A DNA stretch of 64,000 nt from Lentzea sp. NBRC 102530. GTDB lineage: Bacteria; Actinomycetota; Actinomycetes; Mycobacteriales; Pseudonocardiaceae. Under the pieces are notes generated by a model, which was not told the DNA's origin, searched no databases, and saw only the letters and a program-made list of their open reading frames with translations. The position numbers and the translations under genes were made by a program. The stretch is from the NCBI RefSeq assembly GCF_030269365.1, contig NZ_BSTF01000004.1, positions 62,001-126,000 of the forward strand, read 5' to 3'. Positions 1 to 64,000 of this stretch are shown here, piece by piece. Each line of letters opens with the position of its first letter. Position 1 is the stretch's first letter.

Positions 1-1
1 G

Positions 2-148
2 TACGCGCTGGCCGGTGAGCTCGCCGGGCTGGTCGACTGGCTCGAGGTCACCGGGCCGCCCGGGGTGCTGGAGCACCTGGCGTCGATCGGCACGGCGCTG
101 GCCGCGCGGTACGGTGGGCTGTCCGCTGTGACGGAATCGCGCGGTTGA
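2..148 (+). CDS. C-terminal tail of a probable WYL-domain regulator (5' end outside window)
   Basis: A frame open from the left edge closes at a TGA at 146-148 and gives 48 residues. The tail (VDWLEVTGPPGVLEHL followed by an Ala/Leu-rich end) resembles the C-terminal extension of actinobacterial WYL transcriptional regulators, which often carry a valine-rich strand, a PP turn and a closing helix. The DNA-binding and WYL domains lie outside the window, so the family is inferred from a short tail only. A perfect hairpin 16 bases downstream probably ends its transcript. Confidence 0.45.
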   Translation, partial: YALAGELAGLVDWLEVTGPPGVLEHLASIGTALAARYGGLSAVTESRG

Positions 149-164
149 TCGTCCTTTGTGGACG

Positions 165-193
165 CTAAAGTGCCCACATGGTGGGCACTTTAG
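165..193. terminator. Perfect 13-bp inverted repeat, probable (bidirectional) terminator
   Basis: Arms CTAAAGTGCCCAC (165-177) and GTGGGCACTTTAG (181-193) are perfectly complementary around a 3-base loop. It lies just after the stop at 148 and before the ATP-grasp operon. The arm ends carry TTTA, giving a short U-rich 3' edge in both directions. An operator role is the alternative. Confidence 0.6.
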
Positions 194-300
194 GCTGATC
201 GGGTGGTTCGATCGGCAATTAACCGCCGTGACATCACGCCACGCGCGGCGCGCGGGTAGGTTCGCGGCTGGCGCTGCCTGGGGAGGCCGGCGCCCTTCGA

Positions 301-1602
301 ATGCCAGTGGGGGCAACAACTTTGGACGACGACTTCGTCGTGCTCGTGGACACCTACGAGACGGCTGACCACGGCGTGCCGCAGACCGCGCGGCACATCG
401 CTCCCGCCTTCATCGCGGCCGGCGCGCGGTGCGTCCGGGTGCAGAGCGCGCCCGACGCGCCCGGCGTGTACCGGTCTTCCTCGCCGACGCTGGAGAACTA
501 CGTCGAGAACGTGGTGCACGACGGCGACCTGGAGAAGACCGTCGAGGTGCTGCGCCGGTACGACCCGGTCGCGGTGGTCGCGGGCGGCGAGTACGGGGTG
601 GCGTTCACCGACGTGCTCGCCGAGGCGCTCGGCGTGCCCGGCAACGGAACCGCTCTCAGCCTGGCGCGCAGGGACAAGGCGACCATGGTCGAGACCGTCC
701 GGGCCGCTGGGCTCAAGGCGGCGAAGCAGATCCGCACCGGTGACCCCGAAGAACTCGCGGAGTGGCACCGGCGGCTGCGGGGACGCGCCGTGGTCAAGCC
801 CGTGCGCAGCGCCGGCGGCGACGGGGTCTCGTTCTGCGACACGCCCGAGCAGTCGGTCGCGGCCCTCGAGGCGATCACCAGCAGGCAGAACCTGTTCTCC
901 GAGGACAACGACGTCGTCGTCGCCCAGGAGTACCTGGTGGGCGCCGAGTTCATCGTCAACACGGTGAGCCTCGACGGACGGCACCACGTCTGCGACATCT
1001 GGAAGAGCCAGCGGTTCTCGGTCAACGGCATCACGGACCTGTCCGGCGCCTGCTACCTCGTGCCGCGCCGGGGCCCGCACCACGACGCGCTGGTCGAGTA
1101 CGCGTTCGCGGTGCTCGACGCCGTCGGCATCCGGCACGGGGCGGCGCACGTCGAGCTCAAGCTCACGCCGCAGGGGCCGTGCCTGATCGAGGTCGGCGCC
1201 CGGCTGTCCGGCGGCGACCTGCCGCACTACGCGCGCCTCGCGATCGGCGAGTCGCAGTTCGACTGGCTGGTCGACGCGTGCCTGCGTCCCGAACGGTTCG
1301 AGAAGCGGGTCGACGAGGACTACGAGATCCAGCGCCACTACTCCTGGGCCGCACTGATCTCACCGGTCGAGGGCACCCTGAAGAGCTACCGCGCGATCGA
1401 GCAGATCAAGGCGCTGGAGAGCTTCCACGAGATGTGGGAGCTCACGAAACCGGGCCAGCACCTGCGCCGCACGGTGGACGACACGACCTATCCGATCATC
1501 GTCACCTTCATGCACGAGGTGGACGAGATCGTCATGCGCGATCTGGGCACGACGAGGTACCTGGACGGCGCGGGCTTCTACGAACTCACCGAATCCGTTT
1601 GA
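301..1602 (+). CDS. ATP-grasp ligase (BacD/L-amino acid ligase-like)
   Basis: 433 residues. ATP-grasp signatures: KPVRSAGGDGVSF near residue 165 (ATP-binding lysine and glycine loop), QEYLVGAEFIVNTVS near 210 (lid and grasp region) and a late acidic metal-binding stretch LIEVGARLSGGDLP near 298. Such enzymes use ATP to activate a carboxylate as acyl phosphate and join it to an amine; BacD couples L-Ala to anticapsin. First gene of a five-gene operon with a BacA-like gene, exporter and aminotransferase, so an amino acid or dipeptide ligation is the likely role; substrates cannot be read from sequence. ATG 301 is used although its SD (GGGAGG at 281) is far; TTG 322 with GGGGGC upstream is an alternative. 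Confidence 0.8.
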   Translation: MPVGATTLDDDFVVLVDTYETADHGVPQTARHIAPAFIAAGARCVRVQSAPDAPGVYRSSSPTLENYVENVVHDGDLEKTVEVLRRYDPVAVVAGGEYGVAFTDVLAEALGVPGNGTALSLARRDKATMVETVRAAGLKAAKQIRTGDPEELAEWHRRLRGRAVVKPVRSAGGDGVSFCDTPEQSVAALEAITSRQNLFSEDNDVVVAQEYLVGAEFIVNTVSLDGRHHVCDIWKSQRFSVNGITDLSGACYLVPRRGPHHDALVEYAFAVLDAVGIRHGAAHVELKLTPQGPCLIEVGARLSGGDLPHYARLAIGESQFDWLVDACLRPERFEKRVDEDYEIQRHYSWAALISPVEGTLKSYRAIEQIKALESFHEMWELTKPGQHLRRTVDDTTYPIIVTFMHEVDEIVMRDLGTTRYLDGAGFYELTESV

Positions 1603-1615
1603 GGGGACCGCTCAG

Positions 1616-2194
1616 GTGACTCAGGGACTTGCCGCCTTCCACGAGGACCTCGCCTTCGACCCGCCGTTCGACTCCGTGGCCACGCTGGCCGACGACGCCG
1701 CCGGACTGACCTGCAGCGTCACCGTCGGCCGTCAGTGGGCTCGTGGCCGCGCCAGATCGGTGGTCGGTTATCCGGCTTTCGAACTGGCCGCCGACGGGGT
1801 GCGGGAGGGACGGCACGACGTGCTGCTCGTGCCCTCCGCGTACCCCGAGATCCGCGGGTTCTTCTTCGACCCCGTGCTGCACGCGGTCGAGACGTTCCTG
1901 GGAACGTTGCCGGACATGGTGTTCGCCGTGCCGGAGGGGACGCAGGAGCACGAACTCGACGTCGTCTACCACCACCCGGCCACGCGCACGCTCGTCGAGA
2001 CCCTCGGCGTGCGCAAGGCCGTGCACTCCACGTCGAACAGCGCGGCCTGCCGCGAGGCCGTGGAGCACGACGGCCCGGCGGGCGCCGTGACGAACCAGAC
2101 CTCGGCCGACCACTACGGTCTGCGGACCGTCAAGGTGTTGTCCGCGGGCACGCCGATGGGGTTCGTGGTGTTCCGCCGAAAGGATCAAGTGTGA
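1616..2194 (+). CDS. BacA-like protein (prephenate decarboxylase / prephenate dehydratase-like fold)
   Basis: 192 residues, GTG start after GAGGGGA at 1601. The motifs VPSAYPEIRGFFFDP (about 73-87), an STSNSA segment and TNQTSADHYGL near 160 line up, from memory, with Bacillus BacA (VPHAYDGIKHF..., STSAAA, TNELARQKYGL) and more loosely with the prephenate-binding lobe of prephenate dehydratases. BacA decarboxylates prephenate without aromatising it, opening the route to anticapsin and tetrahydrotyrosine. Length matches BacA (about 200 residues), not full PheA (about 300 with ACT domain). The next gene starts inside its stop codon (GTGA). An unrelated function of the same fold cannot be excluded. 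Confidence 0.65.
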   Translation: MTQGLAAFHEDLAFDPPFDSVATLADDAAGLTCSVTVGRQWARGRARSVVGYPAFELAADGVREGRHDVLLVPSAYPEIRGFFFDPVLHAVETFLGTLPDMVFAVPEGTQEHELDVVYHHPATRTLVETLGVRKAVHSTSNSAACREAVEHDGPAGAVTNQTSADHYGLRTVKVLSAGTPMGFVVFRRKDQV

Positions 2195-2628
2195 CCGACC
2201 TGCTCCGTGCCGCCATCGTGGTGCACAAGACGCTCGACGCCGCCGCCGTGGCCAACGCCGCCGCGATCCTGATGGGCCAGCTCGCTCACCTGGAGCCGGA
2301 CCTGTTCGAGGGCAAGGGCGTCACCGACGCCGACGGTGTGCGGCACGCGGGCATCCGGTTCAACACGGTGGTCCTCACCGGACGGCCGGGTCAGGTCACG
2401 AAGCTGATCGGCGCCGCCACCGAGGTGGGCGTGCCGAACGCGGTGTTCAGCAGCGCGGGCAGGGGACTGAGCAACAGCTTCGACTCCTACGTCGAGCTGG
2501 TCGGGAAGTCCGGCACGGAGGAGCTCGGCGTGATCGCCGTCGGGCTCGTCGGGCCGGACGAGACCGTGCGCGCGCTGACCAAGTCCTTCAGTTCCTTCAA
2601 GGGATCGAGCGGTGACGGCAACAGCTGA
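2191..2628 (+). CDS. DUF2000 family protein in the ligase operon
   Basis: 145 residues starting at GTG 2191, which overlaps the upstream TGA by three bases. The N-terminus (AAIVVHKTL, then alanine-rich helix and GQLAHL), a central DADGVRHAGI segment and a long hydrophobic C-terminal strand fit DUF2000, a small family related in fold to peptidyl-tRNA hydrolase 2 and without a firm reaction. Its place between the BacA-like gene and the exporter, overlapping the latter by 17 bases, makes it a probable pathway enzyme or binding protein. It is not related to BacB (cupin) or BacC (SDR), which are absent here. Confidence 0.6.
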   Translation: MTDLLRAAIVVHKTLDAAAVANAAAILMGQLAHLEPDLFEGKGVTDADGVRHAGIRFNTVVLTGRPGQVTKLIGAATEVGVPNAVFSSAGRGLSNSFDSYVELVGKSGTEELGVIAVGLVGPDETVRALTKSFSSFKGSSGDGNS

Positions 2629-3820
2629 GTTCGTCCACACCAGACTGGGCGGGCTGCCCAGGGCGTTCTGGTTCCTGTGGACCGGCACCCTGGTCAACAG
2701 GCTCGGCACGATGGTGCTGCCGTTCCTGTCCCTGTACCTGACCAGCGGCAGGAACCTGCCGGTCACCACGGCGGGCGTCGTGCTCGCCGTGGTGGGTGTC
2801 GGCCAGATGTTCTCGCAGCTCATCGGCGGGATCCTGGCCGACAGGGTCGGCCGGCGCGCCACGCTGACCGGCGGCATGCTGGTCACCGGCGCGACGATGC
2901 TCGCCCTCGGGTACGCCGAGAGCCTCACCGCGATCGTCGTGTGCTCGGCGGTGCTCGGCCTGGCGATCGACTCGTTCCGCCCGGCGTCGCAGGCGATCGT
3001 CGCCGACCTCGTACCGGCCGCCGAACGCACCCGCGCGTTCGGGTTGCTGCTGTGGGCGGTGAACCTGGGCTTCTCGGTCGCCATGGTGCTCGGCGGCACG
3101 ATGGCCAAGGCCGGGTTCAGCACGTTGTTCTGGGCCAACGCCGCCACGTGTGTCCTCTTCGGACTCCTGGTGTGGCGGGCGATCCCGGAGACCGGCTCGC
3201 GGGTCGTGGCCGCGGACACCGAACCGGGCAGCTTCGCGGACGTGCTGCGGGACCGGGCGATGCTCGCCGTCTTCGTGATCACGCTGATCGCCGGGTTCGC
3301 GTTCCTGCAGTGCCTCGCCACGCTGCCGCTGGCGATGAACGCCGACGGGCTGTCGACGGCCTCCTACGGCGTCGTGATGGCGATCAACGGCATCGCGATC
3401 GTCGTGATGCAGCCGTTCCTCGGTCACCGGCTCGGCGGGCTCGACCGCTCGCGGACGCTCGCCGCGGGCATCACCGTGCTCGGCATCGGCTACGGCGCGA
3501 TGACCTTCGCGTCCACGACGTGGGCGTACGCGGTGTGCGTGGTCGTCTGGACGCTGGGCGAGATCATCATCCACTCGGTGGGTGTCGCTCTGGTGGCCGA
3601 CCTCGCGCCCGCCCACCTGCGTGGCCGCTACAACGGCGTGTACGGCACGGCCTGGGGCGTGGCCGCGTTCGCCGCGCCGCTCGGCGGCACGCAGCTGCTG
3701 GTCCACGGCGCGCCGGTGCTGTGGCTGACCTGCCTCGGACTGTGCCTGGCCGCCGCCTGCGGTCAGCTCCTGCTCGGACCCACGATCCGCCGCCGCACCC
3801 AGGAAGGGGCCGTCGGGTGA
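2612..3820 (+). CDS. MFS transporter, probable product exporter (BacE-like role)
   Basis: 402 residues with about 12 hydrophobic segments. Motif A-like loop LADRVGRRATL follows TM2 and a second conserved loop lies mid-protein. GTG 2612 lies 17 bases inside the DUF2000 gene, so translation is coupled. Position in an amino acid ligase operon suggests export and self-protection, as BacE does for bacilysin; direction and substrate are inferred. The stop overlaps the aminotransferase start (GTGA). Confidence 0.8.
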   Translation: MTATAEFVHTRLGGLPRAFWFLWTGTLVNRLGTMVLPFLSLYLTSGRNLPVTTAGVVLAVVGVGQMFSQLIGGILADRVGRRATLTGGMLVTGATMLALGYAESLTAIVVCSAVLGLAIDSFRPASQAIVADLVPAAERTRAFGLLLWAVNLGFSVAMVLGGTMAKAGFSTLFWANAATCVLFGLLVWRAIPETGSRVVAADTEPGSFADVLRDRAMLAVFVITLIAGFAFLQCLATLPLAMNADGLSTASYGVVMAINGIAIVVMQPFLGHRLGGLDRSRTLAAGITVLGIGYGAMTFASTTWAYAVCVVVWTLGEIIIHSVGVALVADLAPAHLRGRYNGVYGTAWGVAAFAAPLGGTQLLVHGAPVLWLTCLGLCLAAACGQLLLGPTIRRRTQEGAVG

Positions 3821-4971
3821 ACCCGCTGGCGACCGCGTTGCCCGCCTCCGGCATCCGCGAGGTGATGGACCTGGCGTTTGGCCGCCCGGACGTGATCCGG
3901 CTGGAGATCGGCGATCCCGACTTCGCCACGCCGCCGCACGTCGTCGAGGCCGGTCTGCGGGCGGCCTCGGACGGTGCCACGCACTACGTGCCGAACACCG
4001 GACTGCCGTTCCTGCGCGAGGCGCTGGCCGCGAAGGTGCTGGCGCGCAACGGCTTCGCGGCCGATCCCGGGCAGGTCTTCGTCAGCCAGGGGGCGACGCA
4101 GGGCATCTACGCCGCGCTGGCCGCGGTGGCGGCGCCCGGCGACGAGGTGCTGCTGCCGGACCCGGCGTGGCCCAACTACGTGATGATGGCCCGGCTCCAA
4201 GGGCTGTCGGCGGTGCACTACCCGCTCACGGCCGCGACGGGGTTCCAGCCGGACCTCGAGACGCTGGAACGGCTGGTCACGCCGCGCACCAAGGTGCTGG
4301 TGGTCAACTCGCCGTCGAACCCGATCGGCACGGTCGCGGACCGCGACCGCGTCGAGGCGCTGGCGGAGTTCGCGCGGCGGCACGACCTCTGGCTGATCTC
4401 CGACGAGTGCTACGACGAGATCGTGTTCGACGCGCCGTGCACCAGCCCGGCGTTGTTCGCGCCGGAACGCACGATCGCCGTCTACAGCTTCTCCAAGACC
4501 TACGCGATGACGGGCTGGCGCATCGGCTACCTCGTCGTGCCGCGGACGGTGGCCGCGACGATCACCAAGGTGCAGGAGACGATCGTCGCGTGCGTCAACG
4601 CGCCGACCCAGCACGCCGCGTTCGCCGCGCTGGACGGACCGCAGGACTGCGTCGCGCACATGCTGGCGTGCTACCGCGAACGTCGTGATCTCGTGACGCA
4701 GCAGGCGAAGTCGGCGGGGCTGGTCATGCCGACACCCGCCGGTGCGTTCTACGGCTGGGTCGACATCCGCGACACCAGGCCCGGTGCGGCACGGGACTTC
4801 GCGCTCGGGCTGCTGGCCTCGCACAAGGTCGCCGTGGCACCGGGAACGGCGTTCGGCGTCCTGGGCGAGGGGTACGTGCGGTTGTCGCTGGCGGCCTCGC
4901 CGGAGCACCTGACCGAGGGCGTGCAGCGGGTCGCGGCGTACCTGGAGGCACGTGCCGAACGGCACCCCTGA
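3817..4971 (+). CDS. Class I/II PLP-dependent aminotransferase (BacF-like role)
   Basis: 384 residues. Fold-type I aspartate aminotransferase family: substrate loop EIGDPDFATPP near 29, NSPSNPIGT near 165, aspartate of ISDECYDEI near 198, and the PLP lysine in YSFSKTYAMTGWRIGY near 226-241. GTG start is embedded in the MFS stop codon. In the bacilysin pathway BacF transaminates the keto acid derived from prephenate; here the enzyme sits with BacA-like and ATP-grasp partners and may do the same step. Specificity is an inference; it also resembles general actinobacterial aspartate/aromatic aminotransferases. Confidence 0.8.
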   Translation: MNPLATALPASGIREVMDLAFGRPDVIRLEIGDPDFATPPHVVEAGLRAASDGATHYVPNTGLPFLREALAAKVLARNGFAADPGQVFVSQGATQGIYAALAAVAAPGDEVLLPDPAWPNYVMMARLQGLSAVHYPLTAATGFQPDLETLERLVTPRTKVLVVNSPSNPIGTVADRDRVEALAEFARRHDLWLISDECYDEIVFDAPCTSPALFAPERTIAVYSFSKTYAMTGWRIGYLVVPRTVAATITKVQETIVACVNAPTQHAAFAALDGPQDCVAHMLACYRERRDLVTQQAKSAGLVMPTPAGAFYGWVDIRDTRPGAARDFALGLLASHKVAVAPGTAFGVLGEGYVRLSLAASPEHLTEGVQRVAAYLEARAERHP

Positions 4972-5033
4972 CGGCGTGACCTCCGGCGTTCGTGGTGGCC
5001 GGTCGGGACTTCTGGGCACCGGTGGGGTCTTCG

Positions 5034-5039
5034 TAGCTT
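5034..5039 (+). promoter_or_regulatory. -10 element of a probable leaderless promoter
   Basis: TAGCTT lies seven bases before GTG 5047, the spacing expected when transcription starts at the start codon. No Shine-Dalgarno sequence precedes 5047. Confidence 0.4.
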
Positions 5040-5046
5040 CGGTGGC

Positions 5047-5604
5047 GTGACGGACAACATCTTCTTGCCGAAGTTCGGGGCCGTGTGCGGGATCGTGCTC
5101 GCCCTGTCGATCGGGGTGCCGGGGGCCGTCGAGGCCTTCACCGGCGAGACGGCGTTCACCAGCGCGGTGATCGGGCTGGGGACGGCCTTCGGGGCACCGG
5201 CGGTGCTCGCGTTGCACGGGCACCAGGCGCACGCGTCGGGACGGTTCGGGGCGTTCGCGTTCGCCGCGAACCTGCTGGGGCTCGGGGTGTTCACCGGGGT
5301 GGCCTTCGCGGTGAACCTGGTGATCTTCTTCTCGGACGGGCCGGTGGCGCCGCTGACGGCTCTGGTGCTGAAGGCCGGGTCGGTGGTGTTCGTGCTCGGC
5401 AGCGTGCTGTTCGGGGTGTCGCTGGTGCGGGCGAAGGTGTTCCCGGTGGTGCCCTCGTGGGGGTACGGGATCGGGTTCGTGCTGCTGGCGGTGTTCGCGG
5501 TGCTGCCGGACACGCCGGTGTCCGCGCTGGTGCACGTGGCGTGCGCGGTGGTGCTGGTGTGGCTGTCGGTTTCGGTGTGGTCCGCTCGTCCGGCACTAGC
5601 CTGA
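5047..5604 (+). CDS. Integral membrane protein of unknown function
   Basis: 185 residues with about six hydrophobic helices (Ala/Val/Leu/Gly-rich stretches at roughly 10-30, 35-55, 70-95, 105-125, 135-150 and 160-180) separated by short polar loops. No enzymatic motif was recognised. It stands alone after the aminotransferase operon and just before a histidine kinase gene, whose -10 box lies inside its last codons. A sensor accessory role is possible but not shown. Confidence 0.65.
   Translation: MTDNIFLPKFGAVCGIVLALSIGVPGAVEAFTGETAFTSAVIGLGTAFGAPAVLALHGHQAHASGRFGAFAFAANLLGLGVFTGVAFAVNLVIFFSDGPVAPLTALVLKAGSVVFVLGSVLFGVSLVRAKVFPVVPSWGYGIGFVLLAVFAVLPDTPVSALVHVACAVVLVWLSVSVWSARPALA
5597..5602 (+). 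promoter_or_regulatory. -10 element of a probable leaderless promoter for the histidine kinase
   Basis: TAGCCT is followed by seven bases and ATG 5610; it overlaps the end of the upstream membrane gene. Confidence 0.45.
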
Positions 5605-5609
5605 GCGGC

Positions 5610-6692
5610 ATGAACACCTCGCGGCCGGCGTTCTGGGTGTCGCCGGTGATGTGCGCCGCCGTGCTGGTCGCGGGGGTGTACGCCGGTGTGTCCGGGCTCG
5701 GCGACACCCGGCTGCCGTGGTTCGTCGGCGGGCTCCTGCTGCTGGTGGCCGTGGACGTCTTCGAGTTCCGCCGGTATCCGGTGCGCACACCTCGTCCGGT
5801 GGCTGTTCTCTTGTTGCTGTCGCGGACGGCTTTGTACACCGGACTGGCCTTTGTGGACGGTTCCGGGCTCGCGCGCCTGTTGTTGCTGCTGGTGCCTTTC
5901 ACGGCCTACTTCGCGTTCGGGCTCCGGGTGGCCGTCGCGCTGGCCGTGGCGTGCCTGGGTGTCGCCGTGGTGAGCACGCCGGACTGGTACGCGCACCTCG
6001 AGCAGACGTCCGACCTGGTGATGTTCGTGGTCGGGCTGGTGCTCACGCTGACGATGGCGGCGGTGGCCGTGCGGGAACGGGACGGGCGGGTCCGGCTGCA
6101 GGAGTCGCAACGGACGATCGCCGAGCTGTCGGCGGCGGCGGAACGGGCGCGGGTGGCGCGGGACCTGCACGACGACCTCGGCCACCACCTGACCGCGATC
6201 GTGGTGCAGCTGGAGAAGGCCTCCGCGTTCCACGACCGCTCGCCGGACACGTCGAAGGCCGCCCTGCTGGACGCTTCCCGGTCCGCGCGACGGGCGTTGA
6301 GCGAGGTGCGCGAGTCGGTGAGGTCGCTGCGGTCGTTCTCGCTGCCGTCCGCTTTGGAGGAACTGGCCGCGGGCGACGTGACGCTGACGGTCAGCGGTGC
6401 ACCGGACTCCTTCGGCACCGGCGCGTTGCACGCGTTGTACCGGGCAGCCCAGGAGGGCATCACCAACGCCCGCCGCCACGCCGAGGCCACGCACATCGCC
6501 GTCGCGGTCGCGCTGGACGCCGAGCGCGCGGTGCTGACCGTGACCGATGATGGGCGGGGCATGGGCGCGGCGGCGGAGGGGTTCGGGTTGCTCGGGATGA
6601 GGGAACGGGTGGCGCTCGCGGGCGGCCGCGTCGACCTGGCCAGCTCCTCGGCCGGAACGGTGCTGACCGTGACGATCCCGGGGCCTGCGTGA
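5610..6692 (+). CDS. NarL-type sensor histidine kinase (HisKA_3)
   Basis: 360 residues. The N-terminal half holds about five to six transmembrane segments with short loops, so sensing is probably within or at the membrane. The HisKA_3 box RVARDLHDDLGHHLTAI places the phospho-accepting histidine at residue 187. An HATPase region follows, with DDGRGMG and GLLGMRERV near the end. The response regulator starts in the same stop codon (GTGA at 6689). Signal unknown; the neighbouring membrane gene and ligase operon are candidate contexts. Confidence 0.85.
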   Translation: MNTSRPAFWVSPVMCAAVLVAGVYAGVSGLGDTRLPWFVGGLLLLVAVDVFEFRRYPVRTPRPVAVLLLLSRTALYTGLAFVDGSGLARLLLLLVPFTAYFAFGLRVAVALAVACLGVAVVSTPDWYAHLEQTSDLVMFVVGLVLTLTMAAVAVRERDGRVRLQESQRTIAELSAAAERARVARDLHDDLGHHLTAIVVQLEKASAFHDRSPDTSKAALLDASRSARRALSEVRESVRSLRSFSLPSALEELAAGDVTLTVSGAPDSFGTGALHALYRAAQEGITNARRHAEATHIAVAVALDAERAVLTVTDDGRGMGAAAEGFGLLGMRERVALAGGRVDLASSSAGTVLTVTIPGPA

Positions 6693-7309
6693 CGCGCGTG
6701 CTGGTCGTCGACGACCAGCGCCTGATCCGCGAGGGCATCGCGTCGTTGCTGGGACTGCAACCCGGCATCGAGGTCGTGGGCACCGCCGCCGACGGGCACG
6801 AGGCCGTGGAGCAGGCCGTGCTGCTGACCCCGGACGTGGTGCTGATGGACGTGCGGATGCCCGGCATGGACGGTGTCGAGGCGGTGGCGGTGCTGCGCCG
6901 CCGCGCGCCGTCGTGCCGCGTGGTCATGCTGACGACGTTCGACGACGAGGACTACGTGGTGCGCTCGTTGCGCGCGGGCGCCACCGGCTACCTGCTGAAG
7001 GACCTGCCGTCGCAGGAACTCGCGGCGGCCGTGCGGCTGGCCGCCGCCGGCGTGGCCCAGTTCGACCCGGCCGCGGCTGCCCGGCTGGCGGCCGCGCTGG
7101 AACGGACCGGGGACCGCGAACCGTTGACCGTGCGGGAGGCCGAGGTGCTGCGGCTGGTCGCCTCGGGTGCCACGAACCGCGAGATCGCCGACCGGCTGCA
7201 CCTGTCCGAGGGCACGGTGAAGAACCACATCTCGCGCATCCTCGGACGGCTCGGGCTGCGGGATCGCACGCAGGCCGCGCTTTATGCCCAGTCGAATGGA
7301 CTTGTGTAA
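6689..7309 (+). CDS. NarL/FixJ-type response regulator
   Basis: 206 residues. Receiver domain with acidic pair D8-D9, phospho-acceptor D54 (VVLMDVRMPGMDG) and the conserved lysine in GYLLKDLP. A LuxR-type HTH (LTVREAEVLRLVASG... NREIADRLHLSEGTVKNHIS) fills the last 65 residues. Cognate partner of the overlapping kinase. Targets unknown. Confidence 0.9.
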   Translation: MTRVLVVDDQRLIREGIASLLGLQPGIEVVGTAADGHEAVEQAVLLTPDVVLMDVRMPGMDGVEAVAVLRRRAPSCRVVMLTTFDDEDYVVRSLRAGATGYLLKDLPSQELAAAVRLAAAGVAQFDPAAAARLAAALERTGDREPLTVREAEVLRLVASGATNREIADRLHLSEGTVKNHISRILGRLGLRDRTQAALYAQSNGLV

Positions 7310-7332
7310 CAACGGATGGTGAAGGTCGCGAT

Positions 7333-8052
7333 GTGGCGGCCATGACCGTTCTCACGCAGCTGTCGAAGGGCGCCGCGGTCGCGGCCGGGGTCGTGCTCGT
7401 GGTGTCCGCGTGCGGCACCGCGGAACCCACCGGGCTCGCGTCCGGCCTCTCCTCGTCCACCACGACCACCACCACGACCACGACGACGACCACCGCGCCG
7501 CCGGTGACCGTGCAGTCCGTTGTGGACGGCCGGACGGTGATGTTGTCCAACGGGGGCAAGGTCCTGCTGGCCGGGCTTGCTCAGCCGGGCGAGTGCTGGG
7601 CGGCGTCGGCCGTCGAGTTCGCGACGAAGACGCTGGTGGGCAAGCCCGTCAAGGCGGTGTCGTCGAGTCTCGTGCTCGCGGACGGCAAGGACTACGCGAC
7701 GCTCGCCGTGAGCCAGGGCGTCGGCCGGGCGGCCGACGGCGCGGACGCGGCGATCCAGACCGCGCAGGCGACGGCCAAGGCGGCGTCGATGGGCTTCTGG
7801 GGGCCGTCGTGCGGCGGGCTCGACGTGAAGCCCGCGCCGGTCGTGGCACCGCCCGTGGTGCAGCAGCCCGCACCGCGACCCGCCGTGCCGCAGCCCCAGC
7901 CGCAACCGGCGCCCGCACCGCCCGCGCCCGCACCCGCCTACTACGCGAACTGCTCGGCCGCCAAAGCAGCGGGCGCAGCGCCGCTCTACCGAGGTCAGCC
8001 GGGCTATCGGGCCGCGCTCGACCGGGACAACGACGGCGTCGCCTGCGAGTAG
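7333..8052 (+). CDS. Lipoprotein with SNase-like domain and C-terminal excalibur domain
   Basis: 239 residues from GTG 7333, chosen because GAAGG at 7321-7325 is seven bases upstream; ATG 7342 in the same frame lacks an SD. The signal segment ends in a lipobox (VVSAC). Then come a 12-threonine linker, a domain resembling degenerate micrococcal nuclease (VVDGRTVML, YATLAVSQGVGRA), a Pro/Gln/Ala linker, and an excalibur end (YYANCSAAKAAG, then RDNDGVACE) that usually binds calcium. The catalytic Arg/Glu set of true nuclease was not clearly seen, so activity is doubtful. Ends one base before the stop of the convergent small gene at 8053. Confidence 0.75.
   Translation: MAAMTVLTQLSKGAAVAAGVVLVVSACGTAEPTGLASGLSSSTTTTTTTTTTTTAPPVTVQSVVDGRTVMLSNGGKVLLAGLAQPGECWAASAVEFATKTLVGKPVKAVSSSLVLADGKDYATLAVSQGVGRAADGADAAIQTAQATAKAASMGFWGPSCGGLDVKPAPVVAPPVVQQPAPRPAVPQPQPQPAPAPPAPAPAYYANCSAAKAAGAAPLYRGQPGYRAALDRDNDGVACE
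7459..7494 (+). repeat. Poly-threonine codon tract (12 Thr, ACC/ACG)
   Basis: Twelve consecutive ACC/ACG codons encode the flexible linker just after the lipobox cysteine of the excalibur lipoprotein. Mixed codons limit slippage, but length variation between strains is likely. Confidence 0.8.
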
Positions 8053-8205
8053 TCAGAAGCCTCGTTCGATCACGTGCCGCGCCTCCCGCAGCTCCCGGTC
8101 GCCCTCCGCTTCCTCGATGGCACCGGGCACGGGGTTGGTGTCCTTCTCGGCCACCCACTCCGCGGGCTCCGGGCGTTCGGGCAGTGCGCTCCACCTGTCG
8201 CTCAT
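8053..8205 (-). CDS. Small acidic hypothetical protein (50 aa)
   Basis: An ORF of 50 residues with ATG at 8205 and a good SD (GGAGG, four bases upstream on the minus strand). The product begins MSDRWSALPERPEPAEW and is rich in Glu, Arg and Pro with no hydrophobic segment. Codon positions show normal GC3 bias. It stops one base after the convergent lipoprotein gene. Function not recognised; small proteins of this composition occur widely in actinomycetes. Confidence 0.6.
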   Translation of the reverse strand: MSDRWSALPERPEPAEWVAEKDTNPVPGAIEEAEGDRELREARHVIERGF

Positions 8206-8281
8206 GCCTCCAGTGTGCCCTGACAGATCGGTTGCTGCCGGTGTCAGCGGGATGTCAGCGCGCCTCGGAATCCTCGGTCCC

Positions 8282-9145
8282 GTGCTGAAGAAAATGACTT
8301 TTGTGGCGTTGATGGGCGCGCTGGTGGGCGCGTCGTTCGGGGCGGGCGTCGCGAACGCGGCGACGGACCGGAACGGGTCCTGCGAGACGGGCGAGTTCTG
8401 CCTGTTCTACAACAGCGACCAGGCCGGGTCGGTGTCGGACTTCGCCGACTCGGTCGCCGACTACGGTGACGCGCAGCCGAGCTGCTACGAGTTCAAGAGC
8501 GCGGGCAACGGGCAGGGTGTCTGCGTCAAGAACAACGCGGCGTCGGTCTGGAACAAGACCAACAAGGCCGTCACCGTGTTCTACAACAGCAACTACGGTG
8601 GCGCGAAGCAGACGTTCGCGGCCGGTGCCAAGGGCAACCTGAAGGCGGAGCTCAAGAACGAGAACGCCTCCCACCGCATCGGTGACGCGGGCAACGACCC
8701 CGACCCGTCGCCCGGCACCTACCCGGCGCCGGAGACCAACCCGCACCCGTCGGCCACGGCACGCGCGCCGCAGGCGACCAAGCGCACGCAGTTCATCGAC
8801 GACCAGATCGCCTCGAAGACCGGCGAGAAGCAGTGCTGGGTGGGCGACTACCGCAGCTACGAGTCGTCGACGAGCAACCACAACACCGGCAACGCGCTCG
8901 ACTGCACTATCTCCAACGCGATCGGCACCTACCCGACCGAGGCGCAGAAGGCGCAGGGCTGGAAGCTCGCCTACTGGCTGCAGAAGCACGCCTCGAAGCT
9001 CGACGTCCGGTACGTCATCTGGCAGGGCAAGATCTGGAGCGTCGCCCGCGCGTCCGAGGGCTGGCGCAACTACAACGTCGGCGGCGTGACGGCCGGCCAC
9101 TACGACCACGTCCACGTCTCGGTGCAGAACCCGCACGGCGACTGA
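8282..9145 (+). CDS. Secreted protein: peptidase-inhibitor I36-like domain plus M15/ARB_07466-like C-terminal domain
   Basis: 287 residues. GTG 8282 gives MLKKMTFVALMGALVG and a signal peptide ending GVANA-A; ATG 8252 and ATG 8294 are other starts. After the signal comes a cysteine-containing beta-gamma-crystallin-like I36 domain (GEFCLFYNSDQAGS, NSNYGGAKQTF), then a Pro-rich linker and a C-terminal domain with HNTGNALDC and DHVHVSVQNP, reminiscent of metal-binding M15 (VanY/D-Ala-D-Ala carboxypeptidase-like) domains as in ARB_07466-type proteins. Likely acts outside the cell on peptidoglycan or peptides. The gene is monocistronic and ends at a strong hairpin. Confidence 0.75.
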   Translation: MLKKMTFVALMGALVGASFGAGVANAATDRNGSCETGEFCLFYNSDQAGSVSDFADSVADYGDAQPSCYEFKSAGNGQGVCVKNNAASVWNKTNKAVTVFYNSNYGGAKQTFAAGAKGNLKAELKNENASHRIGDAGNDPDPSPGTYPAPETNPHPSATARAPQATKRTQFIDDQIASKTGEKQCWVGDYRSYESSTSNHNTGNALDCTISNAIGTYPTEAQKAQGWKLAYWLQKHASKLDVRYVIWQGKIWSVARASEGWRNYNVGGVTAGHYDHVHVSVQNPHGD

Positions 9146-9162
9146 GCTGAGCTGACACCCCC

Positions 9163-9192
9163 AAGGCGAGCGCACTCCGGTGCGCTCGCCTT
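9163..9192. terminator. Bidirectional terminator between convergent genes
   Basis: Perfect arms AAGGCGAGCGCAC (9163-9175) and GTGCGCTCGCCTT (9180-9192) with a 4-base loop, 17 bases after the stop at 9145 and eight bases before the stop of the minus-strand PucR gene. Confidence 0.8.
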
Positions 9193-9200
9193 ACAGCCGT

Positions 9201-10472
9201 TCAGGCGCGGAGGTCGTGCACGATCAACGACGCCGAGAGCAGCCTGATGTCGGTGGGGTCGGCCGGGTTGTAGCCGGTGAGCTCGGCGACGCGGCGCAGC
9301 CGGTAGTTCAGCGTGTTGCGGTGCAGGTGCAACTCGTCGGCCGTGCGGTGGCGGTTGTGGTCGCTGTTGATGAACACCCGCAACGTGTGCAGCAGGTCGG
9401 GGTGCTCGGACAGGCTGTCCACCACGCGTGCCAAACGCTTGCGGCCGGGGCCGGGGCGGCAGAGCTGGTACTCCAGCAGCACGTCGTCCAGCACGTACGC
9501 GCCGGGAGCCCTGCCCAGCCGCTGCGCGAGTTCCGCGATGTCCGCCGCCTGCCGGGCGGCCGCCGGGATCTCCTCGCGGCTCTCCGCCGCCGCGATGCCG
9601 CCGATCAGGCCGGTGCCCGCGGCGGTCAGCAGGGTGCGGACCAGGTTCGCGGCCGCGTCTATCTCCAGGTCCAGGGAGTCGGCCGTCGTAGGTAGGAGCA
9701 CTGTGCCGCCGTCGTGATCCAACGCCGAGAGGGCGTGCTTGGGCAGTTCTGCCCGTAGGCGTCGCACGAGTCCATGAACGGCCAACCGTGCGTCGGAGCC
9801 GTCGGCAACGGAAGGTGCTTCGACCCGTACGGCGACCACGACGTGGTGCCCGGACAGCTCCAGCCCGATCCGTTCGGCGAGCGGCTCGGCCTCTCGGCCG
9901 GTCAGCAACGCCGCGACCAGCGCGCGACCGGCCTCGCGGCGTTCGGCGTGCAGGGCCTGCTGCTCACCGAGGTACGACCCGGCGACGGCGGGCACCGCGA
10001 CGCTGAGGTACCGCAGCAGCGCGGGCACGGTCGCCAGCAGGTCTCCGATCTCGTCCGGCTCGGCGACGGCGGCCATCGCCTCCCAGCCGACGGTCGCCGC
10101 GACGTGGTACGTGCTGAGCACGATGTCGAGCGGAACGCCCTGCTGAGCGCGCCGCACGGCCGTGGCGATCTGCATGTCCAGCTCTTCGGCCGCAGGAGGC
10201 CGTTGTTCCCGCAACGCGCGCAGGAAGACCTGCAGGTGCCGCGTCACGGCCTCGGTGATCTCGCGGTCCACGAGCTGGTGCGGCAGCTGCCGGTAGGTGG
10301 CGGACCGGGCGAAGAACGCCTCCAGCACCTTCTCGGCGATGCGCGGGATCTGCGTCGCCGCGCGGTCGTAGAGGGGAGCGTCGGGCTTCGGGGCGGGGAT
10401 GTCGACCACCGCCAGAGGCTTGCGCATCCGGTCCGCGGGCGCGATAGCCCGTTCCGGTCTGGTTCTCTGCAC
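9201..10472 (-). CDS. PucR/CdaR family transcriptional regulator
   Basis: 423 residues from GTG 10472; ATG 10427 (MRKPLAVVDIP) is an equally plausible start, as neither has a strong SD. A helical N-terminal region about 150 long is followed by a GGDEF-like CdaR middle domain and the PucR C-terminal HTH (ADELHLHRNTLNYRLRRV, then YNPADPTDIRLL). Such regulators respond to small metabolites such as purine breakdown products or sugar acids. It is alone on its strand, and divergent to a small hypothetical gene, so its target is unknown. Confidence 0.85.
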   Translation of the reverse strand: MQRTRPERAIAPADRMRKPLAVVDIPAPKPDAPLYDRAATQIPRIAEKVLEAFFARSATYRQLPHQLVDREITEAVTRHLQVFLRALREQRPPAAEELDMQIATAVRRAQQGVPLDIVLSTYHVAATVGWEAMAAVAEPDEIGDLLATVPALLRYLSVAVPAVAGSYLGEQQALHAERREAGRALVAALLTGREAEPLAERIGLELSGHHVVVAVRVEAPSVADGSDARLAVHGLVRRLRAELPKHALSALDHDGGTVLLPTTADSLDLEIDAAANLVRTLLTAAGTGLIGGIAAAESREEIPAAARQAADIAELAQRLGRAPGAYVLDDVLLEYQLCRPGPGRKRLARVVDSLSEHPDLLHTLRVFINSDHNRHRTADELHLHRNTLNYRLRRVAELTGYNPADPTDIRLLSASLIVHDLRA

Positions 10473-10566
10473 GAAAGAGGGACAGCCCGGTTGTGCACGT
10501 GCCCGAAAGTTTTGACCCTATCGAGTGATACACGGTGGGGTGCACGCCTGCGCCCAGGCAGGATCG

Positions 10567-10890
10567 GTGACTGTGAGCAGCGTCGAGGAATGCATGAAGT
10601 TGTTGCTGCGTCGCGGGTTCCGGCGAACCGTCGTGCAAGATCGTTTCACCTGCGTCAACGCCGTGATGTTCAGGCGCGTGTGGCGCGGCACCAACGAGAC
10701 GGTGCTCGCGTACTCCGAGCGGGAAGCGCTCGCCTACCGCGTGGCCGAGCAGGACGCGGACCCCAGCGACCCGTTCGTGGTGGACCCCGACCTGACGATG
10801 TGGCAGTGCGGCGGCGAGTTCCTGGACGTCGCGAACCAGCTGCTGGAGCTCCCGGTCGCGCCTGGTCACTCGACCTTCGAACGGAAGTAG
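10567..10890 (+). CDS. Hypothetical protein (about 107 aa)
   Basis: The frame is open from GTG 10525; GTG 10567 or GTG 10573 (AGGA at 10559-10562 is ten bases before it) are more likely starts. The product (MSSVEECMKLLLRRGFRRT core from 10573) is a soluble alpha/beta-looking protein with two internal cysteines and no recognised motif. It is followed by its own neighbour's leaderless promoter, so it is probably a separate unit divergent from the PucR gene. Confidence 0.55.
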   Translation: MTVSSVEECMKLLLRRGFRRTVVQDRFTCVNAVMFRRVWRGTNETVLAYSEREALAYRVAEQDADPSDPFVVDPDLTMWQCGGEFLDVANQLLELPVAPGHSTFERK

Positions 10891-10896
10891 TAATCT
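10891..10896 (+). promoter_or_regulatory. -10 element of a probable leaderless promoter for the NYN gene
   Basis: TAATCT, overlapping the upstream stop codon, is six bases before GTG 10903. Confidence 0.5.
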
Positions 10897-10902
10897 CGAC
10901 CG

Positions 10903-11745
10903 GTGGGTGAGACCGTCCGGATCGGAGTGTTCTACGACGGCACGTGGTTCGCCTACCTCAGCGATTTCTACGCCACCGCGCACCCCAGGGGCGCGCGCGT
11001 CTCCCTCGACGGCCTGCACGACGCGCTGCGCTGGTACGTCCACACCGAGACGGGTCGTCCCCTGGACGAGTGCGTGGTCGCCGAGGCCCACTACGTCCGC
11101 GGCCGCATCGACACCCCGGCGGAGTCGTTCGACCGGGCACTGGCCGCCGCCGGCATCACGCGGCACGACCTGCCGTTGCAGGGCGGCAAGGAGAAGGGCG
11201 TCGACGTCCAGCTCGCGCTGGAGGCGTGGGACCGGGCGATGACCGTGCCGCTGCAGTGGGTCGTCCTGCTGACCGGTGACTCGGACTTCGCCCCGCTCGC
11301 GCAACGCCTGACCGAACGCGGCGTGCACGTCATCGTGCCGGTCGTCGACGTCCAGACCATCGAGAAGCCTCCCGCGTGGACCCCGCGCACCGCCGCGCCG
11401 CTGCGAGCCGCGACGCCGTTCACGCCCGGCTTCGACTCCCTGTTCGCCCCCGGTGACCAGGCCGACTACCCGCTGCGGCGCGCGTTCGTGCGGTCCTCGC
11501 AGGCCGTCGCGTCCCCGGTCGGTGCGCCGCGCGGCCGCCGCAGGGGGACGGTGGCCAGCTGGAAGACCGGGCAGGCACACGGGTTCATCACGGACACGCG
11601 CGGCAGTTCGTGGTTCGTCTCGCGCGACGAGCTGCCGAGCGGGCTGACGTTGCTGCTCGCCGGTACACCCGTGTCGTTCACCGGCTCGCCCGCCCCGATG
11701 CCCGGCCGCAAGTACCCGAGGGCGCAGGCCGTCCGCCCCGAATGA
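10903..11745 (+). CDS. NYN-domain (LabA/DUF88-like) RNase fused to a cold-shock-like domain
   Basis: 280 residues. The N-terminal 165 residues are a NYN/PIN-like nuclease domain: VFYDGTW near 8 (first acidic residue), GVDVQLALE near 104 and LLTGDSDFAPLAQRL near 122 supply the conserved aspartates that bind metal in PIN-fold RNases. After a linker, the last 70 residues (RGTVASWKTGQAHGFI, SSWFVSRDELPSG) resemble a cold-shock/S1-like nucleic-acid-binding barrel, with the GxVxxW...GFI pattern of CSD proteins. This suggests an RNA-processing enzyme; targets unknown. Confidence 0.75.
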   Translation: MGETVRIGVFYDGTWFAYLSDFYATAHPRGARVSLDGLHDALRWYVHTETGRPLDECVVAEAHYVRGRIDTPAESFDRALAAAGITRHDLPLQGGKEKGVDVQLALEAWDRAMTVPLQWVVLLTGDSDFAPLAQRLTERGVHVIVPVVDVQTIEKPPAWTPRTAAPLRAATPFTPGFDSLFAPGDQADYPLRRAFVRSSQAVASPVGAPRGRRRGTVASWKTGQAHGFITDTRGSSWFVSRDELPSGLTLLLAGTPVSFTGSPAPMPGRKYPRAQAVRPE

Positions 11746-11815
11746 CATTTGTCATCCGGACCTCGTGACTCCGCTTCACTACTGCCGGAAGCCCGCTGCG
11801 ATCAGGCTTTGAGGC

Positions 11816-12706
11816 ATGGAAACGGTGCTCGAGGTCAGAGGGGCGCGACACGACTACGGCGCCACCAAAGCGTTGGACGGCGTCGATCTCGACGTCGGCG
11901 CGGGGGAGTGCGTGGCGTTGCTCGGGCCGAACGGCGCGGGCAAGACGACGCTGGTGAACCAGATCGTCGGACTGCTGCCGCACCACGGCGAGTCGGTGCG
12001 CGTCGGAGGAGGAGACCCGCGCATCGCGGCGACGCGGCGGCAGCTCGGGGTGGTGCAGCAGTCGCTGGGGTTCCCGACCACGTTGAAGGTGTCCGAACTG
12101 GTCACCGGTGCCGCGGTGCGCGCGGGCAAGCCCAGGTCGGCGGCCGGGCCGGTGATGGCCGAACTCGACCTCACCGACCTGGCCGGACGGCGCGCGGTCA
12201 AGCTCTCTGGCGGCCAGAAGCAACGGCTGCAGCTCGCGATGGCGCTCGTCGGCGACCCGAGGCTGCTGGTCCTGGACGAACCGACGGCGGGCCTGGACGT
12301 CCCGGCGCGCAAGCGGTTCTGGCAGATCCTCGCCGAACGGCGCGAGCGCGGCGTCGGCGTCCTGCTCACCACGCACCTCATCGAGGAGTCCTCGGCCGTC
12401 GCCGACCGCGTCGTGGTGCTCGACCGCGGCCGGGTCGTGGCCCAGGGCACGCCGGACGAACTGGTCGCGCGGCTGCCCGACCGCACGGTCATCGCCCGGA
12501 CGGGGCTGGCCTTGGAGCAGCTCCAAGCGCTGCCCGGTGTCGTGTCGCTGCGCACCGACGGCGACCACGTGCACCTCGGCACCCGCACGCCGGAAGCGCT
12601 GCTGCGGGTGCTGCTCGTGCAGGACCCCGGACTCACCGGCCTGCGGGTCGAGGGTGCCGGGCTGGAGGAGGCGGTCGCGGGACTGATCGAGAGGGGTGCG
12701 GCATGA
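11816..12706 (+). CDS. ABC transporter ATP-binding protein (DrrA-type)
   Basis: 296 residues. Walker A GPNGAGKT near 37, signature LSGGQKQR near 130, Walker B LLVLDEPTAGLD near 150 and H-loop TTH near 186; a C-terminal extension of about 80 residues is typical of ABC-2 exporters for drugs and lipids. Overlaps the permease start (ATGA at 12703), and is in one operon with a two-component pair. Confidence 0.9.
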   Translation: METVLEVRGARHDYGATKALDGVDLDVGAGECVALLGPNGAGKTTLVNQIVGLLPHHGESVRVGGGDPRIAATRRQLGVVQQSLGFPTTLKVSELVTGAAVRAGKPRSAAGPVMAELDLTDLAGRRAVKLSGGQKQRLQLAMALVGDPRLLVLDEPTAGLDVPARKRFWQILAERRERGVGVLLTTHLIEESSAVADRVVVLDRGRVVAQGTPDELVARLPDRTVIARTGLALEQLQALPGVVSLRTDGDHVHLGTRTPEALLRVLLVQDPGLTGLRVEGAGLEEAVAGLIERGAA

Positions 12707-13440
12707 CCAGGCAGGTCTTCGGGGTGGAGGTCGCGGACGAGCTGAGGGGTATCGTCCGCGAACCCGCCGCCCTGTTCTTCTCGGTGGTCATGCCGGTGGC
12801 GTTCTTCGCGCTCTTCGTGTCGTTGTTCGGGAAGTTCAGCGCCGGCGGGTTGTCCGCGGGCACGCAGATGATCGCCACGTTCGGCGCGTTCGGCGTGATC
12901 TCGGTGGTGCTGATGAACCCCGGCCTCGGGGTGGCGGCCGACCGGGAACGCGGGTGGCTGCGCGCGAAGCAGGTGTCGTCGGTGCCGATCGGCGTGACGC
13001 TGGCGGCGAAGGTGGTGGCGGCACTGCCCTACGCGGCCGGGGTGCTGGTCGCGATGACGGCGACGGCGGCGCTGACCGGTGCGTTGAACGCGCCCGCGCT
13101 CGCGTTGCTGAGGCTCGGCGTCGTGCTGGTCATCGGCTCGCTGCCGTTCGCGCTGGTGAGTCTCGCGATCGGGTTCCAGGTCAAGGCGGGCGCGGGGGCG
13201 GCCATCCTGAACGCGATCATGATCCCGACGTCCGTCGTGTCCGGACTGTGGATGCCGCTCGACATCATGCCGCCGTTCTTCCGCGACATCGCGGCGTTCC
13301 TGCCCAACCACCACCTGTCCGAACTGGCTCGCGCGCAGCTCAACGGCGGTCCGGTGCTCACGCACGTGCTGGTGCTGCTGGCGTTCGCCGGGGTGGCTGC
13401 GGTGGCCGCGGGCGTGTCGTATCGTCATGCCCGGTCATGA
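12703..13440 (+). CDS. ABC-2 type transporter permease
   Basis: 245 residues with six transmembrane segments. The N-terminal cytosolic stretch (VADELRGIVREPAALFF) and a late hydrophilic loop before TM6 (MPLDIMPPFFRDIAAFLPNH) are typical of ABC-2/DrrB permeases. Translation is coupled to the ATPase upstream and, by ATGA, to the kinase downstream. Probable export of a drug, lipid or peptide sensed by the same operon's kinase. Confidence 0.9.
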   Translation: MTRQVFGVEVADELRGIVREPAALFFSVVMPVAFFALFVSLFGKFSAGGLSAGTQMIATFGAFGVISVVLMNPGLGVAADRERGWLRAKQVSSVPIGVTLAAKVVAALPYAAGVLVAMTATAALTGALNAPALALLRLGVVLVIGSLPFALVSLAIGFQVKAGAGAAILNAIMIPTSVVSGLWMPLDIMPPFFRDIAAFLPNHHLSELARAQLNGGPVLTHVLVLLAFAGVAAVAAGVSYRHARS

Positions 13441-14501
13441 GAAAAGCCGTGGGATTCTCGCGCTGGGTGCACCTGATCTACCTGGGCAACCTGCTGTGGG
13501 CACCGATCTTCGACCCGAGCACGGACTGGGTGGACTGGGCGCTCGTCGCCGTGGTGGTCGCGGCCTTCGTCCCGATGTACGTGCTGGCCTGGTACCGCCC
13601 GGAGCTGATCCGCTGGCGCTGCCTGGTGCCGACGGTCGTGCTCGGCGCGCTGGTCACGCCGTTCAACACCGGTGCGGCGGTGCTCTTCGTCTACGCCGGG
13701 GTGTTCGCGGGGCTCGCGGAGTCGCGCCGGGTGGCGATGCGCTGGTTCGTGGCGTTGACGGCGTTGATCTGCCTGTTCGGCGTGGTGTCGGTGGTCGAGT
13801 TGCCGTACCGGATCTGGGGCCTGCTGCCGTCGCTGATCTTCCTGTGGCTGATCGGCGTCGTGCAGGTCGACTGGTCGGAACGCGAGCGCGAGCAGTCGGA
13901 CCTGCGCATCCGCACCGCCCGCATCGAGCACCTCGCCACCCTCGCGGAACGCGAACGCATCGCCCGCGACCTGCACGACCTGCTCGGCCACACGCTGACC
14001 GCGATCATCGTGCGGGCCCAGCTCGTCAGCGCGGACCCCTCCCGGGCCCGGGAGGAGGCCGCGGAGATCGAACGGGCCGCGCGGGCGGCGCTGGGCGAGG
14101 TCCGCGACGCCGTCAGCGGCTGGCGCACCGCGTCCCTCGACACCGAACTGGAAGCCGCCCGAGCCGCGTTGTCGAGCCTGGGCGTGGAGGTCGTCCTGCG
14201 GCGCGACCCGGAACTCGCGATCGTCGGCTCGACCGAGCACGAACTGGCGCTGGCGTTGCGGGAAGCCGTCACGAACGTGGCGAGGCACGCCCGCGCCAGG
14301 ACGTGCCACATCGCCGTCGAGGCCCGCGACGGCGAGCTGCGGCTGGTGGTCGCGGACGACGGCGTCGGCGGCCACGCGCCGGAGGGCAACGGCCTGACGG
14401 GCATGCGCGAACGGATCGCCGCGCTCGGCGGCCTGGTCGCGCGCACCGCCGCTGCCGGCACCACCGTCACCATCGCCGTCCCGCTGAAGGTGGCCACGTG
14501 A
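13437..14501 (+). CDS. DesK-like sensor histidine kinase
   Basis: 354 residues. Five to six N-terminal transmembrane segments in the first 140 residues, then a coiled stretch and HisKA_3 box RIARDLHDLLGHTLTAII with the phospho-histidine at residue 180; HATPase motifs DDGVGG and GNGLTGMRERI follow. The ABC-permease-kinase-regulator order is the one seen for DesKR-like systems in Gram-positives, where the kinase senses membrane state and controls the exporter. Confidence 0.9.
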   Translation: MRKAVGFSRWVHLIYLGNLLWAPIFDPSTDWVDWALVAVVVAAFVPMYVLAWYRPELIRWRCLVPTVVLGALVTPFNTGAAVLFVYAGVFAGLAESRRVAMRWFVALTALICLFGVVSVVELPYRIWGLLPSLIFLWLIGVVQVDWSEREREQSDLRIRTARIEHLATLAERERIARDLHDLLGHTLTAIIVRAQLVSADPSRAREEAAEIERAARAALGEVRDAVSGWRTASLDTELEAARAALSSLGVEVVLRRDPELAIVGSTEHELALALREAVTNVARHARARTCHIAVEARDGELRLVVADDGVGGHAPEGNGLTGMRERIAALGGLVARTAAAGTTVTIAVPLKVAT

Positions 14502-15100
14502 TCAGGGTCGTGCTCGCGGAGGACCAGGCGATGGTGCGCGGCGCGTTCGCGCAGTTGCTGGACCTGCAACCGGACGTCACGGTCGTCGCGACGGCGGGAG
14601 ACGGCGACGAGGCGCTGGCCGCGGTGGCGGAACACCGGCCGGACGTGCTGCTGACCGACATCGAGATGCCGCGCCGCACCGGGCTCGACGTGGCTCAGGC
14701 GTTGAGCGAACGCGGCGACCCGACGCGGGTCCTGATCATCACGACGTTCGCGCGCAGCGGGTACCTGCGGCGCGCGATGGACGCGGGCGTGGCGGGGTAC
14801 GTGCTGAAGGACGCGCCGATCGCCGAGCTGGTGTCGGCGCTGCGGCGGGTGCACGCGGGCGAACGGGTGGTGGCACCGGAACTCGCGATGGCCGCGTGGG
14901 ACAGCGCGGACCCGTTGACGCCACGGGAACGCGAGCTGCTGCAGGAGGTCACGACGGGGGCGAGCAACGCGGACATCGCGGCCAGGCTCAACCTCGCCGA
15001 GGGGACCGTGCGGAACTACCTGTCGACGGCGATGGCCAAGCTGGGGGCGCGCAACAGGTCTGAGGCGGCGAACACGGCACGGGAACGCGGCTGGCTCTAG
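14498..15100 (+). CDS. DesR-like response regulator
   Basis: 200 residues. Receiver with E8-D9, phospho-acceptor D54 (LLTDIEMPRRTG), lysine in GYVLKDAP, and a LuxR HTH (LTPRERELLQEV, NADIAARLNLAEGTVRNYLS). Last gene of the ABC operon; its stop lies three bases from the convergent AlkD-like gene with no hairpin between, so read-through antisense RNA is possible. Confidence 0.9.
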   Translation: MIRVVLAEDQAMVRGAFAQLLDLQPDVTVVATAGDGDEALAAVAEHRPDVLLTDIEMPRRTGLDVAQALSERGDPTRVLIITTFARSGYLRRAMDAGVAGYVLKDAPIAELVSALRRVHAGERVVAPELAMAAWDSADPLTPRERELLQEVTTGASNADIAARLNLAEGTVRNYLSTAMAKLGARNRSEAANTARERGWL

Positions 15101-15103
15101 GGA

Positions 15104-15769
15104 CTATCCCTTGCGCCGCACCATCTCCGCGATCCAGATCGGCGCGAACGGCGACGTGCACCCGGCCGGCGTCGGGTAGTCCTTCAACACCTCCAGGCGT
15201 TCGCCGATCTCCACCGCCCGCGCCCGCAGCTCCGGCCGTTCGATCCCGATCTGCGCCAGGCAGTGGTTCATCGCCCACTGCAACCGCTGCGGCGCGTCCT
15301 TCATGTCCTTCTCGATCCGGTCGAGCAGCCCGTCGAGGTCGAGCCCGTCCGGTTGCTTCGCCACCCGGTCGACCGTCAGCGCCCAGCCCGCACTCGCGAC
15401 CACCGGGTCGTCGTCGGCGAACCACAGCACGCGCAACGCCTCGCAGTGCGGCGACTTCTTGACCACGTAGTTGACGAGCCAGTCGTGCACCTTGGGGCGC
15501 ACGGCCTCGCGCAGCATCGCGTCCAGGTCGTCCTGCGAGAAGGCCTTGGGGCGGTTGACCAGCAACGCGAGCAGGCGCGCGGCGGTGTCGCCGGTGGACC
15601 AGAGTTCGACCGCGAGGTCCTGCTGGGTCTTGAGCCGCTTGGCGATCGCGCGGAGCTTCGTGAGGTTCACGCCGTGGTCGTCGCCGTGCTTCTCGTTGAC
15701 CACGCGCATCTTCGGGTCGTCGAGCGCGGCCAGTTCGGCCATCAACGCGCTCACCGTCTCGCTCGCCAC
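15104..15769 (-). CDS. DNA alkylation repair protein (AlkD/HEAT-repeat glycosylase family)
   Basis: 221 residues, all helical. Features of the AlkD-like family: GVNLTKLRAIAKRL near 33, the LWSTGDTAARLLA helix, KVHDWLVNYVVKKSPH near 93 and a C-terminal CLAQIG segment. These proteins remove bulky or alkylated bases by a HEAT-repeat fold. Some subfamily members lack the catalytic aspartate, so glycosylase activity is not assured. Monocistronic. Confidence 0.75.
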   Translation of the reverse strand: MASETVSALMAELAALDDPKMRVVNEKHGDDHGVNLTKLRAIAKRLKTQQDLAVELWSTGDTAARLLALLVNRPKAFSQDDLDAMLREAVRPKVHDWLVNYVVKKSPHCEALRVLWFADDDPVVASAGWALTVDRVAKQPDGLDLDGLLDRIEKDMKDAPQRLQWAMNHCLAQIGIERPELRARAVEIGERLEVLKDYPTPAGCTSPFAPIWIAEMVRRKG

Positions 15770-15828
15770 CGTCCGACCTCCCGTTCGCCACCGACGCCCG
15801 ACAGCCTATGGGCGAACACCGAAAAAGG

Positions 15829-15860
15829 CGGCTTGTGCCTCTTGCCGGAGGCACAAGCCG
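15829..15860 (-). terminator. Rho-independent terminator for the minus-strand merR transcript
   Basis: Arms CGGCTTGTGCCTC (15829-15841) and GAGGCACAAGCCG (15848-15860) pair perfectly around six bases. Read on the minus strand the hairpin is followed by CCTTTTTC, a U-tract, so it ends transcription from 15914 leftward. Confidence 0.85.
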
Positions 15861-15913
15861 CTGTGACGATCGCGGCCTTGTTGCTGTCGCTGCCGTCCGC
15901 GACGTCGAGGCGC

Positions 15914-16279
15914 TCAGTCGCTCAGCGCCGCGACCACCGGGCACTGAGCCCGGACGCCGTTCTCGGCGACGTCGAGCAACGCGAGCCGCACCTTCTCCAG
16001 GTCGCGCATCCGCTGTTCGATCTCGGCGACCTTGACGCCCACCACGTCACCGACGTCGGGCTCGACGGAGGCGGCGAGCAACTGCTCGACCTCGGTGAGG
16101 GTGAAGCCGAGCCGGGCGGCGCGGCGGATGAACTTCAACCGCCGCAGCGCCTCCTGGTCGTAGTGCCGGTAGCCGCCGTGGGAGCGGGCGGAGGGGAGGA
16201 CGAGGCCCCGGCGTTCGTAGAACCGCACGGTGCTGATGCCCACCCCGGCGGCGCGGGCCAGTTCGGATATGCGCACCAC
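15914..16279 (-). CDS. MerR family transcriptional regulator
   Basis: 121 residues. N-terminal winged HTH (ISELARAAGVGISTVRFYERRGL, GYRHYDQEALRRL) and a dimerisation helix ending at residue 110. A single C-terminal cysteine (AQCPVV) is present; with no CxnC metal loop, it is not an obvious metal sensor. It lies six bases behind a small membrane gene and both are probably driven by the MerR-type promoter at 16653-16678, so it likely regulates itself. Confidence 0.9.
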   Translation of the reverse strand: MVRISELARAAGVGISTVRFYERRGLVLPSARSHGGYRHYDQEALRRLKFIRRAARLGFTLTEVEQLLAASVEPDVGDVVGVKVAEIEQRMRDLEKVRLALLDVAENGVRAQCPVVAALSD

Positions 16280-16285
16280 CGGAAA

Positions 16286-16639
16286 CTACCTCCGCACCAA
16301 GGCGCGCAGCTGGGCCGCGCCCCAGAACAGTTCGAGGGCGAGGAATCCTGCCAGCGCCGGCGTGTGCCCCTGCCACAACGCCCACGTGAACCACACGCTG
16401 AACAGCGCGCGGCCGACCGTGTCGGTCGCGATCAGCAACGGTTCGGGGCGCAGCCACCGCACCACGGACCACATCACCACCACGGTGCCGAACAGCGTGG
16501 CGAACAACAACGTCTGCGCACTGTGGGGCGTGCCCAGCAGGTCCAGCGCGAGAGCGGCGCTCCACGGCGTGATGAACGCGATGCTCGCCACGAGGTCGTA
16601 CAGCGCACCGGCTTTGCCCCAGCGGGCCACAGGAGTCAT
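16286..16639 (-). CDS. Small integral membrane protein under MerR control
   Basis: 117 residues from ATG 16639, preferred over an upstream TTG (16678) that lies in the -35 box. Four hydrophobic helices and no SD: the start is about 13 bases behind the -10 region. First gene of a two-gene operon with the MerR regulator. It has no motif I recognise; a stress-induced membrane or transport role is suggested only by the regulator. Confidence 0.7.
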   Translation of the reverse strand: MTPVARWGKAGALYDLVASIAFITPWSAALALDLLGTPHSAQTLLFATLFGTVVVMWSVVRWLRPEPLLIATDTVGRALFSVWFTWALWQGHTPALAGFLALELFWGAAQLRALVRR

Positions 16640-16652
16640 GTGGGCCACGATC

Positions 16653-16678
16653 GACCCTGCACCACGGTGCCGAGTCAA
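16653..16678 (-). promoter_or_regulatory. MerR-type promoter/operator with 9/11 dyad
   Basis: On the minus strand a TTGACT -35 box (16678-16673) is followed by a dyad, GACTCGGCACC-GT-GGTGCAGGGTC, whose half-sites match at 9 of 11 positions, and then TCGATC as a possible -10 about 18-19 bases away. The over-long spacer filled with a dyad is the hallmark of MerR-activated promoters. Confidence 0.6.
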
Positions 16679-16755
16679 GCCGGGGACCGGCTGCTGGCCC
16701 GCCCGTCGACCCCGACGCTGCTAGCCTGCGAATCCGGGTGACCGGAGGGAGGCGC

Positions 16756-17496
16756 GTGACCGGCCAGATCGTCCGTCACGCCGGCCGGGTCGAGGCCGTG
16801 CGCCTGCGGTTCGCGGCCGTGCACGAGGCCAGCGCCGTCGTGGTCGGCGACGAGACCGTCTACGGCCGGCTGTGCCGGTGGATCATCCACCCCGTGCTGG
16901 AGAAGCACGCGCGCCAGGACGAGCTCGTCGCGTACGTCGAGGAGAACCTCCGCCTGATCGTGGCCAGTCTCTACGACCTCTACGGCGTGCGCGCGCCCGC
17001 CCAGGACCCGGTCCGCGAGGCGGCACTCCCGTCGCTCGTCGCACCGGTCGAGGAGACGACCACCGCCGCGCTGGAGCGGATCGCGCCGCTGCGGGCCGTG
17101 CTGGACGACCTCACCGGCCTGCCGGACGTGATCGCCGCGCACGCCGAGACCTGGTACAACATCGCCGCCGAGCAGCAGGACATGGCCGACGAGCTGGAGG
17201 ACTTCCTCGCGCTCGACGTGCCCGAGTGGACCGGCGCGGACGAGCACGTGCGGTTGATGAGCCACAACGTAGAGGCGCTGCGCGGGCTGAGTTCGGTGTC
17301 GGCGGCGTTCGGGGAGATCACCGAGAGCGTCGGGGTGCTGGTCGCGCAGACCCGGCGGCTCGTGCGGGAACTCGTGGTCGGCCTCGCCGTGGCGCCGACG
17401 GACGCGACGCTGTGGTGGCTGGCGTGCCGGATCGCGGTGTACGGGGTGGCGCTCAACACCACCCTCGACCACATCCGGGCACGACTGGACGGCTAG
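16756..17496 (+). CDS. Hypothetical helical protein (246 aa)
   Basis: GTG 16756 has an excellent SD (GGAGGGAGG). The product is acidic and mostly helical, with repeated Val/Ala/Leu heptad-like stretches (residues 100-130 and 165-220) and a more hydrophobic end (LWWLACRIAVYGVAL). No catalytic motif was found. The length and helix pattern recall proteins handled with type VII secretion or septum factors, but no WXG motif supports this. Its last three bases overlap the convergent gene at 17493. Confidence 0.65.
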   Translation: MTGQIVRHAGRVEAVRLRFAAVHEASAVVVGDETVYGRLCRWIIHPVLEKHARQDELVAYVEENLRLIVASLYDLYGVRAPAQDPVREAALPSLVAPVEETTTAALERIAPLRAVLDDLTGLPDVIAAHAETWYNIAAEQQDMADELEDFLALDVPEWTGADEHVRLMSHNVEALRGLSSVSAAFGEITESVGVLVAQTRRLVRELVVGLAVAPTDATLWWLACRIAVYGVALNTTLDHIRARLDG

Positions 17497-17705
17497 GCCC
17501 TGCGCGCCCGGCGGCGGGCGAGCTGCGGCAGGAACCACATGTAGACGCCCGTCCCCATGAGGACGAACAGCGGCAGCAACGGCACGTACGACACCCAGAC
17601 CGCCTCGGCGTCCACGGTGAGCGCGACCGCGGTGAACACCACGGTGGCCATGAAGACCATGCTCACCACGCGGTGGAACTGGCGAATCCCCGAGCTAGCG
17701 GCCAT
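17493..17705 (-). CDS. Small two-helix membrane protein (70 aa)
   Basis: ATG 17705 with a strong SD (GGGAGGG). Two transmembrane helices (about 15-33 and 42-61) flanked by a basic tail RRRARRA, which predicts both ends in the cytosol. It resembles short actinobacterial membrane proteins of unknown role. Stop overlaps the convergent gene by three bases. Confidence 0.7.
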   Translation of the reverse strand: MAASSGIRQFHRVVSMVFMATVVFTAVALTVDAEAVWVSYVPLLPLFVLMGTGVYMWFLPQLARRRARRA

Positions 17706-17794
17706 GTCACTGCCCTCCCTGTCGTCTGGTGAGGACAACGGTAGGAGCGCCCGCCGACCCGCGCTTCTCGATTCCTGACCACCATCAGGGCTAG

Positions 17795-17800
17795 TACCCT
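17795..17800 (+). promoter_or_regulatory. -10 element of a probable leaderless promoter for the LAL regulator
   Basis: TACCCT lies eight bases before ATG 17809; no SD is present. Confidence 0.4.
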
Positions 17801-17808
17801 CGGGCGCC

Positions 17809-20523
17809 ATGCAGTCCCCGGTGCTGGTCGGTCGTGACGAGGAGACCTCCGCGCTGCGGGCCGCCCTCACCCGCGCCGAGCAGCACGAGGGCGGCGCCGT
17901 GTTCCTGGTGGGCGAACCGGGGATCGGCAAGTCGCGGCTGGCGTCCGCCACCGCGGCGCAGGCCACCAGAAGCGGGTTCCGGGTACTCAGGGGCCGGGCG
18001 AGCAGGGCGGTGCCGCTGCGGGCGTTGTGCGAGGCGGTGCTGTCGGCGTTCCGGAAGGTCGCGCCGGACGAACGGCAGCTCGGCGCGTACCTGCCGGTGC
18101 TGCTGCGGATGACCCCGGACGCGCCGTCGGCGGTGCCGGACCCCGCGATGGTCAGGGCCGAGGCGGTGCTCAGGCTGTTCACGGCCGAGAAAACCTTGCT
18201 GCTGCTGGAAGATCTGCACGAGGCCGACGGCGAGACGCTGGCCGTCGTCGACTACCTGCTCGACCACGTCGGGAACGAACCCGTGCTGGTCGTCGCCACG
18301 CTGCGGCCGCATCCCGAAGGCGCGCAACGACTCGCGGACGCGGCGACGGCGAGGCGCACGGCGACGACGGTGCGGCTCACCGGGCTGACCGACGACGAGG
18401 TCGCCGAACTCGCCCGCCACCGCCTCGGCGCACCGCCGCCGGAAGACGTGCTGCGGCACCTCGTCAAGGTCTCCGACGGCGTGCCGTTCGTGGTGGAGGA
18501 GCTGCTCAACGGCGACCTGCGCGAGGTCCCGCCCACGGTCGCCGCCGCCACGGTGCAACGGGTCGACGCCCTCGGGCCCGAGACGGTCGCGGTGCTCGAA
18601 GCCGCCGCGATCTTCGGGCGGACGTTCCCGCTCGACGTCGTCACGGCCCTCACGGGCGCGCACTCGTTCGACGCCGCCGAGCGCGCGCAGCTGGTGCACG
18701 GCAACCAGTTCCGGCACGCGCTGACCGCCGACGCCATCACGGGCCGGATGACGCCGACCGCCCGCGCCACCCTGGCCCGCAGAGCCGCGCAGACCACCGA
18801 ATCGTTGCGCCCCAAGGAACTGGAGCTCATCGCCGAGCTGTGGGAGCGGGGCGGCGAACCGGCGAGAGCCGTCCGGACCCTGGCCGCGGCGGCACGGCAC
18901 GCCGCCGCGCTCGGCCGGTACGGCACCGCGGTCGAACTGCTTGAACGGGGCCAGGCCCTCACCACCGATCCCGACCTCACCGCGGACCTGCTCACCGCGC
19001 TCGCCGACGTCCTGCCGCTGGCCGCCGTGGTCGTCCCGGCGGACAACGGCGCACGGGCCTTCGCGCTCGGGGAACGGCTCCAGCAGGCCCTCACGGCGGC
19101 CGGGGCCGAGCCGGAACGCCGGGCTGCGGTCACGCTCGCGCAGGCCAGGGTCGCCGCCGTCGCGGGGCAGTGGGAACGCGGCCTCGACCTGCTGGCCGCC
19201 GCCAGGGAGACCTGCGCGGAGATCGACGTCGTCAAGGCGACTCTCCTGCTCGGCCTGAACCAGCTCGACCTGCTGCCCAAGGTCCGCGCCCTGGCCGAAC
19301 GCGCCGCCGCGACGGGCACCCCGGAGGTCGTCTGCGAAGCCCTCGAAGTGCTCACCCGCTGCACGAGGGGGCAGGACCTCGCCGAGGCCCGGCAGCACGT
19401 CCAGCGCTGGCTGCACACGGCCGAACAGCACGGGCTCGCGGCGTGGCGGCTGCGGGCGTTGCTGGAACTCGGGATCACCGACAAGTACCTGACCACCGGC
19501 GTCGACAACCTCCTGGCCGCCCGCCAGGCCGCGCAGGACACCGGCGCGATCGTGATCCTCATAGCCGCCGACCTGCACCTCGGCGCGACCTACCTGGTGC
19601 GCGGCGAGTACGAGGAGTCCGCGCGGTACGGCAGCAGCGCCGGGGAGGCCGCCGCGAAGCTCGGCCTGCACGCCCTCAAGGCACTGGCCGTCGCCATCGA
19701 GGCCGGCATCGCGGCCATGCACGGCGACCGCAGGGCGACCGACCGGGCGCTGACCCGGCTGCGCGACCACGGCGGGTCCGAGGAGATCTGGTCGTACAGT
19801 TCGGCGGTCTGCGCGTTGATGGAGGAGCAGCACGAGCGGGCGCTGGCCGAGTTCGACGAGATCGAGAACGCCGTCACCGAGCCGCGCATCCTGCGCGGCA
19901 CCTTCTACCAGGGCCCGAGGCTGCTCACGAGGGTCGCGCACGGCCTCGCGGGCCGTCCGGAGCACGAACGGCTGGCCGAGTCGCACCTGTCGCAGGTCCA
20001 GCTGCACCGCACCTACTTCGCGTGGAGCAACGCGATCCTGCACGGCCGTGAGGGCAACACGGCCCAGGCCACCGCCGCAGCAGCAGAGGCGCTGGAACTC
20101 AGCAGAGGCCTCGGCCTGCCGCGCTACCTCGGCCTCAGGCTCGCGGGCCAGGCAGCGCTGAAAGACGGCTGGGGCGAGCCCCTAGAGTGGCTGCGCGAGG
20201 CCGAGGAGTACTTCCACGCCCTGAGCGTGCCCGCCGTCGCCGCGGCCTGCCGGGCCGCGCTGCGCGAGGCGGGCGCACCCCAGCAACGCCGCCGCCGCGA
20301 CCACGACACGGTCCCGGCCGAGCTGCGCAGGGCGGGCGTGACGGTCCGCGAGTACGAGGTCCTGCGGCTGGTCGTCGAACGGTTCGGGAACGCCGAGATC
20401 GCCGAGCGGCTGTTCCTGTCGCCGCGCACGGTCGAACGGCACGTGGGGAGCCTCAAAGCGCGGACCGGCTGCCAGAACCGGGCCGAGCTGATCGCCCACG
20501 CCCGCCCGTTAATTGGGGGCTGA
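17809..20523 (+). CDS. Large LuxR-family ATP-binding regulator (LAL type) with a TTA codon
   Basis: 904 residues. Walker A GEPGIGKS at 35-42 and a Walker B-like LLLLEDLHEADG near 126 define the AAA/STAND ATPase; the long middle is TPR-like helices; the last 65 residues hold a LuxR HTH (VREYEVLRLVVERFG, NAEIAERLFLSPRTVERHV). LAL proteins are often pathway-specific activators of antibiotic clusters; no cluster is directly linked here, but the minimycin-like locus begins 0.8 kb downstream. Codon 901 (20509-20511) is TTA, the leucine codon read by bldA tRNA, so translation may be tied to development. Confidence 0.9.
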   Translation: MQSPVLVGRDEETSALRAALTRAEQHEGGAVFLVGEPGIGKSRLASATAAQATRSGFRVLRGRASRAVPLRALCEAVLSAFRKVAPDERQLGAYLPVLLRMTPDAPSAVPDPAMVRAEAVLRLFTAEKTLLLLEDLHEADGETLAVVDYLLDHVGNEPVLVVATLRPHPEGAQRLADAATARRTATTVRLTGLTDDEVAELARHRLGAPPPEDVLRHLVKVSDGVPFVVEELLNGDLREVPPTVAAATVQRVDALGPETVAVLEAAAIFGRTFPLDVVTALTGAHSFDAAERAQLVHGNQFRHALTADAITGRMTPTARATLARRAAQTTESLRPKELELIAELWERGGEPARAVRTLAAAARHAAALGRYGTAVELLERGQALTTDPDLTADLLTALADVLPLAAVVVPADNGARAFALGERLQQALTAAGAEPERRAAVTLAQARVAAVAGQWERGLDLLAAARETCAEIDVVKATLLLGLNQLDLLPKVRALAERAAATGTPEVVCEALEVLTRCTRGQDLAEARQHVQRWLHTAEQHGLAAWRLRALLELGITDKYLTTGVDNLLAARQAAQDTGAIVILIAADLHLGATYLVRGEYEESARYGSSAGEAAAKLGLHALKALAVAIEAGIAAMHGDRRATDRALTRLRDHGGSEEIWSYSSAVCALMEEQHERALAEFDEIENAVTEPRILRGTFYQGPRLLTRVAHGLAGRPEHERLAESHLSQVQLHRTYFAWSNAILHGREGNTAQATAAAAEALELSRGLGLPRYLGLRLAGQAALKDGWGEPLEWLREAEEYFHALSVPAVAAACRAALREAGAPQQRRRRDHDTVPAELRRAGVTVREYEVLRLVVERFGNAEIAERLFLSPRTVERHVGSLKARTGCQNRAELIAHARPLIGG

Positions 20524-20530
20524 GCCCCCA
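20514..20530 (+). terminator. Hairpin with the stop codon in its loop
   Basis: Arms TGGGGGC (20514-20520) and GCCCCCA (20524-20530) pair perfectly around TGA, the stop of the LAL gene. No U-tract follows, so it may act as a weak terminator or mRNA 3' end stabiliser. Confidence 0.45.
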
Positions 20531-20707
20531 TGTCAGCGCGCCGACCAGCGGGAAGACTCTCGCACCGGACGGCGGCGCTGGACTCGGTGGGGTGTTCAGC
20601 GCCGCCGGCACGCGTCCCGGAAAAATTCCTCGCGGCGGATGTCGATTTACGTAGTCTCCCGTTCGACGCACTGATGACAGCAAGTGCGAACACCGAGGAG
20701 AACCACA

Positions 20708-21280
20708 ATGCGCACCCTGATCGCCACCGCGTTCATGTCTCTCGACGGCGTCATCGAGGCGCCCGGCGGCGAGCCCGGTCACCGCAGCTCCGGCTGGACG
20801 TTCAAGGACATCGAGTTCGACGAGGCCGCCTACGAGCTCAAGGGTCGTGAGCAGGACGAGGCCACCGCGATGATGATGGGCCGGGTCAGCTACGAGGGCT
20901 TCTCCCCGGTCTGGCCGACGCTCGACTACTTCCCGAAGTACAACGTGATGCCGAAGTTCGTCGTCTCCAGCACCCTCAAGGAGGACCAGCTGGTCGACAA
21001 CTGGGGCGACATCACGATCCTGCGTTCGCTGGACGACGTGGCCGCGCTGAAGGAGACCGAGGGCGGCCCGATCTCCATCCACGGCAGCGCGACGCTGAAC
21101 CGCAACCTGTCCGACGCCGGCCTGATCGACCGCTACCACCTGCTGGTGTTCCCGGTCCTGCTCGGCGCCGGCAAGCGCCTGTTCAGCGAGACCGACAAGG
21201 ACAAGCAGCTGCTCAAGGTCGTCGAGAGCGAGACCTACGGCAACGGCATCCAGAAGTTCGTCTACGACGTCGTGCGCTGA
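20708..21280 (+). CDS. Dihydrofolate reductase-like / RibD C-terminal domain protein
   Basis: 190 residues with ATG after GAGGAGA. The DHFR fold is shown by TAFMSLDGVIEAPGG at the N-terminus, MMMGRVSYEGF near 58, FVVSSTL near 86 and an IHGSATLNRNL segment near 124. This RibD-C family is common in actinomycetes and usually of unknown substrate; it probably uses NADPH. Monocistronic; the end overlaps a convergent transporter gene by 19 bases. Confidence 0.85.
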   Translation: MRTLIATAFMSLDGVIEAPGGEPGHRSSGWTFKDIEFDEAAYELKGREQDEATAMMMGRVSYEGFSPVWPTLDYFPKYNVMPKFVVSSTLKEDQLVDNWGDITILRSLDDVAALKETEGGPISIHGSATLNRNLSDAGLIDRYHLLVFPVLLGAGKRLFSETDKDKQLLKVVESETYGNGIQKFVYDVVR

Positions 21281-22173
21281 AGTTCGCGCACGGGTTCGTC
21301 GAGCACCGGCTTCCTCGTCGGCGTGAGCTGCACCAGCAGGATCGCGCCGATGAGGATCGCCGCGCCGACGAACTGCAGGAACGACAAGGTCTCGCCGAGG
21401 AACACGAACCCGAGGACCGTGGCGATGATCGGGCTGCAGAAGCCGAGGAACGACAGGCCGATCGCGGGCACGCGGTCGGTGCCGCGGAACCACACCGAGT
21501 AGCCCACGAGCGAGCCGAACACGATCAGGTAGCCGAAGCCGAGCGCGTTGGTGCCGTTGATCGAGCTCGGCAGGCCCTCGAGCAGGAACAGCGCGGGCAG
21601 CAGCACGAGCCCGCCCGCGGTCAGCTGCCAACCGGTGAACATCAGCACGTTGACCCCGGCCGGCCGCTGCCACCGCTTCGTGAGCACGACCCCGGACGCC
21701 ATGCTGACCGCCCCACCGATCGCGGCGACCACGCCGACCACGTCCAGCGCCGCGGTGGCCTTCAGGACCAGCAACGCGACACCGGTGGTGGCGGCGAAGC
21801 AGGCCAGCACGTGCGGCAGCCGGATCTTGTCGCCGAGCACCAGTGCCGCGAGCCCCAGCATGATCACCGGCTGGACCGAGCCCACCAGGGCCGCGACCCC
21901 GCCGGGGAGCTTGTAGGCGGCCAGGAAGAGCAGGAAGAAGAACGCGCCGATGTTGAGCGTGCCGAGGACCAGCGCACGCCACCACCACAGGCCCTGGGGC
22001 AGGACCCGGCCGACCAGCAGCAGGATCAGGCCCGCCGGCAGCGCGCGGACCACCGAGGCGAGCAGCGGCCGGTCCGGTGGCAGGAGTTGGGTCGTCACGA
22101 TGTAGGTGCTGCCCCAGATCATCGGCGCGAGCGCCGTGATCGCGGAGTCGGCCAGCAGCCGGTTGCCCTTCAT
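21262..22173 (-). CDS. DMT/EamA transporter, last gene of the minimycin/indigoidine-type cluster
   Basis: 303 residues with ten hydrophobic helices in two EamA repeats (PMIWGSTYIVTTQLLPP at the start of repeat one; FVFLGETLSFLQFVGA closing repeat two). ATG 22173 has GGGGG seven bases upstream and follows upp by 13 bases, so it belongs to that operon. By analogy to MinT of the described minimycin cluster it may export the product; MinT's own family was not compared here. Confidence 0.8.
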   Translation of the reverse strand: MKGNRLLADSAITALAPMIWGSTYIVTTQLLPPDRPLLASVVRALPAGLILLLVGRVLPQGLWWWRALVLGTLNIGAFFFLLFLAAYKLPGGVAALVGSVQPVIMLGLAALVLGDKIRLPHVLACFAATTGVALLVLKATAALDVVGVVAAIGGAVSMASGVVLTKRWQRPAGVNVLMFTGWQLTAGGLVLLPALFLLEGLPSSINGTNALGFGYLIVFGSLVGYSVWFRGTDRVPAIGLSFLGFCSPIIATVLGFVFLGETLSFLQFVGAAILIGAILLVQLTPTRKPVLDEPVRELQRTTS

Positions 22174-22186
22174 GGTCGTGCCCCCG

Positions 22187-22852
22187 TCAGTCGTCCGTGC
22201 CGAAGAACCGATCGCCGAAGTCACCGATTCCCGGCACCATGTAAGCGTTCTCGTTGAGTCGCTCCTCGATCGCCGACGTCACGATCCGCACCCGCGGGAA
22301 CCGCGAGCACACCGCCTCGATGCCCTCCGGCACCGTGATGAACGTGACGAACACGATGTTCTCTTCTGACACACCGCGGTCGAGCAGCACTTGAATCGCG
22401 GCGTTCGCGGTGCCTCCGGTGGCGAGCATCGGGTCGAGCAACAGCACCTGCCGGGACGCGATGTCGTCCGGCAGGTTCGAGTAGTAGAGCTGGGGGAGCT
22501 TGGTCGTCCTGTCGCGCTGGATCAGGATCTTGCCGATCCGCGCGCCCCGCACGACCGCCCGCAGCCCTGCCTCCATGCTCTCGCCGGCCCGGATGATCGG
22601 GACGCCGACGAGCCTCTCCGTCGCGCGCAACCCGTGGTAGGTCGCGCCGACGGGCGTGGTGACGTCGTGCGGTTCGAACGGCAGCAGGTCGAGGCCCGCC
22701 TCGATGAGCAGCCGGTTGATCCGCTCGGTGTAGAAGACGAAGTCCTCGCGCGAAACGTGCCGGTCGCGGACGATCGTGTGCATCGCGCGCAGTTGGTTCG
22801 TCTGCGGCAACACGTGGACGTTCTTCTCCAGGTACGCCTCGATGGAGGTCAC
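22187..22852 (-). CDS. upp: Uracil phosphoribosyltransferase (MinD-like role)
   Basis: 221 residues from GTG 22852, preceded by AAGGAG with a five-base gap. Upp signatures: GVPIIRAGESMEAGLR near 83, the PRPP loop VLLLDPMLATGGTANAA near 135, and the C-terminal uracil-binding YMVPGIGDFGDRFFGTD. It makes UMP from uracil and PRPP. Located inside a PsuG-HAD-NRPS cluster, it matches MinD, reported to protect minimycin producers by raising the UMP pool. Start overlaps the phosphatase stop by four bases. Confidence 0.9.
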   Translation of the reverse strand: MTSIEAYLEKNVHVLPQTNQLRAMHTIVRDRHVSREDFVFYTERINRLLIEAGLDLLPFEPHDVTTPVGATYHGLRATERLVGVPIIRAGESMEAGLRAVVRGARIGKILIQRDRTTKLPQLYYSNLPDDIASRQVLLLDPMLATGGTANAAIQVLLDRGVSEENIVFVTFITVPEGIEAVCSRFPRVRIVTSAIEERLNENAYMVPGIGDFGDRFFGTDD

Positions 22853-23514
22853 GAGCACTCCTTGACGGCGGCCACGACTCCGGGGAAGGAGTCGACGAGC
22901 CAGGTGGGGTTGGCGCCGAGCAGTTGGTCGACGCTGTGCACGCCGTAGGAGACGGCGATCGACCCCATGCCCGCCCCGTGCGCCATCAGGACGTCGTGCG
23001 TGGTGTCGCCGACCATCACCGCGTTCGCCGGTGCCACCCCGAGTTCGCGCAGCACGACGAACCCCGACTCCGGGTCCGGCTTGGGCTTTGCCACCTGGTC
23101 CGCGCCGACGACGAAGGCGAACTCCTCGCGCAGACCTGCCGCGGTGAGCAGCGCCTCGGCGTTCACGATGAACTTGCTGGTCGCCACGGCGAGCAGGAAA
23201 CCCTCTTCCCGCAAGGACTTCAGCCCGTCGTACACGCCGGCGAACACCAGCTGCGTCGCCATCGGCAGCACGATCCGGCGGAACGTCGCCTGGTACAGCT
23301 CGACGCACTGCGCGACGACCGGTTCGTCCTCCGCTGTCCCGAGGACCTTCGCGAACGCGGCGGGCAGCGGCAGCCCGATCGTGCCGCGAATGGCTCCCGA
23401 GTCCACTGTGGGCAGATCGAGCTGGGCGAACACGGCGGCGAACGTCGTGACGATGCCACGGGGTGTGTCGACGAGCGTGCCGTCGAGGTCGAAGATGGCG
23501 CACCGGCGGGTCAT
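22849..23514 (-). CDS. HAD phosphatase (IndB/MinC N-terminal domain-like)
   Basis: 221 residues. HAD motifs: [11 protein letters not shown] near 8, II VATSKF near 109, III lysine in KPKPDP near 143, [11 protein letters not shown] near 166. A phosphoglycolate phosphatase-like cap lies between I and II. In indigoidine and minimycin loci this enzyme dephosphorylates the C-nucleoside monophosphate. The reported MinC carries an extra C-terminal domain that is not present in this 221-residue protein. ATGA overlap with the PsuG gene. Confidence 0.85.
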
Positions 23515-24431
23515 GAGGCGAACTCCTTCGCGTGGGCGGCGGCGAGTTCTCCGGCGACCTCGGCGGTGCTGATCAGCACCGCCATGTTGGCCTTCGCGGA
23601 ACGCCCCTCCGTCGCGCGGTCTACGGCCCTCATAAGGTATTTCGTGATCGCTTGTCCTGACACGCCTTCTGTTTCAGCCCGTGAGACGGCCTCGGCGATC
23701 ACCGACTCGACCTCGGCGCCGTCGATCGCGTCGGCCTGCTTGGTCGGCGTGGTGACGAGGAACGAACCGGGGTTGCCGAGCGCCCAGTGGTTCTCGATCG
23801 CCTTCGCCAGCACCGTCGGGTCGTCGATCCGGTGCGGTGCGCGCAGACCGCTGGACACGCAGTAGAACGCCGGGAAGTCGTCCGACCGGTAGGCCACGAC
23901 CGGAACGCAGTGCGTCTCCAGGAACTCCATGGTCAGCCCGAGGTCGAGGATGTTCTTGGCGCCCGCGCACACCACCGCGACCTTGGAGCGGGTGAACTGC
24001 ACGAGGTCCGACGAGACGTCCATCGTGCGTTCCGCGCCCCGGTGCACCCCACCGATTCCTGCCGAGGAGAAGAACTTCAGCCCGGCGAGCTGTGCGGCGA
24101 TCACCGAGGACGCGACGGTGGTCGCGCCCATCCCGCCGCGGGCCAGCACGATCGGCAGGTCGCGGCTGCTGACCTTCGGGATCCCCTTGACGGTCGCGAA
24201 CCTCTCGATGTCGGACTCGGTGAGACCGATGAGGATCCGGCCGTTGTCGATGCCGATGGTGGCCGGGACCGAGCCGCTCGCCCGGACCGCGTCCTCGACC
24301 AGGCGTGCGGTCTCGGCGTTGTCCGGGTAGTCGAGGCCGTGCGTGATGACGTTGGACTCCAGGGCCACGACGGGCTGCCCGGCCGTGATCGCCTCGGCCA
24401 CTTCCTCGCTGTAGACAAGGGGGATGTTCAT
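23511..24431 (-). CDS. psuG: Pseudouridine-5'-phosphate glycosidase family C-glycosidase (IndA/MinB-like)
   Basis: 306 residues from ATG 24431 (SD GAGG five bases upstream; GTG 24437 is an alternative). Family motifs [16 protein letters not shown] near 24, [20 protein letters not shown] near 88, [11 protein letters not shown] near 119 and [11 protein letters not shown] near 228. PsuG joins or splits uracil and ribose-5-phosphate by a C-C bond; in the minimycin route the relative MinB is thought to attach ribose-5-phosphate to an oxazinedione. Within the NRPS operon, so a biosynthetic rather than salvage role is likely. Confidence 0.88.
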
Positions 24432-24438
24432 CGGCACC

Positions 24439-24663
24439 TCAGTAGCTCGGGGTCTTGTGCAGGAGGTGGTGGCGTTGCACGATCTCCGGCGCGTAGACCT
24501 GGTCCTGCCACGCCCGTTGCTCGACCGGTTCGAGGGCGATGGACACGACGCCCTCGTCGCAGCCGAACGCCTTCGTCACCGCCTCGGTGATGGCCGAGAC
24601 CAGCTCGGACGCCTGCTCTTCGTTGAGCGGGGCAGGGAAGTGCTTGATGTTCACGTGTGGCAT
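24439..24663 (-). CDS. 4-oxalocrotonate tautomerase family protein
   Basis: 74 residues starting Met-Pro (the catalytic Pro-1 after Met removal) with a strong SD GGGAG. Sequence [17 protein letters not shown] then a helix [10 protein letters not shown] is typical of 4-OT subunits. It sits 10 bases behind the NRPS gene and seven before psuG, so it is co-transcribed with the indigoidine/minimycin genes. Its first 30 residues resemble the C-terminal tail of the NRPS. Possible role: tautomerising an imine or imide intermediate; inferred only. Confidence 0.8.
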
Positions 24664-24673
24664 CGGAACTCCC

Positions 24674-27600
24674 TCACGACCGGCCACCCGCGATCGCGAG
24701 CGTGACGGCCTTCGTGACGGCCGCGATCAGCTCGGCCATCTGCTCGTCGGACAGCAGCACCGGTACCTGGGCGATCTCCTTCTGCACGGTCTCGTTCCGC
24801 CGCATCGACGCCAGCAGCTCGTCGATGTCGGGCTCGCGCAGCAGGCTGTAGTGATCGGCCTCCAGCTCGACGACCGTGGGCTCGGTGATCGAGAAGCCCT
24901 CGCTGCCCTCGATGAACGAGTAGTCGTCGCCCTGCGCCTTGAAGATCGTGAGCGGCGCGGTGATGGTGCGCTCGGCCAGTTCGCTGAAGGTGTACTTGAA
25001 GGAGAACGTCTCGGTGACGATCTTGATGATCCGCCGCACGAGCTCGCTGTCGAGGTCGCGCATCTCCGCGCTGATGAACGCGGCGAAGCTGTCCTCGTCC
25101 TTCGCGATCTCCAGGCACTGCTGCAACCGCGGGTCGGTGATGCTGCCCGCGAACACCGAGAACAGGATCGTGACGAACGCGGTGTTGGCGTACGAGGCCT
25201 CGTCGCTGTCCCGCTCCGACCGCACCTTCGGTGAGCCCGGCGCGATCAGGTAGAGGTTCTCGACCTGCTCGCCGGCCTGCTCGAGCTGGTAGGCCGTCTC
25301 GAACGCGACCCGCGCGCCGAAGGAGTAGCCCCACAGCGTGTACGGGCCCTCCGGCTGGACCTTCTTGATCGCCTCGATGTCGGCGGCGGCCATCTCGCGG
25401 ATGGTGCCGTACGGCGTCTCGCCCTCGTTGATGCCGTGCGCCTGCACGCCGTAGAACGGGCGCTCCGAACGACTTGCGAGCGTGCGCAGGTTCATCGGGT
25501 AGCCGCCGAGACCGGGCCAGCAGAACACCGGCACGTCGTCACCGCCCGGCTGCAACGGGACCAGCCGCGAGATCGGGCCCTCGTGCAGGCCGTCGACGCG
25601 GCGGGAGAGCTGCTCGATGGTCGGCGACTCGAAGAGCACCTGCAGCGGCAGGCTCGTGCCGAAGTCCTTGTTGATGCGGTTGACCAGGCCGACCGCGATC
25701 AGCGAGTTGCCGCCGGTCTCGAAGAAGTCGTCGTGCGTCGAGACGGTCTCGCGCTTCATCAGCTTCTTCCACATCTCGCTGATGCGGCGCTCGGTGAGGG
25801 TGCGCGGCGCGACGAACGGGCGGTCCTGGTCGTCGACGTTGGTCTTGTCCGACGCCTCCAGGGCCTTGACGTCGATCTTGCCGTTCGCGGAGAGCGGCAG
25901 CGCGTCGAGGACCACGACCTTGTTCGGGATCATGTAGTCCGGCAGGAAGTTCACCAGGTCGTCCCGGATCAGCTCGGCCGGGCCCTTCATGTGGACGACG
26001 TCTTCCTTCATGCCGGGGCTGCGGCGCTGGTCGTAGGAGACCTTGCCGCCGAGGAAGAAGTACGACGGGCCGGGCTCCTCGCCGATGTCCGCGAGGATGC
26101 CGTTGACGCGCTTGGCCGACGGCAGGTCGTTGTCCGACTTCGAGCTGTAGCCCGACGACATGAAACCGAGGTCGACGTCGTTGGCGGAGAACCGGTGCAT
26201 GGTCCGGCCGAGGTCGACGTAGCGCCGCCAGTCCTCCGTGGACCGGCTGATGGCGGTGACGCCGAAGCTCGCCCGCTCGTACACGGCCTGGTTGATGGCG
26301 ATGACGTGCTTGCGCAGCACCAGTTCGTCGGACACCCGCTCGAACTCACCGTCGGCGTAGCGGTACTGGCCGCCGGGCAGGTTCGTGACGCGGCCGGGGT
26401 GCGTCTGGACGTAGACGTCGACGTCGTCCTCGCGCAGCCCGGTGTAGGCGCACAGCTCGAACGTGCCGAGGTAGTAGTCCTCGTCGGCGACGTCGAGCAG
26501 GTCCTTGGTCTGCGGGGTGTGCTCGGAGGCCGTGATGTCGAGGCCGTAGCCGGGCAGGACCTCCTCGAAGAGCCCGACCATGTGGCCGGTCTCGATCTCC
26601 AGGACCTCCTGGATGTTGTTGAGGTACACGGCCTCGATGGCGGCCTTGCGTCCGATGAAGTGCAGCTTGGCCTTGGCCTCGAAGCTCTCCTGCAGTTCGT
26701 GGACCAGCACGAGCTGGTGGCGCAGCGGGTGGTAGTAGTACAGCCCGGCCGGCAGCCCCGCGATGTGGTGCAGTTCCAGGTGCAGCTGCGTCGCGTAGAG
26801 CGAACCCGGTGAGGCGTAGCCGTACTTGGGCAGCAGGCGCTGGTCGCTGAAGTGCGCGCCGAAGTACCGCAGGATCTCGCCGAGCTCGGCGAAGTGGATG
26901 CTCTTCGGGTCCTTCGAACCCGCGCCGATCGGCTTGCGCTCCAGCAGTCGCACCAGATCTGCGTCGGTGACCTGGCCACCTTCGTAGAAGCGGTAGGACT
27001 TGCGGCTGAAGACCACCTTGCGCTGCAGGCAGCTCGCTTCCTCGCCGGGCAGCTCGAAGCTCTGCCGGCCGCCGAGGTCGTCGCGCACACCGGGGTTCGA
27101 CAGCTGCGCCCGCACCTGCAGGCGGCTCGACTTCGACTGGTGGTGCGAGCCCGCGTTGCCCTGGTCCATCAGGGCGGCTTCCTTGGGGTTCAGCTCGACG
27201 CACGCGATCAGGTTCTGGAACCCGGTGCGCTCGTCCTCCTTGACGATCACGGCCGCGTTGCGCACCCAGTCGTGCGTCTCGATGGCGAGCCGGATCTCGT
27301 CGAGCTCCACCCGGTAGCCGCGCAGCTTCACCTGGCTGTCCGCGCGTCCGGCGAACTGCACGGTGCCGTCGAGGTTCTGCGTGACGAGGTCGCCGGTGCG
27401 GAACATGCCGTCCACGAAGCGTTCCCGCGTGAGTTCCGGCTGGTGCAGGTAGCCGCGTGCGACCTGGATGCCGCCGATGTACAGCTCGCCGATCTCGCCC
27501 GGTGTCACCAGGTCCCGGTTCTCGTCGAGCACCAGGTACGTCGTCTGCGCGACCGGGAGCCCGATGGAGATGGATTTCGGGGCCTCGGCCAGCCCGGCCG

Positions 27601-28537
27601 GGTCGACCACGTACGACGACGAGTTGATCGTCGTTTCGGTGGGGCCGTAGAGGTTGACGAGTTGGACGTTCGGCATGTCCGCGACGAACGCCTGCGCGAG
27701 CGTGCGGGAGAGCGCTTCACCGCCGCTGAAGACCTGCTTGAGCGACGTGACGGTGTGGAACTCCTCGGTGTCGATCAGCGCCTGCAGCAGCGTCGGCACG
27801 CACTGGAGCGTGGTGACCCCCTGCTCGCGCATCGTCTCGATGAGCATCTCGGGGTCGCGGTAGATGCCGGGCCGTCCCATGACGACCGTGCTGCCGACCG
27901 CCGGCGCGAGGATCTCCCACTGCGCCGCGTCGAAGCTCATCGGCGTCTTCTGCACGACGCGCTTCGTGCCGTCGATGCCGTGTTCGTCGTGCAGCCACAG
28001 CATCTGGTTGACGATGCTGCGGTGCTCGATCATCACGCCCTTGGGCCGGCCGGTGCTGCCCGAGGTGTAGATGATGTAGGCGAGGCTGGTGTGCGAGGGG
28101 GAGAAGCCGTCGTCGAACGCCTCGTCGCAGTCGTCGAGCGTCACGATCCTCGTGGTGGCCGGCGCCAGTTCCTGCAGGCGCTGCTTGAGTTCGCGCTGGG
28201 TGACGACGACCTTCGTGCGCGAGTCCTCGATCATGTAGCGCAGGCGCTCTTCCGGGTACTCCGGGCTCAGCGGCAGGTAGGCGCCGCCCGCGCACAGGAT
28301 GCCCCAGGCGCCGACCACGAGGTCGAGCGACGGCTCCACGAACATGCCCACGCAGTCGTCTTCGGTGATGCCGAGTCTGCGGAGGTGGGTGGCCAGTGCG
28401 GAGCTCTGTTCGAAGAGCTCGCCGTAGCTGATGCTCTCCGCACCGAAGACTACGGCCGTGCGATCGGGGTGTTCCTCGACCTGCTTGCGCAGCAGGTCGG
28501 GGAGGCATCCGCCGTCCACTTCAGCTTCGTGCGACAT
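24674..28537 (-). CDS. indC: Indigoidine-type NRPS (A-Ox-T-TE), IndC/BpsA/MinA family
   Basis: 1287 residues, close to BpsA. Adenylation core motifs YTSGSTGRPKG (157-167) and NLYGPTE; between A8 (GRADSQVKLRGYRVEL) and A10 (LPLSANGKIDV) an FMN-type oxidase domain of about 300 residues is inserted (start near KVVFSRKSYRFYEGG). Then a thiolation domain (FFETGGNSL, phosphopantetheine Ser945) and a thioesterase (GYSFGA at 1070). It cyclises and oxidises L-glutamine to the blue pigment indigoidine; MinA does this and also feeds minimycin. ATG 28537 chosen: SD GGGGGA; the frame upstream to 29242 is antisense noise. The last 32 residues look like a tautomerase fragment. Confidence 0.9.
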   Translation of the reverse strand: MSHEAEVDGGCLPDLLRKQVEEHPDRTAVVFGAESISYGELFEQSSALATHLRRLGITEDDCVGMFVEPSLDLVVGAWGILCAGGAYLPLSPEYPEERLRYMIEDSRTKVVVTQRELKQRLQELAPATTRIVTLDDCDEAFDDGFSPSHTSLAYIIYTSGSTGRPKGVMIEHRSIVNQMLWLHDEHGIDGTKRVVQKTPMSFDAAQWEILAPAVGSTVVMGRPGIYRDPEMLIETMREQGVTTLQCVPTLLQALIDTEEFHTVTSLKQVFSGGEALSRTLAQAFVADMPNVQLVNLYGPTETTINSSSYVVDPAGLAEAPKSISIGLPVAQTTYLVLDENRDLVTPGEIGELYIGGIQVARGYLHQPELTRERFVDGMFRTGDLVTQNLDGTVQFAGRADSQVKLRGYRVELDEIRLAIETHDWVRNAAVIVKEDERTGFQNLIACVELNPKEAALMDQGNAGSHHQSKSSRLQVRAQLSNPGVRDDLGGRQSFELPGEEASCLQRKVVFSRKSYRFYEGGQVTDADLVRLLERKPIGAGSKDPKSIHFAELGEILRYFGAHFSDQRLLPKYGYASPGSLYATQLHLELHHIAGLPAGLYYYHPLRHQLVLVHELQESFEAKAKLHFIGRKAAIEAVYLNNIQEVLEIETGHMVGLFEEVLPGYGLDITASEHTPQTKDLLDVADEDYYLGTFELCAYTGLREDDVDVYVQTHPGRVTNLPGGQYRYADGEFERVSDELVLRKHVIAINQAVYERASFGVTAISRSTEDWRRYVDLGRTMHRFSANDVDLGFMSSGYSSKSDNDLPSAKRVNGILADIGEEPGPSYFFLGGKVSYDQRRSPGMKEDVVHMKGPAELIRDDLVNFLPDYMIPNKVVVLDALPLSANGKIDVKALEASDKTNVDDQDRPFVAPRTLTERRISEMWKKLMKRETVSTHDDFFETGGNSLIAVGLVNRINKDFGTSLPLQVLFESPTIEQLSRRVDGLHEGPISRLVPLQPGGDDVPVFCWPGLGGYPMNLRTLASRSERPFYGVQAHGINEGETPYGTIREMAAADIEAIKKVQPEGPYTLWGYSFGARVAFETAYQLEQAGEQVENLYLIAPGSPKVRSERDSDEASYANTAFVTILFSVFAGSITDPRLQQCLEIAKDEDSFAAFISAEMRDLDSELVRRIIKIVTETFSFKYTFSELAERTITAPLTIFKAQGDDYSFIEGSEGFSITEPTVVELEADHYSLLREPDIDELLASMRRNETVQKEIAQVPVLLSDEQMAELIAAVTKAVTLAIAGGRS

Positions 28538-28790
28538 CTCAGAAATCCCCCAAGCGGTCAGCAGGCGTGGGCGGGTGCGGAACGTTTCTCGTTTGTTGAA
28601 GAACGTATGAGTCCGGCCTCGAAAGCCGGTGGAGCGTTCCGGGGGCTGACCAGCTGCGGAGGTGTACCAGAAGTACCTCGAAGAAGGTTTGAAACTCGTC
28701 CGTTCGGGTACTTGCTTCGGTGACGAATGGTTGCCGCACTGTCCACAATGGTGTTGGGTGGACGCCAACTTCGAGGGCGGGGCCACGAGG
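28538..28790. other. Divergent promoter region between indC and the ABC importer
   Basis: 253 bases of lower GC than neighbours, holding the promoters of both operons. A possible hairpin CCGGC/GCCGG lies near 28617-28633 and an imperfect inverted repeat, GTAC-CAGAA-GTAC, near 28664-28676. No convincing -35/-10 pair or small gene could be assigned; a 62-codon minus-strand frame here has no coding character. Confidence 0.45.
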
Positions 28791-29438
28791 ATGAATGTTC
28801 TTGAGTACGTAGCCGATCGCTGGGACCGGCTGTCTTTGCAGGCTTTCCTGCACGTCAGCGCAGTTGTGCAGTGCACGGTCCTGGCGGCAGTGCTCGGGGT
28901 GCTGATCGGTGTCGCGGTGTACCGCAGTCCGGCCGGCTCGGCGCTGGCCACGGCGTTGGCGAGCACGATTCTGACGATTCCGTCGTTCGCGTTGCTGGCG
29001 TTGCTGATCCCGGTGTTCGGCCTCGGCGCGGACACGACGGTGGTCGCCCTGGTGCTGTACGCGCTGCTGCCGATCGTGCGCAACACGATCGTGGGACTGG
29101 CTGGAGTGGACCCCGCGGTTAGCGATGCCGCGAGAGGTATCGGAATGAGCAGAATCGGGGTGCTGACCCGCGTCGAGTTGCGCTTGGCGTGGCCCGCGAT
29201 CCTCGCCGGAATGCGCGTCGCCACGCAGATGCTGATGGGCATCGCGGTGATCGCGGCCTACGCGAAGGGACCGGGTCTCGGGTCCGAGGTGTTCTCCGGG
29301 CTCGCCAACGCCGGCAGTGCGAACTCCATGAACCAGGCTCTCACCGGGACGATCGGCGTGGTGATCCTCGCGCTGGTGCTCGATGGCGTCTACGTGCTGG
29401 TCAACCGTTTCACCGTGTCGAGGGGCGTCCGTGGCTGA
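28791..29438 (+). CDS. Osmoprotectant ABC transporter permease (OpuCB/ProW-like)
   Basis: 215 residues, five to six transmembrane helices. The EAA loop is visible as VDPAVSDAARGIGMSRIGVL near 105-124, with the AARGIGMS core of glycine betaine/carnitine permeases. ATG 28791 follows a GGGCGGGG/GAGG stretch. First gene of four: permease, ATPase, permease, binding protein, the usual order of OpuC-like importers. Confidence 0.88.
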   Translation: MNVLEYVADRWDRLSLQAFLHVSAVVQCTVLAAVLGVLIGVAVYRSPAGSALATALASTILTIPSFALLALLIPVFGLGADTTVVALVLYALLPIVRNTIVGLAGVDPAVSDAARGIGMSRIGVLTRVELRLAWPAILAGMRVATQMLMGIAVIAAYAKGPGLGSEVFSGLANAGSANSMNQALTGTIGVVILALVLDGVYVLVNRFTVSRGVRG

Positions 29439-30546
29439 AAAAGGCATTGAGATCGAGCTCGACCACGTGACCAAGCGGTACGCGGGGCAGAAGGCCGCGG
29501 CGGTCGACGACTTCTCCATGGTGGTGCCCGCCGGGCAGATCGTGGTGTTCGTCGGACCGTCCGGCTGTGGCAAGACGACGACCATGCGGATGATCAACCG
29601 GTTGATCGAGCCGACATCAGGGAAGATCACCATCGGTGGCGAGAACGCGCTCAAGATCGACCCGGACGACCTGCGGCGGCGGGTCGGGTACGCGATCCAG
29701 CAGGCCGGGTTGTTCCCGCACTTCACGGTGGCGCAGAACATCGCGATCGTGCCCGGGTTGCTGGGGTGGGACAAGAAGAAGACCTCGGCGCGCGTCGAGG
29801 AGATGATGGACCTCGTCGGGCTCGATCCCGGCGAGTTCGGTGATCGGTTCCCCCGGCAGCTCTCCGGCGGGCAGCAGCAACGGGTCGGGGTGGCGCGGGC
29901 GCTGGCGGCCGACCCGCCGGTGTTGCTGATGGACGAGCCGTTCGGCGCGGTCGACCCGATCACCCGAGGCCACCTGCAGGATGAGTTGCTGAGGCTGCAG
30001 AACGAACTGCGCAAGACGATCGTGTTCGTGACGCACGACTTCGACGAGGCCGTGAAGCTCGGCGACAAGATCGCCGTGCTGGGCGACCGGTCCACGATCC
30101 TGCAGTACGACACGCCGGACGCGATCCTGGCCAGTCCCGCGGACGACACGGTCGCCGGGTTCGTCGGCGAGGGCGCCTCGCTGAAGGCGTTGACGTTGAT
30201 GCGCGTCCGGGACGTCGAGCTGGGACAGGCGGTCACGGTCAGGGCGGACGCCAATCCGTCCACTGTGGAGTCCGGGGACGCGAAGTTCGTGCTGGTGCTC
30301 GACCGGCGAGACCGGCCGGTGCGGTGGGTGCGGGTGAACGACCTGCGCCGCGCGACGTCGCTGGAGCGCGTCGGGCAGCCGGTGCGGGACATGGTGTCGT
30401 TGCAGTCGACGTTGCGGGACGCGCTCGAGGCCATCGTCAACGAGGGCGGCCGCGCGGTCGTCACGGGCGGTCGCGGCGAGTACGTCGGCACGGTCGACCT
30501 CGCGACGGTGACCGAGGTCGTGCAGCAGCTGAGGGCGAACGCGTGA
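29431..30546 (+). CDS. Osmoprotectant ABC transporter ATPase (OpuCA/ProV-like)
   Basis: 371 residues from GTG 29431 (SD GAGGGG; overlaps the permease by eight bases). Walker A GPSGCGKTTT near 38, Q-loop, LSGGQQQRVGVARAL near 142 and Walker B VLLMDEPFGAVDP near 163. The C-terminal 110 residues form a CBS-like pair, which in OpuA/OpuC ATPases senses ionic strength or c-di-AMP. Energises uptake of betaine or similar solutes. Confidence 0.9.
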   Translation: MAEKGIEIELDHVTKRYAGQKAAAVDDFSMVVPAGQIVVFVGPSGCGKTTTMRMINRLIEPTSGKITIGGENALKIDPDDLRRRVGYAIQQAGLFPHFTVAQNIAIVPGLLGWDKKKTSARVEEMMDLVGLDPGEFGDRFPRQLSGGQQQRVGVARALAADPPVLLMDEPFGAVDPITRGHLQDELLRLQNELRKTIVFVTHDFDEAVKLGDKIAVLGDRSTILQYDTPDAILASPADDTVAGFVGEGASLKALTLMRVRDVELGQAVTVRADANPSTVESGDAKFVLVLDRRDRPVRWVRVNDLRRATSLERVGQPVRDMVSLQSTLRDALEAIVNEGGRAVVTGGRGEYVGTVDLATVTEVVQQLRANA

Positions 30547-31277
30547 CGGCCGAGCGGATCCGGTTCTGGGCACAACCGCTGGCGGTGCTGCTGATCGTCG
30601 GCGGTGTGCTGGTGTGGGTGTTCAGCGGAGAGCTGACCGCGACCGAGAAGAGCACGCTGAACGCGAAGTCGTTGCTCACGGCGTTGTACGACCACCTGAT
30701 GATGACGATCGTGGTGACCGTGATCGTGCTCGCCGTGGCCGTTCCGGCGGGCGTCCTCGCCACCAGGGCGTGGGCGCGCTGGCTCGCGCCGGTGCTGCTG
30801 GCGATCGCGAACGTCGGCCAGGCCGCGCCCGCGCTCGGCGTGCTGGTGCTGTGGTTCCTCGTTACCGGCGCGTCCGGCGGCCTGTGGGTGGCCGCGTTGC
30901 CGCTCGCGTTCTACTCGTTGCTCCCGGTGCTGCGCAACACGATCGTCGGCATCCAGCAGGTCGATCCGTCCCTTGTGGACGCGGGGCGCGGCATCGGCAT
31001 GTCGGCGTCGAGCGTGCTGTGGCGGGTGGAGTTCCCGCTCGCCACGCCGTTGATCCTCGCCGGCCTGCGCACCTCGCTGGTGCTGGCGGTCGGCACGGCG
31101 ACGTTCGGTCTGTTCGTGAACGCCGGTGGGTTCGGGTTGCTCATCGACACCGGCTACAAGCTGAACCTGATGAAGGTCCTGGTGACCGGCTCGGCACTGG
31201 CCGCGGGTCTCGCGCTGCTGGTCGACTGGGCCGGCGCGGTGATGGAGCACTGGTTCGGCCCCAAGGGGGTCAGGTGA
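30543..31277 (+). CDS. Osmoprotectant ABC transporter second permease (OpuCD-like)
   Basis: 244 residues with six transmembrane segments and an EAA loop VDPSLVDAGRGIGMSASSVL near 140. GTGA overlap with the ATPase and GTGA overlap with the binding protein. Pairs with the first permease to form a heterodimeric channel. Confidence 0.88.
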   Translation: MTAERIRFWAQPLAVLLIVGGVLVWVFSGELTATEKSTLNAKSLLTALYDHLMMTIVVTVIVLAVAVPAGVLATRAWARWLAPVLLAIANVGQAAPALGVLVLWFLVTGASGGLWVAALPLAFYSLLPVLRNTIVGIQQVDPSLVDAGRGIGMSASSVLWRVEFPLATPLILAGLRTSLVLAVGTATFGLFVNAGGFGLLIDTGYKLNLMKVLVTGSALAAGLALLVDWAGAVMEHWFGPKGVR

Positions 31278-32227
31278 AGAGGCTGCTGCTGGTCGCGTTG
31301 CTCGTGTTGTCGGGCTGCGGCCTCGACGTCAACAGCGCGTTGCCGTACAAGGTGCTGCCCGGCTCGATCAAGCCCGACCAGGCGTTGCAGGGCGTCGAGA
31401 TCACCGTGGGGTCCAAGGACTTCACCGAGAACATCCTGCTCGGCTACCTGGCCGAGATGGCGTTGTCCGCCGCGGGCGCCGACGTCATCGACCTGACCGA
31501 CCTCAAGGGCTCGCAGACCGCGCGGCAGGCCCTGCTCAACGGCGAGGTCGACGTCACCTGGGAGTACACCGGCACCGGCTGGATCAACTACCAGGGCAAC
31601 GAACTGCCCGTCACCGGCGGCGAACAGGCCCAGTACGAGGCGACGAAGAAGGCGGACCTGGAGCGGTTCGGCGTCGAGTGGCTCGCCTACTCACCGCTGA
31701 ACGACCAGTACGCGTTCGCCGTCACCGAGGCCTACGGCGACCAGCACGGCCTCAAGACCACCTCGGACCTGGCCGCGTTCCTCGTCCAGAACCCGGACCA
31801 GGCGGTGTTCTGCCTGGAGACCGAGTTCACCAGCCGCCAGGACGGCTTCCCGGCCGCGCAACGGGTCTACGGCTTCCCGACCACCGAGGTGAAGAACTTC
31901 GGCATCGGCACCATCTACTCGGCCATCGCGGGCGGCACCTGCCCGATCGGCGAGGTGTTCACGACCGACGGCCGCATCGCCGCGCAGGAGCTCCGCGTGC
32001 TGGAGGACGACAAGAAGGCGTTCCCCCAGTACAACGTGGCGCCGACGGTGCGGTCCGAGTTCCTGGAGCGGTACCCGCAGATCCGCGGGCCGCTGGAGGA
32101 GGTCAGCGCCGCGCTCACCAACGAGCAGATGATCGAACTGTGCCGCCAGGTGGACGTGGACGGCAAGGACGCGGGCGAGGTGGCCCGCGACTGGATGGTG
32201 TCGAAGGGGTTCATCTCGACGGCCTGA
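31274..32227 (+). CDS. Osmoprotectant-binding lipoprotein (OpuCC/OpuF-like)
   Basis: 317 residues. Lipobox LVLSGC in the first 15 residues; the mature part has the type II binding-protein features of OpuAC: VGSKDFTENILLGYL near 44, NGEVDVTWEYTGTGW near 92 and VLEDDKKAFPQYNVAPTVR near 239. The aromatic residues expected for a quaternary-ammonium cage occur (W96, Y97-like positions, Y133 region) but were not modelled. Stop lies 15 bases from a convergent gene, without a clear hairpin. Confidence 0.88.
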   Translation: MKRLLLVALLVLSGCGLDVNSALPYKVLPGSIKPDQALQGVEITVGSKDFTENILLGYLAEMALSAAGADVIDLTDLKGSQTARQALLNGEVDVTWEYTGTGWINYQGNELPVTGGEQAQYEATKKADLERFGVEWLAYSPLNDQYAFAVTEAYGDQHGLKTTSDLAAFLVQNPDQAVFCLETEFTSRQDGFPAAQRVYGFPTTEVKNFGIGTIYSAIAGGTCPIGEVFTTDGRIAAQELRVLEDDKKAFPQYNVAPTVRSEFLERYPQIRGPLEEVSAALTNEQMIELCRQVDVDGKDAGEVARDWMVSKGFISTA

Positions 32228-32242
32228 CGTGCGTGCCGCCGG

Positions 32243-32770
32243 TCACCGCAGCGCGCGGCCGACCGGCGGCAGCACCGACACCATCGACGCCGCGAGCCAC
32301 AGCATCAGCGCGATCCCCGGCACGACGATCAGCGTGCCGCCGTTGCTGATCGTCAACCGGACGACCGCGAACACGTAGTACGCGACCACCAGGAACCCGA
32401 GTCCGGCGAGCACCCACCGCGCGAACCCCAGTCGTGCGAACAACAGGGCGGCGAACAGCAGCACCACGCCACCCGCGACGTACGTGGCGACGATCGCCGG
32501 ATCGCCGTTCGCGATGAACCCGCGCCCGAACGCGAGCCCGAGCAACGCGACGGCGGCCTCCGGGGTCTGCCGGATCCCCTTGCCGTCGGCGGAGTTGAGG
32601 CCCGCCAGCACGAAGCACAGCACGGAGACGGCGAGCCACAGTCCACCCGCGAGGAACGCCGGCGCGACGCTCGGCCGCAACGGCTGCTGCCCCCAGCCGG
32701 GCGGAGGGCCGTACCCCGGACCGTGTCCCTGCTGGAGCTGCCAACCCTGGTTCGGATGCACGGCCGTCAC
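32243..32770 (-). CDS. Membrane protein with Gly/Pro/Gln-rich N-terminus
   Basis: 175 residues from GTG 32770 (GTG 32761 also possible; neither has a strong SD). The first 30 residues are Gln, Gly and Pro rich, then four transmembrane helices. This layout is common among small actinobacterial membrane proteins of unknown role. Monocistronic on the minus strand. Confidence 0.65.
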   Translation of the reverse strand: MTAVHPNQGWQLQQGHGPGYGPPPGWGQQPLRPSVAPAFLAGGLWLAVSVLCFVLAGLNSADGKGIRQTPEAAVALLGLAFGRGFIANGDPAIVATYVAGGVVLLFAALLFARLGFARWVLAGLGFLVVAYYVFAVVRLTISNGGTLIVVPGIALMLWLAASMVSVLPPVGRALR

Positions 32771-32829
32771 GATACGAGCAGCGGGCCCTCGTCGCGGGGA
32801 ATTCGCGGAAGGCCCGGTGCGGCAGGCGT

Positions 32830-33120
32830 TCAGGAGTCGGACGCCCTGCGATCGGTGTGGCCCAGCGACCGTTCCGGTGCCACCCGGTCGCGCACGAGCT
32901 GCTTGAGCACGGCGAGGTCCGGGAAGCCCTCCTGCTCTTTGCGCGACCACAGGGTCTCACCGTCGAGCCGCACGTCGAACACTCCACCGGTGCCGGGGAT
33001 GAGCGCGACCTCGCCCAGTTCCGCGACGAACGTCGTCAGCAGCTCCTGGGCCGTCCAGCCCGCCCGCAGCAGCCAGCGGCACCGGGTGCAGTACTCGATC
33101 TCCAGACGTGGTGTCCTCAT
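32830..33120 (-). CDS. SelT/SelW/SelH (Rdx) family redox protein
   Basis: 96 residues, beginning with a short strand and the redox motif C11-T-R-C14, followed by a helix (WLLRAGWTAQELL) and GGVFDVRLDGETLWSRKEQEGFP, typical of Rdx-fold SelW-like proteins with Cys in place of selenocysteine. Starts in the stop codon of the XRE regulator (ATGA at 33117-33120), so the two are co-translated. Probable thiol-redox role; partner unknown. Confidence 0.85.
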   Translation of the reverse strand: MRTPRLEIEYCTRCRWLLRAGWTAQELLTTFVAELGEVALIPGTGGVFDVRLDGETLWSRKEQEGFPDLAVLKQLVRDRVAPERSLGHTDRRASDS

Positions 33121-33995
33121 GCTTGGGTCTTAGCAGACACCCGCGTCGCGTCCTTGCCCCAGCTCGCCAGCAGCTGCAACGCCTCGGCGGACGCGGTGCC
33201 CGGTTCGGCGTGGTAGGTGCTGAGGAACAGCTCGGGTTCGCTCGGCATCCGCAGCGTCTCGTACGACAGCGTCATGTCACCGACCAGCGGGTGCCGGAAC
33301 ACCTTGGTGCCGAAGGACTTCTCCTTCACGTCGTGCCGCGCCCAGAGCTGGCGGAACAGCTCGCTCTTGAGCGACAGCTCGCCGATCAGCTCGGTGAGCT
33401 CCGGGTCGTTCTGGAAGCAGCCGGCGTCCATCCGCAGGAACGCGACGATGTCGGCGGCCTTGCCCTCCCAGTTGACGAAGAGCTGCTGGACGGTGGGGTT
33501 CAGGAAGATCAACCGAGCCCAGTTCCGCTCGCGCGGCTCCAGCTCGCCCCAGTCGCCGAACAACGCCGCCGCCATCGGGTTCCAGGCGTAGATGTCGGTG
33601 CGCCGCCCGCCGATGTACGCGGGCACGCTGACGGTGTCGAGCAGGTTCCTCAACGCCGGCCGGACCTCGCGGGGGTGGCTCTTCCGCTTCTTCCTGCTGG
33701 TCGCGTCGTACGGGCACGCCGTGAGGTTGCGCAGATGCGTGTGCTCGGCGTCGTTCAGCCGCAGGGCGCGGGAGATCGAGTCGATCACCTCGTCCGAGAC
33801 GTTGCGGCCGTTGCCCTGCTCGAGGCGCGTGTAGTACGCCACGGAAACGCCCGCGAGCTGCGCCAGTTCCTCGCGGCGCAGGCCGGGCACGCGGCGGGTG
33901 CGGCCGTACCGGGGCAGGCCGACGTCGTCGGGGGACAGCCGTGCCCGACGGCTGCGCAGGAACTCGCTCAGCTCGGTGCGCGGGTCTACGTCCAT
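33117..33995 (-). CDS. XRE-family regulator with MmyB-like ligand-binding domain
   Basis: 292 residues from ATG 33995 (GAGGA upstream). N-terminal HTH ([23 protein letters not shown] near 40-62) and a C-terminal PAS-like MLTR domain ([20 protein letters not shown]). This family often represses a divergent short-chain or zinc dehydrogenase gene; here it is divergent to an alcohol dehydrogenase, with an imperfect palindrome between them. Confidence 0.88.
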
Positions 33996-34025
33996 GTCCT
34001 CGAGTATCCCCGGACCTGCGGACCC

Positions 34026-34052
34026 GTGCCTGCTACTGCCAGTGGTAGGCAC
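34026..34052. promoter_or_regulatory. Imperfect palindrome, probable operator of the XRE regulator
   Basis: Half-sites GTGCCTGCTACT (34026-34037) and AGTGGTAGGCAC (34041-34052) match at 10 of 12 paired positions around GCC. It lies in the 145-base gap between the divergent regulator and dehydrogenase genes. Confidence 0.5.
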
Positions 34053-34140
34053 GCCAGGCGTACGAAAACCAGGTGTCTGGGTAGCTCCCGCGAACCGGAG
34101 CAGTGTCGTCATCGACACCGGAACCGAGGAGACACCGAGA

Positions 34141-35181
34141 ATGAGCACCGTCGCTGCCTACGCCGCTCCCGCACCCAAGGCACCGCTGGAGCGCACCACC
34201 ATCGAGCGTCGCGCGGTCGGCGCGCACGACGTCCTGATCGACATCAAGTTCGCCGGCATCTGCCACTCCGACATCCACCAGGTCAACGAGGGCTGGGGCC
34301 AGGCCACCTTCCCCATGGTGCCCGGCCACGAGATCGCGGGCGTCGTCACCGAGGTCGGCTCCGAGGTGACCAGGTACGCCGTCGGTGACCGCGTCGGTGT
34401 CGGCTGCTTCGTCGACTCCTGCCGCGAGTGCGACTACTGCCTGCGCGGCCTGGAGCAGTACTGCGCCAAGGGCAACGTGCAGACCTACAACGCCACCGAC
34501 TACAACGGCGAGGTCACCTACGGCGGCTACTCGAAGCAGATCGTCGTGGACGAGAACTACGCCGTGCGCATCCCCGACGCGCTGCCGCTGGACGTGGCCG
34601 CTCCGTTGCTGTGCGCGGGCATCACGCTGTACTCGCCGCTCAAGAACTGGAACGTCGGCCCCGGCACCAAGGTCGCGATCGTCGGCCTCGGCGGGCTCGG
34701 CCACATGGGCGTCAAGATCGCGGCCGCGCTCGGTGCCGAGGTGACCGTGCTGTCGCAGTCGTTGCGCAAGAAGGACGAGGGCCTCAAGCTCGGCGCCCAC
34801 GACTTCCGCGCCACCAACGACCCGGCGACGTTCGCCGAGCTCAGGGGGAAGTTCGACGTGATCGTCTCCACGGTCTCGGCGCCGCTGGACTTCAGCGCCT
34901 ACATCTCGCTGCTCAAGACCGAGGGCACGCTGGTCAACGTCGGCGCGCCCGAGGAGCCGATCTCGCTGAACCTGTTCAGCCTGATCTCGCAGCGCAAGAC
35001 GCTCGCCGGTTCGATGATCGGAGGCATCGCGGAGACCCAGGAGATGCTGGACTTCTGCGCCGAGCACGGCCTGGGCGCCGAGATCGAGCTGATCAGTGCC
35101 GACGAGATCAACACGGCGTACGACCGCGTGCAGTCGAGCGACGTGCGCTACCGGTTCGTCATCGACACCGCCACGATCTGA
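34141..35181 (+). CDS. NAD(P)-dependent zinc alcohol dehydrogenase (CAD/AdhA type)
   Basis: 346 residues, ATG after GAGGAGACACCGAGA. MDR features: catalytic zinc site CHSDIH and [12 protein letters not shown], structural zinc cluster [15 protein letters not shown] near 98-112, and nucleotide motif [10 protein letters not shown] near 182. Related to YahK/YjgB-like aldehyde reductases that use NADPH. Likely controlled by the divergent XRE regulator. Confidence 0.88.
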
Positions 35182-35573
35182 TCCCCTGGTGTGTCCTGTC
35201 CGTTCGCCATGTGACAGGACACACCGGTGTCGTGGCTGGTCACGGCGTTGGCCATGACCGCGTCGAACCGCAGCAGGGTGTCCTGGAGCTCGGCGATCTG
35301 CCGCACCACCGACGCCCTGTGCTCGCGCATCCGCTCCAGCATCTCGGGTGTCGCGATCCCGGTCACCACGCACGGCAGCAGCTCCAGGATCGACGCGCTG
35401 GACATGCCCGCGCCGTAGAGCTGCTGGATCAGCCGCACCCGGTCGACCGCCGGTTCGCCGTACTGCCGCTGCCCGCTACCGGTGCGTTCCGAACCGAGAA
35501 GGCCCTGCTCTTCGTAGTAGCGCAACGCGCGCACGCTCACGCCCGTGCGTTCCGCCAACTCACCGATCCGCAT
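35148..35573 (-). CDS. MerR family regulator divergent to old yellow enzyme
   Basis: 141 residues; SD GGAGG five to six bases before ATG 35573. [23 protein letters not shown] and [17 protein letters not shown], then a coiled dimer helix with one cysteine (LLPCVVTG). The 3' end overlaps the convergent dehydrogenase gene by 34 bases. It probably regulates the divergent OYE gene from the dyad at 35596. Confidence 0.85.
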
Positions 35574-35595
35574 TGAGACCTCCGCCACAAAAGCT

Positions 35596-35626
35596 ACCTC
35601 TGACGTCAATGTCAGGTTTCTAGCGT
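35596..35626 (+). promoter_or_regulatory. MerR-type dyad and leaderless -10 for the OYE gene
   Basis: ACCT...AGGT outer arms (35596-35617) enclose the palindrome TGACGTCA; TAGCGT (35621-35626) is seven bases before ATG 35634 and fits a leaderless -10. Spacing suits a MerR-activated promoter, though the -35 box is poor. Confidence 0.5.
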
Positions 35627-35633
35627 AGAGGGC

Positions 35634-36677
35634 ATGCTCCTCACCAGCTACCGACTCGGAAACCTGACCCTGCCGAACCGCCTCGTGATGGCGCCGATGA
35701 CCCGCGCGCGGGCCGTTGACGGCAAACCGACGGCGGAGACGGCCACCTACTACGCCCAGCGCGCCACCGCCGGGCTCATCGTCACCGAGGGCGTGCACCC
35801 CAACGCCGTCGGCCAGGCCGGTCCGTCCATGCCCGGCGTCCACGACGACGCGCAGGTCGAGGCGTGGCGGGTGGTCACCGACGCCGTGCACGCCAACGGC
35901 GGCCGGATCTTCGCCCAGCTCATGCACGGCGGCCGCATCGGGCACGTCGACGTCGCCGGGCACCACCCCGTCGGTCCGTCGGCGATCGCGGCCGGCACCG
36001 ACGTGTTCACCCCGTCCGGCATGGCGCCCGCGCCCGTTCCGCGTGCGCTGACGACCGCCGAGGTCGTGGAGCAGGTCCAGGCGTTCGGGGACGCGGCGCG
36101 CCGGGCCGTCGACGCCGGGTTCGACGGTGTGGAACTGCACGGCGCCAACGGGTACCTGATCCAGCAGTTCCTCTCGTCCAGCGCGAACGAGCGGACCGAC
36201 CGGTACGGCGGTGCGGGGCGCGTCCGGTTCGCCGTGGAGGCCGTCGAAGCCGCGGTCGACGCCATCGGGGCGGACCGCGTCGGCATCCGGCTCTCACCCG
36301 GCGGTGAGATCCAGGGGATCGTCGAGGAGGACGTGCCGGCGCTCTACGGCTCGCTGCTGAAGGCGTTGCCGGACATCGCTTACGTCCACGTGCTCGCGAC
36401 CACCGACGACGAGACGTTGATGGGGCTGCGCAAGGCGTGGCCGACGGCGTTCGTCCTCAACCCCGGTGGTCAGATCGGGCCGGTCGAGAGCACGCAAGAG
36501 CAGGGGGAGCGCTGGCTCGCCAACGGCGCCGACCTGATCAGCTACGGCCGCGCCTACCTCGGCAACCCGGACCTGGTCGAACGGTTCCGGCTCGGCCTGC
36601 CGCTCGTGAGCACGGAGCGGGAGACGTGGTTCTCCGCGCCGTCCGGGTACGTCGACTACCCCAGCTACCAGCACTGA
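35634..36677 (+). CDS. Old yellow enzyme-family ene-reductase
   Basis: 347 residues. FMN TIM barrel with LPNRLVMAPMTRARA near 15, GVHPNAVGQ, IFAQLMHGGRIGH near 94 and the conserved VELHGANGYLIQQFLSS near 166 with NERTDRYGG after it. It reduces activated C=C bonds (enones, nitro-olefins, nitrate esters) with NAD(P)H. Divergent MerR regulator suggests induction by electrophiles. Ends directly against the convergent TetR gene. Confidence 0.9.
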   Translation: MLLTSYRLGNLTLPNRLVMAPMTRARAVDGKPTAETATYYAQRATAGLIVTEGVHPNAVGQAGPSMPGVHDDAQVEAWRVVTDAVHANGGRIFAQLMHGGRIGHVDVAGHHPVGPSAIAAGTDVFTPSGMAPAPVPRALTTAEVVEQVQAFGDAARRAVDAGFDGVELHGANGYLIQQFLSSSANERTDRYGGAGRVRFAVEAVEAAVDAIGADRVGIRLSPGGEIQGIVEEDVPALYGSLLKALPDIAYVHVLATTDDETLMGLRKAWPTAFVLNPGGQIGPVESTQEQGERWLANGADLISYGRAYLGNPDLVERFRLGLPLVSTERETWFSAPSGYVDYPSYQH

Positions 36678-37265
36678 TCAGGGCTGAAGCGCGCGCACCA
36701 GGTGGTCGACGAGCCGGTCGAGGTAGTCGGGCTCCACGGGCGCGCGGCGGACGGACAGCCGCCAGTAGACGGGCGCCGCGACCAGGTCCAGGGCGATCTC
36801 GACGTCGAAGTCGGCCGGTAGTTCGCCGCGCCGCACCGCGCGCTGCAACGTCGTGGCACCGAGCGCGCGCCGGGGTTCGCCGATCGTCGCCGCGATGGCG
36901 TCGGACAACGCCGGGTTGCGGACGGCCTCGGCGGTGAGGTCGGGCAGGACCGTGGCGAACCGCGGGTGCGTCAGCCAGTCGTGCACGGCCTGGACGGTCG
37001 CTCGCAGGTCACCGCGCAACGAGCCCGTGTCCGGCACCTCGGCCAGCGGCACGGAGAACTCCGACAGGGCCGCGACCACCATGTCCTGCTTGGACGGCCA
37101 GCGCCGGTACAGGGCGCTCTTGCCGACCTCCGCGCGTTTCGCCACCGACTCCATCGACAGCCGCGCGTAGCCGTGCAGGGCGAGTTCCTCGAACACGGCC
37201 TCGGTGATCGCCTGCGTCACCTGGGGCTGCAGGACGGCGGCTCCGGTGGGGGTGCGCTTCGTCAT
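36678..37265 (-). CDS. TetR/AcrR family repressor
   Basis: 195 residues from ATG 37265 (upstream ATGs at 37274 region are possible). HTH: ARLSMESVAKRAEVGKSALYRRWPSK near 32-57, with a TetR_C-type ligand domain. Two related palindromes in the 98-base gap to the divergent SnoaL-NmrA pair are the likely operators, so it probably represses both itself and that pair. Confidence 0.9.
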   Translation of the reverse strand: MTKRTPTGAAVLQPQVTQAITEAVFEELALHGYARLSMESVAKRAEVGKSALYRRWPSKQDMVVAALSEFSVPLAEVPDTGSLRGDLRATVQAVHDWLTHPRFATVLPDLTAEAVRNPALSDAIAATIGEPRRALGATTLQRAVRRGELPADFDVEIALDLVAAPVYWRLSVRRAPVEPDYLDRLVDHLVRALQP

Positions 37266-37282
37266 GGCGCACATCATAGGAC

Positions 37283-37307
37283 TGGACGAGACGGTCCCGT
37301 TCTGTCT
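37283..37307. promoter_or_regulatory. TetR operator copy proximal to tetR (degenerate)
   Basis: GGACGAGACGGT followed by a weaker mirrored half (CCCGTTCTGTCT). The left half matches the perfect operator at 37316, placing a site over the tetR promoter. Confidence 0.55.
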
Positions 37308-37315
37308 ACGGTGGT

Positions 37316-37343
37316 GTGGACGGGACGGTACCGTCTCGTCCAC
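37316..37343. promoter_or_regulatory. 28-bp near-perfect palindrome, TetR operator
   Basis: Half-sites GTGGACGGGACGGT and ACCGTCTCGTCCAC pair at 13 of 14 positions. It ends 20 bases before GTG 37364, where bound TetR would block transcription of the SnoaL-NmrA genes. Confidence 0.75.
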
Positions 37344-37363
37344 TTCGTTTCGGAGGAGCCTCC

Positions 37364-37741
37364 GTGGACCTCATCCCGAGGGCGCTGCGCCTGTTGCTGG
37401 ACAAGGACATGATCGGGTTCGCCGGCCTGTGGGCCGAGGACGGCGTGATGGAGTTCCCGTTCGCGCCGCCGGGCTGGCCCTCCCGGCTGGAGGGCCGCGC
37501 CGCGATCGAGGACTACCTGCGCGACTACCCGAAGATGCTCGACATCAGGTCGTTCCCGAAGCAGGTCGTGCACGAGACCCCGGACGTGCTCGTCGCCGAG
37601 TTCGACGCGGAGGGCGTGGTCGTCGCGACCGGAAAGCCTTACCGCGCCTCGTACATCGCGGTGATCACGGTCCGGGACGGCGAGATCGCGCACTACCGCG
37701 ACTACTGGAACCCGCTGCTCGCCCAGGAGCTGGCGGCATGA
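37364..37741 (+). CDS. SnoaL-like / NTF2-fold protein
   Basis: 125 residues, GTG after GGAGGAG. Cone-fold features: LLDKDMIGFAGLWAEDGVMEFPFAPPG near the start, EGRAAIEDYLRDYP near 43 and ITVRDGEIAHYRDYWNP near 104. This is the ketosteroid isomerase/SnoaL group often annotated as nuclear transport factor 2 family. Overlaps the NmrA gene by four bases (ATGA) and is under the TetR operator. It could be an isomerase or hydratase for a xenobiotic; unproven. Confidence 0.8.
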   Translation: MDLIPRALRLLLDKDMIGFAGLWAEDGVMEFPFAPPGWPSRLEGRAAIEDYLRDYPKMLDIRSFPKQVVHETPDVLVAEFDAEGVVVATGKPYRASYIAVITVRDGEIAHYRDYWNPLLAQELAA

Positions 37742-38541
37742 GCGTGCTGATCGTCGGAGGCACCGGTACGACCGGCAGCCGGCTCGCGTCGTTGCTGCCC
37801 GAAGCCCTGGTCGGCACCAGGAAGCCGGTGGGGGACAACCACGTCCGGTTCGACTGGGACGACCCCTCGACGTTTGAAACGGCGCTGGACGGGATAGAAA
37901 GGATCTACCTGATCCCCCCGATCGGAGTCGTCGACCCCGTTCCGGCGGTCGAGTCGATGCTCGCTCGAGCGCGACTCGTGCGGCGGGTGGTACTGCTGAG
38001 CTCGTCCGCGGTGCCGGAGAGCGCCACGGGGATGGGCGCTCTCCCCGCACTCGTGCGCACCCTGCCGGAGTGGGCGGTGCTGCGCCCGTCCTGGTTCATG
38101 CAGAACTTCACCGGTGACCACCCGGTGGCGGCGGGCGTGCTGGCCGGCGAGATCGTCACGGCCACGGGCGACGGGCGGGTGGGGTTCGTGGACGCCGCCG
38201 ACATCGCCGCCGTGGCCGCGCGGGCGCTGACCGATCCGGTGCCGCACAACGCGGACCACGTGCTCACCGGACCCGAGGCGTTGAGCTACGCCGACGCCGC
38301 CGCGATCATCACCGACGTCACCGGACGGCCGGTGCGGCACCGCTCGGTGAGCACCGCCGAGTTGGCCGACCGGATTTCCCAAGGCCTGCCAGAGGAATTC
38401 GCGGCCGTGCTGGCCCGGCTCGACGAGGACATCCGCGGTGGCGCGGAAGACCGGGTCACCACGACGGTCGAGGACGTGACGGGAAAGCCGCCGACCTCGT
38501 TCCGGGACTTCGTCAGCGCACCGACTCGCACGGGACGATGA
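37738..38541 (+). CDS. NmrA-like NAD(P)-binding protein
   Basis: 267 residues. Rossmann start VLIVGGTGTTGSRLA with GxxGxxG, then LIPPIG near 60, an SSSAVP strand, LRPSWFMQNF near 117, and DAADIAAVAARAL near 150, typical of NmrA/atypical SDRs that lack the YxxxK pair. Such proteins act as reductases or redox sensors. Co-translated with the SnoaL gene; overlaps the convergent membrane gene by 29 bases. Confidence 0.82.
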   Translation: MSVLIVGGTGTTGSRLASLLPEALVGTRKPVGDNHVRFDWDDPSTFETALDGIERIYLIPPIGVVDPVPAVESMLARARLVRRVVLLSSSAVPESATGMGALPALVRTLPEWAVLRPSWFMQNFTGDHPVAAGVLAGEIVTATGDGRVGFVDAADIAAVAARALTDPVPHNADHVLTGPEALSYADAAAIITDVTGRPVRHRSVSTAELADRISQGLPEEFAAVLARLDEDIRGGAEDRVTTTVEDVTGKPPTSFRDFVSAPTRTGR

Positions 38542-39844
38542 AGAACCACCCCTGCGGCTCGTGCTCCAACCGCGCTTCCGCCGCGCCGGCGGAACATTCC
38601 GCCCGCGCACGGGCGAGGCTCTCGTCCCACGGGATGCCGTCCAGCACGGTCCTGGGCACCCGCAGGTGCGCGAAGACGCTCACCACCACGAGGATCCCGA
38701 CCAGGTAGCGGCTCCCGGCGACGACCGCGCGTTCCCAGGTCTTCGCGGGCGTCGCGTCCAGCCCCACGAAGATCGCGGTGAACAGGAACAGGCACGGCGC
38801 GATGCTGTACCGCTGCCCGGCCATCACGGCCTCGGGCGCCTGCACCTGCAGCACCTGAGACCAGTTCAGCACCAGGCACGCCACGATCAGCACGACGCTG
38901 TACGCGGAGGCGACGAGCGCGAGCGTCCGCCCGGCCCGGTCGCCGAACCGCAGTCCGGCCGCGATCGGCACGGCCGCCACCAGCAGCGCGGCGATGATCA
39001 CCAGGTTGCCCTGGGCGGGGTAGAGGTCGCTGACCCGTTCCGAGCCCGTGAACGCCACCACGGGCACCCGCAGCAGGCTCGCCAGCAGCACCTGCACCGG
39101 GTCGACCTCGTCGTGCGAGTACGGCGTGCGGTCGGCGAACACCATCGTGACGCCCTGCACGACCAGCGCGGCGAGGAACGCGATCGGCACCTCCCGGCGT
39201 GGCTGGAAGAGCCGCACCAGCGCGATCGGCGCCAGGATGAACACCAACGGGCTGGTCAGCGCCGAGAGCACCACGAACAACGCGACCGGCACGCGTGGGG
39301 CGTTGCGCCACAGCAACGCCCAGAAGACGCCGTAGAGCAGGAACCAGTGCAGGTTGGTGACGTTGTTCAACGTCTCGGAGTTGCCCGCCGGCAGCACGAT
39401 CACCAGCGCCGCGAGCGCGAACCGCATCGGCGTGGAGCGGAGGTACGCCTTCGAGGCGGCGAACGTGATCAACGCGATCAGCGCGCGGAGGACGGCGGCG
39501 CCGATCGCGAAGCCCGCGGCCGTCCACTCGAACGGCAGCAGCGCCACGACCTGCGCGACCAGCCGCGGGAAGGCGTGCAGGTAGCCGCCGTACGGGTCGA
39601 CCAGGTTCGTGAGGACGGGGGAGCGGACCGCGTCGACCATGAACCGGGCGCCGTCCTCGGCCCACAGGTGGTCGAGCCGGGACCACCCGGCCGGGATGAG
39701 CAGCAGGAACGCCACCGAGGCCACGAACGCGGCGGAGAAGCCCAGCCAGGCCAGTTCGTGCCGCGGTTCGTCCGGCACCGGTACCACGCTGTCCGCGAGC
39801 GCCCTCGGCCGTCGTGCCGTGATTGCCACTTCCCGGTCCCCCAT
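38513..39844 (-). CDS. Polytopic membrane protein, GT-C glycosyltransferase-like
   Basis: 443 residues with about ten to eleven transmembrane helices. A loop after TM1 carries WAEDGARFM with acidic residues and a following GGYLHAFPRLVAQV, resembling the first external loop of GT-C type polyprenyl-dependent glycosyltransferases. C-terminal 50 residues are soluble and outside. A donor or acceptor cannot be named. It is followed leftward by no other gene on its strand and is 34 bases from the GH43-like gene. Confidence 0.65.
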   Translation of the reverse strand: MGDREVAITARRPRALADSVVPVPDEPRHELAWLGFSAAFVASVAFLLLIPAGWSRLDHLWAEDGARFMVDAVRSPVLTNLVDPYGGYLHAFPRLVAQVVALLPFEWTAAGFAIGAAVLRALIALITFAASKAYLRSTPMRFALAALVIVLPAGNSETLNNVTNLHWFLLYGVFWALLWRNAPRVPVALFVVLSALTSPLVFILAPIALVRLFQPRREVPIAFLAALVVQGVTMVFADRTPYSHDEVDPVQVLLASLLRVPVVAFTGSERVSDLYPAQGNLVIIAALLVAAVPIAAGLRFGDRAGRTLALVASAYSVVLIVACLVLNWSQVLQVQAPEAVMAGQRYSIAPCLFLFTAIFVGLDATPAKTWERAVVAGSRYLVGILVVVSVFAHLRVPRTVLDGIPWDESLARARAECSAGAAEARLEHEPQGWFFIVPCESVR

Positions 39845-39878
39845 GTCCGATTCGACCCTCGGTGGAGAACGTATCCGG

Positions 39879-41381
39879 TCAGCGCCGGACGAGATCCGGC
39901 AGGCGTTCGTACTTGGCCCACTGGTCCATGGACACCGGCGTGATCTGCGAGGAGTTCAACGTCGCGACCTGCGCCGAGCCGACGACCCACAGCTTGTCGC
40001 CGAGCAGCAGCCCGACTTCACCGTCCGGGTTCGTCACGGCGGGAGCGCCCGCGGGCACGGTGACGGTGAGCTTGAGCGAGTCGACGCCCTGCGGCCGCGT
40101 GCCGAGCACACCGCGAGCGAACTTCTCGGCCACCGAACGGCGTTCGAACCGCATCACGTTGGTGCCCACGACGACGTCCAGCGTGCGTTCCGGGGACGGC
40201 ACCGCGTAGCCGTTGAGGACCTTGGCCTCGGCCGCCGTCGCGCAGCCCTTGAGGCCGACGGCGTCGAAGCCGAAGTGGGAGATGTTCGTCGGGCCCGCCG
40301 GGCCCTCGATCGTGCCGCGCAGCACGTCCAGCGCGACCCGGCCGCACGGGTCCTTCGGGTCGACCGGCGCGTGCCCCTCGGGGGTGCGCAGCAGGCCGGG
40401 ACCTTCCTTCCAGGGCCCGGTGATGGTCACGGGCTCGAAGGGGTGCCGGGTGAAGTCCTTGTTCCAGAACGTGATGGTCGTGCCCGCGTCGGTCTCGTGG
40501 GCGATGGCGAACGACGAGACCGCCTCGATCCACATCCAGTCCGCGCTGAACGCCTCGACGATCGACCTCGTGCGCGGCTGGTTGTTCGACGTCACCGGCT
40601 TGAAGCCCTGCTTGCCGAGCGCCTCGACGCCCTTGGCGAACGTCGGGTCCTTCGACCGCAGCACGTACTGGCCGGCGCCGTTCTGGTGCGAGGCGAGGCC
40701 GGTGGTGTCGGTGAACATCAGGTACACCCAGCCGTCGACGTAGACGGCCGACTGCTGCCCGGCGCCGTAGGTGTTCTCGCGGAAGTTGTCCCCGGCGGGG
40801 GCGACGATCGACTGACCGCCGTTCTCCCTGGTCCAGCTGATGCCGTCCTTGCTGGAGGCCACGCCGACCGAGCTGCCGTTCGCGTGGTTGTCCCGCGCGG
40901 CGCCGGTGTAATACAGGTAGTAGGTGCTGCCGACCTTGATCAGCGACGGGTCGCAGGTGTGGATCGCGTCGAAGCTGCCACCGCTGCCCGAGAACACCGG
41001 AACGGCCGTCGTGAACGGTCCACCGACGGCCGGTCCCTCGCTGTAGAGGATGTCGTCGCCACCGGGTGGCGCCGCGCTCAGCTGGCTGCACCACCACGCC
41101 CGCACCCGGCCGTTGTCGATCATGACGGCGGGCGCGTAGTTGTACGGCGCGTCCCCGGCGCCCGCGAGCACGGTCCCGGCGCTCTGCCTGCCGTTCTCGG
41201 TGGTGAGGTTGATCTTGTCCCTGGGAGGTGCCGCGGGTGGTGCCTTCTTCGTCGACGTGGGCTTCTGCTCGTCCAGCTGGCTCCCGACCGGGTCGCCGAC
41301 CGCCGCGTTGGTGCACGCCGTGACCGCACTGAGCAGCGTGAGCGCAGCGAGTAACGCGAGAGGTCGACGACTCAGGGGCAC
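39879..41381 (-). CDS. Secreted lipoprotein with GH43-like beta-propeller
   Basis: 500 residues. Lipobox VTAC follows a signal peptide; a Lys/Pro/Ala linker leads to a five-bladed propeller with blade motifs YNYAPAVMIDNGRVRAWW, CDPSLIKVGSTYYLYYTG, VGVASSKDGISW and QQSAVYVDGWVYLMFTD. These repeated 'DPS...YYLYYTG' and 'SxDGxxW' patterns are those of GH43/GH62/GH117-type glycosidases. Catalytic acids are probable at the blade starts but were not fixed. Extracellular glycan hydrolase or sugar-binding role. Start is GTG 41381, leaderless. Confidence 0.72.
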   Translation of the reverse strand: MPLSRRPLALLAALTLLSAVTACTNAAVGDPVGSQLDEQKPTSTKKAPPAAPPRDKINLTTENGRQSAGTVLAGAGDAPYNYAPAVMIDNGRVRAWWCSQLSAAPPGGDDILYSEGPAVGGPFTTAVPVFSGSGGSFDAIHTCDPSLIKVGSTYYLYYTGAARDNHANGSSVGVASSKDGISWTRENGGQSIVAPAGDNFRENTYGAGQQSAVYVDGWVYLMFTDTTGLASHQNGAGQYVLRSKDPTFAKGVEALGKQGFKPVTSNNQPRTRSIVEAFSADWMWIEAVSSFAIAHETDAGTTITFWNKDFTRHPFEPVTITGPWKEGPGLLRTPEGHAPVDPKDPCGRVALDVLRGTIEGPAGPTNISHFGFDAVGLKGCATAAEAKVLNGYAVPSPERTLDVVVGTNVMRFERRSVAEKFARGVLGTRPQGVDSLKLTVTVPAGAPAVTNPDGEVGLLLGDKLWVVGSAQVATLNSSQITPVSMDQWAKYERLPDLVRR

Positions 41382-41387
41382 CCACCC

Positions 41388-41393
41388 ATCATA
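41388..41393 (-). promoter_or_regulatory. -10 element of a leaderless promoter (minus strand)
   Basis: TATGAT on the minus strand lies six bases before GTG 41381. Confidence 0.5.
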
Positions 41394-41397
41394 GTGA

Positions 41398-41898
41398 TCA
41401 AGTCCTCCGTCCGGGTGAAGTCGTCACGAGCAGCGCGATTCCGCCGCCCACCAGCGGCAACCCACCGCGAGGGCCACCAGCGGCGATGCGCGTCGCCGGT
41501 TTCGTGGCCGGACGTGGCTGTTCGGGCAGCTGAGCGCAGGACGAACCCAGCGTGGGCGTGAGGTCGTCGAGCTTGTCGCCCGCGCGGTAGAAGCCCGTGA
41601 ATGCCTCAGAGTTCGTGAGCGTCGACCTGATGCCTGTGACGGTGAGCACACCGGCGTTGTCGCTGGTCGTGGCGTTGCCGAGGTTCAGGTCGGCGAGGTC
41701 GACGCCGGTCAGCTTCGCCGGTGTGCCCGGCGTCTGGCCGCTGGCCTGGAGTTCGACGCCGACCTTCCGCGTGCCGGTGGAGCCGGTGACGGAGCCCTTC
41801 GGGTCGCTGAGGTGGATGGTGAAGAAGTCACCTGGCGCGACCACCTGGAGTTCTCCGGCCGCAGCTTCGACGCCTTCATCCCGGCGTGCTGGCAGTGG
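41398..41898 (-). pseudogene. Remnant of a secreted Ig-like/surface protein, N-terminus lost
   Basis: The longest start-bounded frame is 148 residues from GTG 41844 (VVAPGDFFTIHLSDPKGS...). Coding-like sequence extends 17 codons further upstream in frame (DEGVEAAAGELQ) until the TAG that is the stop of the phosphotransferase gene. The remnant has a beta-rich Ig-like part (KVGVELQASG, VTGIRSTLTNSEAF), a Pro/Ala linker and a hydrophobic C-terminal stretch followed by RR, as in wall-spanning surface proteins. No signal peptide exists, so the gene is probably a decayed 3' fragment joined behind another gene by deletion. Confidence 0.55.
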
Positions 41899-42687
41899 CT
41901 AGCCGAGTGGTGGGTGTTCGCGCACCGCGCAGCGGCGCCGGAACCAGGCGAGGAACCTCGCCGGGTCGCCGCCCTGCCGGAGCGCGGACACCGCGCCCGT
42001 CAACGGGAACATCGCCGCGTGCGTGAGCGCCCGCTCGTACAGCTCGGGCCTGACCCGCCTGACCAACGGCCAGCCGTAGTTCGCGAACGCCGCCGCGTCG
42101 AGCGCCGGGTCACCGGCGCAGGCGAAGTCCCAGTCGATGATCCCGCTGACCTTTCCGTTGCGCCAGCGCAGGTTCACCGGCGCCAGGTCGCCGTGCACGA
42201 AGCCCCTGGCGGGTGGCAGCTCCGCGAACCGTCGCAGCACCTGCGAAGCCTGCCCGCGCTCGTCCTCGGTCAGCAGCGGGAACACGAGCTCGCTGATCGA
42301 CTCCGCCGCGTTCCGGCCGCCGGCGTGGAGCAACGGTTCGTCCAGCAGCGCAACGAGTTCACCGCTCAGCTCGACGCTCTCGAGCGCGTCGAGCACCTCG
42401 CGGACGGCCTCGTCGCTCGCCGTCTCCGACTGCTCGCCGCCGACGTACGAGATGACGACGTGGGCCTCGCCGAGCGGCAGGTCCAGCCTGTCCTCGACGA
42501 CCTCCGGCACCGCGAACGGCAGCTCCAGCGCGGAGATCAGCCGCAACGCCCGTGCGCGCCGCCTTGCGTCGGGAAGGCTGTGCCTCGGGAACCGCGCCAC
42601 CCACTCTCCTGGCAGCACAACGGCATCGTTGAACAGACCGCGGGCGATCTCTGTGCCCGGCGTGGCGAGCAACTCCTCGACGCCCAT
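41899..42687 (-). CDS. APH family phosphotransferase
   Basis: 262 residues. Kinase-like fold with LPGEWVARFPRH near 26, the catalytic loop GFVHGDLAPVNLRWRNGKVSG near 163-183 (HGD..N) and IIDWDFACAGDPALD (DxD) near 185. Belongs to the aminoglycoside phosphotransferase superfamily, whose members phosphorylate antibiotics or small molecules. Starts in the response regulator stop (ATGA), so it may be part of that two-component operon. Substrate unknown; resistance is not implied by sequence alone. Confidence 0.82.
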   Translation of the reverse strand: MGVEELLATPGTEIARGLFNDAVVLPGEWVARFPRHSLPDARRRARALRLISALELPFAVPEVVEDRLDLPLGEAHVVISYVGGEQSETASDEAVREVLDALESVELSGELVALLDEPLLHAGGRNAAESISELVFPLLTEDERGQASQVLRRFAELPPARGFVHGDLAPVNLRWRNGKVSGIIDWDFACAGDPALDAAAFANYGWPLVRRVRPELYERALTHAAMFPLTGAVSALRQGGDPARFLAWFRRRCAVREHPPLG

Positions 42688-43331
42688 CAGCTGCCCAGGT
42701 AGCGGACCACCGCCAGCACCCGGCGGCTGATGCCCGACGACCCGGAGAGGCCGAGCTTGTCGAAGATCGCGTTGATGTGCTTCTCGGCGGCGCTCTGCGA
42801 GATGTGCAGCTGGGTGGAGATGCGGGCGTTGGTGAGCCCTTGCGCCATCAGTTCCAGAACCTCCTTTTCTCGCACGGTCAGGGCTTCGAGCGGGTCCACG
42901 TGGGTCGTTCTGGTCAGCAGCCTGCGCACGACCTCGGGGTCGAACGCCGCGCCGCCCGCCGCGACCCTCTCCAGGGCCTCCAGGAACTCGTCCACCTGCG
43001 CGACCCTGTCCTTGAGCAGGTAGCCGACCTTGCCGCCGGTGCTGGTGATCAGCTCGGTGGCGTAGCGGTTCTCCAGGTACTGCGACAGCACCAGCACGCT
43101 CACCTCCGGCCACCGCTCGCGGATCTCGAGCGCGGCCCGCATGCCGTCGTCCTTGTGCCCGGGCGGCATCCGGACGTCGGTCACCACGATGTCCGGCCGG
43201 TGTTCCTCGGTGGCCTTGAGCAGCTCCGGTGCCGTGCCGACGGCGGCCACGACCTCGTGCCCCTCCTCGGCGAGCAACCGGATCAGGCCCTCGCGCAACA
43301 ACGTCGAGTCCTCAGCGAGGATCACGCGCAC
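42687..43331 (-). CDS. NarL-type response regulator
   Basis: 214 residues from GTG 43331 (GAGG five bases upstream, 10-base overlap with the kinase). Receiver D7-equivalent E7-D8, phospho-site D52 (VVTDVRMPPGH), conserved lysine in GYLLKDRV, then a LuxR HTH (LTVREKEVLELM, TNARISTQLHISQSAAEKHINAIF). Cognate to the kinase at 43322. Confidence 0.9.
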   Translation of the reverse strand: MRVILAEDSTLLREGLIRLLAEEGHEVVAAVGTAPELLKATEEHRPDIVVTDVRMPPGHKDDGMRAALEIRERWPEVSVLVLSQYLENRYATELITSTGGKVGYLLKDRVAQVDEFLEALERVAAGGAAFDPEVVRRLLTRTTHVDPLEALTVREKEVLELMAQGLTNARISTQLHISQSAAEKHINAIFDKLGLSGSSGISRRVLAVVRYLGS

Positions 43332-44455
43332 GGCAACCTCGCGGAGATCACGGTGGGACCACCGGCCGGGCTGAGCACGTCCAACGCCCCGTCCACCGCC
43401 TTGACCCTCCTGTCGAGCCCGGACAACCCGGACCCGGTGGGGTCGGCGCCACCGACCCCGTCGTCCTGCACCCGGACGGCGACCTCGGACCTGCTCGACC
43501 ACACGGAGATCTCGACCACCGACGGATCGGCGTGCTTGGCCGCGTTGGTGACCGCCTCCGACGCCACGAAGTAGATCACCGCCTCGAGCGCCTTGCCCGG
43601 CGACTCCGTCAGCTCGTTCCTGATGTCGACGCGCACGCTCGCCCGCTCCGCCAACGCCTCCAGCGCCCGGGCCAGCCCCGAGTCGTCGAGCACAGCTGGG
43701 TAGACGCGCGTCGCCACCTCGCGCAGCTCGTCGATCGCCTCGCCCGCGGTGTCGTGCGCCTGCTGCAACAACGCGTGCAAGTGCCCCTCGCTCTTCGCCC
43801 GCTTCGCCCTGCCGATCAGCATGCCGAGCGCGACCAGACGCTGCTGGACTCCGTCGTGCAGGTCGCGTTCGATGCGCCGCCGCTCGTCGTCGATGGCCTC
43901 GATGACCTCGGCCCTGGTGCTCGTCAGCTCGGCTACACGCTGCCGCAACAACGTCTGCTGACTCGTCCCGAGCAACGCCGTGGCGAGCCATCTCTCCAGC
44001 ACCGCCACACCCGCCACACCGACCGTCGTCACGAAGATGACCAGCACACCCGGCACCGTCACCAGCAGGATCAGCCCCAGCGAGACGCGGTCGTCCTCCT
44101 CGATGAAGCCCCAATCACCTCCTGACAACCAGGCCGTCACCATCGAGACGGCGACGACGTACCAGAACGCCAGCATGTAGATCACGCCCGCACCGAGCGC
44201 TCCGACCAGCCACCGCACCGCGAGGTAGCGGCGGCATCCCCTACGCGTCAAGGGATTGGTGTGCACGGCCTGGTCGAAACGCGCGATCCGGCCCAGCTCG
44301 TACTCGGTCAGCCTGACCACGCCGACATCCACTGCGGCGGCCGCGAGCCCGGCCATTCCCGTCACGGACCCGATCGTCAGCCCGAGGAGCATCCGGAACC
44401 AGCGCCGGACCAGCGAACCGGCACTGAGCTGCCCTTCCTGATGCACATTCGCCAC
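43322..44455 (-). CDS. NarL-type sensor histidine kinase
   Basis: 377 residues from GTG 44455 (GGGGGT seven bases upstream); ATG 44482 is the longest start but has no SD. A basic start, then two transmembrane pairs (about 25-50 and 90-150) around a cytosolic or external loop, a coiled stretch, the HisKA_3 box RRIERDLHDGVQQRLVALG with phospho-His200, and HATPase motifs DDGVGG and GSGLSGL. Signal unknown. Followed by its regulator and an APH-like gene. Confidence 0.88.
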   Translation of the reverse strand: MANVHQEGQLSAGSLVRRWFRMLLGLTIGSVTGMAGLAAAAVDVGVVRLTEYELGRIARFDQAVHTNPLTRRGCRRYLAVRWLVGALGAGVIYMLAFWYVVAVSMVTAWLSGGDWGFIEEDDRVSLGLILLVTVPGVLVIFVTTVGVAGVAVLERWLATALLGTSQQTLLRQRVAELTSTRAEVIEAIDDERRRIERDLHDGVQQRLVALGMLIGRAKRAKSEGHLHALLQQAHDTAGEAIDELREVATRVYPAVLDDSGLARALEALAERASVRVDIRNELTESPGKALEAVIYFVASEAVTNAAKHADPSVVEISVWSSRSEVAVRVQDDGVGGADPTGSGLSGLDRRVKAVDGALDVLSPAGGPTVISARLPCA

Positions 44456-44608
44456 CGTACCGACCCCCAGCCCGCCCGGCATTGCGGTTTACCACAGTAT
44501 TGCCCTGCGGCTTCCCCCACGATTTCCGACGGACAACCTCATGGTCCGCCACCCGCCCCGTTCCTAGCGTGATTCCCACCAGACCGCACCACCACCCGAG
44601 GGGAAACA

Positions 44609-45250
44609 ATGCTGGCTGAATGGGCCGTCTCGCTGATGGAGTCGCTGGGAGGCGTGGGCGCCGCCGTAGTGGTGGGCCTGGACAACCTCTTCCCGCCCAT
44701 CCCGAGCGAACTGGTGCTCCCCCTGGCAGGTTTCTCGGCCAGCAAGGGCGTGTTCAGCCTGCCCGCGGCACTCTTCTGGACCACCCTGGGCTCGGTGGCC
44801 GGCGCCGTGATCGTCTACCTGGCGGGCATGCTCCTGGGCCGCACCAGAACCCGAGCCTTGGTGGCGCGCATTCCCCTGGTCCGCGTCACCGACTTCGACA
44901 AGACCGAAGCCTGGTTCACCCGCCACGGCACAAAAGCGGTGTTCTTAGGTCGAATGATTCCGCTGTTCCGCAGCTTCATCTCCTTACCCGCTGGTGTAGA
45001 ACGCATGAACTTCCCGAAATTCCTCGTGCTCACCACTTTGGGCAGCCTGATCTGGAACACGGTGTTCGTGGTGGCCGGCTACCAGTTGGGCGAGAACTGG
45101 CACCGAGTCGAGTCCTACGCGGGCGTCTTCCAGAAGCTCGTGATCGCCGCGGTGGCCCTCGCTCTGACGCTGTTCGTGGTCACCCGCCTGCGGCACCGCG
45201 GCAAGGGCGACCCGGAGTCGACGGAGGTGTTGCCCCGCATCAGCCGATGA
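44609..45250 (+). CDS. DedA/SNARE-associated family membrane protein with two TTA codons
   Basis: 213 residues; ATG after GAGGGGAAACA. DedA features: LDNLFPPIPSELVLPLAGF near 27-45 with the conserved E, then an amphipathic reentrant loop, and FLGRMIPLFRSFISLPAGV near 112-130 (GRxxPxxRxxxxxPAG). These proteins act as flippases for undecaprenyl phosphate or phospholipids. Codons 113 (44945-44947) and 126 (44984-44986) are TTA, both inside the most conserved motif, so the gene may need the bldA tRNA. Confidence 0.88.
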   Translation: MLAEWAVSLMESLGGVGAAVVVGLDNLFPPIPSELVLPLAGFSASKGVFSLPAALFWTTLGSVAGAVIVYLAGMLLGRTRTRALVARIPLVRVTDFDKTEAWFTRHGTKAVFLGRMIPLFRSFISLPAGVERMNFPKFLVLTTLGSLIWNTVFVVAGYQLGENWHRVESYAGVFQKLVIAAVALALTLFVVTRLRHRGKGDPESTEVLPRISR

Positions 45251-45303
45251 CCGACCGCACACCAGGTCCGACCGCACCACCGCGCGCTGACGCTGACTCG
45301 CGT

Positions 45304-45451
45304 CGTGTGGCCCTGCGGGCCTCGTGCATCGGCTGGGCCGGACGATGATGCTGTCCTGTAACGGGTTCAGTCGCGTCACGCGTGTGTTGGATGTCAGTCA
45401 GCGTGTGCTCTGGCGGACCTCGTGTGCTGGCTGGGCTGGGCGTGATGTTGC
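45304..45451. repeat. Pair of degenerate direct repeats in a gene-free gap
   Basis: The 276-base gap 45251-45526 holds no gene. Two copies of an about 48-base unit, near 45304-45352 and 45402-45450, share CGTGTG, then GCGGxCCTCGTG and GGCTGGG, at roughly three-quarters identity with one or two indels; 98 bases separate the copies. A third partial copy may begin near 45391. No hairpin or reading frame explains them. Confidence 0.5.
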
Positions 45452-45526
45452 CGCACACCAGGCCTGTTCGTGCCACCCGTGCTGGTGTTGTGGCAGCACC
45501 GGTGGCGAGGGCGCATGGCCGTCGAG

Positions 45527-46552
45527 TCAGGCGATGACCTTGCCGCGCAAGATGATTCGGCCCGGCCGCGTCAGCACCGAAGGGTCCTCGACCGGGTCCG
45601 TGTCGTAGGCGACCACGTCGGCGTACCCGCCGTCGGCCAGGCCCGGCAGGCCGAGCCACTCCCGCGCGGTCCACGAGCCGGCGCCGATGGCCGCCTCCAC
45701 CGGCATGCCGGCCTTGACGAGCCAGGCGATCTCGCCCGCGACTTCGCCGCAGGGCTTGTTGTCGGTGCCCGCCAGCACCGTCACGCCCGCCTCGTGGGCC
45801 GCGCGGACGGTCGGGAACGCGTGCTCCCAGCCGGTGAGGAGCCAGTCGCGCAGGCGGGGGTCTGCGGTGTCGGGGATGCCGGCGCTGATCTTGGCGAACG
45901 TGGTGAAGGTCGGGACCAGGGCGGTGCCCTGAGCCGCCATCTGAGGAAGGAGTGAGTGGTCCAGGTGCATACCGTGTTCGAGGCTGTCGGCGCCTGCCAG
46001 GACGGCGTTGCGGCAGCCGGCTTCGGTCTGGCAGTGCACGGCCACGCGGGCGCCGATGGCGTGCACCGCGGTGACGACGGCGGTCAGCACGTCCAGCGGT
46101 ACCGGGGGATCGTCCGGCATCCAGTCGCCGATCACCTTGCACCAGCCCGTGGAGGCCTCCTCGACGGCGGCGGTGACCAGGTCCGCCTCGGTCACCTGGC
46201 GGCCGTAGCCGGGGAAGAAGCGGCCCGGGGTGGCGAGCCACGCCCCGGCGCGCACCAGGCGGGGGAGGTCGGGGTCGTCCGGGCGGTCGCGGACCGGGTC
46301 GGGCGAGCCCGGGGAGCGGACGGTCAGCACGCCCGCGGCGAGGTGGTCGAGCATGTGGCGGCGGAACCGGGCGTGCGAGTAGGCGTCGCCCGGCTGGTCC
46401 ATGCCCGCGTGCGAGTGCACGTCCACGAGGCCGGGCAGCAGCCACCAGTGGGAGTCCTCAGTGGACGGTACGGCGCGCAGGCGGTCACCGGACACGGCGA
46501 ACGAGACCTGTTCGCGCGACGGCAGAGCCGTGCCCGCGATGCGCACCCCCAT
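45527..46552 (-). CDS. Amidohydrolase family protein
   Basis: 341 residues. Metal-dependent TIM-barrel hydrolase: LVDVHSHAGMD (HxH) near 43, VAVHCQTEAGC near 172, SLEHGMHLD near 192, VTVLAGTDNKPCGEV near 262 with the conserved aspartate, and a closing GRIILRGKVIA strand. Resembles imidazolonepropionase/dihydroorotase-like hydrolases of unassigned substrate. A separate unit downstream of the katG terminator. ATG/GTG start unclear but MGVRIAGTAL begins a beta-strand usual for the family. Confidence 0.8.
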   Translation of the reverse strand: MGVRIAGTALPSREQVSFAVSGDRLRAVPSTEDSHWWLLPGLVDVHSHAGMDQPGDAYSHARFRRHMLDHLAAGVLTVRSPGSPDPVRDRPDDPDLPRLVRAGAWLATPGRFFPGYGRQVTEADLVTAAVEEASTGWCKVIGDWMPDDPPVPLDVLTAVVTAVHAIGARVAVHCQTEAGCRNAVLAGADSLEHGMHLDHSLLPQMAAQGTALVPTFTTFAKISAGIPDTADPRLRDWLLTGWEHAFPTVRAAHEAGVTVLAGTDNKPCGEVAGEIAWLVKAGMPVEAAIGAGSWTAREWLGLPGLADGGYADVVAYDTDPVEDPSVLTRPGRIILRGKVIA

Positions 46553-46560
46553 GAAGACGA

Positions 46561-46596
46561 CGGTACCCCAGGCCGGGGGAGTGGCCTGGGGTACCG
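46561..46596 (-). terminator. Strong hairpin terminator behind katG
   Basis: Fourteen-base arms: 46561-46574 (CGGTACCCCAGGCC) and 46583-46596 pair perfectly around GGGGGAGT. It sits between the katG stop and the start of the amidohydrolase gene. Confidence 0.75.
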
Positions 46597-46609
46597 GGGT
46601 GGAGCTGGA

Positions 46610-48847
<2,238 letters not shown>

Positions 48848-49291
48848 TCAGGAACTTTTCGCGGCGGTCGTGCACTCGGGGCAGGAGCCCCAGTAGATGA
48901 CCTCGGCCTCGTCGATGACGAACCCGCGGTCGTCGGATGCGTCCAGGCATGGCGCGTGGCCGACCGCGCAGTCGACGTCGGCGATGGCGCCGCAGGATCT
49001 GCAGACGACGTGGTGGTGGTTGTCCCCGACGCGCGCCTCGTAGCGGGCGACCGAGCCCTGGGGCTCGATCTTGCGCAGCAGGCCGGCTCCGGTCAGCGCA
49101 CGGAGCACGTCGTACACGGCCTGGTGGGAGACCGCGCCGAGGTTCTGACGCACGACGCCGATGATCGAGTCCGTGTCGGCGTGCGGGTGGGCGTGCACCG
49201 CGGACAGCACAGCTATCCGCGGAGCCGTCACCCGAAGCGACGCTCCACGCAACAAGCGCTCGAAATCGGAAGCCGTGGGCACGGCAGCCAC
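48848..49291 (-). CDS. furA: FurA-type redox-sensing repressor of katG
   Basis: 147 residues from GTG 49291, chosen because the product then starts like mycobacterial FurA (short V-x-x-x-P lead, then RxxxLRVTxPR) and because the longer TTG 49318 start would put the operator inside the gene. DNA-binding helix VSHQAVYDVLRALTGAGL, metal site HPHAD and DNHHHVVCRSCG near 87-98, with CPEC near the end. Represses furA-katG and releases on peroxide. Probably leaderless. Confidence 0.88.
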   Translation of the reverse strand: MAAVPTASDFERLLRGASLRVTAPRIAVLSAVHAHPHADTDSIIGVVRQNLGAVSHQAVYDVLRALTGAGLLRKIEPQGSVARYEARVGDNHHHVVCRSCGAIADVDCAVGHAPCLDASDDRGFVIDEAEVIYWGSCPECTTAAKSS

Positions 49292-49295
49292 CCTG

Positions 49296-49320
49296 CCGTC
49301 TTTTCTGGATTGAGTCAAGT
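49296..49320 (-). promoter_or_regulatory. FurA box overlapping the furA promoter
   Basis: On the minus strand ACTTGACTCAATCCAGAAAA lies directly before GTG 49291. It matches the mycobacterial/Streptomyces FurA site pattern TTGACTCATTCCAGAAAAG except one base, and includes a TTGACT -35. Confidence 0.75.
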
Positions 49321-49349
49321 TAACGAACGATGCAATTCACCCGAAGCGG

Positions 49350-50744
49350 TCATCTCCGCACGGTGGACACGGCGAGGGCGAGACGCCGGACCCCTTCTGC
49401 GAGCACGTGTTCCGGTGCGCCGCCGTAGGTCAAACGAAGAAAACTGCCCGGCGGTTCAGCGGCGAACCACGACCGTCCCGCAACGACGACGACATCGCGT
49501 GCCGCGGCGGCCGTCGTCAGCTCCAGGTCGTCCACACCGTCCGGGAGCGTCGCCCACAGGTGCAGGCCGCCGGACGACCTGGCGATCTCGAACTCGGGCA
49601 GGTGCTCGGCGACCGCGCGCGTCAGAGCGTCCCGCCTGGACCTCAACGACTGCTGGAGCGTGCGGAGGTGCCGCCGCCAGACGGGGGAGGTCACGAAGTC
49701 GATCGCCGCCTCCTGCAGCGGCCCGGCGACGTACAGGTCCTGCCGGGACCGGGTGTTCTTGAGCCTCGTGCCCGCGGGGCCGCGGGCACCGATCGCGGCG
49801 ACGCGCAGACCGGGCGCGGCGACCTTGGTGAGCGAGCGGACGTAGACGACGTGGCCGTCGGTGTCCTGCGAGACGAGCGTCGGCGGGGCGGTGCCGTCGA
49901 TGGTGAAGCCGCGCGCCCAGTCGTCCTCGACGAGGAACGCGCCTGCCCCGCGGACGATCCGCATGACCTCCGCGCGGCGTTCGTCGGACAGCACGGCACC
50001 GTGCGGGTTCGCGTGCAGCGGTTGGCAGTAGAAGACCTTCGCGCCGGTGCGTTCGAACGCCGCCTGGAGCAGGTCGGGGCGCACGCCGTCCTGGTCCGCG
50101 GGCACGGGCACGACCTTGAGCCCCGCGTCGCGGGCGGCCGCGATCGCGCCGAGGTAGGTGGGCGACTCGACGAGCACCGCGTCACCGCGCTCGCCGAGGC
50201 CGCGGAACACGGTCGCGAGTGCTTCCTGGGCACCCGCGCAGACCGTGATGTCGCCTGCCCTGAGTTCGCCGCCCGCCTCCTTGGCGAACCACGCGCGCAG
50301 TTCCTCCTTGCCCTCGACCGGCACGCGGCCCCAACTCGCCGGGCGGCGTGCGGCACGACTGAGCGCGGCGCCGAGCGCGTCGGTCGGTTGCAGGTCGGGG
50401 TCGAGGTAGCCGCTGGTCAGCGGGATCGCCTCGGGCTTGGGCACCGCGACGAGGTTCGCCACCAGGTCCTCGCCGGGCCTGCCCTCGCCGAGCGCGACGG
50501 CCTGCCAGGAGAGGTCGTGGCTCGCCGCGGTGGCGCGCCGGGCGACGTAGCTGCCCCGGCCGGGCCGCACCTCGACGAGGCCTTCCGCGGCGACGCGCTG
50601 GATGGCCTGCTGGACCGTCGCGGGCGAGGCGCGGTGCCGTGCCATCAGCTCGCGCACCGAGGGCATGCGGTCGCCGGCGCGACCGGCGCGTGCCGTCGCT
50701 CTCAGGTCCTCGATAACGCGGATGGCTGCGTTATCCTCATTCAT
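49350..50744 (-). CDS. MocR-type regulator (GntR HTH fused to aminotransferase-like domain)
   Basis: 464 residues from ATG 50744. Winged HTH at the N-terminus (RMPSVRELMARHRASPATVQQAIQ near 26-49) and a fold-type I aminotransferase domain with a PLP lysine in VRSLTKVAAPGLRVAAIG near 318 and NPHGAVLSDERR, EDDWARGF in front. MocR proteins sense PLP-bound amino acids and often control a divergent transporter; here a DMT exporter starts at an overlapping ATG. Function in detail unknown. Confidence 0.9.
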   Translation of the reverse strand: MNEDNAAIRVIEDLRATARAGRAGDRMPSVRELMARHRASPATVQQAIQRVAAEGLVEVRPGRGSYVARRATAASHDLSWQAVALGEGRPGEDLVANLVAVPKPEAIPLTSGYLDPDLQPTDALGAALSRAARRPASWGRVPVEGKEELRAWFAKEAGGELRAGDITVCAGAQEALATVFRGLGERGDAVLVESPTYLGAIAAARDAGLKVVPVPADQDGVRPDLLQAAFERTGAKVFYCQPLHANPHGAVLSDERRAEVMRIVRGAGAFLVEDDWARGFTIDGTAPPTLVSQDTDGHVVYVRSLTKVAAPGLRVAAIGARGPAGTRLKNTRSRQDLYVAGPLQEAAIDFVTSPVWRRHLRTLQQSLRSRRDALTRAVAEHLPEFEIARSSGGLHLWATLPDGVDDLELTTAAAARDVVVVAGRSWFAAEPPGSFLRLTYGGAPEHVLAEGVRRLALAVSTVRR

Positions 50745-50766
50745 GAGAGCCAAGAGTAACGTTATC
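50712..50766. promoter_or_regulatory. GATAACG repeats, probable MocR operators
   Basis: GATAACGC (50712-50719) and GCGTTATC (50728-50735) form a perfect inverted repeat with an 8-base spacer, and CGTTATC (50760-50766) is a third site on the other side of the overlapping start codons; a further GCGTTATC sits inside the transporter gene at 50917. The first pair is inside mocR codons 4-11. Confidence 0.55.
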
Positions 50767-51657
50767 GTGCCAGCGGGGGTAACACTCGGCGCGCTCGGCG
50801 TGCTGGGGTTCAGCTTCTCCCTGCCCGCGACCCGGCTGGCTGTCGCAGGTCTGGACGCGTGGTTCGTCGCGTTCGGACGCGCGTTCGTCGCCGGTCTGCT
50901 GGCGATCGGCTACCTGGCGTTATCGCGTGCGCCGCTACCGTCGGCCGCGCAGGTCCGCCGCCTGCTCGTCGTCGCTCTCGGCATCGTGATCGGCTTCCCG
51001 CTCTTCACGTCCCTGGCTCTCACCACGCAGACCTCGGCCCACGGCGCCGTCGTGATCGCGGTGCTGCCGATGTCCACGGCAATCTGGGCCGTGGTGCGGG
51101 CAGGGGAACGCCCGCCGCTCGCGTTCTGGCTCGCCAGCGGTGCCGGACTGCTCGCGGTGCTGGCGTTCGTGGCCACCGGCGGCGGTTTCTCCGGCTCGCT
51201 CAGCCTTGCCGACGCGTACCTGCTGATCGCCGTCGTGCTGTGCGGCCTGGGTTACGCGGAGGGTGGCGCGCTCTCCCGCGAACTGGGCGGCGCACGCACC
51301 GTCTGCTGGGCGCTGGTCGTCTCGCTGCCGGTGACCGTCCCGGTCTCCTGGTACACAGCGGACTTCTCCCGCGCCGACACCGTCGTGTGGCTCAGTTTCG
51401 CTTACGTGGCACTGATCTCGATGTTCCTGGGCTTCTTCGCCTGGTACGCGGGCCTGGCCGCGGGCGGCGTCGCCAAGATCGGCCAGATCCAGCTGGCCCA
51501 ACCGGTTCTGACGCTGCTGTGGTCGGCGCTGGTGCTCGGTGAACCGGTTGGCTGGCCCGCCCTCGCCACCGCCGCCGTCGTGCTCGTCTGCGTCGTGCTG
51601 ACCCAGCGCAGCCGTGTCACACCGACGAAGGCCGCCCTGGACCAACCAGTTCGCTGA
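50743..51657 (+). CDS. DMT/EamA family transporter with a TTA codon
   Basis: 304 residues from ATG 50743, or from GTG 50767 (MPAGVTLGALGVLGFSFSLP); no SD is present at either. Ten hydrophobic helices in two EamA repeats (FGRAFVAGLLAIGYL; IGQIQLAQPVLTLLWSALVLGE). Codon 60 (50920-50922) is TTA. The divergent MocR regulator overlaps its start, suggesting control by an amino acid or PLP-linked signal and export of an amino acid or drug. Confidence 0.82.
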   Translation: MRAKSNVIVPAGVTLGALGVLGFSFSLPATRLAVAGLDAWFVAFGRAFVAGLLAIGYLALSRAPLPSAAQVRRLLVVALGIVIGFPLFTSLALTTQTSAHGAVVIAVLPMSTAIWAVVRAGERPPLAFWLASGAGLLAVLAFVATGGGFSGSLSLADAYLLIAVVLCGLGYAEGGALSRELGGARTVCWALVVSLPVTVPVSWYTADFSRADTVVWLSFAYVALISMFLGFFAWYAGLAAGGVAKIGQIQLAQPVLTLLWSALVLGEPVGWPALATAAVVLVCVVLTQRSRVTPTKAALDQPVR

Positions 51658-51719
51658 CCCCGGCCCGAAGTGGGCTCGTGCGGCCGAAAATTGTCAGACC
51701 CCCCTGCCATCCTCGACCC

Positions 51720-52301
51720 GTGCCGATCGAAGTCGCGAGCAAGCGTCGCAAGGTGAAGCGCCCGGACGCGGTGGTCATCGACGTGACCTCCCGCGGCCCC
51801 GAGCCGTGGGTGCGCTTCAGCCCGTTCTACCCGCACGGCCAGATCCCGGTGCCGCTGTCGCCGGGCGTGACGAGCGAGTCCGTCGAAGGCCTCTGGCAGG
51901 CGCTCAAGGTGTTCGAGGGCGCCGACGTCGACCCGTCGAAGCTCACCGTCACCTCCATGAAGGGCCTGAAGCGCACGGTCCGCCGCTTCGGGCCGGTGCG
52001 CGGCCACCGCGCGGGGCTGGAGGGCGAGCGGCTGCTCGACTACCGGGCGGCCCGGCAGGAGATCTACCTACCGGCGTACCACTGGGTGCTGGAGCAGAGG
52101 CTGCAGGCCGAGGTGGAGCAGCTGCGCGGGCTGGCGGAGACCGCCGACGTCGTGCTGCTCGACTACACGACCAACGGTGACGTCGAGGACCTGGGCACGC
52201 CGTTGTCGCACGCCGCGTTGGTCGCTGATCAGGTGAGGAGGCTTGCCGCTCACCGGGCTTCCAGCGCGAGCGTGCGTTCTGCGGACTCGATCAGGTCCTG
52301 A
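51720..52301 (+). CDS. DUF6939-like hypothetical protein
   Basis: 193 residues from GTG 51720. N-terminus MPIEVASKRRKVKRPDAVV, a strand, then WVRFSPFYPHGQIPVPLSPG and EGLWQALKVFEG are the conserved part; it is probably soluble and alpha/beta. I think this is the DUF6939 family but am not certain. The C-terminal end overlaps the convergent Shedu gene by 52 bases. Confidence 0.5.
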   Translation: MPIEVASKRRKVKRPDAVVIDVTSRGPEPWVRFSPFYPHGQIPVPLSPGVTSESVEGLWQALKVFEGADVDPSKLTVTSMKGLKRTVRRFGPVRGHRAGLEGERLLDYRAARQEIYLPAYHWVLEQRLQAEVEQLRGLAETADVVLLDYTTNGDVEDLGTPLSHAALVADQVRRLAAHRASSASVRSADSIRS

Positions 52302-53431
52302 TACGTCATGACCTCTACCCGGCTCAGGGTCGCGTTGTACGTGCGGAACGCGTCGGAGATCTGCTTTGCCGAGTAAGGGCCGGTGACGAAGTCCGGGTGT
52401 CCGATCAGCACTGTGGCGAATGCTCGTCGGCACTCGATGCCGTGATTGGTCAGGATTTGCGTGCGGTGCTCGTCCAGCGACCTGAGATAGTTCGCCACCT
52501 GGGTCATGGCCCGGTGCACGTCAATTCCGACCGCGGGGTGCGAGCGGGGCTGCTCGATGAGGTTCGGCACGTCGGCCTTCTTCAACTCGACCACGTGCAG
52601 TGCTCCGTCGCCACGCAGCAGCGGGATGTCGAGTTCGTCGCCAGGCGCCAGCCGCCGACGAGAGAGTTCCTCGACGTAGCGCCCGCCGAAGATCCAAGTC
52701 TGCTGCTTGAGTTCGTGGTGGATCTCCTTCTCGGTGCTGCCAGGGGTTTCCACGACCATACGAAGCCGGTTCAGGGCTGTCTTCCGGCGGTGCCACTGAA
52801 CGGCCTGCGCCAGTGCTTCAGCGCCGGGCACGTCTGCGAGTTCTTCTGCGAGTTCGTCGGTCAGTTCCGGCTGATCGGGTGCTTCTGCCAGCACCAGTTG
52901 GATCCTGCTGAACCAGGTCATGTGGTCGTCGACGTTCCTCTGGAGTTTCACCCCGCCGAGCCTGTCCTCGCCGATCTTCCACCGCTCCATGGCCCTGGCG
53001 ATGTCACGGATCCAGCGGCGAGCGTCGTTGGCGGTGGCATCTGGACGATGCCGGGTGAACTCGGCAAGCAGTTCGGTGCAGCGTTGAAGCCCGATCTGGA
53101 GGAGCGTCCGCATGAGTTGCTCAGAAGATTCGCGCTGACCGGGTTGGTACAGGGTTTCCAGCAGCGTAAGAGGTATCTCGCCCGCCGCGTACTCGGCGAA
53201 GTCCGTGAGGCGGTCGCTGATCTGGACCTCGTCGGCGTGGCCAGCCGCCAGCGCGGCCGCTCGCAGGTGCTCCACGAGCGGCTTGCCTTTGTGATAACGC
53301 TGCCCTGACTCGGTGCGGCTCGTGGTGAAACCGATCGCGGCATCGAGGTGGCGGATGACCTCAGGTGACACCGTCATCTCCTTGGTTTCCTGGAGGAACT
53401 GCAACAGCACGAAGCCGGATCGGTAGTTCAT
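52250..53431 (-). CDS. Shedu-type anti-phage nuclease (SduA, DUF4263 C-terminal domain)
   Basis: 393 residues from ATG 53431. The C-terminal 170 residues carry the DUF4263 pattern: EKEIHHELKQQTWIFGGRYVE, LAPGDELDIPLLRGDGALHVVELKKAD (PD-(D/E)xK nuclease core: D, then ELK), IDVHRAMTQVANYLRSLD, RAFATVLIG and YNATLSRVEVMTYQDLI. Shedu proteins are single-gene defence effectors; the N-terminal half is variable and may sense infection. It stands alone on its strand, with a small divergent gene at 53456. Confidence 0.75.
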   Translation of the reverse strand: MNYRSGFVLLQFLQETKEMTVSPEVIRHLDAAIGFTTSRTESGQRYHKGKPLVEHLRAAALAAGHADEVQISDRLTDFAEYAAGEIPLTLLETLYQPGQRESSEQLMRTLLQIGLQRCTELLAEFTRHRPDATANDARRWIRDIARAMERWKIGEDRLGGVKLQRNVDDHMTWFSRIQLVLAEAPDQPELTDELAEELADVPGAEALAQAVQWHRRKTALNRLRMVVETPGSTEKEIHHELKQQTWIFGGRYVEELSRRRLAPGDELDIPLLRGDGALHVVELKKADVPNLIEQPRSHPAVGIDVHRAMTQVANYLRSLDEHRTQILTNHGIECRRAFATVLIGHPDFVTGPYSAKQISDAFRTYNATLSRVEVMTYQDLIESAERTLALEAR

Positions 53432-53449
53432 CCATGTAGTTTGGCATGG
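53432..53449. promoter_or_regulatory. Small inverted repeat between shedu and its divergent neighbour
   Basis: CCATG (53432-53436) and CATGG (53445-53449) are separated by TAGTTTGG, in a 24-base gap between two divergent starts. Too short to be certain; a shared operator is possible. Confidence 0.3.
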
Positions 53450-53455
53450 AACGAT

Positions 53456-53800
53456 ATGGTGCGGGTCATGGTTGATGAACTGGGCCGGGAGTTGCGCAGT
53501 CTGCTCGCCAAGATGAGCGGCTACTCGATCGAGGACTCGGACTACGTGTCGTACTTCGTGAATGAATACGGAGAACGGCTGGTCTTCGTGCGCAGGCCGA
53601 AGAAGACCGCCGTTCTGCTGCACTCGGACCTCGGGTGGGAACCGAAGGAGATCGCGGGTCCGCCGGCCAGCGGCGGTGCGAACAAGGAGCTTCCCCCTGA
53701 GGTCCGTCGATTCCTGAACGACGTGCCCGTGGTCGGAGACATCATTCTCAACCACCCGGAGGCCCTGTGGCTCAAGGCTTGCCTGGCGGCGACCGACTGA
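53456..53800 (+). CDS. Hypothetical protein divergent to the Shedu gene (114 aa)
   Basis: ATG 53456 (or ATG 53468) with weak GGAA. An acidic start helix (MVDELGRELRSLLAKMSGY), then YVSYFVNEYGERLVFVRRPKK and a Pro/Ala linker before a C-terminal helix. No motif is recognised. Its start is 24 bases from the start of the Shedu gene on the other strand, so it may be a modulator or an unrelated neighbour. Confidence 0.6.
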   Translation: MVRVMVDELGRELRSLLAKMSGYSIEDSDYVSYFVNEYGERLVFVRRPKKTAVLLHSDLGWEPKEIAGPPASGGANKELPPEVRRFLNDVPVVGDIILNHPEALWLKACLAATD

Positions 53801-53891
53801 TCGCACGAGTGCGTCGCAGTGGGTTCGAGGATGAGCGGACCACCCCGCCGTGACGGATTTATACTTCTGCCTTCGGCTTTGGGGGTCGGTA

Positions 53892-54239
53892 GTGGCTACG
53901 ACGAACAAACAGCTCTTCAAGATCGTGGACGGGCTCGCCGAGGCGACCCGGTCCTCCGGGCAGCAGTACGACACGTTCCGCGTGCGCGGCAAGGTGTTCG
54001 GGTACTACTGGCCGCGCACCCAGACGGTCGGGCTGAAGCAGACGCTGTCCGAGCAGCTGGCGCTGGTGGCGGAACGGCCCGACGTGTTCGAGGTGCAGTT
54101 CACGGCCGGCGGGTTCGGCTGGGTCGTGGTGTACCTCGAAGGTGTCGAGGCCGACGAGGTGAACGAGCTCGTGTTCGAGGCGTGGCGGTTGTCGGCGCCC
54201 GAGGAACTCGTCGCCGCGGTGCCGGACCTGGCGCGATGA
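53892..54239 (+). CDS. MmcQ/YjbR family protein
   Basis: 115 residues from GTG 53892 (GGGGG upstream). Family features: N-terminal helix, EVQFTAGGFGWVVVYLEG near 72 and a C-terminal ELVFEAWRLSAPEEL. MmcQ/YjbR proteins bind DNA or a ligand with a double-wing fold; role unknown. The stop overlaps the following VOC gene (ATGA), so they are co-translated. Confidence 0.8.
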   Translation: MATTNKQLFKIVDGLAEATRSSGQQYDTFRVRGKVFGYYWPRTQTVGLKQTLSEQLALVAERPDVFEVQFTAGGFGWVVVYLEGVEADEVNELVFEAWRLSAPEELVAAVPDLAR

Positions 54240-54595
54240 GGCGGGTCAAGTTCGAGGTGCCCGCGGACGACCTCGAGCGGGCCACGGCGTTCTACCGCGA
54301 GGTGTTCGGGTGGTCGGCGCAGCGCCTGCCGTTCGACTACGTGCTGGTCAACGCGAGCGGTGAGGCCGTGGACGTGCGGGACGCGGACGGCGGGATCTCG
54401 CCGCGCACCGAGTTCGTGCGCGGGCCCGTGCTGATCGTCGACGTGGACAGCGTCGACGACACCGCGCGCAAGGTCGTCGCGGCGGGTGGTGAGCTGCTCA
54501 ACGACAAGGAGCAGGTGGGGGAGTTCGGGTTCTCGCAGTACGTCAAGGACAGCGAGGGGTCCGTGCTCTGCCTGTGGGAGTCACCAGAGTCCTGA
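54236..54595 (+). CDS. VOC (glyoxalase/bleomycin-resistance-like) family protein
   Basis: 119 residues. One VOC module: VKFEVPADDLERATAFYREVFGW at the start, VLIVDVDSVDDTARKVVAAGGELL in the middle and VKDSEGSVLCLWE at the end. Dimerises in most relatives; metal ligands are partly visible (E7-type, E at the end). Binds or alters small molecules; substrate unknown. Second gene of a two-gene unit with MmcQ. Confidence 0.85.
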   Translation: MRRVKFEVPADDLERATAFYREVFGWSAQRLPFDYVLVNASGEAVDVRDADGGISPRTEFVRGPVLIVDVDSVDDTARKVVAAGGELLNDKEQVGEFGFSQYVKDSEGSVLCLWESPES

Positions 54596-54600
54596 GTGGA

Positions 54601-55476
54601 CTAGCGGAAGAGGATCCGGGTGAGTTCGGTGTCGGTGGCGCGGCCCTCGTCGTAGGCGCCTTCACCCTTGAGGTTGTTCATGATGGCCACCGTGTAGCGG
54701 GCGTCGGTGCCCACGAAGCCGACCGAGTTCATCACCCAGCCGCCGTCCTCTTCCGACCAGCCGTTCTTCGCGCCGGCGTCCGGTCCCCAGACGCCCCACT
54801 GCTGTTCGGGACCGACCTGGCGCATCTGGCCCGTGATGTAGTCGCGGTCTTCGGCGGGGACCTGGTCGAGGACGTAGTTGATCAGGCGGTCCAGGTCGTC
54901 GGCCGTGCACTTCTCGAAACCCCAGTAGGGGAACGACGAGGAGTAGCCGCGCTGCGGGACCAGTCCGGTCATGCCGTACTTGCCGAACGCCGCGTTGAAG
55001 GTGGCGCCGTCGTAACGCTTCCAGAGGGTGTCGGCCGCGTTGTCGTCCGAGCTGTGCAGCATGGCGGTCATCAGGCGGCGGTCCTCGCTGCTGAGCTTGA
55101 TGACGCCGGTGCGGTGGCGCTCCAGCAGGTTCACGACCATGGCGAGCTTGATGGTGGAGGCGGTCCACGTCATGTCGCCCGCGTGGGAGTTGCGCCAGAC
55201 CGCGCCCGTCTTGCGGTCGCGCACCACGAAGCCGACCGAACCCGGCCTGGTCTCGGCGTAGTCCTGGGCCGCCTTCAGGCGCTTCTGGACGTCGCACTCG
55301 AAGCCGCTGTCGGGCAGCGGGCACACCTCGGGCGTCGCGACCAGGGGTGCGGCGGCCGGGGTGTGCGACGGGGGCTGCGTGCGCGCGACGGCGGGTGGTT
55401 CCGCCGTCACTGCGTGGCCGCAGGCCGTGAGGGCAAGCGCGCACGCAACGAGGATCGGACGGAGCATGCGCCGCAC
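54601..55476 (-). CDS. Secreted lipoprotein of the class A beta-lactamase-like serine hydrolase family
   Basis: 291 residues (start at ATG 55476 or ATG 55467). Lipobox LTAC; an Ala/Pro linker; then STIKLAMVVNLL with the catalytic Ser and Lys (SxxK), HSSDDNAADTL (SDN-like) and an AKNGWSEEDGGWV (KTG-like, KNG) motif. This is the D-Ala-D-Ala carboxypeptidase/beta-lactamase group with non-canonical motifs; resistance cannot be assumed. Outside the cell, anchored at the membrane. Convergent and six bases from the VOC gene. Confidence 0.78.
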   Translation of the reverse strand: MRRMLRPILVACALALTACGHAVTAEPPAVARTQPPSHTPAAAPLVATPEVCPLPDSGFECDVQKRLKAAQDYAETRPGSVGFVVRDRKTGAVWRNSHAGDMTWTASTIKLAMVVNLLERHRTGVIKLSSEDRRLMTAMLHSSDDNAADTLWKRYDGATFNAAFGKYGMTGLVPQRGYSSSFPYWGFEKCTADDLDRLINYVLDQVPAEDRDYITGQMRQVGPEQQWGVWGPDAGAKNGWSEEDGGWVMNSVGFVGTDARYTVAIMNNLKGEGAYDEGRATDTELTRILFR

Positions 55477-55539
55477 GCTAATGGGTCCGATCGGAGGTAG
55501 TCGACCGCCATCCGGACGCGTCGATCACCGGGTGGGTGA

Positions 55540-55579
55540 GTCAAAGATGTTTGACACGATGTCCAAGTAGCTTTACTTT
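55540..55579 (+). promoter_or_regulatory. TTGACA-17-TACTTT promoter with overlapping operator
   Basis: A near-consensus promoter: -35 TTGACA (55551-55556), 17-base spacer, -10 TACTTT (55574-55579). The -35 is part of an inverted repeat GTCAAA-GATG-TTTGAC (55540-55555), and another TTTGAC occurs near 55595, before the ATG 55617 gene. The HTH product of the operon is the likely binder. Confidence 0.7.
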
Positions 55580-55616
55580 GAGCATGTCAGGTTTCTTTGA
55601 CATCAGGAGCGGGACC

Positions 55617-56039
55617 ATGGCGTTCGAGGAAAAGCGGGCGTGGGCCCTGGGGATCATCTCCCTGGTCGGTTATGGCGTGTACGTCGTGCTTGTCCTGACC
55701 GGAAGAGCGAGCGGTCCGTTGAGTGATGCGCCTTACATCGGGGCGATGCTGTGGACGATCGGGTTCGGCATCGTCGCGGGCATCGCGTCGGGCATCTGGT
55801 TCGGCATCGCCTCCCGCAACGACGGGCTGCAGGCCGACGAACGGGACCAGGCGATCGCCCGGTTCGGAGACCACGTCGGGCAGTCGTTCGTCGTCATCGG
55901 CGGCATCTCCGCGATGGCCCTCGCGATGCTCGAAGCGCCCTACTTCTGGATCGCCAACGTCCTCTACCTGGGCTTCGTGCTGTCCGCGGTGCTCGGGTCG
56001 ATGGCGAAGATCGCGCTCTACCGGCGAGGAATGCTGTGA
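55617..56039 (+). CDS. Four-helix membrane protein linked to a small HTH regulator
   Basis: 140 residues from ATG 55617 (AGGAG eight bases upstream). Four transmembrane helices in pairs, with a cytosolic RNDGLQADERDQAIARFGD loop between. Co-translated with the HTH gene (GTGA overlap) and under the promoter at 55551. The pair of a small membrane protein and an XRE/YozG-like HTH is common in Firmicutes and actinobacteria and of unknown role. Confidence 0.8.
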   Translation: MAFEEKRAWALGIISLVGYGVYVVLVLTGRASGPLSDAPYIGAMLWTIGFGIVAGIASGIWFGIASRNDGLQADERDQAIARFGDHVGQSFVVIGGISAMALAMLEAPYFWIANVLYLGFVLSAVLGSMAKIALYRRGML

Positions 56040-56260
56040 AGCCCACGAAGGTCACGAACACCATCCGCGCGCTGCGGTTCGCGCACGGCGAGATGACGCA
56101 GGCCGACCTCGCCGCGGCCATCGGCGTGACGCGGCAGACGTTGATCGCCATCGAGCAGGGCAAGTACTCGCCCTCGCTGGAGGTGGCCTTCAAGATCGCG
56201 CGCGTGTTCGGGGTGTCGCTCGAAGACGTGTTCCAGTACCCGGAGGAGGAAGAGCTGTGA
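56036..56260 (+). CDS. YozG/Cro-type HTH regulator (74 aa)
   Basis: GTG overlapping the upstream TGA. Nearly all HTH: MTQADLAAAIGVTRQTLIAIE and SPSLEVAFKIARVFGVSLEDVFQ, ending in a short acidic tail. A plain DNA-binding domain with no effector domain, so it probably acts as a repressor of its own operon at the TTTGAC sites. Stop overlaps the oxidoreductase gene. Confidence 0.9.
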   Translation: MKPTKVTNTIRALRFAHGEMTQADLAAAIGVTRQTLIAIEQGKYSPSLEVAFKIARVFGVSLEDVFQYPEEEEL

Positions 56261-57201
56261 AGGCTGTCGTGCAACGAAGATACGGATCGGCGGTGTTCGG
56301 TGACCTCGACGTGCCTGTGCCTGGGAAGGGCGAGGTTCTGCTGGAGGTGCGGGCGGCGGGCGTTGACATGGGCGTCTGGCACATCCTCACCGGCAGGCCG
56401 TACCTGTTGCGGATCCTCGGTTTCGGGCTCCGCGCGCCGAAGTCGGTCGTGCCGGGACGCGACGTCGCCGGTGTCGTGCGGGAGGTCGGACCGGGAGTGA
56501 CCGAGTACGCGGTCGGCGACGAGGTGTTCGGCACGTGCGAGGGGTCGTTCGCCGAGTACGCCGTCGCTCCCGCCGCGAGGCTCGCCCGCAAACCGCACAA
56601 CCTCTCGTTCGCCGAGGCGGCCGCGGTGCCGATCTCAGGCGGAACGGCGCTGCAGGGCCTGCGCGAGGTCAAGGCGGGGCAACGGGTTCTGGTGCTCGGT
56701 GCGGGCGGGGGAGTCGGCTCGTACGGCGTGCAGATCGCCAAGGCGATGGGTGCGCACGTGACGGCCGTGTGCAGCACACGGAAGGTCGAACTGGCCAGGC
56801 GGCTCGGGGCGGACGAGGTCTTCGACCACACCGTCGCGGACTTCACCGGCACCTACGACCTGATTCTCGACTGCGGTGGCGCCAGGCCGTTCGGCAGGTT
56901 GCGGAAGGCGACCAACGACCGCGGCCGGATCGTGCTCGTCGGCGCGGAGACCGGCGGCAAGATCACCGGCGGCTTCCACAAGCTGATGGCCGCACCACTG
57001 CTGAACCTGTTCTCCTCCAAGAAGTTCGTCGCGCTGATGGCCTCCGAAAGCACCGACGTCTTCGACGAGCTGCGTGTGCTCGTCGAGAACGGCCAGGTCA
57101 AGCCCGCCGTCGACGAGGTCTTCCCGCTCTCGGAAGCGCTGAACGCGGTGGACCACGTCTACTCGCGACGGTCGGTCGGCAAGACGGTCGTCGCGATCTG
57201 A
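56257..57201 (+). CDS. Zinc-independent MDR (quinone oxidoreductase-like)
   Basis: 314 residues, GTGA coupled. GroES-like domain with VPVPGKGEVLLEVRAAGVDMGVW, GRDVAGVVREVG; Rossmann motif GAGGGVGSYGVQIAKAMGAHV near 147. It lacks the cysteine cluster of zinc alcohol dehydrogenases, as in quinone/enone reductases. Third gene of the HTH operon; ends inside the convergent amidohydrolase gene (43-base overlap). Confidence 0.85.
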   Translation: MKAVVQRRYGSAVFGDLDVPVPGKGEVLLEVRAAGVDMGVWHILTGRPYLLRILGFGLRAPKSVVPGRDVAGVVREVGPGVTEYAVGDEVFGTCEGSFAEYAVAPAARLARKPHNLSFAEAAAVPISGGTALQGLREVKAGQRVLVLGAGGGVGSYGVQIAKAMGAHVTAVCSTRKVELARRLGADEVFDHTVADFTGTYDLILDCGGARPFGRLRKATNDRGRIVLVGAETGGKITGGFHKLMAAPLLNLFSSKKFVALMASESTDVFDELRVLVENGQVKPAVDEVFPLSEALNAVDHVYSRRSVGKTVVAI

Positions 57202-58346
57202 CCACCGATCACCACGGTCCCAACGTGGTGCAACGCCGTGATGTCCCGCATGGGATCTCCCTGCACGGCGATCACATCCGCGTCCCAGCCGGGGCGCAGC
57301 ACCCCCTTGCTCACCCCCAACGCCCGCGCGGCCTGACTCGTGGCGCTCGCGAGCACCGCTGCGTTGGGCACGCCGGCGTCGACCATGTCGCCGAGGGCGT
57401 GAGCGGAGATCCCGTGCGCCTTGCCGGGGCCGATGCCACCGTCGGTCCCGGAGACGGTGCGCACGCCGTGGTCGAACATCCGGCCGACCGCGGCGATCTT
57501 GGCGGCGATGCTCATCCCCACGCGTTCGAACGCCTCCCTGATGTGGGGAGGCGGGGGAACCGTGGACCCGAGCGTGTGGCAGACGGCGATGTCGGCCTCC
57601 GCCAGGGCGTCCATCAGTTCGACGGGGACCACCATGCCCCCGCCGGACAGGCACGTGCAGTGCTCGACGCCGTCGACGCCCGCGGCCACGGCCCGCCGCA
57701 CGGCGGTGAGGCTGTGGGCGTGGGCGGTCACCGGGAGACCGAGCGAGTGGGCCTCCTCGACCACCACACGCAGTTCGTGCTCGGTGAACTGGCAGTCGTC
57801 GACGATCGTGCCGGGGGTGGCGAACCCGCCGCTGGCCATGATCTTGACGACGTCGACCCGGTGCTCCGCCCGTTCGCGCACGGCACGGCGGAGCGCCTCG
57901 TCGCCGGTCGCCTCCCCGCCCATCGACCAGCAGTGGCCGCGCGGGCTCGTGATGGGAGGCCCGGAGGCGAGGACGCGCTGCCGGTGCCGGTCGCGCTGGT
58001 TCGTCACCGCCCAGGAGCGGTCACCGAGGTCGCGCACGGTCGTGACGCCGGCTTCGAGGTGTTGGGCGAGGCCGTCCACGATCACCGAGTCCAGGTGTTC
58101 GGACGTGAACGACGGCAACCGGTCGAGGGCGTCGACGCTGTTGTCCCCGCACAGGTGGACGTGGGTGTCGATCAGTCCCGGTAGGACGGTGGCGGTGCCG
58201 AGGTCGACCACCTCGGCACCGGCGACGTCGGGACGCCCCTGCTCGACGGCCTTGATCTTCCCGTCCTCGGTGATGACCGTGACGGGCCCGGCGATCGACC
58301 TCTCACCGTCGAACGCACGCGCAGCACGCAGCGCCAGCATCGGCAC
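57159..58346 (-). CDS. Metal-dependent amidohydrolase (prolidase/imidazolonepropionase-like)
   Basis: 395 residues from GTG 58346 (ATG 58340 also likely). LPGLIDTHVHLCGDNS near 60 (HxH), a middle VVEEAHSLGLPVTAHAHSL near 211 with two metal histidines, VEHCTCLSGG, and VRTVSGTDGGIGPG near 303 with the aspartate. Typical of the Xaa-Pro dipeptidase/arginine carboxypeptidase group. Substrate unknown. May read into the ribA region (25 bases between its start and ribA's stop). Confidence 0.8.
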   Translation of the reverse strand: MPMLALRAARAFDGERSIAGPVTVITEDGKIKAVEQGRPDVAGAEVVDLGTATVLPGLIDTHVHLCGDNSVDALDRLPSFTSEHLDSVIVDGLAQHLEAGVTTVRDLGDRSWAVTNQRDRHRQRVLASGPPITSPRGHCWSMGGEATGDEALRRAVRERAEHRVDVVKIMASGGFATPGTIVDDCQFTEHELRVVVEEAHSLGLPVTAHAHSLTAVRRAVAAGVDGVEHCTCLSGGGMVVPVELMDALAEADIAVCHTLGSTVPPPPHIREAFERVGMSIAAKIAAVGRMFDHGVRTVSGTDGGIGPGKAHGISAHALGDMVDAGVPNAAVLASATSQAARALGVSKGVLRPGWDADVIAVQGDPMRDITALHHVGTVVIGGQIATTVLPTDRRE

Positions 58347-58371
58347 ATTCTGTGCTTGACGTGCAGGGAAA

Positions 58372-59010
58372 TCAACGGTCAGCGGCGTGCGGCAACGTGA
58401 AGGAGTCGACCTGCGGCAGGTCGTGACCGAGCCGGTCGCGCTTGGCCGTCAGGTACGCGATGTTGTGCTGGTTCGGCGTCATCAACGACGGCACGCGCGC
58501 TGTCACCGGAATGCCGTTGGACTCCAGCGCCGCGATCTTGTCCGGGTTGTTGGACATCAGCCGCACGGACTGCACGCGCAGATGCTTCAGCACGCGCGCG
58601 GCGGGCGTGTAGTCGCGGACGTCGACGGGCAGGCCGAGCGAGGTCGCCGAGTCCAACGTGTCCAGTCCCTCGTCCTGCAGCACGTGCGTCCGGATCTTCG
58701 CCACCAGCCCGATGCCGCGGCCCTCGTGCCCGCGCAGGTACACGAGGATGCCGCTGCCCTCCCGCACGATGGTGTTCAACGCCGCGTCGAGCTGCTCGCC
58801 GCACTCGCAGCGCATCGCCCCGAAGATGTCACCGGTCATGCACTCCGAGTGGATGCGCACGAGGACGTTCTCGCGCAGCTTCGTCTTGCCGTACACCAAA
58901 GCCATGTGTTCGCTGCCGTCCGCGCGGAACGCCACTGCGCGGAAAGTACCGCGGCGGGTCACCAGGTCGGACTCCGCCACGTCCTCGTCACTGAAGGCCT
59001 GTTCGAACAT
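58372..59010 (-). CDS. ribA: GTP cyclohydrolase II-family enzyme with His at the usual active-site Tyr
   Basis: 212 residues. Zinc cysteines C57, C68 and C70 (HSECMTGD, GAMRCECG), GTP-binding LRGHEGRGIGL near 92 and MSNNPDK near 155. In E. coli RibA a tyrosine (Y105, KIRAYALQD) helps release pyrophosphate and formate; here KIRTHVLQD has His109. A related Streptomyces homologue with Met in this place was reported to stop at a formamidopyrimidine (FAPy). Standalone (no RibB domain). Divergent to a QueD-like gene, so it probably feeds the following cluster rather than riboflavin. Confidence 0.85.
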   Translation of the reverse strand: MFEQAFSDEDVAESDLVTRRGTFRAVAFRADGSEHMALVYGKTKLRENVLVRIHSECMTGDIFGAMRCECGEQLDAALNTIVREGSGILVYLRGHEGRGIGLVAKIRTHVLQDEGLDTLDSATSLGLPVDVRDYTPAARVLKHLRVQSVRLMSNNPDKIAALESNGIPVTARVPSLMTPNQHNIAYLTAKRDRLGHDLPQVDSFTLPHAADR

Positions 59011-59092
59011 CTACGGTCCCCTTGTCACCTGGCGCCTTCCGAACGTGCAGCTACGCTCGGATGGAGGTCGCACCGTAACCCGACCGCACAGC

Positions 59093-59105
59093 GGAGGTCA
59101 TCCTG
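59093..59105 (+). promoter_or_regulatory. Strong Shine-Dalgarno before a CTG start codon
   Basis: GGAGG (59093-59097) with a five-base gap leads to CTG (59103-59105). No ATG, GTG or TTG lies in this frame until 59130, where the first strand of the domain would already be missing. Confidence 0.6.
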
Positions 59106-59513
59106 TTCAGCATCACCGTCCGCGATCACGTGATGATCGCGCACAGTTTCCGCGGCGAGGTCTTCGGTCCAGCACAACGTCTGCATGGAGCAACGTTCCT
59201 GGTGGACGCAACGTTCAAACGGACTGAGCTCGATTCGGACAACATCGTCGTCGACATCGGACTCGCCACCCAGGAGCTGAACAAGGTCCTGGCCGTCTTC
59301 AACTACCGCAACCTGGACGAAGAACCCCAGTTCGCGGGCATCAACACGTCCACGGAATGGCTCGCGAAGCACATCGCCGACCAGCTGGCGGACAAGATCG
59401 CCGAAGGCGCTCTCGGTGAGGGCGCTCACGGGATCGATGCGATCGCCGTCACACTCCACGAGTCGCACGTGGCGTGGGCGGGCTACGAACGTGCACTTCG
59501 TCCTTCCGGCTGA
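59103..59513 (+). CDS. PTPS/QueD-like (6-carboxytetrahydropterin synthase family) protein, non-canonical active site
   Basis: 136 residues if CTG 59103 is the start (product begins [16 protein letters not shown]); GTG 59130 would remove the first strand. Family pattern kept: VMIAHSFRG (zinc His14), RLHGATF (His28), [37 protein letters not shown] and [11 protein letters not shown]. The usual C-x-x-x-HGH has become A24-Q-R-L-H28-G-A30, so the catalytic Cys and one zinc His are lost and no cysteine is present in the protein. A changed reaction or no metal is likely. First of four plus-strand genes, 92 bases from divergent ribA. Confidence 0.75.
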
Positions 59514-60462
59514 CGTCGAGGACCCCGGCAGTCCCAGCGGCGGCAACGTCTACGACCTGCGCGTGAGCGCCGGCATGACCCGTGTGACCGTCGCTGGTGA
59601 CTGGCCGCGTCCAGCCGACCCCACCGCGTTGGAGCAAGCGCTTGCGGCCGTGCCGCACGGAGCCGTCGTGCTCCTCGACGGTCTCGTGAGCTGCGGACTA
59701 CCCGAAATCGTCGTGCCTCACACACGACGTCTGGAAGTCGCCGTCCTCGTCCACCTCCCGCTGGCCGACGAGACCGGGCTCGACCCCGCCACCGCCGCCC
59801 TCCTGGACGACAAGGAGGGGCAGGTCCTGCGGGCCGCGAGTGCGGTCATCGCGACCAGTCCGACGGCTGCGAGGAACATCGCCGAACGGCACGGGCTCAG
59901 CGAGGTCCACGTCGTCGTCCCCGGTACCGATCCAGCCCCGCTCGCCCACGGCACGGACGGTGTCCACCACCTGCTCTGCGTCGCGTCCATCACACCCCGC
60001 AAAGGCCACGACCTGCTGGTCAGAGCGTTGCGGCGGATCGAACGGGACTGGCGGCTGACCTGCGTCGGCCCGCACCGGCCGTTCCTGCGCGAACTCCCGC
60101 GCGACGACCGCGTCAGCTTCCCCGGCCCGCTCGCCGGCGAGGCTCTGGCCAGCGCTTATGCCAGCGCTGACCTCTTCGTGCTGGCCTCCCGCAACGAGAC
60201 GTACGGCATGGTCGTCACCGAGGCCCTCGCGCGCGGTCTGCCGGTCATCGCGAGCGCCGTTCCGGACGCGCTCGCCGACGGGGGTCTGCTGATCCCGGCC
60301 GGGGACGAAAATGCATTGGAAGCTGCACTGACGGGCTGGTTTCAAGATCAGGATCTGAGGGCCGAACTGCGGTCCAGAGCACTCGCCAGGCGGGCTCGAC
60401 TGTCCACTTGGGAACAATCCACAGAGGACCTGCGGAGGGTGCTGGCTACGCTCCGGCCATGA
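59491..60462 (+). CDS. GT4-family glycosyltransferase
   Basis: 323 residues from GTG 59491, overlapping the QueD-like gene by 23 bases. GT-B fold with an N-terminal GGNVYD segment, [23 protein letters not shown] near 165, and the C-terminal [20 protein letters not shown] near 244-263 (E-x7-E). Transfers a sugar from a nucleotide or phosphate donor. Its place between pterin-like and methyltransferase genes suggests a glycosylated product. Confidence 0.85.
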
Positions 60463-61238
60463 CCTTCGCCCCGGAATGGCTGGCACTGCGGGAGAACGCC
60501 GACGCACAGGCACGCTCGACCGAGCTCGCCGACGACGTCCGCGAAACTCTGGTGAACCGAAACCCCCTGACGATCCGTGACCTCGGTTGTGGCACGGGAT
60601 CGATGGGACGATGGCTCGCCGGCAGGCTCGGCGGCGTGCAGCACTGGGTGCTGCACGACCGCGACCCCCGGCTGCTCGGGCTGGCGGAGGCCAGCATGAG
60701 CGCGCTGCCGAACGTCACCGCCGAAACGCGTGAGGGCGACCTCACGTCCCTGAAAGCCGCCGACCTCGCGGGTGCTGACCTGGTCACTTGCTCCGCACTG
60801 CTCGACTTGCTCACCACTGACGAGATGAACGCTCTGGCGGTTGCATGCGTAGAAGCACATGTGCCCGCTCTGTTCACGCTCTCGGTGGCAGGCCGGATCG
60901 ACATCGATCCGGCCGAGCCGCTCGACGCCGCCTTCCAGGACGCGTTCAACGCTCACCAGCGCCGCGTCGTGGACGGACGTCGTCTGCTCGGACCTGACGC
61001 ACCAGCCGCTGCTGAAGAGGCGTTCGTCGCGGCAGGCGCTTCGGTTCGGACGGCTTCGAGCCCCTGGCGCATGAATGGCGACGCCCTGCAGCGGGAATGG
61101 CTGAAGGGCTGGGTCGGTGCCGCGGTGGAGCAGGAACCCGCACTCGCCTCCGAGGCCTCCGAGTACCTGCGCCGCAGGTCAACAGCCTCCGCGGTGGTCC
61201 ACCACGTCGACCTGCTGGCACTACCGGGAGCTGTGTGA
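60459..61238 (+). CDS. Class I SAM-dependent methyltransferase
   Basis: 259 residues, ATGA coupled to the glycosyltransferase. Motif I IRDLGCGTGSMGRWL near 39, then a D in VLHDRDPR near 62 and LTSLKAADL. The C-terminal half resembles small-molecule methyltransferases. Likely methylates the cluster product. Stop overlaps the next gene. Confidence 0.85.
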   Translation: MTFAPEWLALRENADAQARSTELADDVRETLVNRNPLTIRDLGCGTGSMGRWLAGRLGGVQHWVLHDRDPRLLGLAEASMSALPNVTAETREGDLTSLKAADLAGADLVTCSALLDLLTTDEMNALAVACVEAHVPALFTLSVAGRIDIDPAEPLDAAFQDAFNAHQRRVVDGRRLLGPDAPAAAEEAFVAAGASVRTASSPWRMNGDALQREWLKGWVGAAVEQEPALASEASEYLRRRSTASAVVHHVDLLALPGAV

Positions 61239-62200
61239 TGAAGAAGTTCTGGCCTTGGCTTCGCCTGCTGCTGGCGGCCGGGATCCTCGTGGCGCTGGGC
61301 GTTCGCCTGGGCACCGGGGCGTTCCTCGACGGACTGCGCGCCATCGACGCGTTCTCCGTCACCGCCGCGCTGGCGATCGGGCTCGTGACGACGGTGCTCA
61401 GCGCGGGTCGCTGGGTCCTCGTCGCGCGCCGCCTCGGCCTGCCGCTGACCCTGAGGACCGCGGTCAGCGACTACTACCGCGCCCAGCTCGTCAACGCCGT
61501 GCTGCCCGCCGGCGTGCTCGGCGACGTGCACCGCGCGGTCAACCACGGCCGGGAGTCCGGTGACGTCGGACGGGGCGTGCGCGCCGTGTTCTTCGAGCGC
61601 ATGGCCGGCCAGGTCGTGCTCATCGGGATCGGGCTCGCGGTGCTGCTCACGCACCCCGCGCCCGGCCTCGACCTCGAGCTCAGCGGCACCACCGTCGCCG
61701 CGATCCTCGCCGGTCTGGCCATCGCCGTCGTGATCGGCTGGAACGTCCGGCCGGTGCGGAAGGCCCTGGTCAACACCCTGGCCGACGGCATCAGGCTGCT
61801 GTCGTTCAAGACGTGGCCCGCGGTCATCGGACTGTCGGCCGCGACGGTCGCCGGGTACGTGGCGATGTTCCTGGTGGCCGCCCGCGCCGCCGGGTCGGAC
61901 GCCACGGTGACCCAGCTCGCGCCGGTCGTCGTGCTGGCGCTGCTGATCATGGCGATCCCGGTCAACATCGGCGGCTTCGGCCCGCGCGAGGCGTTCCTCG
62001 CGGTGGCGTTCGGTGCCGCCGGTCTCGGCGCCGCGCAGGGGTTCACCACGGGCATCGTCTACGGCGTGCTGGCGCTCATCGCCGCACTGCCCGGCGCGGT
62101 CGTGCTCTTCCTGTCACGCCGTGCCGGGACGGAAGAGGTCCAGGTAGTGGCGGAACGAGTCGACGAGTCCCGTGAGCAGGAGCTCGCCCTTGCGCGCTGA
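61238..62200 (+). CDS. Lysylphosphatidylglycerol synthase TM region-like (UPF0104) membrane protein
   Basis: 320 residues with about eight transmembrane helices; no catalytic GNAT domain is present. YRAQLVNAVLPAGVLGDVHRAV near 82-103 and IPVNIGGFGPREAFLAVAF near 246-264 are the family's conserved loops. Such proteins act in lipid or glycolipid flipping or synthesis. Coupled to the methyltransferase. Ends 87 bases inside the convergent creatininase gene. Confidence 0.82.
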   Translation: MKKFWPWLRLLLAAGILVALGVRLGTGAFLDGLRAIDAFSVTAALAIGLVTTVLSAGRWVLVARRLGLPLTLRTAVSDYYRAQLVNAVLPAGVLGDVHRAVNHGRESGDVGRGVRAVFFERMAGQVVLIGIGLAVLLTHPAPGLDLELSGTTVAAILAGLAIAVVIGWNVRPVRKALVNTLADGIRLLSFKTWPAVIGLSAATVAGYVAMFLVAARAAGSDATVTQLAPVVVLALLIMAIPVNIGGFGPREAFLAVAFGAAGLGAAQGFTTGIVYGVLALIAALPGAVVLFLSRRAGTEEVQVVAERVDESREQELALAR

Positions 62201-62809
62201 CGCGAGGGACGGACGCCCGATGACGCCGGAGGACGTGTACGGCGCCAGACCGAGGGTGAGCATGTGCCGCCGGTCCTCAGCCAGGTGATCAGCGGTTTCG
62301 TAGCCGGGACGGATCAGATCGGGGTGGGCGTGCAGCAGGATCGAGGTCTCCAGCTCGCCCGCGTGCATGTCGCTGTACGCCGAGGTCTCGATGCCGGCCT
62401 TCTCCCGCGCGAACGCCCAGTCGTCCCGGCCGGGGAACAGCGCCAGCCCCTCGCCCTCCTGCACGACGTTCGACAGCACGTAGTTGCCGCCGTGGCCGTT
62501 GACCAGCACGACGTGCGTGACTCCCGTGCGCCGCAGGGACTCGGCGATGTCGTCGACGACTGAGATCAACGTGCGCGCGGAGATGCTGACGGTGCCCGGC
62601 CAGCCGGCGTGCTCCTGCGAACACGAGAACTGGATCGGCGGCAGCAGGCGGACCTCGTCGTACCGCTCGGCGATCGCCGACGCGATGGTCCACGCGATCA
62701 CCGAGTCCGTCGCCAGCGGCAGGTGCGGGCCGTGCTGCTCGGTGCTGCCGACCGGGAGCACGGCCACGCTCTTACCGCGGACGTCGACCGTGGTGTCACT
62801 CGGAAACAT
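62114..62809 (-). CDS. Creatininase family amidohydrolase (MftE/ArfB-like)
   Basis: 231 residues from ATG 62809 (AGG upstream; the TTG 62827 frame is less likely). Metal motifs LPVGSTEQHGPHLPLATDS near 19-37, VLVNGHGGNY near 97, and SDMHAGELETS near 136. This superfamily includes the FAPy deformylase ArfB of archaeal riboflavin synthesis, MftE and creatininase. Beside a RibA that may make FAPy, a deformylase role is a reasonable guess. Overlaps the dehydrogenase stop by 14 bases. Confidence 0.82.
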   Translation of the reverse strand: MFPSDTTVDVRGKSVAVLPVGSTEQHGPHLPLATDSVIAWTIASAIAERYDEVRLLPPIQFSCSQEHAGWPGTVSISARTLISVVDDIAESLRRTGVTHVVLVNGHGGNYVLSNVVQEGEGLALFPGRDDWAFAREKAGIETSAYSDMHAGELETSILLHAHPDLIRPGYETADHLAEDRRHMLTLGLAPYTSSGVIGRPSLASARKGELLLTGLVDSFRHYLDLFRPGTA

Positions 62810-63773
62810 GGTCCTGACCGTAGTCAATGCGGTGGCACAGCGCCGGAATCTCCCCGTCGGCCAGTTTCGGCATGACCTCGGGCAGTTCCTCGAACGGGCT
62901 GTGGCCCGTGATGAGCGCGTCGAACCTGGCGTCGGCCAGCAGGTCGAGCGCGACGGCCATGCGTTCGCCGTAGGTGCGGTCGGGACGGCCGACGACGCCG
63001 ACCTGGCTGCTGCGGATCGTGAGCCGCCGCGAGTGGAAGAACTCGCCCAGCGGTACGGAGATCCTGCGGTCCCCGTACCAGCTCAGCTCGACCACCCTGC
63101 CCTCCGGCGCGAGCAGGTTCAGCGCGGTGGACAGACCCGCCTCGGTCGCACTGGCGTGGAAGACCAGATCGCACCCGTCGAGGGCGTTGCCCGGGAGTGC
63201 GAAGCCGACGCCGAGCTTCCGGGCGACTTCCTCGCGCGCGGGGTCGGCGTCCACGAGCTCGACGCGGGCTCCGGGGAACGTCGCGAGCACCGCCGCGATG
63301 CTCGACCCGACCATGCCGCCACCGACCACCGCGATCCGGTCACCGATCAACGGCCGTGCGTCCCACACGGCGTTCACCGCGGTCTCGACGGTGCCCGCCA
63401 GCACCGCGCGTCCGGCCGGAACCGCCTCCGGCACGAGCGTGACCGACGTTTCCGGGACGACGTACCGGGTCTGATGTGGATAGAGGCAGAACACGGTGCG
63501 GCCCTTGAGGTCCCCGTTCTGCACGACGCCCACGTTGAGGTAGCCGTACTTCACCGGCCACGGGAAGTCGCCCTCCTGGAACGGCGCGCGCATCACCGCG
63601 TACTGGTTCTCCGGCACGCCACCGCGGAACACGAGCGTCTCCGTGCCGCGGCTCACCCCCGAGAACAGCGTGCGCACCTCGACCTCACCGGGACCGGGCT
63701 CGGCCAGTGTGACCTGCCGAACTTCCCCTTTTCCGGATTCATTGAGCCAAAAGGCACTCGCCGTACGTGTCAC
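62796..63773 (-). CDS. MDR dehydrogenase (zinc-binding alcohol dehydrogenase-like)
   Basis: 325 residues, GTG with GGAGG eight bases upstream. GroES-like N-terminus with GVSRGTETLVFRG, no Cys-Glu-His catalytic zinc set, Rossmann motif VVGGGMVGSSIAAV near 149 and a closing HSPFEELPEVM. Similar to sorbitol/threonine and chlorophyllide-modifying (BchC-like) dehydrogenases. Divergent to the CDP-alcohol transferase gene with 41 bases between the starts. Confidence 0.8.
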   Translation of the reverse strand: MTRTASAFWLNESGKGEVRQVTLAEPGPGEVEVRTLFSGVSRGTETLVFRGGVPENQYAVMRAPFQEGDFPWPVKYGYLNVGVVQNGDLKGRTVFCLYPHQTRYVVPETSVTLVPEAVPAGRAVLAGTVETAVNAVWDARPLIGDRIAVVGGGMVGSSIAAVLATFPGARVELVDADPAREEVARKLGVGFALPGNALDGCDLVFHASATEAGLSTALNLLAPEGRVVELSWYGDRRISVPLGEFFHSRRLTIRSSQVGVVGRPDRTYGERMAVALDLLADARFDALITGHSPFEELPEVMPKLADGEIPALCHRIDYGQDHVSE

Positions 63774-63814
63774 TCACAACACCTCCGCCGCACGAAGTTC
63801 GTTAGGGGCACCTG

Positions 63815-64000
63815 ATGATCACACTTCAGCACACCAGGACGGCACCCGTCCTGCGGGAGCCTGCCATCTGGGCCGGGTTCCAGGTCCTCGCGCTGGCCGT
63901 GGTCGGTGCCACCGCCGGTCTCGGCCCGCTCGGCTGGGCCGCCGGTCTCGCCTACGGCTTCGCCACCTGGGCGTTCCTCGGCTACGGCATGCAGCGCCAC
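63815..64000 (+). CDS. Probable CDP-alcohol phosphatidyltransferase, cut by window end
   Basis: ATG 63815 with AGGGG six bases upstream; 62 residues seen, open at the right edge. Only two hydrophobic helices of the N-terminus are visible, and the diagnostic DGx2ARx8Gx3Dx3D motif would lie beyond the window. The assignment comes from the start pattern (MITLQHTRTAPV, then a Gly/Ala helix and FLGYGMQRH) and from the lipid-type partners in the cluster, so it is tentative. Confidence 0.5.
   Translation, partial: MITLQHTRTAPVLREPAIWAGFQVLALAVVGATAGLGPLGWAAGLAYGFATWAFLGYGMQRH

Follow-up and report, generated by a model that had tools for sequence, protein, structure and literature searches.

What would an actinomycete make with a set of genes that places a GCH II paralogue, a PTPS-fold protein and a creatininase-family hydrolase beside sugar-, methyl- and membrane-side proteins? 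Such a set lies at the end of a 64,000-nucleotide stretch of DNA from Lentzea sp. NBRC 102530 (hereafter the window), where the original prediction placed a co-conserved, GTP-derived biosynthetic locus without a described product. This reading holds, and no product of the gene set was found described in the open-licence literature. We consider it reasonably likely that these genes encode a conserved actinomycete pathway to a GTP-derived diaminopyrimidine or pterin compound that is passed to the membrane. Judged from the proteins involved, the opening of the pathway looks like a two-enzyme, archaeal-style route followed by an ArfC-like reductase, which sharpens what was first proposed.

All eight gene types originally named are present where they were placed, as judged by Pfam and NCBIfam profiles and coordinates. 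The conserved block is larger than first described, as three of its parts extend or lie past the window end (numbered below as in L004, the longer stretch that holds the window's own locus):

57159..58346, minus strand: adjoining amidohydrolase (PF01979, 136 bits)
58372..59010, minus strand: GCH II (RibA) paralogue (PF00925, 200 bits; NF001591 and TIGR00505 above cut-off)
59130-59513, perhaps from CTG 59103, plus strand: PTPS-fold (T-fold) protein (PF01242, 76 bits)
59491..60462, GTG start, plus strand: GT4-family glycosyltransferase (PF13692, 94 bits)
60459..61238, ATG start, plus strand: class I SAM methyltransferase (PF13649, 37 bits)
61238..62200, ATG start, plus strand: LPG_synthase_TM / MprF-flippase-like integral membrane protein (PF03706, 106 bits)
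62114..62827, start probably ATG 62809, minus strand: creatininase-family amidohydrolase (PF02633, 211 bits)
62796..63773, minus strand: medium-chain dehydrogenase, BchC-like (PF00107, 34.5 bits; TIGR01202 below cut-off)
63815 to 64549, past the window end (L004:8815-9549), plus strand: CDP-alcohol phosphotransferase (PF01066, 51.5 bits)
L004:9924-10586, outside the window, minus strand: RibD_C reductase (PF01872, 126 bits)
L004:10665-12245, outside the window, plus strand: LtaS-like protein (fold of the modelled Lentzea homologue L035)

The description of two coupled, facing blocks is borne out by the sequence. Four plus-strand genes overlap at their starts and stops (the GT4 start with the PTPS end, GT4 and methyltransferase in ATGA at 60459-60462, methyltransferase and LPG_TM in TGATG at 61236-61240), the dehydrogenase gene overlaps the creatininase start, and the two blocks converge. 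A promoter and terminator scan found none. For PTPS, GTG 59130 is the listed start, but a start at CTG 59103 is suggested by the upstream sequence, with the N-terminal motif FS(I/V)TVRDH that is conserved among the homologues.

PTPS homologues are found in 58 of 394 sampled genomes of the class and in 26 of 138 genera. Relatives were sought within Actinomycetota, and the 119 PTPS loci compared here comprise the window's own, 60 non-Lentzea loci from the best 80 of 195 relatives and 58 further ones. Near PTPS, these 119 loci carry genes for the dehydrogenase (ADH; 112), GT4 (107), CDP-alcohol phosphotransferase (100), methyltransferase and LPG_TM protein (97 each), RibA (89), creatininase (61, one a fragment), RibD_C (60) and LtaS-like protein (43), in several orders and orientations. 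The recurrence of these neighbours is not due to chance. A lack of co-conservation had been named as the outcome that would speak against the locus; instead, the genes recur together in the 119 loci. Clustering of the neighbours gave no additional family in more than 14 loci. The amidohydrolase at 57159..58346 was rejected as a member, since just two of the 119 loci, L055 and that of the window itself, have it near PTPS, and probably stands outside the system.

GCH II enzymes take off the formyl group of their substrate with the help of a switch tyrosine. In our alignment, the window protein has His at this position, where the E. coli enzyme (2bz0) and a separate RibBA of the same genome have Tyr. 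Its three zinc cysteines are kept, and Cys occupies those columns in 63 of 63 loci. With His in place of Tyr, the protein is filed as a GCH II-family variant and not as a riboflavin RibA. Among 89 cluster GCH II proteins, 62 are of the non-Tyr type (28 Met, 20 His, 11 Leu, 3 Gln) and 27 have Tyr; the switch changes once on the GCH II tree, so the non-Tyr type has a single origin. FAPy formation with Met at the switch has reportedly been demonstrated for SCO6655 only, a GCH II said to have been described in 2006 and whose switch residue we take to be Met. That His, Leu and Gln would likewise give FAPy is an extrapolation from this Met enzyme. As step 1 of the pathway, the window GCH II is predicted to open GTP and retain the formyl group, yielding FAPy.

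Step 2 would be the deformylation of FAPy to the diaminopyrimidine APy by the creatininase-family protein, the only creatininase found in its own genome by a PF02633 search. Its motifs EQH..TD, NGHGGN and DMHAGE, conserved in 60 aligned rows, hold what we take to be the creatininase metal ligands E, H, D, H and E, so that family domain and ligand motifs occur together, as in ArfB/BrbF-type deformylases. More specific models fit less well: the archaeal ArfB model NF033501 gives 34 bits against a cut-off of 180, the creatininase NCBIfam model also stays below its cut-off, and the best-scoring named model, MftE, reaches 144 of the required 172 bits. An MftE/mycofactocin identity was rejected on this score and on the lack of an mftC match over cut-off in the genome. 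A creatininase-family protein of Sinorhizobium meliloti, BrbF (SMc02977), deformylates FAPy, and the FAPy-making enzyme of its pathway is given as unknown in that report (PMC9478397). The present protein shares its family with BrbF and, as predicted, its substrate FAPy. Unlike BrbF, which serves riboflavin, it has the likely FAPy-forming enzyme in the same cluster, a pairing with a creatininase-family formamidase that is absent from the BrbF work (PMC9478397).

The assignment of this substrate rests on how the creatininase and the GCH II type occur together. A creatininase is present in 60 of 62 loci with a non-Tyr GCH II and in none of 27 with a Tyr type; of the two misses, L076 ends at a contig end and L149 (genome G384) has its creatininase 3.5 kb beyond the stretch compared. 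These raw counts are not our main argument, as the GCH II tree has just one change. In a test set of 92 loci whose flanks reach 7 kb or more on each side of PTPS, non-Tyr GCH II and creatininase agree in 92 (58 with both, 34 with neither) when L149 is scored with its outlying creatininase, and in 91 when it is not. Six control cluster genes agree in just 36–65 of the 92, and scoring the creatininase against any GCH II lowers the agreement to 73. On a core tree of the ADH and PTPS proteins (like the GCH II tree, a quick tree with SH-aLRT support alone), each trait changes eight times, but only four contrasts are independent and well supported (p 0.125), a number with which p 0.05 is out of reach. 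The link is perfect, yet not statistically closed. GCH II type and creatininase have been lost together, repeatedly: the L073 genome lacks a cluster-type GCH II and retains only creatininase fragments, and the L112 genome lacks it as well, its creatininase being broken into two frames and lying outside the cluster. In more distant sister loci, GCH II occurs in 5 of 16, all of the Tyr type as judged by eye, and none of these five has a creatininase match. From this co-occurrence, we conclude that the creatininase is a predicted FAPy deformylase and that steps 1 and 2 form a plausible pair. In Tyr-type lineages (Micromonosporaceae and others), GCH II alone would cover both steps, and the creatininase would not be retained.

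In the archaeal riboflavin/FO opening, ArfA, ArfB and ArfC convert GTP to FAPy, deformylate it and reduce the product before deamination. The same three reactions are predicted here, with a GCH II variant as the first enzyme where archaea use GCH III, and with a creatininase that scores far below the ArfB model. Step 3 would fall to the 220-aa RibD_C protein, turning the ribosyl into a ribityl group without deamination, so that the guanine 2-amino group stays. PF01872 is its only Pfam match; it has no deaminase domain, and Pfam searches found none in the other cluster proteins scanned. The best of seven NCBIfam models is the archaeal TIGR01508 (ArfC; 119 bits against a cut-off of 186), and among PDB entries 5xv5 ('Conserved protein') and its three near-copies match best, followed by 6p8c, 7lrh and 2azn, whose titles name a pyrimidine reductase, RibD and a uracil reductase. 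Furthermore, RibA and RibD_C lie within one open reading frame in L168, L171 and L172, and their Pfam domains occur together in an L254 frame. Family and fusions suggest that the protein probably makes the ribityl compound. GCH II is missing nearby in 30 of the 119 loci and RibD_C, which is moreover very divergent in Streptomyces loci, in 59; the cluster is therefore not always accompanied by the genes for steps 1 and 3.

The PTPS-fold protein shares the T-fold and PF01242 with the QueD/PTPS family. Unlike those enzymes, it has Ala (HGAT) in place of the third of the three zinc histidines, taking the positions assigned to the family as correct, and it scores 33 bits on the QueD model against a cut-off of 89. 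Sister-locus PTPS proteins have all three histidines in 10 of 10 aligned rows; by this alignment, the window protein is a derived member that has lost one of them, and not two. It closely matches SCO6650 of Streptomyces coelicolor, a protein of solved structure (3d7j; E 2.4e-59) that is reportedly inactive as a PTPS.

Could the PTPS-fold protein instead use FolE-made dihydroneopterin, with GCH II, creatininase and RibD_C serving a separate building block or being loosely attached? The family itself, the intact histidines of the sister rows, the 30 PTPS genes without nearby GCH II and a FolB-type gene beside RibD_C-ADH-PTPS-GT4 in five of the seven loci L245–L251 would fit such a folate-side pterin. 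We nevertheless hold it to be rather improbable: FolB may be a mere neighbouring folate gene, no recurring unassigned neighbour looked FolE-like by eye, window-type proteins have Ala at the third zinc position, and the reported inactivity of SCO6650 as a PTPS counts against it. Highly improbable is a locus that merely raises the flavin precursor pool for riboflavin or FO. The three enzymes do map onto the archaeal riboflavin opening, and APy is a riboflavin intermediate. However, another contig of the genome (C10) already encodes RibBA and, close to it, a RibD_C protein, the cluster RibD_C protein has no deaminase domain, and PTPS, GT4, CDP-alcohol protein and LtaS-like transferase would be left unexplained; riboflavin supply as the main role was rejected on the first two of these grounds. 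Finally, the creatininase may act on another substrate, such as the end product of the pathway or, like MftE, a peptide, its link to GCH II being historical. MftE as best named model and the single origin of the non-Tyr clade speak for this, while the missing mftC, an agreement that follows the non-Tyr type rather than GCH II in general, and the repeated joint loss make it decidedly improbable.

We thus return to the FAPy route, whose later steps are drawn in more lightly. In step 4, the PTPS-fold protein may bind the ribityl compound or a derived pterin and, with the BchC-like dehydrogenase, build the ring or side chain, with GT4 and the methyltransferase contributing a sugar and a methyl group, respectively. 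In step 5, the CDP-alcohol phosphotransferase, LPG-type protein and LtaS-like transferase might anchor the product to the membrane or present it on the membrane's outer face, either whole or as its phospho-alcohol part. Methylation, glycosylation and lipid attachment are suggested by family names, as profile and fold searches assigned no specific family to GT4, methyltransferase or CDP-alcohol protein. The methyltransferase has no NCBIfam match, and its AlphaFold model (pLDDT 95) gives a generic methyltransferase fold only. The CDP-alcohol protein keeps DxxDGxxAR..GxxxDxxxD, presumably the family motif, in 100 rows. The LtaS-like protein, with N-terminal helices that look membrane-spanning, was modelled on its Lentzea homologue L035 (pLDDT 83). 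Foldseek places LtaP 4uop on top (E 3e-11, TM 0.41/0.51), and matches to LtaS, MCR-1, EptA and GacH point to a fold shared with the phospho-alcohol transferases LtaS, GacH and EptA. LtaP itself is only 13% identical, and the LtaS-like sequence has no PDB match up to E 1.

How far the product stays with the membrane is where readings of step 5 part. With steps 1–3 as proposed, it could be a glycoside that is soluble and leaves the cell, and the membrane genes would then serve its export alone or an envelope step that has nothing to do with it. This is possible, if on the doubtful side: LPG_TM proteins are flippase-like and no more than 43 of the 119 loci have an LtaS-like gene nearby, while the CDP-alcohol phosphotransferase (100 loci) is about as frequent as the methyltransferase (97). 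The fullest version, which we regard as unlikely, is a new membrane-displayed class, in which a ribityl-diaminopyrimidine or N8-ribityl pterin that has escaped deamination would carry a sugar and a methyl group. The CDP-alcohol phosphotransferase would couple its ribityl phosphate to a lipid, the LPG-type and LtaS-like proteins would then flip or transfer it, and in differentiated mycelium it might act as a redox or signalling group of the envelope. Should steps 4 and 5 be borne out, a GTP-derived envelope compound not yet described would be common in actinomycetes (58 of 394 sampled genomes).

The close match to SCO6650 means that the gene order was already known piecemeal. L115 and L117 have the order PTPS, GT4, methyltransferase, LPG_TM, creatininase, RibA; six consecutive genes in this order from SCO6650 would reach SCO6655, so the SCO6648–SCO6655 region of S. 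coelicolor is presumably the same locus, its assignments other than SCO6650 and SCO6655 being taken from L115/L117-type order. The co-occurrence pattern would offer one explanation for the separate puzzles of SCO6650 and SCO6655, with the creatininase named as their missing partner. An anticorrelation of SCO6655 with riboflavin flux was dropped as a sign of a role beyond riboflavin, as the same table holds another GCH II, SCO2687. The two loci differ in gene order and in the switch residue, His in Lentzea and Met in S. coelicolor.

Gene prediction and profile scans confirm in the window the genes named in the original prediction, namely those for GCH II (RibA), PTPS, GT4, a methyltransferase (MT), the LPG_TM membrane protein, creatininase, a dehydrogenase (ADH) and a CDP-alcohol phosphotransferase (PT). 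The block runs past the end of the window, and the neighbouring stretch, L004, was therefore also analysed. It carries the following genes:

L004:8815-9549, CDP-alcohol phosphotransferase
L004:9924-10586, RibD_C reductase
L004:10665-12245, sulfatase/LtaS superfamily protein

In the run PTPS, GT4, MT and LPG_TM the end of each gene overlaps the start of the next, and the dehydrogenase and creatininase genes overlap likewise, so that the genes of each block are probably translated in a coupled manner. A CTG at window position 59103, where the conserved PTPS N-terminus FS(I/V)TVRDH begins, may be the real start codon of this gene.

In a sample of 394 genomes spread evenly over the class, 58 (the window's own included) have a PTPS homologue, representing 26 of 138 genera; the weakest of the 58, G051 (31% identity), is of a more distant sister type. 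From a search of genome contigs with PTPS, the best 80 of 195 relatives were kept. The 20 Lentzea-titled loci among these best 80 (L035-L054) have PTPS proteins 93-97% identical to that of the window and carry the complete RibA-to-LtaS-like set, with one LtaS-like gene cut by a contig end; they are excluded from the counts. These counts cover 119 loci: the window's own, the 60 kept relatives without a Lentzea title (L055-L114) and 58 stretches around the remaining PTPS matches of the 394-genome sample (L115-L172), with no near-identical stretch common to the last two samples. The genes found near PTPS are those for ADH (112 loci), GT4 (107), CDP-alcohol PT (100), MT (97), LPG_TM (97), RibA (89), creatininase (61, one a fragment), RibD_C (60), the LtaS-like protein (43), a small DoxX-type protein also encoded in L004 (13) and an amidohydrolase (2); clustering of other predicted neighbours gave no additional family in more than 14 loci. 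Gene order and orientation differ between loci, and shared descent of a chromosomal segment alone is therefore a poor explanation of the gene set. Five Streptomyces loci (L065, L094, L098, L099 and L100) hold a solitary PTPS gene of the same type around position 10001; none of the remaining cluster genes has a match within 10 kb of it.

One association within the set concerns a single GCH II position, the switch, which is tyrosine in the E. coli enzyme (2bz0); GCH II of the non-Tyr type is predicted to stop at the formylated intermediate FAPy. In the alignment, the window GCH II has histidine here (KIRTHVLQD vs KIRAYALQD in 2bz0), and the RibBA of the same genome has tyrosine. SCO6655 of Streptomyces coelicolor reportedly releases FAPy because it has Met120 in place of a tyrosine (Spoonamore and co-workers, in 2006). 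The 89 cluster GCH II sequences divide into 62 non-Tyr and 27 Tyr, and a creatininase gene lies near 60 of the 62 but near none of the 27, counts that are not independent because one switch change suffices on the GCH II tree. As for the two exceptions, locus L076 stops at a contig end, and in L149 the gene lies 3.5 kb beyond the fetched stretch (genome G384; confirmed in L224).

Because the raw counts are not independent, we built a quick tree of ADH and PTPS, the two most constant core proteins (111 rows; L065, L092, L094, L098-L100, L110 and L166, without the full pair, are absent). Across the 92 rows in which PTPS is flanked by 7 kb or more on either side, non-Tyr GCH II and creatininase agree in all 92 (both present in 58, both absent in 34) if L149 is credited with its outlying gene, and in 91 otherwise. 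Each character changes eight times on this tree, giving eight contrasts on all branches and four on well-supported ones; all four run in the same direction (sign test 0.125, the best value attainable at n = 4). For the control genes, agreement is only 36 of 92 for RibD_C, 38 for the LtaS-like gene, 62 for CDP-alcohol PT, 64 each for MT and GT4 and 65 for LPG_TM, and no control gene differs across the four supported contrasts; scoring creatininase against 'any GCH II' gives agreement in only 73 of 92. Creatininase is thus tied to the switch type and not to cluster completeness.

Genomes with reduced loci add detail on the loss of both genes. GCH II and creatininase are both kept in Saccharopolyspora L068 and L096. 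The genomes of L073 and L112 are without cluster-type GCH II; creatininase is present only as fragments in the former and, in the latter, away from the cluster (L223:9607-10300), close to the cluster type and broken into two reading frames. Neither gene was found near PTPS in L134, L143 and L162; each of their genomes has a single GCH II match, lying in a long RibBA-like frame, and creatininase matches there do not exceed 82 bits. Six Amycolatopsis loci (L069, L074, L077, L084, L085 and L089) retain only CDP-alcohol PT, ADH, PTPS and MT; their genomes encode a separate Tyr-type GCH II (L216-L221, about 9.8-10.5 kb), with no other cluster genes in the 20 kb examined around it, and the creatininases they encode are all distant (108 bits at best).

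We consider it probable that the non-Tyr GCH II makes FAPy from GTP and that creatininase deformylates it, and we lean, with less assurance, towards the whole proposed pathway, which rests on this opening part. GTP-derived heterocycle clusters are already known as a kind; what is new is the proposed route, in which a GCH II variant and creatininase carry out an archaeal-style opening and membrane-type steps come after it. Searches of the open-licence literature found no product for this gene order, which does not prove that none is described.

The best model for the RibD_C neighbour is the archaeal pyrimidine reductase TIGR01508, with a score under its cut-off, and its best structure matches are reductases (the 5xv5 group, 6p8c, 7lrh and 2azn). 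GCH II and RibD_C share a single reading frame in L168, L171, L172 and L254, among the most divergent loci, and both Pfam domains are matched in the L254 frame. Its genome has nine other RibD_C matches, including one near RibBA, so a dedicated function is probable for the cluster copy. An ArfC-like reduction to the ribityl compound as third step is evenly balanced in our judgement; the lack of RibD_C near PTPS in 59 of 119 loci counts against it. A further RibD_C-domain gene lies inside the window at 20711-21253 (G000:C4:82711-83253; 104 bits), about 37 kb from the cluster.

The roles of the PTPS-fold protein, the methyltransferase, the CDP-alcohol PT and the LtaS-like protein we only infer. 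The PTPS-fold protein aligns with 3d7j across nearly its full length; the 3d7j paper is said to describe SCO6650 as without zinc and catalytic triad, carrying out no PTPS reaction and possibly binding a pterin-like compound. The methyltransferase has a confident predicted structure of a common type. A fold search with the 'sulfatase' neighbour returns LtaP first (E 3e-11), followed by matches that include LtaS, MCR-1, EptA and GacH; arylsulfatases rank lower, so by its predicted fold it is a phospho-alcohol transferase. This fold, together with the CDP-alcohol PT of 100 of the 119 loci, points tentatively to a product attached or displayed at the membrane, an outcome that we hold to be possible and rather doubtful.

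In S. coelicolor, the presumed equivalent region is SCO6648-SCO6655, and we take SCO6652, from gene order, to be the methyltransferase. Searching PMC3610822 for the genes of this region found only SCO6652, whose log2 change in second vs first mycelium is 0.8 at 24 h, 4.3 at 48 h and 4.1 at 72 h. In PMC2853524, SCO6655 is among genes anticorrelated with predicted flux; we set this aside and draw nothing from it, because SCO2687, another GCH II, is in the same list.

A dehydrogenase search across 396 phylum genomes (E 1e-20 or better) matched 46, and 16 of the more distant places were examined (L245-L260). PTPS adjoins ADH in 12 of them and was not found in L253, L258, L259 and L260. RibD_C is present in all 12, GT4 above 100 bits in 11 (L247's GT4 is near a contig end) and GCH II in five, all Tyr by eye; no creatininase match was obtained in any of the 16. 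All ten sister PTPS rows that were aligned retain the three zinc histidines, and the motifs FGPA..HG and YR(N/D)L are common to the L245-L251 kind and the window type. The core ADH-PTPS-GT4-RibD_C thus looks old, and the third-histidine loss in window-type PTPS looks secondary. A FolB-type gene near RibD_C-ADH-PTPS-GT4 in five of the seven loci L245-L251 (L245, L246, L249, L250 and L251; Pfam on the L245 copy) is at most a weak hint of pterin chemistry. A PlsC-type acyltransferase family (Pfam match on the L251 copy) also lies near in L245-L249 and L251.
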